28,446 nucleotides of DNA, taken from the IMG/VR virus record IMGVR_UViG_3300009603_001999, positions 1-28,446 of that record, one strand, 5' to 3'. A program made the position numbers and the translations under genes. The notes beneath the pieces are model-generated. The model saw nothing but the letters and a program-made list of their open reading frames with translations, made no database searches and had not been told where the DNA came from. Below, one piece after another: positions 1-28,446 of this stretch (within the stretch, counting starts at the first letter, position 1; each line of letters starts with the position of its first letter). The stretch is from a virus.

Positions 1-1
1 A

Positions 2-1204
2 CAAACTTATAGCGACTTCTTTTCTCCTGCATCTACTGCACACAATCAGATAGATCAATTGATTGGAGAGTTAGGAGATCCAGGTTCTATACGTGCTGCA
101 GACCCTTGGTGGAATATGTATGGACAGGCTAAGGAATCAGTTGGTGACTGGTTAGGAGAAATGCTTCCACCTTCTCCTGGTATTGAGCCTGGCACTCCAA
201 GGTATGAAAGTGCTGAAGAGAATATAAAAAATCTGTTTGGTTTAATTCCACAGGAAAAGTGGGAGCTTCCACTCTATGCGCTGGGAGGTGCAGGTTCTTT
301 AAAGAAGGGAAAGAAACTTCTATCTGGAGCTAAATCAAAAAAATCTGTATCAGATTACCTTGAAAAGATGATGAAAAGGATGAGGGCGGAAGAGCAGGGA
401 GCGGATATATTGTATAGCAATATGGAGAAAGGTGTGTATCCTAGAGATACAGCTAAAAAATTCTATTCAGATGTATACCCTAGTTTAAAACCTGACGTTC
501 AGAAACAGTTTAGACATTGGTCTCAAACTGGAGAATTCTATCCTGGAGCCACCAAGGGAGGCAAGGCTATCGATGTCCCATTCGATGAACAAATAGATGA
601 CTATATTTCTGAAACTTTTCCAAGTATAAAAAGCCACGGAGAAGATGCTGTATATGATTTCATAGAAGGCACGTGGGATAATCCAGCCAGTAGAGGTGAA
701 TTATCATATATGTCAATGATAAATGATATGTTTGATGCGGCTAAACAAGGTAAGCCAAGCAGTATTGCAGAGTTTCTATCTGGTACTCAAGCAGCAAAAG
801 CTTTACCTGAGAAAGGTTGGTTTGATTATGTACAAGATTTTCAACGAACTGCAGGCGAGGCAGTTCTAAAACATTATAAAAAATCTGGATATTTAAAAAC
901 TTTGCCAGAATATCAACAAAAAGCAGCAGGTCATCTTATGGGGTATGAAAAATTCAAATATAACCCAGAATACTTTTTAGCACATATTTTACAGAGAAAA
1001 AATCCACCAAAGGTTATGGGAAAGCTCGCATTCCCTGAGGATGTTATTTACAAAAAGTTAGACAAATCAGAAAAAAATCTTATGGAAGTAATTGATGAAG
1101 GTATAAAAAATTTGGAAGAGAAAGTTACTCCTATGTATCAAGAAGTTGCGAAAAAAAGAGACTTAGAGCTTAATATATTAAAATTAAAAGACCTTCTTAA
1201 ATAA
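2..1204 (+). CDS. 3'-terminal part of a phage structural-module protein, unrecognised
   Basis: The frame is open from the first bases of the window, so this is the C-terminal ~400 residues of a gene that starts upstream; the TTG at 59 has no ribosome site in front of it and is probably internal. I do not recognise the family. The visible part is hydrophilic, with a Pro/Gly-rich stretch early on, a short Gly/Ala segment near residue 75 followed by Lys runs, and a Lys/Glu-rich helical C-terminus. It runs toward the minus-strand helicase gene and only two bases separate the two stop codons. As the last plus-strand gene before the replication block it is most likely the distal end of the virion or tail module; that is inference from position only. 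Confidence 0.6.
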   Translation, partial: QTYSDFFSPASTAHNQIDQLIGELGDPGSIRAADPWWNMYGQAKESVGDWLGEMLPPSPGIEPGTPRYESAEENIKNLFGLIPQEKWELPLYALGGAGSLKKGKKLLSGAKSKKSVSDYLEKMMKRMRAEEQGADILYSNMEKGVYPRDTAKKFYSDVYPSLKPDVQKQFRHWSQTGEFYPGATKGGKAIDVPFDEQIDDYISETFPSIKSHGEDAVYDFIEGTWDNPASRGELSYMSMINDMFDAAKQGKPSSIAEFLSGTQAAKALPEKGWFDYVQDFQRTAGEAVLKHYKKSGYLKTLPEYQQKAAGHLMGYEKFKYNPEYFLAHILQRKNPPKVMGKLAFPEDVIYKKLDKSEKNLMEVIDEGIKNLEEKVTPMYQEVAKKRDLELNILKLKDLLK

Positions 1205-1206
1205 TA

Positions 1207-2505
1207 CTAAAGCAGTTTAGCGTGCTCTTTAGCATCATTTAACGTATCAAAGACTAGACAACTGTCACCCACATAACCCATCTGCACCCTGCCTGTTTCT
1301 CCATACCTATTCTTGACCACATATATATTAAATTCATACTTATCCACATCTTCGTACCTTGTTATCCAAGGGTAGTGGGTAAACATAACTATCTCTGCAT
1401 CCTGTTCTAAGAAACCAGACTCTGCTAAATCTGAAAGCCTTGGTATTGAATCAAGCCTATGCTCTATATTTCTGTTTAATTGAGAAACCAGAACTACGGA
1501 CATATTTTCGGCTTTTGCAAGCCATTTATATTTTCTTGAGGTGTCGCCTATCTTAAGTCTTAAATCTCTTCTATCTGATACTGGATACTCAATAAGACCT
1601 ACGTGGTCATCTATTACTACGTCTGGCTTAATCTTCTTAATTTCTCTGAATGTAGAAGGCACATCTCTTATGTCATCAAACATATAAAGGTTGCCAAAGG
1701 TGTCTGCTATTCTACTCACAGCCACATCCATAGCCATTCTGTTGTCAATTATTCCGTGTCTTAAGTTCCTATAAGATATCTCCTTTGTCTCCATAGCAAT
1801 AATCTTTTTCATCATTTCAACATTAGGCATTTCCCTGTTAACAAGGATAACTTTCTTATCCTGTTTAATGAGATTTCTCGCTATATTTGCGGCAAGTGTG
1901 GTCTTTCCATTTCCTGGTCTGCCTGCTATAATTGTTAATTCTCCTCTTGTCATTCCAGAGATAATACCGTCTACACTTTCAAATCCTGTAGGCACTAAGT
2001 TCCTTCTATCATAGATAGATTCGACAGTCTCTAAAAGTAATTCTTTAAGGCTGAAACTCGACCCTGGACGGAGGTTTAATAGGTTTCCTATAGTGCTATG
2101 AGCCTCTTCAAGTAATACTTCAACTCCATTAGAATTATCCTCTGATAGTTGTTGGATTCTCTGTGTTTGGATAAGGAGTTTTCTCTTCAACCATTGCTCG
2201 TGTATTATCTTAGCATAGGCTTCAGCGTTTGCTGGCGAAGGAGAACAATCAATAAGTCCTGTGATATAATACATATCATCACCCCTCTTTTTCCTTGATG
2301 GATATGCACTACTTAAAGTAACAACGTCTATATTCTTGTCAGAATTATCAAGCTTAATGATAGTCTTCCAGATGTTCTTGTTTATATCCTCATAGAAAAC
2401 ATCACTGTTTGGTATCCAAGGCTTTACCTGTGAAAGATATGAACTGTCAGCAAGTAAGCTTCCTAGCAGTGCCTTCTCTGAGTCTGTATCGTGTGGTTGT
2501 ATCAA
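1207..2505 (-). CDS. dnaB: DnaB-type replicative DNA helicase
   Basis: A 432-aa protein with DnaB architecture: a helical N-terminal domain (about 1-105, beginning with the usual 'D.EKALLGSLL' pattern), a linker, and a RecA-like ATPase domain from about 170. Walker A is GRPGNGKT at 195-202, Walker B lies in the VVIDDH segment near 295, and the VSQLNR motif of DnaB follows. The ring helicase unwinds the phage replication fork 5'-3'. Length fits a normal DnaB (~450 aa). The start is TTG, placed 7 nt after AGGGGA and overlapping the methyltransferase stop (TTGA), so it is translationally coupled. No primase or helicase loader is visible nearby. It is the last gene of the minus-strand block. Confidence 0.93.
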   Translation of the reverse strand: MIQPHDTDSEKALLGSLLADSSYLSQVKPWIPNSDVFYEDINKNIWKTIIKLDNSDKNIDVVTLSSAYPSRKKRGDDMYYITGLIDCSPSPANAEAYAKIIHEQWLKRKLLIQTQRIQQLSEDNSNGVEVLLEEAHSTIGNLLNLRPGSSFSLKELLLETVESIYDRRNLVPTGFESVDGIISGMTRGELTIIAGRPGNGKTTLAANIARNLIKQDKKVILVNREMPNVEMMKKIIAMETKEISYRNLRHGIIDNRMAMDVAVSRIADTFGNLYMFDDIRDVPSTFREIKKIKPDVVIDDHVGLIEYPVSDRRDLRLKIGDTSRKYKWLAKAENMSVVLVSQLNRNIEHRLDSIPRLSDLAESGFLEQDAEIVMFTHYPWITRYEDVDKYEFNIYVVKNRYGETGRVQMGYVGDSCLVFDTLNDAKEHAKLL

Positions 2506-3221
2506 AATAATTTCCCCTGATTCTTTTCTTTATCTATTCTCTGATTAGCGTGCTTAACAAATTTTTCTTCTATCTCACAAGCAAGAAAGTTTCTATTCTC
2601 CCTTAAAGAAGCTACCCCTATAGTCCCAGAACCTGCAAAGCAATCAAGTACGGTGTCTTCTTTTAAAGAACTGTTCCTTATAAGCCACCTGTACAGGTTA
2701 ACTGGCTTTGGAGTGGGATGTATAGAATGTCTTGGCTTATCACTCCTATAGAAATTAGGACTCTTGGTTATCTGCATCTGCGACTTGCCTTTTGAGTGAA
2801 GCAGTATGTACTCAACTATGTTTCTATAATGATATCCAAGTCCCATCATTCCCTTGTGCCATACTATCACCTTTTTAAACTCAAAGTAATCATCTATTAT
2901 AGGCTTTAATTTAAAGAGATTCTTTTCATCAACAAAGGTATATATATGTCTGCCTGACTTAAGAACATCAAGTTGTCTATAGAGTATTGATTTGTATTCA
3001 TTATACCATTCATCTTCATAGTCGTCCTGTGAACCCTTAAACCATCCTTTCTCTGAAAACCTATTGGTTCCGTTGTTTGTACTTATAGGATATGGAGGGT
3101 CTACTATAATAAGGTCGCAGGATTCTTTAGGTAACAAACCCATAAAATCCCAAGCTTCTGCCTGTGTAACCTTATTTAGGTTTTTTGAGTGGTGGCAATC
3201 TGTCGAAGTATTTTCTTTCAT
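2502..3221 (-). CDS. DNA (adenine-N6/cytosine-N4) methyltransferase
   Basis: SAM-dependent amino-methyltransferase of the N6-adenine/N4-cytosine class. The catalytic DPPY motif (IIVDPPYP) comes first and the SAM-binding FAGSGT motif (LDCFAGSGTIG) close to the C-terminus, the order of the beta class. It probably methylates phage DNA at a short site to evade host restriction; no cognate endonuclease is adjacent. I prefer the ATG at 3221, preceded by AGAAAGG, over an upstream in-frame ATG at 3254 that has no clear SD and lengthens the overlap. Even so the first 50 nt overlap the Zn-ribbon gene upstream. The stop overlaps the helicase TTG start. Confidence 0.9.
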   Translation of the reverse strand: MKENTSTDCHHSKNLNKVTQAEAWDFMGLLPKESCDLIIVDPPYPISTNNGTNRFSEKGWFKGSQDDYEDEWYNEYKSILYRQLDVLKSGRHIYTFVDEKNLFKLKPIIDDYFEFKKVIVWHKGMMGLGYHYRNIVEYILLHSKGKSQMQITKSPNFYRSDKPRHSIHPTPKPVNLYRWLIRNSSLKEDTVLDCFAGSGTIGVASLRENRNFLACEIEEKFVKHANQRIDKEKNQGKLF

Positions 3222-3531
3222 ATTCCTTTCTCTTTTCGTGTGTCTTATTTTCATTCTTAATTATACCAAGTAAATATTTGAGTCCGTAGCCCATCTCATA
3301 AAGACGCTTTTCTAAATATGTAGCTATGCCACGTCTTATGATTATACCCTGCATCTCTTTGATTTGGGTAAGGAAGGAATACATTTCTAAATCGGTAGCA
3401 TCTGTAAACTTTTCAGATACAGAGTCTATACTTTCAAGTGTCTTTTGAGCAAAGAGAGTACGAAGGCGAAGGTTTTCTACCTTCCAAGCCTTTTCTTTCA
3501 TTTTCCTGCCACAGGTCGGACACTTATCCAT
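3172..3531 (-). CDS. small Zn-ribbon protein with helical tail, unknown function
   Basis: About 119 aa. It opens with CPTCGRK, one CxxC knuckle, followed by a charged, largely helical region; the C-terminal 25 residues are very Lys/Arg/Glu-rich and end in PPLKKPK. Only one CxxC pair is present, so zinc binding would need a dimer or a partner. An in-frame GTG at 3540 is the alternative start. The 5' end overlaps the previous gene by 8 nt and the 3' end overlaps the methyltransferase by about 50 nt, so it is co-translated with the replication genes. No family recognised. Confidence 0.6.
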   Translation of the reverse strand: MDKCPTCGRKMKEKAWKVENLRLRTLFAQKTLESIDSVSEKFTDATDLEMYSFLTQIKEMQGIIIRRGIATYLEKRLYEMGYGLKYLLGIIKNENKTHEKRKEYERKYFDRLPPLKKPK

Positions 3532-4039
3532 TTCGCTCACACAAAGGACATATTTTTTCTTCTAAAGGTATTCTTTTAAATACACTCCCAAGATATTCAT
3601 ACCTGTCTCTATAATCTGAATTGCGACAATTATATGGAACTACACTAGACCAAGCTTTTTTACAGCTTGTACATCTAAATGGATCGTATGCAGGATTCCT
3701 CGCATACTTTGCAGACTTTATTTGTCTTTCACTCTTCTGTAGCCAATCTGGATCGAGCCACTCCAGATCTGGTACGATTGTAACCTTTCCATCCTTCGAT
3801 GACTTTAATTCTCCAGCAAAATATGTCATTGACATACTTCTATTCATATCACGTTCACATTCTTTGGCACGTGATTTGACGTATTTGTCTTTCAAGTCAT
3901 ATGCTCCGTGTCCATTTGAAGGACGTTTTATTTTTTTGAAATGATCTTCAGCCAGTTTTCGTACTTCTGGATTACGTACACCTCGCCGTAGTTTTCCTTC
4001 ACTATCTGTATGTCCACATACTTTGATGGTTTTATCCAT
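3524..4039 (-). CDS. C-terminal Zn-ribbon protein, unknown function
   Basis: About 171 aa, basic, with many Lys/Arg in the first 90 residues and a four-Cys zinc ribbon at the C-terminus (CTSCKK ... CPLCERNG). I chose the ATG at 4039 because AAAGGA lies 7 nt upstream; an in-frame ATG at 4066 has no such site. With this start the first 112 nt are shared, in another frame, with the last 37 codons of the Hjc-like resolvase gene, an unusually long overlap. The middle contains 'DLEWLDPDWLQKSERQI'. A nucleic-acid-binding role is plausible from charge and zinc ribbon, but no family is recognised. Confidence 0.6.
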   Translation of the reverse strand: MDKTIKVCGHTDSEGKLRRGVRNPEVRKLAEDHFKKIKRPSNGHGAYDLKDKYVKSRAKECERDMNRSMSMTYFAGELKSSKDGKVTIVPDLEWLDPDWLQKSERQIKSAKYARNPAYDPFRCTSCKKAWSSVVPYNCRNSDYRDRYEYLGSVFKRIPLEEKICPLCERNG

Positions 4040-4227
4040 TTTGCTATCCTTTCTCTTGTCTTGCATTGTGCTTTAAATTCGCCAACCATAACATCAACCT
4101 CTGGATGTTCACCCAAAGATCTTCCATCGCTACCCCAGGCTCGTAGAGATTTAATACCGAAACTCTTTGCTATCTTTACGCATAGTCTTTCGAATCTACT
4201 TCCCTTCTGTTTGCTTTTGTTTCCCAT
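3928..4227 (-). CDS. Hjc-like PD-(D/E)XK nuclease, probable Holliday junction resolvase
   Basis: A 99-aa protein with the compact plan of archaeal-type Hjc resolvases: a basic start with KGSRFER (Glu13), a Ser/Gly-rich WGSDGRS segment (31-37), then Asp45 in PEVDVMV and QCK at 54-56 (a Q-x-K variant of the E-x-K signature). The small size fits the family. It would cut branched recombination intermediates before packaging and fits the neighbouring annealing protein, SSB-like protein and nuclease. The 5' end overlaps the sigma gene by 32 nt and the 3' end overlaps the Zn-ribbon gene by 112 nt. The fold call is good; substrate specificity is inference. Confidence 0.72.
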   Translation of the reverse strand: MGNKSKQKGSRFERLCVKIAKSFGIKSLRAWGSDGRSLGEHPEVDVMVGEFKAQCKTRERIAKWIKPSKYVDIQIVKENYGEVYVIQKYENWLKIISKK

Positions 4228-4747
4228 TTATCTCCTTTATTGCTCTAATCTTTCTAAGTCTGATACGAGCAGAGTACAACTGATTTTCTATTGTTCTTTT
4301 AGATAGAGAAAAAGTTTCTGCTACCTCACTAACTGTCTTTTTTTCATAAGTTACCATCTTAAAAACTTTACGCATTTTTTTTGGCAATCCTTTTTCAATT
4401 GCATGGTCAACGGTTTCCTCTAAAAACTTTTGCATACATAGCTTTTCTGGGCTATATTCATACAATCTCTCTTTCTGTATTTCATTTAATTTGTCATAGT
4501 ATTTCTTCTTAGTAGTCTCGCGTCTGAAATAATCATAACAAATATTATACCCAATTGTTTTTATCAAAGAGAAGAATCCATATGCATCTTCTAGCCACAA
4601 TCTTTTTTTCCACACACGGAGGAAAGTATCCTGTACTATATCGTAGGCAAATTCACTATCCCCAACCTTTTCTACCATCATTGAATATAGAACTGGACTA
4701 TATTCTCTGAATAAATCTGAAAATATTTCTTCGTCATTTTTTTTCAT
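4196..4747 (-). CDS. ECF-type RNA polymerase sigma factor
   Basis: A 183-aa two-domain sigma factor. Region 2 occupies about residues 5-75, with the core-binding 'YDIVQDTFLRVWKK' segment and 'SLIKTIGYNICYDYFRRE' after it. Region 4 covers about 110-170, with a LPKKMRKVF helix and a helix-turn-helix (VSEVAETFSLSKRTIENQL). Regions 1 and 3 are absent, as in ECF sigmas. It should redirect host RNA polymerase to a subset of promoters. No anti-sigma gene is adjacent. The start used is the ATG at 4747; a TTG two codons upstream is possible. SD is weak (GAG 8 nt before). A structured leader lies directly upstream. ECF sigmas are uncommon in phages, which more often carry sigma28-like or T4 gp55-like factors. 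Confidence 0.88.
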   Translation of the reverse strand: MKKNDEEIFSDLFREYSPVLYSMMVEKVGDSEFAYDIVQDTFLRVWKKRLWLEDAYGFFSLIKTIGYNICYDYFRRETTKKKYYDKLNEIQKERLYEYSPEKLCMQKFLEETVDHAIEKGLPKKMRKVFKMVTYEKKTVSEVAETFSLSKRTIENQLYSARIRLRKIRAIKEINGKQKQTEGK

Positions 4748-4759
4748 AACCAAATCTCA

Positions 4760-4839
4760 AAGGCTCAGGGCGAGTGCCAACTCACAATTTATAACAGGTA
4801 CTTTTGCCAATTTCATCCTATTACGAACCCCTGAGCCTT
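4760..4839 (-). promoter_or_regulatory. predicted three-way-junction leader RNA upstream of the sigma gene
   Basis: Read on the minus strand, 4839 to 4760 folds by eye into a closed 80-nt element. P1 has 10 pairs (4839-4830 with 4769-4760, AAGGCUCAGG/CCUGAGCCUU). P2 has 8 pairs (4824-4817 with 4798-4791) and an 18-nt loop. P3 has 6 pairs (4785-4780 with 4775-4770) and a UGGC loop. Three pairs are G-U on this strand and would be A-C mismatches on the other, which favours minus-strand RNA. Both hairpin loops contain UGGC. P1 ends 12 nt before the sigma ATG. The form resembles a riboswitch aptamer or cis-regulatory leader, but no known class is recognised. Confidence 0.5.
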
Positions 4840-4840
4840 A

Positions 4841-4846
4841 ATTATA
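4841..4846 (-). promoter_or_regulatory. possible -10 element (TATAAT) before the sigma leader
   Basis: A perfect TATAAT on the minus strand lies directly upstream of the leader structure. No convincing TTGACA-like -35 is found 16-18 nt upstream; that space is filled by a hairpin. Transcription starting 6-7 nt downstream would trim the outer pairs of P1, so either the start is closer or the match is chance in AT-rich DNA. Confidence 0.3.
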
Positions 4847-4848
4847 GT

Positions 4849-4880
4849 GGAGGCAGGTGGAATCGAACCACACTGCCTCC
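4849..4880 (-). other. 12-bp hairpin with tRNA T-loop (acceptor/T-arm-like minihelix)
   Basis: On the minus strand, GGAGGCAG (4880-4873), a one-base bulge, GUGG (4871-4868), loop UUCGAUU (4867-4861), CCAC, CUGCCUCC. That is 8+4 pairs with a 7-nt loop. GGUUCGAUUCC is the tRNA T-arm consensus, and coaxial acceptor plus T stem in a tRNA is also 12 pairs. No D or anticodon arm is found, so it is not a tRNA gene. There is no U-tract, so it is not a standard terminator. It could be a tRNA/tmRNA mimic, a processing signal, or a copied tRNA or tmRNA 3' end as in attachment sites. Confidence 0.55.
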
Positions 4881-4885
4881 TGCCA

Positions 4886-4914
4886 CGGATGGTGAAAGGA
4901 ATAAAGCCCATCCG
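4886..4914. other. 7-bp hairpin in the sigma upstream region
   Basis: CGGATGG (4886-4892) pairs perfectly with CCATCCG (4908-4914) around a 15-nt A-rich loop. It lies between the T-loop hairpin and the terminator-like stem, making three consecutive stem-loops upstream of the leader RNA. No U-tract follows on either strand. Confidence 0.4.
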
Positions 4915-4915
4915 A

Positions 4916-4934
4916 GAAAGGGGGATTAACCCCC
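4916..4934 (-). terminator. weak terminator-like stem at the end of the HTH gene
   Basis: GGGGG (4934-4930), loop TTAAT, CCCCC (4924-4920), then CTTTC on the minus strand. The loop includes the TAA stop of the 64-aa HTH gene. The tail is short and interrupted, so termination would be partial at best; it may instead shield the 3' end of the upstream message. Confidence 0.35.
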
Positions 4935-5120
4935 AGTGTTCAACCAATAAGTATAGTAATTCGTACCAGGTGCACTATTAGAGTCAATATTCATTCCCTC
5001 TTTTCTAAGTGTATGCACGTATGCAGCGAGTCTATTGGTTCCGAAGTTTCTTAATGCATCAAGATGTGTCATCTTTTCTCCATTCCTGAATGCACTCTTT
5101 ATCTTTTTTAACTTCGTCAT
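4926..5120 (-). CDS. small winged-helix/HTH protein (HTH_39-like)
   Basis: A 64-aa protein of the pattern seen in phage HTH_39-type domains: 'MTHLDALRNFGTNRLAAYVHTLRKEGMNI', a helix-turn-helix with the Ala-Leu-Arg-x-Phe-Gly signature, then a short beta hairpin containing Tyr-Tyr-Thr-Tyr. These are small DNA-binding proteins, often near replication genes. The start is firm: AGGAGG lies 4 nt before the ATG. The first 62 nt overlap the end of the 77-aa gene upstream. It could act on promoters or the origin of this phage; target unknown. Confidence 0.75.
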   Translation of the reverse strand: MTKLKKIKSAFRNGEKMTHLDALRNFGTNRLAAYVHTLRKEGMNIDSNSAPGTNYYTYWLNTGG

Positions 5121-5292
5121 ATGTCCTCCTTAGTTTATATAGTAATCGTCTTTCGTCCCTTCCTTGTATGTCTGGGACGCTTTTGTTTCTACAGGTTGTC
5201 TTCTTTATGTCAAGAACTACATTCATTCCGTAGTCCCAACCAAGAAGCTCCTGAAATGATTCCATCGCTTTATTCCACTTACTTATTTCCAT
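5059..5292 (-). CDS. hypothetical 77-aa charged protein
   Basis: No family recognised. An N-terminal half with Trp/Gly/Met residues is followed by a strongly charged helix (Arg/Lys/Asp/Glu) at about 43-77. The ATG overlaps the stop of the SSB-like gene in a TAATG junction, so translation is probably by termination-reinitiation; no independent SD is seen. The 3' end overlaps the HTH gene by 62 nt. The tight coupling suggests a genuine gene tied to the SSB-like protein. Confidence 0.55.
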   Translation of the reverse strand: MEISKWNKAMESFQELLGWDYGMNVVLDIKKTTCRNKSVPDIQGRDERRLLYKLRRTYDEVKKDKECIQEWRKDDTS

Positions 5293-5870
5293 TAAAATGG
5301 AACATCAATCATTTCTCTTTTGCCTTCTGCCCAGCTAAAGACAGACAGTACTTTAGGTGATGCTTTTTCCTCGCCATCATCATTAGTCCACTTGTCGTGT
5401 ATCACCTTTGCTATTACAGGCTTTCCATATATATCATCTTCTCTTATCTCTGGAAGTCTGTACTTGCCATCCTTATCTTCTGAAACCTTAACACCTGCTG
5501 ATTCCACAAATTCCATATACCGTTTGTTTGAGCCTTGACTGTCAGAGAGTTGAGGGTACTTTGCCTTGTCTGGATTCTTAAACCTAAAGAATCCTTTTGC
5601 CTTTAGCTCTCTTCCAACAAAAGCCTTGCCAGATACGTCTTCTCCATTTGTGCCATAGTCATTGGTTGCATTTTCTTTTGCTACTTTGAAGGACGGAACG
5701 TAGATGTCAGCAAGGAACTTACCTCTTACTATTACATCTTTCCTTACATCCAGACCACAGATGTGTGCATAGTAATCTCCAATGGGTACTATACCATCGA
5801 AATCCTGCGAAGGATCATAATATGCACCACTCGACTCTGTGCTGTTTAGTATTTCATTTATATCAGCCAT
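5292..5870 (-). CDS. probable single-stranded DNA-binding protein
   Basis: A 192-aa, acidic, beta-rich protein. The centre has alternating hydrophobic strands (GDYYAHICGLDV ... VRGKFLADIYVPSFKV ... GFFRFKNPD). The C-terminus ends in REMIDVPF, like the acidic/aromatic ...DDIPF tip by which SSBs recruit partners. It sits immediately after a Rad52-like annealing protein (ATG overlaps its stop by 8 nt), the usual place for a phage SSB. It would coat single strands during replication and present them to the annealase. The fold assignment rests on context and the tail rather than on a recognised OB-fold signature. Confidence 0.55.
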   Translation of the reverse strand: MADINEILNSTESSGAYYDPSQDFDGIVPIGDYYAHICGLDVRKDVIVRGKFLADIYVPSFKVAKENATNDYGTNGEDVSGKAFVGRELKAKGFFRFKNPDKAKYPQLSDSQGSNKRYMEFVESAGVKVSEDKDGKYRLPEIREDDIYGKPVIAKVIHDKWTNDDGEEKASPKVLSVFSWAEGKREMIDVPF

Positions 5871-6492
5871 TTTCTCTTCTTTCTGTTATTAACTGTTCTA
5901 TTCTTGTTACTGTTCTCTTTAAGTTTTCATCGTTTATTTCACCTGATTTCATTCCATCTCTTATTTTATCTTTTATGTCTTTATCAAGTTCTTCCATCAT
6001 TGATTCTACCATCTCTATCTCACCATTCTTAAGGAATGGGTCTGTTATTTGCTTCCTGTAAACATCATCTGCTATATTGGTGAGCCTATTGATTGCTCTC
6101 TTTAAAGCATTTGTGTTTGCAGAGGCAACATTCTTATCAATGTCTACTACGTTTTCTGGAGCGTGAGCCTTTCCACTTTTGAACTGTATTCTTGCAGCTC
6201 CAGGACTAAAGAATTCTCTTACTACGCCATTGTCCTCTATTCTTAGACTACCACTTACTATAACCCATTCTGAACCAAGGAATCGTACTGGATCTTCTCC
6301 AGCAGAAGACCAAGACCAGATAGGATACTCTTCACTGAGCCTAGATCTTAAATATCCTTCATCAACATATTCATATCCATCTCCCTTTATCTTTATGAAT
6401 GGCTTAGGTGTAGCCTCATCAGATATTCTCTTATGTGTTTTGCGAATATCATCTTTTGTGCTTTCACTTGTCTTTACTATTTCGTTTGCCAA
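5863..6492 (-). CDS. Rad52-like single-strand annealing protein (recombinase)
   Basis: A 209-aa protein. The core (about 35-150) shows a beta-beta-alpha pattern of Rad52/Sak-type annealases: 'GDGYEYVDEGYLRSRL', then 'EWVIVSGSLRI...VREFFSPGAARI', and a helix 'ANTNALKRAINRLTNIADDVYRK' like the Rad52 segment with the conserved Ala-Leu-Lys-Arg-Ala. The C-terminal 60 residues are a charged helical tail. It would anneal complementary strands and drive phage recombination together with the SSB-like protein and the Cas4-like nuclease. The start is TTG, 7 nt after AAGGAG; no ATG is near. The 5' end overlaps the 52-aa gene by 29 nt. Confidence 0.62.
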   Translation of the reverse strand: MANEIVKTSESTKDDIRKTHKRISDEATPKPFIKIKGDGYEYVDEGYLRSRLSEEYPIWSWSSAGEDPVRFLGSEWVIVSGSLRIEDNGVVREFFSPGAARIQFKSGKAHAPENVVDIDKNVASANTNALKRAINRLTNIADDVYRKQITDPFLKNGEIEMVESMMEELDKDIKDKIRDGMKSGEINDENLKRTVTRIEQLITERRENG

Positions 6493-6622
6493 CTTTCTTC
6501 TCCTTTACTTTCTTCTTTGGTTTTTCTGGTTCTTTGGATAACATCTCAAGAATATCCTCGATATCACTGAGTCTTGCCTCGAGTTTATGTATACTGTTTT
6601 CCATTTCTATTGCTCTTCCCAT
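6464..6622 (-). CDS. 52-aa coiled-coil protein with Lys-rich tail
   Basis: A short gene starting with ATG at 6622, 8 nt after GGAGA. It encodes a heptad-like helix (MGRAIEMENSIHKLEARLSD, then IEDILEMLSK) followed by a Pro/Lys tail (EPEKPKKKVKEKKVGK). Its 3' end overlaps the TTG start region of the annealase gene by 29 nt. The clean SD and coding pattern support a real small protein; a basic coiled coil beside recombination genes suggests an accessory DNA- or partner-binding role, but no family is recognised. Confidence 0.55.
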   Translation of the reverse strand: MGRAIEMENSIHKLEARLSDIEDILEMLSKEPEKPKKKVKEKKVGKRNSKDK

Positions 6623-6687
6623 TGTGCATTCTCCTTTTTACCATTATTAACTCATTTAAATTTTTAGGGCGAACAACGACCTTCGCA

Positions 6688-6767
6688 AATGAATTATTGT
6701 TCATTAAGCTGATATAACCTCGTCAGGAAATGTTTCTATGCAAGAACGCGCTACTAGTCGCATAGAA
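6688..6767. promoter_or_regulatory. intergenic region with two hairpins
   Basis: The 172-bp gap between the 75-aa and 52-aa genes holds two stems: AATGAA/TTCATT (6688-6693 with 6700-6705, 6-nt loop) and TTCTATGC/GCATAGAA (6734-6741 with 6760-6767, 18-nt loop). No U-tract follows. No well-spaced -35/-10 pair is seen on the minus strand, so a promoter here is possible but not shown. Confidence 0.3.
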
Positions 6768-6794
6768 GACATAATTACGGTCTTCAGCACCCTT

Positions 6795-7022
6795 TTATAA
6801 TTTGTCAAACAACCACTTGAGTAAGAAATCATTTATCTTTTTTTCTGCTTTAATCCTTAATTTTCGTTTTGGCTCTTCTGTCCATTTTATCTTTTTGGCT
6901 TTATATTCCTCGGATATACTATCATAGCGTACTGGTGCACAAAAATGATAATCTTCGTTAAGAACACCATAATAATAAGTAGTCTGATTATAATTCTCAT
7001 CCATTTCAATATGTACTGACAT
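6795..7022 (-). CDS. hypothetical 75-aa protein
   Basis: Unrecognised. The first half is Tyr-rich and acidic (NYNQTTYYYGVLNEDYHF), the second half is basic and helical, ending FLLKWLFDKL. SD AAAGGAG lies 6 nt before the ATG. It follows the Cas4-like nuclease by 3 nt and so belongs to the same transcript. Confidence 0.55.
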   Translation of the reverse strand: MSVHIEMDENYNQTTYYYGVLNEDYHFCAPVRYDSISEEYKAKKIKWTEEPKRKLRIKAEKKINDFLLKWLFDKL

Positions 7023-7025
7023 TCT

Positions 7026-7904
7026 TTACTCCTTTACGTAGGGGCAGGTGTGACGCACATCACAGAATCTTTCACACTTCACACCACCCCAGGTTTCCTC
7101 TTCATTACATTTCTCAGGAAGTTCTTTAGTTTCCAAAGCTTTAAGCAATAAGTCTCTTTTCTCAAGAAACTTTTCTTTAAGTCTTTCGTTGTCTATCATC
7201 GGAACTTTTATTAAGTATATATTCCTATCAATGCCACGCTCTCTTGCCATCTGTATACCACCATCCCTTACCGTAGCTTGTATATACATTTTATCAACTT
7301 CATATCCCTCACATTCTAACATATATCTATACCAATTCAACTGCCACTTCCAATCTCCAAAGTCAGCTTTTTCCTCATTTTTATAAAATTCTTTTACCTT
7401 CCTGGGAGATCCTTTCCTTCCCCACTTACCATTTCTTAAGTATACTGCTCCAGACGGGTCATCTATTAAACAAAAGCTCATACCAAGTGCCTGTGCTACC
7501 TTATAGGAGCCACAGTTTTTATAATCAACAAGTACTTTACTCTTTGGATCGTACATATCAAGTATCCCTGTTATACCGTGCCTTTCCATCGCCTTCTCTG
7601 ATAATATATCATCATCGGAATCTTCAAGCTTTTCGTGGTGCATAGTACCTGTTAGTGCAAACGCTCTTTCTTGAGGGTTTATAAAATAATTTTCAGTCCT
7701 TTTTAAGTAAGCCTCGCAAGTCCCTGTGAGAAGTTCTGTTGTGCTTGGCTTTCTATCATTAGGTCTTTGCTTTGCCATATACTTTAATGTTGATATAGTG
7801 CATCCCAATTTCTCCATATCAACCAACCCATTGAAACAGGCTTCAAAAGATACCTCCATCAATGTATAAGGCCCAGCTTGATACTTAAATCCTATTGCTG
7901 GCAT
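7026..7904 (-). CDS. Cas4/RecB-like PD-(D/E)XK nuclease with Fe-S cysteines
   Basis: A 292-aa protein. The nuclease core shows GTMHHEKLE (86-94), Asp116 in GILDMYD, and VDYKN (126-130) forming the D...D-x-K site, then QLNWYRYML, the QxxxY motif of the RecB/Cas4 family. Four C-terminal cysteines (266, 277, 281, 287; C-x10-C-x3-C-x5-C) fit a 4Fe-4S cluster. In phages this enzyme usually acts as a 5'-3' or end-processing exonuclease making single strands for an annealase; here the annealase and SSB-like genes lie a little downstream. SD AAGGAG precedes the ATG, which overlaps the upstream gene by 13 nt. Confidence 0.83.
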   Translation of the reverse strand: MPAIGFKYQAGPYTLMEVSFEACFNGLVDMEKLGCTISTLKYMAKQRPNDRKPSTTELLTGTCEAYLKRTENYFINPQERAFALTGTMHHEKLEDSDDDILSEKAMERHGITGILDMYDPKSKVLVDYKNCGSYKVAQALGMSFCLIDDPSGAVYLRNGKWGRKGSPRKVKEFYKNEEKADFGDWKWQLNWYRYMLECEGYEVDKMYIQATVRDGGIQMARERGIDRNIYLIKVPMIDNERLKEKFLEKRDLLLKALETKELPEKCNEEETWGGVKCERFCDVRHTCPYVKE

Positions 7905-8104
7905 TTTATTTTACTCCTTTTCACTTTAATTACACTTCTTAAACCATATTTTCTTCTTGCCTTTTTTAAACTGTTAACTTTAACTATCTCATAATTCTCG
8001 TCTCTGTCATCCTCAAGGTAAATATGAGTATAACGTATAAGTTGTTCCTCTTCTAAAGGCATTTTTTCTCTGTTTATAAAATCAATGAATTGAGATGCTC
8101 TCAT
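7892..8104 (-). CDS. hypothetical 70-aa basic protein
   Basis: Unrecognised. An acidic N-terminal half is followed by a strongly basic C-terminus (KKARRKYGLRSVIKVKRSKI). It sits between the SET-domain gene (4 nt upstream) and the nuclease (13-nt overlap). GAG lies 7 nt before the ATG. Charge suggests nucleic-acid contact. Confidence 0.55.
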   Translation of the reverse strand: MRASQFIDFINREKMPLEEEQLIRYTHIYLEDDRDENYEIVKVNSLKKARRKYGLRSVIKVKRSKIKCQQ

Positions 8105-8108
8105 TTAT

Positions 8109-8399
8109 TTACTCTACCTTATACATTTCATATTTAAGTGTTAGCTCTTGTCCTGCTTTAATATCTTCTGTCGTTTCGAGCCAGTTTCTGTTTGATGCCC
8201 TTAGTAGTGTGCAGTTTGGTGATTTGGAGTGATTTATAAATCCTCCAAGTGGCGATCTGGTTACTTCTTCCCATAGAAAATAGTGGGTGATACCTATTCT
8301 TGTTTTATTCTCTATATCTTCAGTAGCAAACAATCCAAGTCCTTCTATGCCAGACTGTTTGATAGTAAGATAATCTGGGAGTGGTTTATACTTTTTCAT
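8109..8399 (-). CDS. minimal SET-domain protein (putative lysine methyltransferase)
   Basis: Only 96 aa, but both SET hallmarks are present. GIEGLGLFATEDI (18-29) matches the N-terminal SET strand, NHSKSPNC (56-63) the SAM-pocket/pseudoknot motif (NHS-x2-PNC), and GQELTLKY (83-90) the closing motif with its Tyr. Pre-SET and post-SET parts are absent. SET proteins transfer methyl from SAM to protein lysines; bacterial and viral minimal versions are known, with few substrates established. A host or phage DNA-associated protein is a possible target. The ATG lies inside the last codons of the 87-aa gene (14-nt overlap) with little SD, so it is translationally coupled and probably made at modest level. 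Confidence 0.82.
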   Translation of the reverse strand: MKKYKPLPDYLTIKQSGIEGLGLFATEDIENKTRIGITHYFLWEEVTRSPLGGFINHSKSPNCTLLRASNRNWLETTEDIKAGQELTLKYEMYKVE

Positions 8400-8649
8400 A
8401 CAAAGAACTTAGCTGTTTTTCTAGCTTGGTTTTTGAAAGATCTACTCCGTATCCGAATGTTAATTCAGCGTGTCTAGTAGCATTTCGTATTAAAGAGAAA
8501 AGCTTTTTAACTTGCTTTTTATTGTATTTGTAATTTTTCCTCTCAGAACAATTAGATAATGAGATTATTGATTCCACTACTTTTATTGTTCTATATGTAG
8601 CAACTCTATTAAATCTTTCTTTGATAATTTCTTTGTTACACTTCTCCAT
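8386..8649 (-). CDS. hypothetical 87-aa helical protein
   Basis: Unrecognised. Basic and all-helical by composition, with two Cys not arranged as a zinc site. SD AAAGGA precedes the ATG, which overlaps the MazG-like gene by 14 nt; its own end overlaps the SET gene by 14 nt. Confidence 0.55.
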   Translation of the reverse strand: MEKCNKEIIKERFNRVATYRTIKVVESIISLSNCSERKNYKYNKKQVKKLFSLIRNATRHAELTFGYGVDLSKTKLEKQLSSLYEKV

Positions 8650-8842
8650 TACTTTTCCTTTCCTTTAGCTGAATCAACCTACAAGCAAGGTATACACAGG
8701 TATCGAGAATTTCCTCAAGGGATTCCACAATAAAATCCCTTTTGTCTGTAACAAGTATTTCTTCTCCATACTTGTCTGCACCTGCATCAAGCCTGCTCTT
8801 TATGAGGTTCAATACTTCTTCGTTTATTCTTCTTGACTTCAA
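8636..8842 (-). CDS. small MazG-like (all-alpha NTP pyrophosphohydrolase-type) protein
   Basis: 68 aa with the pattern of phage MazG-like proteins: 'SRLDAGADKYGEEILVTD' (the A-x-KYG segment), then 'FIVESLEEILDTCVYLACRLIQL', where ESLEEILD supplies the acidic metal-binding helix. Such enzymes hydrolyse NTPs or (p)ppGpp-like nucleotides; at 68 aa this is a short version that would need oligomerisation and may lack full activity. The start is TTG, 5 nt after AAAGGA. It opens the run leading to the SET and nuclease genes. Confidence 0.55.
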   Translation of the reverse strand: MKSRRINEEVLNLIKSRLDAGADKYGEEILVTDKRDFIVESLEEILDTCVYLACRLIQLKERKSNGEV

Positions 8843-8864
8843 ACTATTCCTTTCATTTCTCTTT

Positions 8865-9104
8865 TTATCCAGTAATTTTATTTATGTATTCTTTTTTAGG
8901 ATTTGGCTCTTCCTTCTTATCACTAGCCATTTTTTCTTCTTCTTCCTTCCTTTCTTTTACCATTTGAGATATTTTAAGAAAATCATCTGCGAGTTTCTCA
9001 TATGTCTCTATTTTTTTAATCTTACTAGTTAAAAAGTCGAGTGATTCGAAAACCATCTCGACTTCTTCTTCAGTCATTTTTACAGTGACCACTATCTTAC
9101 ACAT
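8865..9104 (-). CDS. hypothetical 79-aa coiled-coil protein
   Basis: Unrecognised. A beta strand (CKIVVTVKM) leads into a long Glu/Lys helix (about 11-60) and a Lys/Pro-rich end. GGAAGGAG lies 9 nt before the ATG. It is the first gene after a promoter-like sequence at 9156-9185, so it probably begins a transcript covering the replication genes. Confidence 0.5.
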   Translation of the reverse strand: MCKIVVTVKMTEEEVEMVFESLDFLTSKIKKIETYEKLADDFLKISQMVKERKEEEEKMASDKKEEPNPKKEYINKITG

Positions 9105-9155
9105 ATCTCCTTTCTCCTTCCGTACTATGCGTTTTTAGCCCTAAAACACTATGTG

Positions 9156-9185
9156 AATATACCCACAATTCAATGTACATAACAA
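9156..9185 (-). promoter_or_regulatory. predicted sigma70-like promoter between ligase and replication blocks
   Basis: On the minus strand, -35 TTGTTA (9185-9180), an 18-nt spacer, and -10 TATATT (9161-9156). The -35 lies within an 11-bp motif, ATAACAAGTAC on the plus strand at 9179-9189, that recurs in two other intergenic regions. It would drive the 79-aa gene and genes downstream independently of the amidoligase operon. Confidence 0.5.
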
Positions 9186-9200
9186 GTACTTTCTTTCTCT

Positions 9201-10463
9201 TTACGGGTATGTTAATTGCATCGCATTAGATGAGAATTCAACTATACTCTCATCTGGTTCAGTGAATTTGTCGATCCTTTTGAGGACATAATCAACCACA
9301 TCATCTGAAAGGTGGAGGGTTTCCACAAACTCCGTGAATGTTATCTCCCTATCAGCCTCGGTGTATAGCTTCACCAGTTTTTTGCGGAAATCTGTGTAGA
9401 ATTCACCATCACTTTCTAGACTCCTGCCTACCTGTATCCCTGTCTTAACTATCGCCTGACAGAGATAGAGCCAGTTCTTCATCTTTCTCGGATTGTTGGT
9501 ACCAGAATGGTAGCGAAACTCTATCGAGCCGAGATAGATTCTTGCGTGCATATTCATTCCGTGATAACGAGAACTATTGTATTTATCGAGTGATGGTGAA
9601 TTTGAGCACGAATCGTACCAAGTATCTATAAAGCTTTCATTACTGTCGATACTCAGTATTGATTCTACACTCATAGGCAACGGTCTGCACCAAGTTGAAT
9701 TTAGTCTCGAGGTTGGAATCATTTTGTAGAGATATTTTTCTACCTTTTTCCCAACCAGGAGTACTCCCTTTAGTTCTTCCCATTGTAGATCTCTTGCATC
9801 AATGTGTACGTGTAGTCCACAAGAAGTATTTGGATAGCAAGAGTTCATCCTAAGGTGCAACGCTAATGAATCTATGCTTTCGTAAAGCATATCTCCATTT
9901 TGTGGTGCTTTTAATAAGAATTCTGCACCATCCTCTGGGAGGCTTCCGTCTGTGGTCATCATCCAATCTGGAGGACATCCATCTCTCACATCACCCCAAT
10001 CTGAGCCCAATATCGTTTCAACTTCTAAAGAAGCAAGTCTCTTGAATGGATTTTTATCGTATGTTTCGCTTTCCTTTATTACGAAGCTTGCTCCAGATGA
10101 ATAGGATTCAAGTGATATATTTCTATCTCTTTCTTCCCAGCAACTGTTACAGTAGTAGTAATCCTCGTCATAGCTTGCCTCCTCTCTTTCTACCTCCGCA
10201 TCACAAACATCGCAGTTAGTATATCTCTCGTAATAGCAATCCTCACAGTACACATAATCATTGCTATGTTCTGAGCGATATATCCTATTTCGAGGTAGTT
10301 CGTGATCGCAATCGCAACACATAGTAAAGAGATCTTCATAACATTGATGACAGAACGGTTCACCTTCTTCATACCGATTTGACCCGAAGATTTCAGATTC
10401 AGAGTAATGTATATCATTTCTATCGGTATTTTTATCACAATGTCTACATCTTATTTTTACCAT
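9201..10463 (-). CDS. amidoligase (GS-like COOH-NH2 ligase) with three N-terminal Zn modules
   Basis: 420 aa. Residues 1-110 carry three CxxC...CxxC modules (Cys 6/9-38/41, 49 or 50/52-73/76, 84/87-105/108). Residues about 143-340 are an amidoligase_2-type domain: LASLEVET (143-150), DGSLPEDGAEFLLKAP (172-187), SCGLHVHIDARDL (214-226), SSRYHGMNMHAR (297-308) and GSIEFRYHSGTNN (312-324). Glu/His/Arg in these motifs form the ATP/metal site of the glutamine-synthetase fold. The family makes amide bonds between a carboxylate and an amine; the substrate here is unknown. SD AGGAGG lies before the ATG. It is the last gene of an operon with the amidotransferase and a second ligase. Confidence 0.85.
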   Translation of the reverse strand: MVKIRCRHCDKNTDRNDIHYSESEIFGSNRYEEGEPFCHQCYEDLFTMCCDCDHELPRNRIYRSEHSNDYVYCEDCYYERYTNCDVCDAEVEREEASYDEDYYYCNSCWEERDRNISLESYSSGASFVIKESETYDKNPFKRLASLEVETILGSDWGDVRDGCPPDWMMTTDGSLPEDGAEFLLKAPQNGDMLYESIDSLALHLRMNSCYPNTSCGLHVHIDARDLQWEELKGVLLVGKKVEKYLYKMIPTSRLNSTWCRPLPMSVESILSIDSNESFIDTWYDSCSNSPSLDKYNSSRYHGMNMHARIYLGSIEFRYHSGTNNPRKMKNWLYLCQAIVKTGIQVGRSLESDGEFYTDFRKKLVKLYTEADREITFTEFVETLHLSDDVVDYVLKRIDKFTEPDESIVEFSSNAMQLTYP

Positions 10464-10472
10464 AATCTCCTC

Positions 10473-10766
10473 CTATGCTATTGCATTGTTTGCTGTTATC
10501 AGAGCGAATACCCAAATACTCACTTCCCTAAGCCAACCTATCTTTTTAAGGGTATCGTATATTTCATCAATCCCACCATCAACCTCTTTACCTTCAAGGA
10601 CTTTTATCTGATGTTTGAGATGTTTCAGATAATCCTCGAAACTGTCAGTATTGACAAAAGGATTCTTCTTTGCCCTCTGGTATAATCTCTCCAATACGTA
10701 CTTCTTTGACTTGATTTTTATTGGTGTTGATATACCAACGAGCATTGCTTTTCTTTTCTTTTTCAT
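10473..10766 (-). CDS. 97-aa Lys-rich protein inside the amidoligase operon
   Basis: Unrecognised. A basic start (MKKKRKAMLVG ... KIKSKKYVLERLYQRAKK), a helical middle with many Lys/Glu, and a hydrophobic C-terminus (WLREVSIWVFALITANNAIA), which could be a short membrane or interaction helix. Its ATG overlaps the amidotransferase stop (ATGA) and it ends 9 nt before the second ligase gene, so the three are co-translated. Position makes it a candidate substrate, carrier or adaptor for the ligases; that is inference, since no family is recognised. Confidence 0.6.
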   Translation of the reverse strand: MKKKRKAMLVGISTPIKIKSKKYVLERLYQRAKKNPFVNTDSFEDYLKHLKHQIKVLEGKEVDGGIDEIYDTLKKIGWLREVSIWVFALITANNAIA

Positions 10767-11983
10767 ACATTATCTCCTACATTGAATCGTTCTATTTTCT
10801 CAGGAAGGAGTAATACTTCCTGCTCATCATCGTCTTTTTCATCATATGGATCTGGATCGCAACCATCACAAATGAGTGATTCTCCGAAGTCAGTCATTTC
10901 ATTTTTATCCACCCAATCTGAGCACCAATCACATAACCTGAGATCTGGATTGTTTTTCTTATTTTGTTCAATCTCCTCAAGTTTGCACTCTTCCCAGCAG
11001 TCTCCACAAAGTGTCCAATGAAGATCGTCTACATACTTGGTATCTTTTTTACTCACCCAGCATTTGCAGTAATCACATTGGACGTGAGAATTATGGTTAT
11101 GGGTAGTTATCTGTTCTGCCCTGACATCCTCCCTGCAGTTCCAACATAGTTTGGTTTTATAGTACGTTGTAGCTCCACACTCGGTACACCTTGAGGATTC
11201 ACCTTGATAGCCAGAATATCCGTAATAAGAGCCAGAATAGTATTTGCTAACCTTTGGTTTGAACTTCTCTTTAGTGTGAATTGGCGAACTGTTAAAGTTT
11301 TCCGTTTCACATCCGTAGATTATTCCTTTTTTGAGTGAACCACATTTAAGAGTCCCCAGACCTGCATTACTCAAAGCCGTATGTAATATTAGCTCTGTGC
11401 TTGCCCAGAAGAGAATCTTAGCTTTTTTCCAGTATGCAACACATAGAGGCCTCGATGATTCCCTTGCAAGATAGACAATGCTCGGATCGTCTTTAATGAA
11501 GGTAATCGCATAGTCGCCATCTATCTTTTCAAGAGCATTTTTGATTTTGTTCCTGTTTATTGCACCAAAGATGGCTTCGGAGTCAACTTCTATTGTTTTG
11601 TTCATCTTTCTAGCGAGTTCATTATGGTTACTTAATACACCATTATGAGCTCCGACAACTTTGCCTATGGCAAATGGATGAGCATTTCTAATAGATATTG
11701 TTCCGTGTGTAGCGAGCCTTACGTGTCCTAGAACTGCAGTTGTAGAGCGATTCAGTTCGGGAATTATTTTTTCTTCCCAATCTTCGTGCTCAATCATATC
11801 AAAGGAGGGCATAACAGTTTTAAATATTGACCTTGACTCTTTCGAGATGAAGGCTATACCTGTACTGTCTGTTCCTCTTACTGATGATTCATCTGCAAGA
11901 TACTGGAGTACCAGTCTTGATTGCTCAATCTGGAAGTTGTTTTGTGAGTCAGCCTTTTTTGCTAACCCGAATACTCCACACAT
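10763..11983 (-). CDS. class-II glutamine amidotransferase with three C-terminal Zn modules
   Basis: 406 aa. The N-terminal Ntn-hydrolase domain (about 2-225) has the catalytic Cys2 exposed after Met removal (MCGVFG), RGTDSTG (36-42), GHVRLATHG (86-94), NAHPF (100-104), GAHNGVLSNHNEL (111-123) and DGDYAI (155-160), all typical of GATase II. It should hydrolyse glutamine to glutamate and pass ammonia to a partner. No synthetase or isomerase domain is fused; instead the tail has three CxxC...CxxC modules (266/269-280/283, 303/306-326/329, 351/354-372/375) and an acidic end. AAGGA lies 7 nt before the ATG. It is placed between the two ligases, the obvious ammonia acceptors. Confidence 0.9.
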   Translation of the reverse strand: MCGVFGLAKKADSQNNFQIEQSRLVLQYLADESSVRGTDSTGIAFISKESRSIFKTVMPSFDMIEHEDWEEKIIPELNRSTTAVLGHVRLATHGTISIRNAHPFAIGKVVGAHNGVLSNHNELARKMNKTIEVDSEAIFGAINRNKIKNALEKIDGDYAITFIKDDPSIVYLARESSRPLCVAYWKKAKILFWASTELILHTALSNAGLGTLKCGSLKKGIIYGCETENFNSSPIHTKEKFKPKVSKYYSGSYYGYSGYQGESSRCTECGATTYYKTKLCWNCREDVRAEQITTHNHNSHVQCDYCKCWVSKKDTKYVDDLHWTLCGDCWEECKLEEIEQNKKNNPDLRLCDWCSDWVDKNEMTDFGESLICDGCDPDPYDEKDDDEQEVLLLPEKIERFNVGDNV

Positions 11984-12001
11984 AGTTTGTTCCTTTCTTT
12001 T

Positions 12002-13879
12002 TTATTGATTAAAGTAATCTCTTACTTCGTCTTTATTGTGTTGTTCCTTGTATGCTTCCTTCTCATCTGAGAAGAATCCATATAAGTTTTCTTCTCCAAT
12101 CATTTGGAGATAATCTTCAAGACCAATTCCGACGTAGCCTGAATCTTTAAATTCTTTATTTAATTCTTTTTTGGAGCTATGTACAACTGCGAGGCAAAAC
12201 TTAAGCCAACTCATTATAAATCTGGAAGTTGTTCTCGTGGGAAAGTATCTGAACTCAATAGTACCGTGGAGGAATCTGGAATGGAGATTTAAACCACGGT
12301 ATCTTGAATCATTATATTTGTCTGTTGTCATCTCTACATCACTTAATGTCATATACCAAAGCTCTGCAAAGTCTTTCATATCATTTATTCTGAGAATACT
12401 CTCTGTCCAATGATTCATATGTCTTGGCAGGGGAGCTGAATATTTCCTTTTAAATCTTATGATTGGAAGAGATAAATACATATATTCTTCCATTTTTAAC
12501 ATTATGAGCAATATTCTCCTTAGTTCTTTATGTCTTAAAAGTCTTGCATCTATATGAAAATGAATACCACAGGAGGAATCTCCCCACATATACTTATTAT
12601 CAATATAATTTAATATTTTATTAAGAGATTTAAACATATTATCTCCATTTAGCGGACCGTGAGATCTTAATTCTATCCCAAGATGTTCATCGCTTAGAGA
12701 AGCATCACTGCCACAAACCCAACCTTCTGGGAGTCCGTACAGATCTCCTTCGCTTTCATCATATTCGTCAGCATCTCTGAGAAGTTCTATTTCTACTCCA
12801 ATGTGTTCTTGGTATTTTATTTCATTATAGGTTTCAGATGCTCTAAATACAGATGGAGGATATACCCTCACAGGATTTGATGCTATCCTTGAAATTAAAT
12901 TTTTGGAGCATTTTTCACATCTCCTTTCACTATCTATATACATAGATTTGAGGAAGTCTTTTTTAAGTTCTCGCCCTAGCTCCACCATACTATAATTTCT
13001 AAAAGCATCCTGTGTTTTGGAGAATCTTTCTTTCCACATTTCACAACTTCCACAGTAGAAATATAATCTCTCTACACAACCATCACAGAATAAATCTTTT
13101 GCATCTGGTATTTTCTCAAATGATCCACAAAAGTAGTTACTATATCCCCACAAATTGTTTACTTCAGAGCATTTTGTACACTCAAAGTGCATATTTTGTA
13201 AACATCCATTACATATAAAATTTGATGGATAGAGATGCCTTCTGCCAAAGTACCTTCCCATAGTTTCTGGAGCAATTCTCATACATATCTTGCACGGAAT
13301 ATCACTTTCATCAAAAATTTCTCCTCTCGCTAGAATGTATTTTAATTGCTCCATTTTATAGTGTGTATTTCTTATGGCTAAGTGACAGTTTCTAATATAC
13401 TTCTTTCTGTTCCTTACTGGAGATCTCATTTCACTACTATTATATCTTGTTTGATTTAATATATACATAGTTACTCTATCAGAATTTTGATAATTTCTGG
13501 TAACTCCCAAATATGGATATATTGGAGGATCATCCTTATACGAATCACCATCACGAGATGATGCAAATCTCAATGGAACCCTTACTTTACTGAGAATTGA
13601 CCTCATATATTCTTGGTACTCAAATTCATCTCCCTCATTACCTAGCCTTCTCTTTCCTTTGAATACATTTTTCGCAGTTGGGAGGAAAAGTAGATAATGG
13701 AAGTGAAACCAACTAGAAGTTTTATGATTTACTAATTCTCCATCTTCCACAGTTACCATTCTGTGAGAAAGTCTAAAGTATGGATAATCCTCTTCTATCA
13801 ACTTACCAACTTCGTTTACGACTCCTCCCTCGTTAAAGGCTTTTAGTATAAGAAAAGAGTCATTTTTCTTAAATGTCAT
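12002..13879 (-). CDS. large amidoligase with internal Zn modules (paralogue)
   Basis: 625 aa. Residues 1-180 form an unrecognised domain rich in Arg/Tyr/Phe. Residues 196-324 hold three CxxC...CxxC modules (196/199-223/226, 234/237-265/268, 276/279-321/324). Residues about 358-570 are an amidoligase domain paralogous to the 420-aa protein: HIGVEIEL (359-366), SDASL...GIELRSHGPL (391-410), SSCGIHFHIDARLL (435-448), KYNDSRYRGLNLHSR (521-535) and GTIEFRYFPTRT (539-550). The usual HSGT after EFRY is FPTR here, so activity or specificity may differ. AAGGAG precedes the ATG. It is the first gene of the amide-chemistry operon. Confidence 0.82.
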   Translation of the reverse strand: MTFKKNDSFLILKAFNEGGVVNEVGKLIEEDYPYFRLSHRMVTVEDGELVNHKTSSWFHFHYLLFLPTAKNVFKGKRRLGNEGDEFEYQEYMRSILSKVRVPLRFASSRDGDSYKDDPPIYPYLGVTRNYQNSDRVTMYILNQTRYNSSEMRSPVRNRKKYIRNCHLAIRNTHYKMEQLKYILARGEIFDESDIPCKICMRIAPETMGRYFGRRHLYPSNFICNGCLQNMHFECTKCSEVNNLWGYSNYFCGSFEKIPDAKDLFCDGCVERLYFYCGSCEMWKERFSKTQDAFRNYSMVELGRELKKDFLKSMYIDSERRCEKCSKNLISRIASNPVRVYPPSVFRASETYNEIKYQEHIGVEIELLRDADEYDESEGDLYGLPEGWVCGSDASLSDEHLGIELRSHGPLNGDNMFKSLNKILNYIDNKYMWGDSSCGIHFHIDARLLRHKELRRILLIMLKMEEYMYLSLPIIRFKRKYSAPLPRHMNHWTESILRINDMKDFAELWYMTLSDVEMTTDKYNDSRYRGLNLHSRFLHGTIEFRYFPTRTTSRFIMSWLKFCLAVVHSSKKELNKEFKDSGYVGIGLEDYLQMIGEENLYGFFSDEKEAYKEQHNKDEVRDYFNQ

Positions 13880-13896
13880 TACCTATTCTCCTTTAA

Positions 13897-14184
13897 TCAA
13901 TGGTTTATTTCCCAGGTTTCAGAGATGTCATCAAATAGTCTTTGTGGCTTATATTCTCCATTTGCTATTTCTGTCAAAGACTGAACTGCCTCTTCTTCAA
14001 GCTTGTAATCCGTGAGCCAGAATTTCGTCATTTCCTCTGTTACTTTACTTTTCTTTTCACTATTTTTGAGTCTTTTTACTTCTCCGTAAAGTGTTTTTAT
14101 CATACCACCTGCAGGAGAATCTTTGCCTACTTCCTCTATTGTAAGCTCGATTGCTTTGTCTGTTGCCTCGTTTATGTATAGCAT
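13897..14184 (-). CDS. hypothetical 95-aa acidic helical protein
   Basis: Unrecognised. Acidic and helical throughout, with a 'GDSPAGGMIKTLYGEVKRLK'-like centre and a C-terminal 'FDDISETWEINH'. GAGGT at the end of the upstream gene serves as SD; the two genes abut (TAA then ATG). It directly precedes the large amidoligase gene, so it shares its transcript. Confidence 0.5.
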   Translation of the reverse strand: MLYINEATDKAIELTIEEVGKDSPAGGMIKTLYGEVKRLKNSEKKSKVTEEMTKFWLTDYKLEEEAVQSLTEIANGEYKPQRLFDDISETWEINH

Positions 14185-14391
14185 TTACTTACCTCTTTTT
14201 TTGTTAATAATCTGGTCAACTGCTCTATCTTCAATTTCAAGAACATTCCACCTGGAGTGAAATCTTCTACTAGTGGAACAGAACCAATCTCCTGCTACTT
14301 TTCTGTCTCTTTTTTCACATCCGCAGCTCTCCCTGAAAGCAGAAACAACTTTTTTTGCTCCTTTGTTTAACTTTACTTTTTTACAGGTCAT
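14185..14391 (-). CDS. hypothetical 68-aa basic Cys-containing protein
   Basis: Unrecognised. Lys/Arg-rich, with C3, a CGC pair (about 23-25) and one more Cys in DWFCSTSRRFHSRW. The arrangement is not a standard zinc finger. AAGGAG lies 7 nt before the ATG. Packed head to tail with its neighbours. Confidence 0.5.
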   Translation of the reverse strand: MTCKKVKLNKGAKKVVSAFRESCGCEKRDRKVAGDWFCSTSRRFHSRWNVLEIEDRAVDQIINKKRGK

Positions 14392-14393
14392 TT

Positions 14394-14573
14394 TTATTTC
14401 TCCTTTGCTATTTTTGGAAGTTTTCCACCAAGCTCCTTAAACCTTTCTTCAACTGTTTCTACAAGGATCTCGGTTATTTTGGCTCCTGTAAACCTACTGG
14501 TTTGACCTATACCTCTCTTATAGTAATGCTTAAGAAGGTTAAGGTAACTCCATTTGGTATGTTCACTCATCAT
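14394..14573 (-). CDS. hypothetical 59-aa basic protein
   Basis: Unrecognised. The start is the first of two tandem ATGs at 14573, 7 nt after AAAGGAG; longer in-frame starts lie inside the upstream phosphatase gene and lack an SD. The sequence begins MMSEHTKWSYLNLLKHYYKR and is helical and Lys-rich. Confidence 0.5.
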   Translation of the reverse strand: MMSEHTKWSYLNLLKHYYKRGIGQTSRFTGAKITEILVETVEERFKELGGKLPKIAKEK

Positions 14574-14577
14574 TGTA

Positions 14578-15138
14578 TTACTCCTTTTCTTTCCATTGTT
14601 TACATTGTAAAACATTAAACCCATTATTTCTCCACATATCCACTACTCTTTGCCTGTCGTCTACAATCCATTCTATTCTATCAGCAATACCATTCTCTAT
14701 CATTCTTTTCTTCAGTATTTCATCTTTCTCGTAATTAGTTCTGTATCTCATATAAAGTCTATTGTAAGGCACACTATTCTCTTCAAGCCACAATATAGTT
14801 TCGTGCATTGTGCTCCCATTCCTTCCAGATAGTATGTAAATATTATCTCTTTCAAGCATTCTCATCAAATCTATAATCCACTCTATAGGTTTATCGTACA
14901 TACATTCCTCGAAAAATCTCTTGTAGTCCTTTTTACCTGTTTCGTAGGGTTTTTTTATGAATTTTACTCTGTGTTCCATATCTGCTATCGTACCATCGAG
15001 GTCAAAAACATATATTTTCTCTGGGTGTTCATCTAATCTCAATCCACGACGAGTGTAAAATTTATCTCCCATATGTATACCATTTTCATATACTGTGAAT
15101 TTTTTATGTCCATTTTTACTCTTGACTGTTTTATGCAT
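14578..15138 (-). CDS. HAD-superfamily phosphatase resembling T4 Pnkp 3'-phosphatase domain
   Basis: 186 aa. HAD motif I is DLDGT (46-50, catalytic Asp46 and Asp48), motif II lies in LSGRNGST (103-110), and motif III/IV is VDDRQRVVDMWR (159-170), very like the T4 polynucleotide kinase phosphatase segment 'IDDRTQVVEMWRR'. Residues 1-42 are a small beta-rich extension. The T4 domain removes 3'-phosphates from RNA or DNA ends so that they can be ligated; no kinase domain and no ligase are visible here. A role in end repair or nucleotide metabolism is likely. GAGGAG precedes the ATG. Confidence 0.8.
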   Translation of the reverse strand: MHKTVKSKNGHKKFTVYENGIHMGDKFYTRRGLRLDEHPEKIYVFDLDGTIADMEHRVKFIKKPYETGKKDYKRFFEECMYDKPIEWIIDLMRMLERDNIYILSGRNGSTMHETILWLEENSVPYNRLYMRYRTNYEKDEILKKRMIENGIADRIEWIVDDRQRVVDMWRNNGFNVLQCKQWKEKE

Positions 15139-15140
15139 CT

Positions 15141-15587
15141 TTACTCCTCTGTGCTTAAGGCGTGTTCACTCCAGAATTTTTGTGCTTCTTCTATCTCTTT
15201 TTCTGTATTTAGTGATTCATCCCAGGGTTCTCTTAAAGCAGGTGTGTCTGATTGTGTTCCATAAAGAGTAAAAGCCACTTTACCCACTAAACCAATAATG
15301 CAGATATTGTGGGCAGATCTCATAGGCTTATCAATCATTCTACTTAGGTCATCTCTACCATTCCTTATTTCGTATGTAACTTCTTCCTCTGTTACTGGGG
15401 AATCACCAGCAGTTGGACCGTAGAGAGCTGATGGAATAACTCCCAGTTCTTCTGGAATTGTCAGAATTTCACAGACAAACGTACCATTCTCCAGACTTTT
15501 GAATTTTGAGTGGTTTTGTATCCACTCCATTTGCTCATCACTCACAGAATGGTCATTGTGAGCAATATTTGGAAAGTTCTTTTCCAT
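15141..15587 (-). CDS. hypothetical 148-aa protein
   Basis: Unrecognised. It has a compact conserved-looking core, 'ENGTFVCEILTIPEELGVIP' then 'YGPTAGDSPVTEEEVTYEIR', followed by 'RDDLSRMIDKPMR' and a hydrophobic strand (NICIIGLVGKVAFTLYG), then an acidic tail. The GP-x-AGDSPV-x-EEEV segment looks like a family signature and could guide a profile search. AAGGAG lies 7 nt before the ATG, 1 nt after the stop of the small membrane protein. Confidence 0.55.
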   Translation of the reverse strand: MEKNFPNIAHNDHSVSDEQMEWIQNHSKFKSLENGTFVCEILTIPEELGVIPSALYGPTAGDSPVTEEEVTYEIRNGRDDLSRMIDKPMRSAHNICIIGLVGKVAFTLYGTQSDTPALREPWDESLNTEKEIEEAQKFWSEHALSTEE

Positions 15588-15588
15588 T

Positions 15589-15720
15589 TTATTTCTCCTT
15601 TTCTGTTAATACTTCTATTTCCTCGTATTCTTTCTTCATCTCTCTAAGCCACATAAAGAATACAAATACCCAAGTGAATAGCAGTAAACCTCCTGCCATT
15701 ATTACTATTTTTATTTCCAT
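15589..15720 (-). CDS. 43-aa single-pass membrane protein
   Basis: Starts with ATG at 15720 after AAAGGAG and encodes MEIKIVIMAGGLLLFTWVFV, continuing FFMWLREMKKEYEEIEVL. One transmembrane helix (about 4-24) is followed by a charged cytoplasm-like helix. The Lys/Arg/Glu cluster after the helix predicts a C-in topology. The spacing to both neighbours is 1-2 nt. It could be a holin-like, superinfection-exclusion or envelope-interaction peptide; nothing identifies it further. Confidence 0.55.
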   Translation of the reverse strand: MEIKIVIMAGGLLLFTWVFVFFMWLREMKKEYEEIEVLTEKEK

Positions 15721-15722
15721 TT

Positions 15723-15893
15723 TTACTCCTTTTCTAATGCTTCTTGTATTCTTTTTATTTCTTTATTAGAGTCTCCACGCCTTCCTGAAATACGGCTTAA
15801 TTGTTCTATCACAGTTCGTTTCTCTCTTTTCTTCGTTCTTTCAACGGCTTCTTCTCTCCGTTGGTTTTTTCTCTTTTTTCCATAGAGTTTCAC
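15723..15893 (-). CDS. 56-aa very basic helical protein
   Basis: The GTG at 15893 is placed 6 nt after AAAGGAG. The product is dominated by Arg/Lys/Glu (KKRKNQRREEAVERTKKREK), then ISGRRGDSNKEIKRIQEALE. It is probably one or two helices with nucleic-acid or protein-binding character. No family recognised. Confidence 0.45.
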   Translation of the reverse strand: MKLYGKKRKNQRREEAVERTKKREKRTVIEQLSRISGRRGDSNKEIKRIQEALEKE

Positions 15894-15911
15894 GTCTTAC
15901 TCCTTTTTCTT

Positions 15912-15959
15912 TTATTCTGTTGTTTGTTTTGGAGACACGAGTTCGCCAGGCGAACCCAT
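15912..15959 (-). CDS. possible 15-codon micro-ORF with strong SD
   Basis: ATG at 15959 lies 8 nt after AAAGGAGG and reads MGSPGELVSPKQTTE before TAA. The first codons also form a small hairpin (GTTCG/CGAAC). It may be a leader peptide for the basic protein that follows, or the SD may be a remnant. Length is too short to judge coding. Confidence 0.25.
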   Translation of the reverse strand: MGSPGELVSPKQTTE

Positions 15960-15974
15960 AATATAAGCCTCCTT

Positions 15975-16373
15975 TTAGTAGTTTCTCTCGTAAATTCTTT
16001 CGTCAATCTTTTTGGTTTTTCTCCGTTTCAAATATGGTTTGTTTTCAAGCAATCTCCCTCGATTAACTCTGCTCCTTGTATGCCATTTATCGTGGCAGTT
16101 TTGGAGCAAGTTGTCAATCTCAACAAGTGAAGTTGCTCTGATTCTACGCTGAACATCAGTAACAATTAGTCTCCGATGTTGCTTTCTTGCTATGGTTCTA
16201 TGGTGCTCCAGATATTTTTTGACATCCTTGAAGGAATACAGAGTCATATCATTCTGGAGATAATCTTTCACTCTGTACTTTGTCCCCTCTATCTTCTCAA
16301 AGGAGAATTCTATCGCCTCTGGTTCGACAAAGTTCTCCTCGATATAGGAGTCAATCGCTGTTTTCTCTTGCAA
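15975..16373 (-). CDS. hypothetical 132-aa basic protein
   Basis: Unrecognised. The first 55 residues are acidic with beta-like segments (KIEGTKYRVKDYLQ), the rest is strongly basic with several Arg-rich helices (ARKQHRRLIVTDVQRRIRA, RGRLLENKPYLKRRKTKK). The start is TTG, 7 nt after AAGGAG. RNA or DNA binding is plausible from charge. Confidence 0.5.
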   Translation of the reverse strand: MQEKTAIDSYIEENFVEPEAIEFSFEKIEGTKYRVKDYLQNDMTLYSFKDVKKYLEHHRTIARKQHRRLIVTDVQRRIRATSLVEIDNLLQNCHDKWHTRSRVNRGRLLENKPYLKRRKTKKIDERIYERNY

Positions 16374-16387
16374 TTTATTGCTCCTTT

Positions 16388-16588
16388 TCAGTTAACCTCT
16401 TTATCAATTATAGCATACAATTCATAATATGAGTATTCTTTATCCTCCATTTTTTCAAATGTCTCTTTCAGTCCATCTCTAATAGCAGACATAAGCATAG
16501 CAGTCCAATTTCCTCCGTGGGCAGTTCCGTGATTTCTAATAAATTCTCCCACTTTTTTAGCTCTTTTCTTGTCTTTTTTCTCAGACAT
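16388..16588 (-). CDS. hypothetical 66-aa protein
   Basis: Unrecognised. A Lys-rich start, then GEFIRNHGTAHGGNWTAMLM, and an acidic helical end. The GG-N-W-x-A-M-L pattern occurs in small phage proteins of unknown role, as far as I recall. AGAGG precedes the ATG. It lies just downstream of a large inverted repeat. Confidence 0.5.
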   Translation of the reverse strand: MSEKKDKKRAKKVGEFIRNHGTAHGGNWTAMLMSAIRDGLKETFEKMEDKEYSYYELYAIIDKEVN

Positions 16589-16631
16589 TCTGTACCTCTT
16601 TTATTCTATTGTTCTCGTTTCAGTTAGTGAA

Positions 16632-16682
16632 GAGGTTACAACGGAAGCTCCAGTAAATTATCGGAGCTCCCGAAGTTACCTC
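16632..16682. other. interrupted inverted repeat between the first two genes of the minus operon
   Basis: Inner stem AGCTCC/GGAGCT (16646-16651 with 16663-16668), outer stem GAGGT/ACCTC (16632-16636 with 16678-16682) plus AC/GT, separated by symmetric 6-nt internal loops. There is no U-tract. It could be an operator, an RNA processing site, or an attenuation hairpin that tunes read-through from the first gene. Confidence 0.45.
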
Positions 16683-16699
16683 GGTCAACGGGTCAGGTC

Positions 16700-16960
16700 T
16701 TACGCTTTTTTGCAGTAAATTCCAACCACGTATTTAGTACCATCCTCCGCGACAATATCACCAATACCCGAACAAATTTCCCTGCATTGGTTATAGGACT
16801 CGGTTTGTTTTTTGTTCATATGTTGCACATTCCGAACACCTTTTACCCGAAACATTGACTCGAATAGTTCAACATTCTCGCTATTGTCTTTCATAGCATT
16901 GTATGTTATCGAATCAAGCGCGATCCGAGTATCTTTTGATGTTGCTTTTCCTTTTTCCAC
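16700..16960 (-). CDS. hypothetical 86-aa protein, first gene of the minus-strand block
   Basis: Unrecognised. 86 aa with a mixed helical N-terminus, 'FESMFRVKGVRNVQHMNKKQ', two central Cys (QCREICSGIG) and a beta ending (TKYVVGIYCKK). The start is GTG, 6 nt after AAAGGAG. It lies about 90 nt downstream of a good sigma70-like promoter, so it is likely expressed first and may be an early regulator or host-takeover protein; that is inference from position. Confidence 0.55.
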   Translation of the reverse strand: MEKGKATSKDTRIALDSITYNAMKDNSENVELFESMFRVKGVRNVQHMNKKQTESYNQCREICSGIGDIVAEDGTKYVVGIYCKKA

Positions 16961-16984
16961 TATTTACTCCTTTGCTTTTTATTT

Positions 16985-17004
16985 CTCGTGAAATGAGTCA
17001 CGAG
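16985..17004. other. 7-bp hairpin in the 5' leader of the minus operon
   Basis: CTCGTGA (16985-16991), 6-nt loop, TCACGAG (16998-17004), a perfect inverted repeat 25 nt upstream of the GTG start. It could be an operator or stabilise the mRNA 5' end. Confidence 0.45.
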
Positions 17005-17008
17005 GCTC

Positions 17009-17037
17009 GTCTGTCATTCTGTCAGACTGTATGTCAT
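17009..17037. promoter_or_regulatory. operator-like TGTCA repeats just downstream of the minus promoter
   Basis: Three TGTCA copies (17013, 17021, 17032) lie here. The first two form GTCTGTCATTCTGTCAGAC (17009-17027), which is both a direct repeat and flanked by GTCTG/CAGAC. They sit 10-40 nt past the predicted start point, where a repressor would block elongation or initiation. A related TCTGTCATT occurs near 17299. Confidence 0.4.
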
Positions 17038-17055
17038 AGTTGCATACCATAAAAC

Positions 17056-17084
17056 AATATACGGAGGAGTAAATTCATATGCAA
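17056..17084 (-). promoter_or_regulatory. predicted sigma70-like promoter of the minus-strand block
   Basis: -35 TTGCAT (17084-17079), exact 17-nt spacer, -10 TATATT (17061-17056) on the minus strand, with a predicted start near 17049. Orientation and distance fit the 86-aa gene and the long co-directional block. Recognition by the host housekeeping sigma is expected, so this would be an early promoter. Confidence 0.6.
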
Positions 17085-17141
17085 GATAATAATTTCTCGG
17101 GTATTTGTCGACGAGATTTCATTATCCCAGGAATCGAGTAA
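17079..17141 (+). CDS. possible 20-aa micro-ORF overlapping the minus promoter
   Basis: On the plus strand GGAGGAG (17063-17069) lies 9 nt before an ATG that opens MQDNNFSGICRRDFIIPGIE, ending at TAA 17139. The same bases form the minus-strand promoter, so the match may be coincidental. A bidirectional terminator follows 85 nt later. No plus-strand promoter is evident just upstream. Confidence 0.25.
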   Translation: MQDNNFSGICRRDFIIPGIE

Positions 17142-17196
17142 ATTTTACCAGATTCAACACAAAAACGAGAATTTCAACGAAAACGAGATTTTCAAC
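17111..17196. repeat. ACGAGA(A/T)TTTCA repeats in 18-bp phase (iteron-like)
   Basis: Three copies: ACGAGATTTCATT at 17111, ACGAGAATTTCAAC at 17165-17178 and ACGAGATTTTCAAC at 17183-17196. The offsets are 54 and 18 bp, all multiples of 18. A further TTCAAC half-copy lies at 17153. Phased short repeats in the divergent region beside an AT-rich tract resemble iterons bound by an origin-binding or regulatory protein. Confidence 0.5.
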
Positions 17197-17224
17197 CCAA
17201 GCCAACGGGGGAAGCCATCGGCGG

Positions 17225-17260
17225 AAAAAAGGGTTACACACATTGTAGCCCAATTTTTTT
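17225..17260. terminator. bidirectional rho-independent terminator
   Basis: GGGTTACA (17231-17238), 5-nt loop, TGTAGCCC (17244-17251): 8 pairs with one G-U. A T7 tract (17254-17260) follows on the plus strand and an A6 tract (17225-17230) precedes it, giving U-tracts for both strands. It insulates the two divergent halves and implies transcription entering the region from one or both sides. Confidence 0.7.
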
Positions 17261-17656
17261 GAAGAGGTAGGTTACTTTCAGGTGTTTTTGCTACTATTCT
17301 GTCATTTTGGCAGGTGATTCTATAAATAAAAAGAAAAGACTTGCAAGGGGTAGTTAAAAGCGTACCTTAAAAAATTATAGGAATAGCCTTTTTTGGCTGT
17401 ATTTTGCTGTTTTACGGGGTTTTCAGCTTAAGGGTATGCAAATGTACCCATTATATGCTTTTTAGCCGTTAAAACGCGTTTTTTTTAAAGAAAAAGAAAG
17501 AAGCAAAGAAAAAGAAATATAATATATATATATATAATAATTATATAATTGTTTTATTAGCGCCTTTGGCGACCCTGTAATTTAATACATTTAACAGGTA
17601 CATAACAAGTATTTTAATTAAAAAGTTAAAAAAAAATAAAAAAGCTAAAAAAGTTC
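17261..17656. other. gene-free AT-rich stretch, candidate origin/unwinding region
   Basis: No convincing gene lies here. It contains AAAACGCGTTTT, a 12-bp palindrome at 17471-17482. A purine tract has a perfect 13-bp repeat, AAAGAAAAAGAAA (17487-17499 and 17505-17517, period 18). A nearly pure A/T run follows at about 17515-17552, then a small CGCC/GGCG hairpin near 17561. Palindrome, purine repeat and AT run next to iteron-like repeats at a strand switch are what a phage replication origin often looks like. Promoters for the plus strand must also lie here, but no well-spaced consensus pair stands out. Confidence 0.4.
17580..17612. repeat. tandem 11-bp motif and weak minus-strand promoter
   Basis: TTAACAGGTAC (17591-17601) and ATAACAAGTAT (17602-17612) are adjacent 11-bp repeats. 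The second copy, read on the minus strand, supplies TTGTTA as a -35 with TTAAAT 17 nt further (17585-17580). GTACATAACAAGTA here is identical over 14 bp to the sequence at 9175-9188. A transcript from this site would run to the terminator at 17225, about 340 nt with no gene. Confidence 0.4.
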
Positions 17657-17938
17657 TTGTTTCGTAAAAACAATTGTATTAAATTTGATGGTGTGAATTT
17701 AAAGAATAAAAGACAATTAGCCTTAAAGCATTGTGCTAATTGGAATTGTTCCAAATGTTTAGGAGTTATGCTATATAGAGGAGAAGATAACAATCTACAT
17801 ATGTATGTAGATGAAGATTTCGTTGGAGAAGACTGTATTGTTGACAGTGAAGAGGGATGCGAGTATTTTGAGGATATAATATTGCCTGGGATAAAAGATG
17901 AAAAGAAAATATACAAAAGAAGAAAAAAGAGAATTTAA
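17657..17938 (+). CDS. small Cys-rich protein, probable Zn-binding
   Basis: About 93 aa. The core reads LALKHCANWNCSKCLGVMLY, then DEDFVGEDCIVDSEEGCEYF and EDIILPGI, four or five Cys (about 27, 31, 34, 60, 68) that probably bind one zinc. The same C-A-N-W...C...C...GC-x-YF pattern occurs, as far as I recall, in small hypothetical phage and mobile-element proteins. The start is uncertain: TTG at 17657 has no clear SD, but an in-frame stop at 17627 limits the options. It is the first gene of the plus-strand block. Confidence 0.55.
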   Translation: MFRKNNCIKFDGVNLKNKRQLALKHCANWNCSKCLGVMLYRGEDNNLHMYVDEDFVGEDCIVDSEEGCEYFEDIILPGIKDEKKIYKRRKKRI

Positions 17939-18059
17939 GAGAAATATAGATAAAGCTGCTAAAATGGTAGAATATGCCAAGAGTAAGCAGACTTCGCACG
18001 TAATTACAACAGCCAGGGAGACTGTTCCCTGCTGGGACAACATAACAGAGGAGGACTAA
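17898..18059 (+). CDS. 53-aa basic protein
   Basis: ATG at 17898, overlapping the end of the Cys-rich gene by 41 nt. It encodes a Lys/Arg-rich helix (MKRKYTKEEKREFKRNIDKA), then VEYAKSKQTSHVITTARETV and an acidic end. The SD is weak (GGGA). Its stop overlaps the next ATG (TAATG), so it is coupled to the metalloprotease gene. No family recognised. Confidence 0.45.
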   Translation: MKRKYTKEEKREFKRNIDKAAKMVEYAKSKQTSHVITTARETVPCWDNITEED

Positions 18060-18370
18060 TGAGAAACAAATCACTAGACATAGGTGGGCATGCCTATAAA
18101 ATAAAGGGAATGAATAATGAAAAGGGAGAAAGTGGCAAAGGATTCTTGCTTGGTAAGCATGACGTAAAGAAATGCGAGATTTACCTTGATGATGAGATGA
18201 CACACTCAAGAACGATGGAAACCTTCCTTCATGAGGTAATACACGTAATTCTTTCAAATACTGGGAATGACCACGATGAAACCCTTATTGATAGCCTTTC
18301 TAATGGATTTCATCAACTTGGTGTTGGCGATTACCTGTGGAGACGTGGAAAATGCTTAAAGACCTCTTGA
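18059..18370 (+). CDS. minimal HExxH zinc metalloprotease-like protein
   Basis: 103 aa. The helix FLHEVIHVIL (57-66) contains HEVIH (58-62), the zinc-binding HExxH motif, and NDHDETLIDSLSNGF (70-84) supplies a downstream acidic residue as third ligand, like small ImmA/IrrE- or SprT-related phage proteins. A beta-rich N-terminus (HAYKIKG...CEIYLDDEM) precedes it. Such proteases cleave regulators or host proteins; the target here is unknown. The start is strong: GAGGAGG before a TAATG junction. Confidence 0.75.
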   Translation: MRNKSLDIGGHAYKIKGMNNEKGESGKGFLLGKHDVKKCEIYLDDEMTHSRTMETFLHEVIHVILSNTGNDHDETLIDSLSNGFHQLGVGDYLWRRGKCLKTS

Positions 18371-18462
18371 GTATGATTAAGAACTTCTTTTTGTTAATAG
18401 AAGCGGTTATCATGTATATTGTTAAATCAATCTGGTCTGAAATAAAAGATAGGAAAAAATAA
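18352..18462 (+). CDS. 36-aa hydrophobic/amphipathic peptide
   Basis: ATG at 18352, 9 nt after GGAG, overlapping the metalloprotease gene by 19 nt. The peptide (MLKDLLSMIKNFFLLIEAVI, MYIVKSIWSEIKDRKK) has a hydrophobic helix at about 11-29 and a charged end. It may be membrane-inserted. A shorter version from ATG 18373 is possible. It ends 1 nt before the exonuclease ATG. Confidence 0.4.
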   Translation: MLKDLLSMIKNFFLLIEAVIMYIVKSIWSEIKDRKK

Positions 18463-18463
18463 T

Positions 18464-19192
18464 ATGATTATGTCAAGGTGGTCTGAAGAGGAGATACTTC
18501 ATCTCTCAAAATACAAAACTACTGCGAAATCAAGGTACACAATCTACGCAGAGCTCAAAAGAATGGGCTATAACCGTACTTTCAAGGCAGTAACACGTAA
18601 AATTGAAAATCTTAGGTTAAAGAAGCCAAAAAGGTACGTAACTGGTCACGAAGTTCGTTTAGGGTACCTTGACATTGAATCAACCAACTTAAAGGCAAAT
18701 ATAGGCCTTATGCTGTCTTGGGCGATAAAAACAAGGGATAAGCGTGAAGTAAGGCACGATATGATAACAAAACAGGAATTATTCGATGGTGTCTACGACC
18801 AGAGGATTGTTCAGACCCTTATAGACGCTCTTAATCAGTATGATTTGATTTTCACTTATTACGGAACTGGGTTTGATATTCCTTTCATAAGGACACGAGC
18901 AATGGAATACAATCTAAGATTCCCTGTTTTTCGTGAAGTTTCCCATAAAGACCTGTATTATCTCGTTCGCTCGAAAATGCAGTTACACAGGAGTAGTTTG
19001 AAAGCTGCAACCCAGTTTCTTGGAATTGGAGGAAAAACAAACCTTGACCCGAAAATATGGCGCGGAGCAATGTATGGAGACCCAAAATCCTTAAAATACG
19101 TACTTGACCACAATATTGCAGATGTAAGGATACTTGAAAGACTTCATAAGAAAATAGAAGAGTACTGCAATACAAACGTGGTGCCAATGTAA
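18464..19192 (+). CDS. DEDD-family 3'-5' exonuclease (RNase H-like, YprB type)
   Basis: 242 aa. Residues 5-52 form a small Myb/SANT-like helical DNA-binding domain (W6, then 'YTIYAELKRMGYNRTFKAVT'). Residues 64-230 are an RNase H-like exonuclease: YLDIES (68-73; Asp70, Glu72), TYYGTGFD (131-138; Asp138), DLYY (163-166) and HNIADV (216-221; Asp220). The four acidic residues bind two metals. It lacks a polymerase domain, so it may trim DNA or RNA ends in repair or replication. The SD is AGGA, 9 nt before ATG. TAATG overlap with the lipoprotein gene. Confidence 0.8.
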   Translation: MIMSRWSEEEILHLSKYKTTAKSRYTIYAELKRMGYNRTFKAVTRKIENLRLKKPKRYVTGHEVRLGYLDIESTNLKANIGLMLSWAIKTRDKREVRHDMITKQELFDGVYDQRIVQTLIDALNQYDLIFTYYGTGFDIPFIRTRAMEYNLRFPVFREVSHKDLYYLVRSKMQLHRSSLKAATQFLGIGGKTNLDPKIWRGAMYGDPKSLKYVLDHNIADVRILERLHKKIEEYCNTNVVPM

Positions 19193-19359
19193 TGAAAAAG
19201 TTATTATTGGTACTCGGGTTATTTATTTTTACATCTTGTATAGGCACACCACCTATTACAGAAGATAGCAAGAAAATGGAAACACCACAATGTTGTATGG
19301 GGCAAGACCAACATACGTGTGGTATGTCAGGAATGCCAGATAAGCCAGAACAAGAATGA
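19192..19359 (+). CDS. 55-aa lipoprotein with Cys/Met/His-rich tail
   Basis: ATG overlaps the exonuclease stop (TAATG). A signal peptide, MKKLLLVLGLFIFTSC, ends in a lipobox (FTSC, modified Cys16), so the mature ~40-residue protein would be anchored in a membrane. The mature part has CCMGQDQHTCGMSGM, with three Cys, His and Met like a soft-metal site. Candidates are an outer-membrane spanin subunit or a superinfection-exclusion lipoprotein, but no lysis genes are adjacent and the cysteines are atypical. The gene ends in an ATGA overlap with the next one. Confidence 0.65.
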   Translation: MKKLLLVLGLFIFTSCIGTPPITEDSKKMETPQCCMGQDQHTCGMSGMPDKPEQE

Positions 19360-19589
19360 AAAAAAGACTCAAGCCAAAAAGATGGGTTGAAGAGAGAATT
19401 GGCTCAATTGACACAATTCTTGGTCAAATGCTCCAAAGAATGTCAATAATAGAGACTATCCTTGAAAGTTACATAGAAATGAGAAAGGATACCCATAAGA
19501 TATCAAAATTCTTAGATAAGAAGCGTAAAAAGAAAGATGCAGAAATTAAAGCTAAAAGAGATAGAAGAGAAGCTTCAAAGGCTCACTGA
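19356..19589 (+). CDS. 77-aa basic coiled-coil protein
   Basis: Unrecognised. Basic ends flank a hydrophobic heptad helix (IGSIDTILGQMLQRMSIIET, ILESYIEM), followed by a Lys/Arg-rich tail. Translationally coupled to the lipoprotein (ATGA) and overlapping the 46-aa gene. Probably an oligomer; position before TerS is shared with small packaging-module proteins. Confidence 0.5.
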   Translation: MKKRLKPKRWVEERIGSIDTILGQMLQRMSIIETILESYIEMRKDTHKISKFLDKKRKKKDAEIKAKRDRREASKAH

Positions 19590-19677
19590 AGAATATAATC
19601 AGCTTTTAGGGTATAGGCAGGCACTTATTGACTATGAATTAGATTCTGATGAAGAAAAGAAGAATAAAAAAGACTGA
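19537..19677 (+). CDS. 46-aa coiled-coil protein upstream of TerS
   Basis: ATG at 19537 within the end of the 77-aa gene. The product (MQKLKLKEIEEKLQRLTEEY, NQLLGYRQALIDYELDSDEE) is a clean heptad helix with an acidic end. SD is poor (AAGAAAG). It overlaps TerS by 29 nt. Small coiled-coil proteins of this type often sit next to terminase genes; function unknown. Confidence 0.45.
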   Translation: MQKLKLKEIEEKLQRLTEEYNQLLGYRQALIDYELDSDEEKKNKKD

Positions 19678-20404
19678 ATACGTTCTTTACGACAATGAAC
19701 CTGAATTCCGTGAATATAACCCCAAAACTGAAATTGTGCCAGATTGGCGGACAGGGCAGGAAGGTGACTGGGTTTTATCGGATGATGGTCAGATTTGTCA
19801 GGTCCTCAGGCGAAAACAGGCAAAACAGAAGTATAAGTCGGTAGAATACATAAGAACGATTATAGGAACATTCATATGCAGACCAGAGGTGGAAATGAAA
19901 GGAGAAATGAGGCAGAACATATATACGTTCAGCCCAAGTGGAAATTATGCATATGAACAGATTAAAGGTAGAAAAAACCCAACTCGCCGTGAATTCCTTT
20001 TTGCCAAGTATGTTGCAACTGGAGAAAACATAGTTGATGCATTTAAGAGGGCATATCCTACAGATAATGATGAATACGCAGACAGACAGTCAAAATTACT
20101 TTTAAGTACAGAGAGGGTAAGAAGTTTGATAAGAGAAGAAATAGATAAAGTATTGAACGAAGCGGAAATAACTCCGCTTTACATACTGGAAAAGATGAAA
20201 GACATAATTGAGAACCCACACGCACGTGACGGCGACAAGGTTAATCTTTTAAAAGAACTAGTAACTGTTGCAGGAATGAAAGATACTGAAAAAAGATCTG
20301 AATCTGTAACAGTATTCCAGGGATTTACAAAGGAGCAATTAAGTGCTATTGAAGGTAAAGAGGTTAAAAAACTTGCGAAAGCTAGCAGAGAGATTGAAGG
20401 ATAG
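19649..20404 (+). CDS. terS: terminase small subunit (TerS)
   Basis: 251 aa. Residues about 108-215 match small terminase subunits: PTRREFLFAKYVATGENIVD, AFKRAYP (the HTH DNA-binding part), then DRQSKLLLSTERVRSLIREE and a helical oligomerisation region (ILEKMKDIIENPHARDGDKV). Residues 1-105 are an extra beta-rich, basic extension that is longer than usual. TerS recognises the packaging start on phage DNA and feeds it to TerL, which lies two genes downstream. No clear SD precedes the ATG at 19649; it overlaps the 46-aa gene. Confidence 0.8.
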   Translation: MKKRRIKKTEYVLYDNEPEFREYNPKTEIVPDWRTGQEGDWVLSDDGQICQVLRRKQAKQKYKSVEYIRTIIGTFICRPEVEMKGEMRQNIYTFSPSGNYAYEQIKGRKNPTRREFLFAKYVATGENIVDAFKRAYPTDNDEYADRQSKLLLSTERVRSLIREEIDKVLNEAEITPLYILEKMKDIIENPHARDGDKVNLLKELVTVAGMKDTEKRSESVTVFQGFTKEQLSAIEGKEVKKLAKASREIEG

Positions 20405-20573
20405 AGATTGTGATGTTTGCGGGTATCCGTTATATGACAATTCAATCCCAGTAACAGAGATAACAATAAAAATGAGCAATCTTCACGTACAGTGCACAAA
20501 CTGTTTAAGTATATATGACCACTCACTTGAGTTAAAACACATTGGAATTACTAAAAATGCAGGTTTAGCGTAA
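20343..20573 (+). CDS. small four-Cys Zn-ribbon protein
   Basis: Up to 76 aa, with CDVCGYPLY and CTNCLSIY giving a CxxC...CxxC zinc ribbon about 27 residues apart. The start is uncertain: GTG at 20343, TTG at 20373 (10 nt after AGAGG) or TTG at 20394; the earliest two lie inside the TerS gene. Its stop overlaps the next gene (TAATG). It may aid TerS/TerL or the downstream cyclotransferase; no family recognised. Confidence 0.55.
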   Translation: MLLKVKRLKNLRKLAERLKDRDCDVCGYPLYDNSIPVTEITIKMSNLHVQCTNCLSIYDHSLELKHIGITKNAGLA

Positions 20574-20929
20574 TGAAGAAGAATATTGCAGTATACGGCA
20601 CGTTAAGAGATTTTAAGACTAAGAAGGGTGAAGTTCACGGTTATACACTTGTTTACCCTGCTATGACTAAAGCATTCCCTGCAGCTATCAGAGATGAGAA
20701 GGATAAGATAGTTGTAGAGGTAAAAACGATAGAAGACTACGAAATTGGTGGTTATGACGAGTATGAAAACGTAAAAGGCGGATTATATAAGAGAGATACA
20801 GTAAATGTGAAGATGCCTGACGGTGAAATAATAGAAGCATGGATGTATACTGCTGGTCCAGTCATACTGCAGAACGACGGTGTCTACGAAAAGATTCCAG
20901 ATAACGATTGGGAGAACGTGGCTTATTAA
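20573..20929 (+). CDS. gamma-glutamylcyclotransferase (GGCT/AIG2-like)
   Basis: 118 aa, the full size of the fold. The substrate-binding VYGTLR loop is at 7-12. 'YEIGGYDEYENVKGGLYKRD' (56-75) matches the family's L-D-x-h-E segment, where Glu64 is the probable catalytic acid/base. The family releases 5-oxoproline from gamma-glutamyl amines. In a phage with amidoligases and a glutamine amidotransferase it would suit removal or editing of a gamma-glutamyl amide, although it is on the other strand. Coupled to the Zn-ribbon gene by TAATG; its last 50 nt overlap TerL. Confidence 0.82.
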   Translation: MKKNIAVYGTLRDFKTKKGEVHGYTLVYPAMTKAFPAAIRDEKDKIVVEVKTIEDYEIGGYDEYENVKGGLYKRDTVNVKMPDGEIIEAWMYTAGPVILQNDGVYEKIPDNDWENVAY

Positions 20930-22490
20930 CATAAATTCGTCAGGGCTTAAAGAAAAGGAAAAAGCACTTGAATTAGCAAAGCGTGATATAATTACATTTG
21001 GCCAGATGTTCCTTCCTGATGACTTCATGAAGAGCGTTCCTGCACCTTACCAGTATAGATTAAGCAATCTTTTGCTTGATACGACAAAAAGAAGGGTTTG
21101 CATTATACTTCCAAGGGGTCATGCAAAATCAACACTTGCAAAAACAGCACTCCTCCATAAATTATACTTTAATCCAAGTGAAAAGAAAGAATTCATAGCC
21201 TGGGTAGCTGAAGAGCAATCACAGGCAATTGACCATATAAGATACCTTCAGAACCATATAGAATATAATCCTGCACTCAATTACTACTTTGGAGACCTTG
21301 TAGGTCAAAAGTGGACAGAAAAGGAATTTACCACCTCACGTGGTGACAGGGTAATAGCAAAAGGTACTAATCAAAGATTACGTGGACGTTCTCAGATTGG
21401 ACTGCGTTATACTAAAATCATCCTTGATGACTTTGAATCCGAATTAAATACCAAAACACCAGAGAGACGCAGGGAAATCAAGGAATGGGTGATGTCAACG
21501 GTAGAACCAGCACTTGAAGAATCAAAAGGAAATGAAGGTGCTGTTTGGCTTATAGGCACAATTGTCCACTATGATTCATTCCTCCAGAGTGTTTATGACG
21601 GATATGAGATTGCAAAGAAAGAAAATAGAAAATATGCTTGGGAAGTTATGTATGAAAAGGCACTTGTTGAAGATACACCACTTTGGCCTTCTTATTTTTC
21701 GAAAGAGAAACTTCTTGATATAAGAAGCAGGTTCCAAGATATGGGCCTTGTTCATAAGTTTGCACAGGAATATCTTAATGAAGCAAGAGATCTTGAGAAT
21801 ATAAAGTTTAAAACAGATAGACTTAACTATTACAATGGAGAATTTGTAGGAAGAAATGGATTTGCGTATTTATTGACAAAAGACGATGCTATTCCATTGC
21901 ACGTCTACATAGGTGTAGACCTTGCGTACGGCGCTACTGAAAGAAGTGACTATCAGGTTATAATGGTTATGGGTATTGATAGTGACAAGAATTATTATAT
22001 ACTTGATTATTACAGGGAACATTCTCCATTATACGAGATGCCTGGAACAATATTGAAGTATGCAAAGGACTATCAGCCAATTAAGCGTGCCACACTGGAA
22101 GAAGTAGGAGCGCAAGGAGTTATAAAGGATGCTGTAATGGAACTGTCTTCTAAGGACAGAAAGCTCATGCCAGGTGTTATACGTGGCAAAAGACCGCCAA
22201 CAAGGATTAAAAAGGAAGATAGGCTTGAAGCTCTGCTTTGTCCTATAGTTAATAGAAAGAAATTGTATATTAAGAAAACACATACCGAACTTGTGGATGA
22301 AATGTTTCAATTCCCAAAAGGAAAGAACGATGACCTTCTTGATGGTCTTTGGTATGCGTGTGTTAGTTCAAGAGCTCCATTAAGCAGAAAGTTTGATGTG
22401 TCTGACTTTGATGAGAGAATGGATAAGAAAAAGGGTAAAAAGATTAAAAACAAAGTTATAAATTGGATGACAGGACAAAAAGCAGCGTAA
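20880..22490 (+). CDS. terL: terminase large subunit (TerL)
   Basis: 536 aa. ATPase domain: Walker A PRGHAKST (78-85), Walker B IILDDFE (180-186) and a coupling segment near LIGTIVH (224-230). RNase H-like nuclease domain: GVDLAYG (345-351), E383/E384 region and KNDDLLDGLWYA (near 480-491), supplying the metal-binding acids. TerL pumps DNA into the prohead through the portal and cuts it at the end. The GTG at 20880 is the only in-frame start upstream of the conserved part but has no SD; it overlaps the cyclotransferase by 50 nt, so coupling is likely. Confidence 0.94.
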   Translation: MSTKRFQITIGRTWLININSSGLKEKEKALELAKRDIITFGQMFLPDDFMKSVPAPYQYRLSNLLLDTTKRRVCIILPRGHAKSTLAKTALLHKLYFNPSEKKEFIAWVAEEQSQAIDHIRYLQNHIEYNPALNYYFGDLVGQKWTEKEFTTSRGDRVIAKGTNQRLRGRSQIGLRYTKIILDDFESELNTKTPERRREIKEWVMSTVEPALEESKGNEGAVWLIGTIVHYDSFLQSVYDGYEIAKKENRKYAWEVMYEKALVEDTPLWPSYFSKEKLLDIRSRFQDMGLVHKFAQEYLNEARDLENIKFKTDRLNYYNGEFVGRNGFAYLLTKDDAIPLHVYIGVDLAYGATERSDYQVIMVMGIDSDKNYYILDYYREHSPLYEMPGTILKYAKDYQPIKRATLEEVGAQGVIKDAVMELSSKDRKLMPGVIRGKRPPTRIKKEDRLEALLCPIVNRKKLYIKKTHTELVDEMFQFPKGKNDDLLDGLWYACVSSRAPLSRKFDVSDFDERMDKKKGKKIKNKVINWMTGQKAA

Positions 22491-22618
22491 AAGATAAATC
22501 TGTCTTCTCAAAAAGGTCTGATGCTGGTAAGGGAGATTCTCCTAGAAGAGGCATTTCAATCAAGGATTGGGAAAGGAGATTTAGTCGAGTATTTAAAAAA
22601 AATAAAAAAAGTACTTGA
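22463..22618 (+). CDS. possible 51-aa basic protein between TerL and portal
   Basis: An open frame from TTG 22463 to TGA 22618 in a different frame from TerL. The product is rich in Lys/Arg/Ser and ends GISIKDWERRFSRVFKKNKK. There is no SD, and the last bases overlap the promoter at 22615. The C-terminal part looks protein-like, but coding status is uncertain. Confidence 0.3.
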   Translation: MDDRTKSSVKDKSVFSKRSDAGKGDSPRRGISIKDWERRFSRVFKKNKKST

Positions 22619-22643
22619 CAAACCTGCCATTTTGGCTTATATT
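22615..22643 (+). promoter_or_regulatory. strong sigma70-consensus promoter before the portal gene
   Basis: TTGACA (22615-22620), exactly 17 nt, TATATT (22638-22643); a predicted start near 22650 gives a 5' leader of about 20 nt before the portal TTG. The bases GTACTTG around the -35 match those at the -35 of the 9156-9185 promoter. It would drive head genes with the host housekeeping sigma. Confidence 0.7.
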
Positions 22644-22671
22644 ATATATATTATATATTTAGGAATATAAT

Positions 22672-24696
22672 TTGCCTCAATACGACATAGACGAGCAAAA
22701 AGATAAAACTGAAAGATCTAGAGAACTCTGGCGCAGGTGGCGTGATGCCAGAATTGAATGGGATGCGGAAGCAAGAGATTCAATAGACTTTGTGCTCGGA
22801 AATCATTATACCGAAGCAGAATCCGATGCATTACAAGCTGTCGGACAGGCAGACTTTGTTATAGACAGAGTTTACGCCGCTGTTGATAAACTTAAATCTT
22901 TACTTACTTCAAGATCTCCAAGATTCTTAGCTGTAGGGAGGGAAGACTCTGATAGTCGTTTATCTGCAGTGTGGCGAACTATCATGGAATATGTCTGGGA
23001 TATATCAGACGGTTCAACTCAGTTCAAGCAAGCTGTACATGATTACGCAGTTGCTGGATTGGGTTATTTTTATGTATATATAGATCCAGAAGCAGACTAC
23101 GGAAGGGGTGAAGTAAAGTTTACATACCTTGATCCTTTTAGGGTTTACGTTGACCCAGCGTCACGAGACCGATATTATGATGATGCATCAGGTCTGTTAC
23201 TTTCCACCATATTAACAAAATCACAGCTTCTCGACCTGTATCCCTCCCTTATTGAATTCATAGATGAAATAGAGCCAATGGATGATGAAGAGGACTATCC
23301 TTCTTCTTCAAAGAAAAATTCATCTACATCGTTTACACCAGATGTTGTAAAAGATAAGGATTACATGGGAGATGGAAAATACAGGATTATAGAACATTTT
23401 GAAAAGATTAAAGTGCCTTTTTACAGAATATTTGACACAAGAACAGGTGCTGAAAAGATTGTCACTATTGAGCAATTTGAAAAGATAGCACAGGAAAATG
23501 CAGAAGCTTTTGAAAAGGGACTGGTACAAGCCCTAGAAGTACAACAAACAAGAATAAAAATAACTTGTTCTGTTGGAAGCTATGTCCTCTATGAAAGAGT
23601 CCTAAACACAAATGCCTACCCAATAATACCAGTCCCTAACATTTGGACTAATACACCATATCCAAAATCGGATGTATCTAAGGTAAAGGATTCTCAGAGA
23701 TTATTAAATAAATTATTCAGTTTAACACTATCGCACGCACAAGCCTCTGCAGGACTTAAACTTTTAGTTCCAGAGGGCAGTGTTGATGATATTGGCCAGA
23801 TAGAGCGTGACTGGGCTAATCCAAATGCGGTTATACCATATAATCCAGAATTTGGCGAACCTCACTTTCCAGCTCCACAACCTTTGGCAGGTGAGTTCTA
23901 TCATCTTATAGATCGTGTTGAACACTACATAGATTTGAATTTTGGCATACCAGAACTTATGCAGGGATTTAAAGAAGCGGCACCAGAAACAGTTCGTGGA
24001 ACCGCAATGCTTTCTGAAATGGGAGAAAGCAGGGGGAAATCAAAGCTTCGTGATATCGAAGCAAGTTTGACAAGACTTGGAACTGTAATATACAATTTTG
24101 CGAAAGGACATTACGAATATAGCAAGACATTCAGAATTGTACAGCCAAACAATGATTTGACTGAATTTACAGTCAATAACAAATTATACGATGACAAACG
24201 ACAAGAATTAATGTCAATAGAGAACGATATTACTATCGGTCAACATGACGTTCGGATAATATCGGGTTCAACAATGCCAAGCAACAGAATGCAGGAATAC
24301 AATATGTATCTTGAAGCCTACAAGTTGAATCTGGTTGATGATGTCGAGGTCTTAAAGAAAACAGAGATCTTCGACAAAGAAGGCGTTCTTAAACGCAAGG
24401 GACTGATTGCTCAGTTGCAGGGTCAGTTGCAGGGTGCTCAAGGGCAGATTAAGAAACTTCAAGGCGACCTACAAACGGCAGAGCGTGAAATGCTTAATGC
24501 CAGAAAAAAGGCCGAACTGGAGAAATTCAAGGGAGAACTTGGCGAGATCGAAAAAAGCTCTCGATACAAGGAAAAGACCAATATCAATAAACTTGAGACG
24601 GCAATTAACAAAGCAATTGCACGAGAAGAAGTTAAAATACAAAGAAAAGCAATGGCTGAAGAGAAGGGTGCTCGAAAGGGCGCTGAGGCTACTTAA
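22672..24696 (+). CDS. portal protein (P22-like)
   Basis: 674 aa, in the size range of P22-type portals. Recognisable features are the N-terminal 'WRRWRDARIEWDAEARDSID' helix, 'VIDRVYAAVDKLKSLLTSRSPR', an alpha/beta clip and stem in the middle, and 'PELMQGFKEAAPETVRGTAM' typical of the family's C-terminal core. The last ~110 residues are a long Gln/Lys/Glu coiled coil. Twelve copies form the DNA channel at one capsid vertex and dock TerL. The start is TTG, 7 nt after AGGA. Confidence 0.88.
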   Translation: MPQYDIDEQKDKTERSRELWRRWRDARIEWDAEARDSIDFVLGNHYTEAESDALQAVGQADFVIDRVYAAVDKLKSLLTSRSPRFLAVGREDSDSRLSAVWRTIMEYVWDISDGSTQFKQAVHDYAVAGLGYFYVYIDPEADYGRGEVKFTYLDPFRVYVDPASRDRYYDDASGLLLSTILTKSQLLDLYPSLIEFIDEIEPMDDEEDYPSSSKKNSSTSFTPDVVKDKDYMGDGKYRIIEHFEKIKVPFYRIFDTRTGAEKIVTIEQFEKIAQENAEAFEKGLVQALEVQQTRIKITCSVGSYVLYERVLNTNAYPIIPVPNIWTNTPYPKSDVSKVKDSQRLLNKLFSLTLSHAQASAGLKLLVPEGSVDDIGQIERDWANPNAVIPYNPEFGEPHFPAPQPLAGEFYHLIDRVEHYIDLNFGIPELMQGFKEAAPETVRGTAMLSEMGESRGKSKLRDIEASLTRLGTVIYNFAKGHYEYSKTFRIVQPNNDLTEFTVNNKLYDDKRQELMSIENDITIGQHDVRIISGSTMPSNRMQEYNMYLEAYKLNLVDDVEVLKKTEIFDKEGVLKRKGLIAQLQGQLQGAQGQIKKLQGDLQTAEREMLNARKKAELEKFKGELGEIEKSSRYKEKTNINKLETAINKAIAREEVKIQRKAMAEEKGARKGAEAT

Positions 24697-24770
24697 TATC
24701 AGTGGTTCTGTTTCTTTGAACATACGAGAGTGTGTAGTCAATAATAGAAAAAATCACAAGGAGGTAACTA

Positions 24771-25499
24771 ATGGAAGACCTACAGCAAACCGAAGGACAG
24801 GTTACAGAAGAACCTATTTCACAAGGTGAACAACATGAAGAACCAAGTGCAGACTGGAAAGAAGAAACCAAAAAGTTTCAATCAATGTATGACAAGCGTG
24901 ATGCTGATTACAGGAGACTTGAAGGTGAAGTTGACCAGTACAGAAAGCTTGGAGAGATGTTGAAAAACAGACCAGATGTTGTTGACGCAATGAGGAATAA
25001 GTTGTCTGGTGAACCAGGAAATTCGACTAAAAAGAATGAACCTAAACTTGAAGAAGGTTCGTTCGACCCGTGGGAAGCCTATTACAAACCTGACTCTGAT
25101 TCGTATAAAATGCGAGTAAAAGAGAGTCAGAAAATGGTAAACTCTGCCGTCGGACAACAGATGGCACGTTTCCAAACCCAAGTAGGAATGAATAACCTGA
25201 AGGGTGAACTTGCAGCAAATTACAATATGACAGATCCGCAAGAACAGAAAGAGTTCATGGATTTTGCGATGCGCCCAAGAGATCAAATACCTTTAGACAT
25301 GTTAATAAATGTCTATAGAGAACACAAGGGGCAAGCACAGCAAGTAGCAGGATCGAATGAGAATATTGAAGCAGTTCGCAAAACACAGGACATTCCTAAG
25401 TCAGCAGGCATTTTACAAGGCGCAAAGCCAGCACAGAAATCTAATGAAGATGCTGTGTGGGACGGTGTAATGAATGCTGGCAATAAAAGTATATGGTAA
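24771..25499 (+). CDS. probable capsid scaffolding protein
   Basis: 242 aa, very acidic and Gln/Glu/Lys-rich, largely helical, with no Cys, lying between portal and major capsid genes as scaffolds do. A disordered acidic start (MEDLQQTEGQVTEEPISQGE) is followed by a coiled-coil segment (about 35-80) and a C-terminal 'AVWDGVMNAGNKSIW', a likely capsid-docking helix. It would guide prohead assembly and then leave. Strong SD: AAGGAGG 6 nt before ATG. Sequence family not specifically recognised. Confidence 0.7.
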   Translation: MEDLQQTEGQVTEEPISQGEQHEEPSADWKEETKKFQSMYDKRDADYRRLEGEVDQYRKLGEMLKNRPDVVDAMRNKLSGEPGNSTKKNEPKLEEGSFDPWEAYYKPDSDSYKMRVKESQKMVNSAVGQQMARFQTQVGMNNLKGELAANYNMTDPQEQKEFMDFAMRPRDQIPLDMLINVYREHKGQAQQVAGSNENIEAVRKTQDIPKSAGILQGAKPAQKSNEDAVWDGVMNAGNKSIW

Positions 25500-25524
25500 T
25501 AAATAAAAAAACGGAGGTTAATTA

Positions 25525-26961
25525 ATGGCTATTAATAGTGGTACATTAAAAACTTCGGGTGTTGGTGGCTCAGCGACTGAGTATACTCATGGAACAGCTC
25601 CATTAGATACAGTTGCTAATATAGGTCAATTCGCTGATAAAAGGCGAATACATGACTTTGGCGACAGAGTTGCAGAGCTTTCACCTGAAGAATCTCCATT
25701 CTTTGTTTATCTAAGTAAAGTAGCAAAACGACCCACAGATGATTCAACTTTCCGATTTCTGGAAAACCGATCAAAAATTGACTGGACAAGTCGTAATTTC
25801 TTTTTAGCAGCCGCTGAATCAGCTTTAGTTGCTGGTACAAGTTATTCTATTGCTGTTGATGATAATGCATCATCTCCTGCAAGTATAGATTGGCTCATAA
25901 AAGGAATGGTTATTGCGATTGAAACAGTTGATGATGCCAATGGTAAAGCATACACAACAGTACGTATCGAAGATGCTCCTGTAGATGCTGGAACTAGCAC
26001 AACTTTCACTGGTAAAGTGATTGCAACGTCAAGTTCTAGTATAACAGGTTACGGTGCAGCTGCTGATAATGCTCCATGTACGGTTGTCGGTACAGCTTTT
26101 GAAGAAGGATCAGGATCTCCTGATGTATGGTCAAGTCAGCTCGATGATGAATTTGGTTACTGCCAAATCTTCAAAACAGCAGCAGAGATGTCAAATTCTG
26201 CTATTGCTACTAATTATCGTGGATATGCAAACGAATGGGATAGAATATGGAATCTCAAATTAAGAGAACATAAAGTAGATATTGAACGTGCAATGTTGTA
26301 CGGTCAAAAAGCTCGTAGAAGTGGTATTGCCTATAGTGAGGGTATAGTAGGTATGATAGTTGCAAATGCTGGTGCGGCAACTGGCGGCACAAGCGCACTA
26401 TCTTACTCTTCTGGAAAACCTTATTATAGAACTGTAACCACTACAGAGTTCAACTATGATTTGTTCTTAAGTGATTTTGAGGTTTTATTCGACCCTGCAA
26501 GGGGTGGTTCGAATGATAAACTTGCACTGGCAAGTCTTCCAGTAATAACAATGTTTAATAAATTAGGTGCAGGAGCTACTTTTGGAACTGCTGCAACATC
26601 CTCATTTTTAGACAATACATTATCTGGTTCTACCGATGCAGGTGCTTACAATATCGATTTTGGCAAACAAACAGGAACTTTTGGACATAGTATCATGAAA
26701 ATTGATACTGTTCATGGTTCACTGGCACTGATTAAAGAACCCTTATTTAGAGGATTCGCTAATTCAATGCTAGCCTTAATTGATATGTCACAAGTTGCGT
26801 ACAGACCTTTAGTAGGTAACGGTCTCAACAGAGATACTCACATAATAACTAATGTACAGCAAGCGGATGAAGATTTACGTAAAGACATGATTCTTACAGA
26901 AGCAGGTCTTGAAGTTGCTCTTCCTGAAACACACATGTTGTACAACTTTGAAGGAGTATAA
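25525..26961 (+). CDS. major capsid protein
   Basis: 478 aa, downstream of the scaffold-like gene. The N-terminal 'ATEYTHGTAPLDTVANIGQF' leads to 'FGDRVAELSPEESPFFVYLS' and 'STFRFLENRSKIDW', as in HK97-fold capsid proteins of P22/N4-like environmental phages. A Ser/Thr/Ala-rich beta segment at about 90-195 looks like an inserted surface domain. The C-terminus has 'HIITNVQQADEDLRKDMILT', typical of the P-domain end. Strong SD: CGGAGG before ATG. It would form the icosahedral shell. The exact lineage cannot be given. Confidence 0.82.
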   Translation: MAINSGTLKTSGVGGSATEYTHGTAPLDTVANIGQFADKRRIHDFGDRVAELSPEESPFFVYLSKVAKRPTDDSTFRFLENRSKIDWTSRNFFLAAAESALVAGTSYSIAVDDNASSPASIDWLIKGMVIAIETVDDANGKAYTTVRIEDAPVDAGTSTTFTGKVIATSSSSITGYGAAADNAPCTVVGTAFEEGSGSPDVWSSQLDDEFGYCQIFKTAAEMSNSAIATNYRGYANEWDRIWNLKLREHKVDIERAMLYGQKARRSGIAYSEGIVGMIVANAGAATGGTSALSYSSGKPYYRTVTTTEFNYDLFLSDFEVLFDPARGGSNDKLALASLPVITMFNKLGAGATFGTAATSSFLDNTLSGSTDAGAYNIDFGKQTGTFGHSIMKIDTVHGSLALIKEPLFRGFANSMLALIDMSQVAYRPLVGNGLNRDTHIITNVQQADEDLRKDMILTEAGLEVALPETHMLYNFEGV

Positions 26962-26963
26962 TC

Positions 26964-27431
26964 ATGAGAAGTGACACATTAGAACCAAGTAGTGGAAAGT
27001 ATGGCGGAAGAGTTGATAATGTTGTACTTGTTGTAGACGCAGCAACAGTTAATATAAATTCTAAAGATTCAGGAAAGGTTCATGTAATACCTGATTTAAC
27101 TGCGGACTGTACGCTTACACTACCTACAGAAGAGGTTGGTCTTAATTATGAGTTTTGGTATGGCGGCACTGCTGCTGATGTTCAAGACTGGATATTCAAA
27201 ACTACTGGCAATAGTAATTACTTTGTTGGTGGTCTTGTAGGACATGACACTGATGCTGGTGGTGATGATACGTATGTTGTAGATTCAAATGGAAGTAGTA
27301 ATTCACAACTTACTGTGTATACTCCTATTGCAGGAACTTTAGTTAAAGTTGCATGCAATGGAGTTGTATGGTATATTAATGGACAAGCTGTATCAGCTAC
27401 AGATGCATCTCATGCTTTTGCAGATCAATAA
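26964..27431 (+). CDS. beta-rich capsid decoration/head-fibre-type protein
   Basis: 155 aa, Val/Thr/Gly/Asp-rich with a low charge, 2 nt after the capsid stop. 'VHVIPDLTADCTLTLPTEEV', then 'LNYEFWYGGTAADVQDWIFK' and 'LVKVACNGVVWYINGQAVSA' suggest a beta-sandwich. Immediate coupling to the capsid gene suggests a cement or decoration protein on the head surface. GGAG lies before the ATG. No family name is certain. Confidence 0.6.
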   Translation: MRSDTLEPSSGKYGGRVDNVVLVVDAATVNINSKDSGKVHVIPDLTADCTLTLPTEEVGLNYEFWYGGTAADVQDWIFKTTGNSNYFVGGLVGHDTDAGGDDTYVVDSNGSSNSQLTVYTPIAGTLVKVACNGVVWYINGQAVSATDASHAFADQ

Positions 27432-27450
27432 TCCGAACAAATAAGGATTG

Positions 27451-27495
27451 ACAGTTAATAGAACTGTGGGGCAGGTCGTATAAAGGGCTTGCCCC
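27451..27495 (+). other. twin hairpins between two surface-protein genes
   Basis: ACAGTT/AACTGT (27451-27456 with 27462-27467, 5-nt loop) directly abuts a second stem, GGGGCAGGUC/GGCUUGCCCC (27468-27477 with 27486-27495; 10 pairs, two of them G-U). An AATCT/AGATT mini-stem follows. No uninterrupted U-tract is present, so it may be a weak terminator, an RNase processing site, or a stabiliser of the capsid mRNA 3' end. Confidence 0.5.
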
Positions 27496-27538
27496 GAATC
27501 TATAAAGATTTTATTAACAATTAACATGGAGAAATTTC

Positions 27539-28210
27539 ATGAGAGCAGATTTATATAACAAGTCATCTGGTTCATACAGAGATGAAACGAAAGCAGAATT
27601 AGATTTTCTAGATACTGCTACGGCAGGTTCAGTAGTAAATTCTAAAGCACTAATCTATGGTTCTTCAGGTGAAGTTGCAGCTACTACTCTTGATGTTGCA
27701 GGAGCTTCATCATTTCTTGGTATTAAAAAGTTTCAATCATTTGTAGGAAGTTTTGCAGATATTGGGGATGGAACTACTCAATTTGGAGATAATGATGTGC
27801 TTGTTGAGTTAGGGACTTTAGATACAGATGTTCCTAGCGGTCATGTAGCAGCATCAAAGTTCTTTATAGATAAGGTATTAATAGGTATTACAACTGCTTG
27901 TGGACAAACACATGTTGGAAATTTGAATTTAAGTGCAACAAGTGGAACAGCAGCCAATACAGGAGTCTCAAGCGGAACTGAGATTGTTGGAGCTGGTTTA
28001 GATTCTTTTAGTCCACATACTTCAGCTAGTTCAGGTGCAGCTGAAATAAATATTAATTGGAATAATACAGCAGGAAATTATCATGTAGTAACACCTAATG
28101 TTACTGCTCCTATTGCTAAAAAATATTTATATGCATGTACTGAAACAACATTAAATGCTGATGCTACAGCAGGAAGATTTACTGTACATATTGAATATAC
28201 ATTATTTTAA
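27539..28210 (+). CDS. beta-rich virion surface protein, probable decoration or fibre
   Basis: 223 aa, Ser/Thr/Ala/Gly-rich with few charges. It starts MRADLYNKSSGSYRDETKAE, reminiscent of the N-terminus of the preceding 155-aa gene (MRSDTLEPSSGKYGG), so both may share a capsid-binding start. The middle is low-complexity (TSGTAANTGVSSGTEIVGAG) and the end is beta (FTVHIEYTLF). GGAGA precedes the ATG. No exact family recognised. Confidence 0.55.
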   Translation: MRADLYNKSSGSYRDETKAELDFLDTATAGSVVNSKALIYGSSGEVAATTLDVAGASSFLGIKKFQSFVGSFADIGDGTTQFGDNDVLVELGTLDTDVPSGHVAASKFFIDKVLIGITTACGQTHVGNLNLSATSGTAANTGVSSGTEIVGAGLDSFSPHTSASSGAAEININWNNTAGNYHVVTPNVTAPIAKKYLYACTETTLNADATAGRFTVHIEYTLF

Positions 28211-28297
28211 TAATAAATAATAACAACTAAAATTTTTAAAACCAAAATGCCCATGAGATTTGTCAAGCTCGGTAAGGCATAAACAAGGAGAAACAAG

Positions 28298-28446
28298 ATG
28301 GCATATCCAAATTATTCGGTAGTAGAAGCACAAAACGTTGCAATGGGTCAGGCTGGCAATGCTTTTGTCGATACTACTGGTCAATATACCCCTCCACATG
28401 GTAAGATAATAGCAATTACAATGCTTACTAATGTTGAGTTTAGTGA
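28298..28446 (+). CDS. 5' end of another probable structural protein (cut by window end)
   Basis: ATG at 28298, 7 nt after AAGGAG, open to the last base (49 codons). It begins MAYPNYSVVEAQNVAMGQAG and continues AFVDTTGQYTPPHGKIIAIT, a start like those of phage surface or head-completion proteins (beta strand beginning KIIAITMLT). Too little is visible for a family. Confidence 0.6.
   Translation, partial: MAYPNYSVVEAQNVAMGQAGNAFVDTTGQYTPPHGKIIAITMLTNVEFS

Follow-up and report, generated by a model that had tools for sequence, protein, structure and literature searches.

We identified a module of four contiguous phage genes that probably encodes one glutamine-dependent, ATP-driven system for amidating carboxylates, or for ligating carboxylates to amines. 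The genes lie on the minus strand (13879-9201) of the window, a 28,446-base IMG/VR virus record, and are transcribed in the order LigA, GATase, s97 and LigB, so that two amidoligases enclose a glutamine amidotransferase and a small protein (Table 1). GATase, s97 and LigB keep this order under purifying selection, in most cases preceded by LigA.

Table 1. Module genes, their domains and the cyclotransferase gene in the window.
Feature	Positions	Strand	Basis
LigA, amidoligase, 625 aa	12002..13879	-	ORF call, PF12224 match
LigA zinc-knuckle module (C196/199, 223/226, 234/237, 265/268, 276/279, 321/324)	12890..13312	-	Cys pairs
LigA ligase domain	12155..12832	-	Invariant columns, 32 sequences
GATase, class-II (Ntn) glutamine amidotransferase, 406 aa	10763..11983	-	ORF call, PF13522 match
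GATase C-terminal zinc-knuckle region	10850..11194	-	Conserved Cys pairs
s97, small protein of an apparently new family, 97 aa	10473..10766	-	ATGA overlap with GATase gene
LigB, amidoligase, 420 aa	9201..10463	-	ORF call, PF12224 match
LigB LIM-like zinc-knuckle module (C49/52, 73/76, 84/87, 105/108)	10125..10451	-	Conserved columns, LIM matches
LigB ligase domain	9447..10040	-	Invariant columns, 41 sequences
GGACT/gamma-glutamyl cyclotransferase-like protein, 118 aa	20573..20929	+	PF06094; overlaps start of terminase gene

Organization and conservation of the module

An earlier note on this DNA had proposed the four-gene order, which was borne out by the ORF calls and by its conservation across dozens of viral contigs. 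The intergenic gaps of 0-18 nt given there were nearly right: 18 nt separate LigA from GATase and 9 nt separate s97 from LigB, but GATase and s97 overlap by 4 nt at an ATGA. A Shine-Dalgarno-like GGA-rich sequence precedes each of the four start codons, while promoter and terminator signals did not exceed the level found in shuffled sequence. The module is collinear with an early-type block of genes for a DnaB helicase, an N6/N4 methyltransferase, a RusA-like protein and an exonuclease, and is probably expressed early in infection; the terminase, portal and head genes are on the opposite strand. PHROGs searches matched module proteins to amidoligase and class-II amidotransferase families. The PADLOC anti-phage defence models gave zero matches among five module proteins, and identity as a defence system was rejected on that result.

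IMG/VR searches combined with neighbourhood analysis, in which loci were grouped by shared identical proteins, placed the module in 43 groups. Thirty-four of these contain the full LigA-GATase-s97-LigB set and nine contain GATase-s97-LigB only. A later unbiased scan seeded on s97 alone recovered 77 viral loci. In every locus uncut by a contig edge, GATase is directly upstream of s97 (75/75) and LigB directly downstream (74/74), and LigA completes the set in 56 of the 77. This order, kept in dozens of divergent viral contigs, is conserved beyond chance. Pairwise dN/dS medians range from about 0.17 to 0.29 across the four genes, with the LigA value resting on one pair and the LigB value on five. 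The distance matrices of the four proteins are correlated (r 0.76-0.92), indicating that the proteins travel together. The carriers form a widespread but uncultured phage group: the s97 family was absent at E 0.01 from 50,697 annotated phage records searched for cultured relatives, and the terminase of the window shares about 25-28% identity with the best matches listed.

Two predicted GS-like ligases with zinc knuckles

Both ligases match PF12224 (Amidoligase_2) above its cut-off of 22 bits, LigA at 9.4e-24 (85 bits) and LigB at 5.7e-21 (75.9 bits). In LigA the PF12224 GS-like ligase domain follows a variable N-terminal region and a zinc-knuckle module whose Cys pairs are invariant or more than 90% conserved among 32 relatives. 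Invariant positions in these 32 sequences are ExE (363/365), DxS (392/394), CGxHxH (437-442), R475, YNxRY (522-527), NxHxR (531-535) and ExR (542/544). LigB carries its LIM-like zinc module at the N-terminus, ahead of the PF12224 domain. Its invariant positions across 41 sequences are ExE (147/149), DxS (172/174), CGxHxH (215-220), R253, W258, KY (294), RY (299), NxHxR (304-308) and ExR (315/317). The predicted PF12224 ligand set ExE/HxH/ExR is thus present in both proteins, and both active sites are intact.

The LigB structure was predicted with a mean pLDDT of 88.8, and its best match among solved folds is YbdK (E 3.6e-5, probability 1.00). The latter belongs to the glutamate-cysteine type of carboxylate-amine ligases. 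Further matches of the model are glutamine synthetases, gamma-glutamylcysteine synthetase (gamma-GCS) and, weakly, PafA, and the N-terminus matched LIM domains. For LigB the model thus supports the GS fold that the earlier note proposed for both COOH-NH2 ligases, here preceded by LIM-like zinc knuckles. In the tree, LigA forms one supported group (96/91) and LigB falls in the other together with a single-ligase form (96/84). This separation is consistent with an old duplication as the likely origin of the pair, although several long branches make its exact placement unsure.

A stand-alone class-II glutaminase

The GATase matched PF13522 (4.1e-14) and the GATase_6/7/4 families, and the nearest solved relatives of its profile in the PDB are the glutaminase domains of GlmS and PurF. 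Across 43 relatives, strict or near-strict conservation is seen at Cys2, Arg36-Gly37, Ser40-Thr41-Gly42, His87, Arg89, Thr92, His113-Asn114-Gly115 and Asp134, giving the motifs RGxxSTG, HxRxxT and HNG. Judged by its residues, the protein carries the class-II (Ntn) signature of a Cys after the initiator Met, Arg/Thr, HNG and Asp, which agrees with the full Ntn site described earlier. No fused acceptor (synthase) domain was found by Pfam or in the alignment of the 43 sequences, as had also been claimed; the glutaminase domain stands alone, and the C-terminal half consists of zinc knuckles with C303/306 and C326/329 invariant in all 43 and additional Cys pairs. A fused acceptor is a hallmark of GlmS, PurF and AsnB, not of the whole glutaminase family. 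Of the four proteins, three (LigA, LigB and GATase) carry the Zn modules noted before.

s97, a small protein restricted to the module

Two features go beyond the earlier note: the cyclotransferase gene at 20573-20929, and s97 as a family restricted to the module. The lysine richness reported for the small protein holds in the window (16 K of 97, pI 9.8) but not strictly across the family, in which K ranges from 7 to 18% and pI from 5.1 to 10.0. In 43 sequences G11, N35-P36-F37, L73 and W78 are invariant and K19, S20, K21, Y46, Y70 and K74 nearly so. Searches of Pfam, PHROGs, NCBIfam and PDB families with s97 returned nothing beyond noise, and the model (pLDDT 75) has no fold relatives among solved structures at E below 1. 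By these searches s97 appears to be a new family confined to the module, with no relatives in the libraries searched. Matches to HEPN, ParD and DUF5312 were weak or involved few members only, and were discarded. Homology to the protein of about 180 aa in the LUZ24-like set (hhalign probability 0.1) and to the C-terminal extension carried by the single-ligase version (0.5) was rejected. No fusion of s97 to a neighbour was found; the longest matched ORF, of 167 aa, has an upstream-extended start.

In our best reading s97 is an obligate small subunit of the enzyme complex, with a role as its substrate as a live rival. GatC offers a parallel, as a subunit of comparable size in the glutamine amidotransferase GatCAB. 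As a substrate, s97 would serve as a carrier or tag of ribosomal origin, and LigB (and LigA) would amidate or ligate its C-terminal carboxylate, much as the GS-fold ligase PafA acts on a small protein (PMC3511204). We consider this unlikely. In its favour, s97 shows the least divergence among the four proteins (a median pairwise distance of 0.50) and the lowest dN/dS (0.17), it always adjoins LigB, and PafA is among the LigB fold matches. Its extreme C-terminus (I90, N93, G/A95, I96) is also better conserved than the hydrophobic stretch before it, the tail is the lowest-pLDDT region of the model, and the last residue is always small. This C-terminal conservation is no more than suggestive of Pup/PafA-type tagging, and several points speak against it: the C-terminus has no invariant residue, the tail is hydrophobic, unlike that of Pup, the PafA match is weak, and sister phages and Omnitrophota contigs have a ligase and GATase pair without s97. 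Both GatCAB and Pup/PafA serve as analogies only, since s97 has no sequence or fold relation to solved proteins; moreover, the module GATase, unlike the amidotransferase of GatCAB, is of Ntn class II.

Comparison with known phage amidoligase sets

Sets combining PF12224, a class-II GATase, a PF14395-type ligase and an ATP-grasp enzyme, often with GGCT, occur in LUZ24-like, Zobellviridae and other phages (PMC3890496). We compared the module with the LUZ24-like/Zobellviridae amidoligase sets of UFV-P2, O4, PQ867850, QDWS535 and MW202615. The two share a phage-borne PF12224 amidoligase, a class-II GATase and a second GS-like ligase, and the LUZ24-like/Zobellviridae sets often have GGCT as well. 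In those sets, however, the second ligase is of PF14395 type and is joined by an ATP-grasp enzyme, both of which were absent from every s97 module locus when searched with profiles built from five LUZ24-like-type phages. Between their ligases the LUZ24-like sets encode a small protein of about 180-200 aa with no relationship to s97, and the s97 family had no match in the LUZ24-like/Zobellviridae sets. By gene content, then, the module appears to lie outside the LUZ24-like set, as defined by a PF14395-type ligase and ATP-grasp beside PF12224 and GATase. The earlier note cited a comparative-genomics link of amidoligase families to GATase II and cyclotransferase genes; the phage context of amidoligase, class-II amidotransferase and cyclotransferase is known already, as are two-ligase phage sets. 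The note's description of a two-ligase Zn version as unrecognised thus fails for the two ligases, pairs of which occur in LUZ24-like phages and Zobellviridae, and stands for the duplicated zinc-knuckle form; what appears to be new is a pair of duplicated zinc-knuckle PF12224 ligases, with neither ATP-grasp nor PF14395, together with the s97 family.

Closer relatives were found in the window's own terminase clade, represented by 24 long records. s97 is present in 12 of the 24, of which 11 carry two amidoligases and one is truncated by the contig end. Another six encode one zinc-knuckle amidoligase of about 585 aa but lack s97, and in the remaining six no amidoligase was found within the stretch covered. 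The single-ligase form of this sister subclade occupies the same position next to the exonuclease gene, and its zinc-knuckle PF12224 ligase aligns with most of the length of LigB (probability 100); unlike the s97 module, it has one ligase, with a C-terminal extension. A class-II GATase is directly upstream in both of the loci inspected (G047 and G060), and for G051, G052, G054 and G057 only the amidoligase was recorded. The two-gene core of a zinc-knuckle PF12224 amidoligase and a class-II GATase recurs in Omnitrophota contigs, where the adjoining pair differs from the module in having the ligase first, one ligase per unit and no s97; some of these contigs have RadC-like and VirB4-like genes nearby, as named from reading the sequence. 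Relatives with GATase and a ligase can lack s97, and likewise LigA, so neither of these two seems essential to the core chemistry.

A clade-wide cyclotransferase

The predicted cyclotransferase matched PF06094 (GGACT) at 2.2e-12 (48 bits) and contains an AVYGTL motif of the YGxL type and the conserved Glu, features expected of a gamma-glutamyl cyclotransferase. PF06094 occurs in 38/44 module-bearing records and in 24/24 terminase-clade records, including those in which no module was found. A role as a module-specific gene was therefore rejected: the cyclotransferase follows the terminase clade in general rather than the s97 form in particular. Its clade-wide presence and its position outside the operon make the link to this module weak. 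It is nevertheless a probable partner in the same chemistry.

Proposed mechanism and target

We propose that GATase hydrolyses glutamine to glutamate and ammonia, and passes the ammonia on to the ligases. Activation of the carboxylate by each ligase would consume ATP and yield an acyl phosphate, a route suggested by the GS/YbdK fold, and ammonia or another amine would then attack this intermediate. s97 may dock GATase to LigB in a role like that of GatC in GatCAB, with no homology implied, and the zinc knuckles, which all three enzymes carry, would hold the complex together, recruit a protein target, or both. The GGACT-type cyclotransferase could open or trim gamma-glutamyl-amine products. We counted in favour of this system that a GATase with no fused acceptor domain directly adjoins the ligases, and that the operon is collinear with the DnaB, exonuclease and RusA-like genes. 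The earlier note had named two outcomes that would count against it, a lack of amidoligase profile matches for both ligases and a lack of conserved gene order. Neither was found: both ligases match PF12224, and the order of the genes recurs in the 43 IMG/VR groups and 77 s97-seeded loci. The product would, we infer, be an amide or isopeptide on a protein, wall or nucleotide.

The most likely target, on a tentative ranking, is a host or phage protein. Perhaps the module instead produces a soluble metabolite, either a gamma-glutamyl compound or an amide, or feeds nitrogen metabolism as an auxiliary metabolic set, with no protein target at all; we regard a small gamma-glutamyl compound as possible but doubtful. 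The nearest solved fold of LigB is that of a carboxylate-amine ligase, and a cyclotransferase accompanies the module. A nitrogen-metabolism role has also been proposed for the amidoligase/GATase/GGCT set of Phage-ZRK32 (PMC10945688). However, LIM-like zinc knuckles in three proteins are typical of protein docking and unusual in a metabolite synthetase, and no biosynthetic or transport genes were recognised beside the module within the window.

Alteration of peptidoglycan or other carboxylates of the host cell surface, excluding superinfecting phages, seems improbable. Such a cell-wall change has been suggested for the phiEco32 amidoligase/GATase (cited in PMC10580990 and PMC11318856), and MurT/GatD is known to amidate glutamate in peptidoglycan (PMC3267633). 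On the other hand, the module genes are situated among replication genes, and no cell-wall genes were recognised within the module. Its GATase is moreover of class II, which we take to be unrelated to GatD. DNA is a very improbable target. In the passages of these papers that concern phage amidoligase sets (PMC10580990, PMC11318856, PMC10945688, PMC3890496), roles are proposed rather than demonstrated, and no experiment on the enzymes themselves is reported.

Significance

Amidoligase/GATase/cyclotransferase sets are common in phages. With three to four contiguous co-inherited proteins, readily recognised catalytic residues and a small protein all its own, the module offers a defined complex that could be expressed for amidation tests. 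There is a slim chance that the phage tags proteins, with LigB (and LigA) activating the C-terminus of s97 as a carrier, which would be amidated or joined to lysines of target proteins; the zinc knuckles would then recognise host or phage targets and the GGACT-type enzyme would reverse the link. If true, this would amount to a conjugation system with no relation to the ubiquitin and Pup carriers. More generally, a protein target, if true, would mean a new phage-made modification of host machinery.

Single-ligase modules and the cyclotransferase gene

In the sister phages, which are members of the terminase clade with one ligase, the class-II glutamine amidotransferase (GATase) is accompanied by a single zinc-knuckle amidoligase of 585–590 aa that replaces the 97-aa protein s97 and the second amidoligase, LigB, and carries a long C-terminal extension. 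This form was read at two loci (L365, L366); for G051, G052, G054 and G057 the amidoligase only was covered. The cyclotransferase family PF06094 is present in all 24 terminase-clade records, all of which were searched, and in the window the end of the gene overlaps the terminase large subunit start. The 63.9-kb record G035 and the 80.3-kb record G043 each have two cyclotransferase copies and twice the amidoligase number usual for the record's type, and are probably joined or chimeric assemblies.

Genes near the module

The cyclotransferase gene and genes near the module in the window
Feature	Position	Strand	Profile match
SET-domain protein, 96 aa	8109-8399	-	PF00856, 1.3e-11
PNKP-type HAD phosphatase, stand-alone	14578-15138	-	PF25109, 3.2e-24
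GGACT-type cyclotransferase	20573-20929	+	PF06094

The SET-domain gene shares the phage early block with the module, and the phosphatase gene lies upstream of the module. Upstream of the module in relatives (L007, L010, L011, L014, L015) is a conserved protein of ~138–153 aa (MQTFLPYKDF...RRLGKQRVEALQI), which was not noted among the module neighbors in the window.

Omnitrophota units

A two-gene unit of zinc-knuckle amidoligase and GATase occurs in Omnitrophota contigs (L215–L222), one source being a single-cell genome, with RadC-like and VirB4-like genes nearby in some cases. One MAG has three amidoligase copies.
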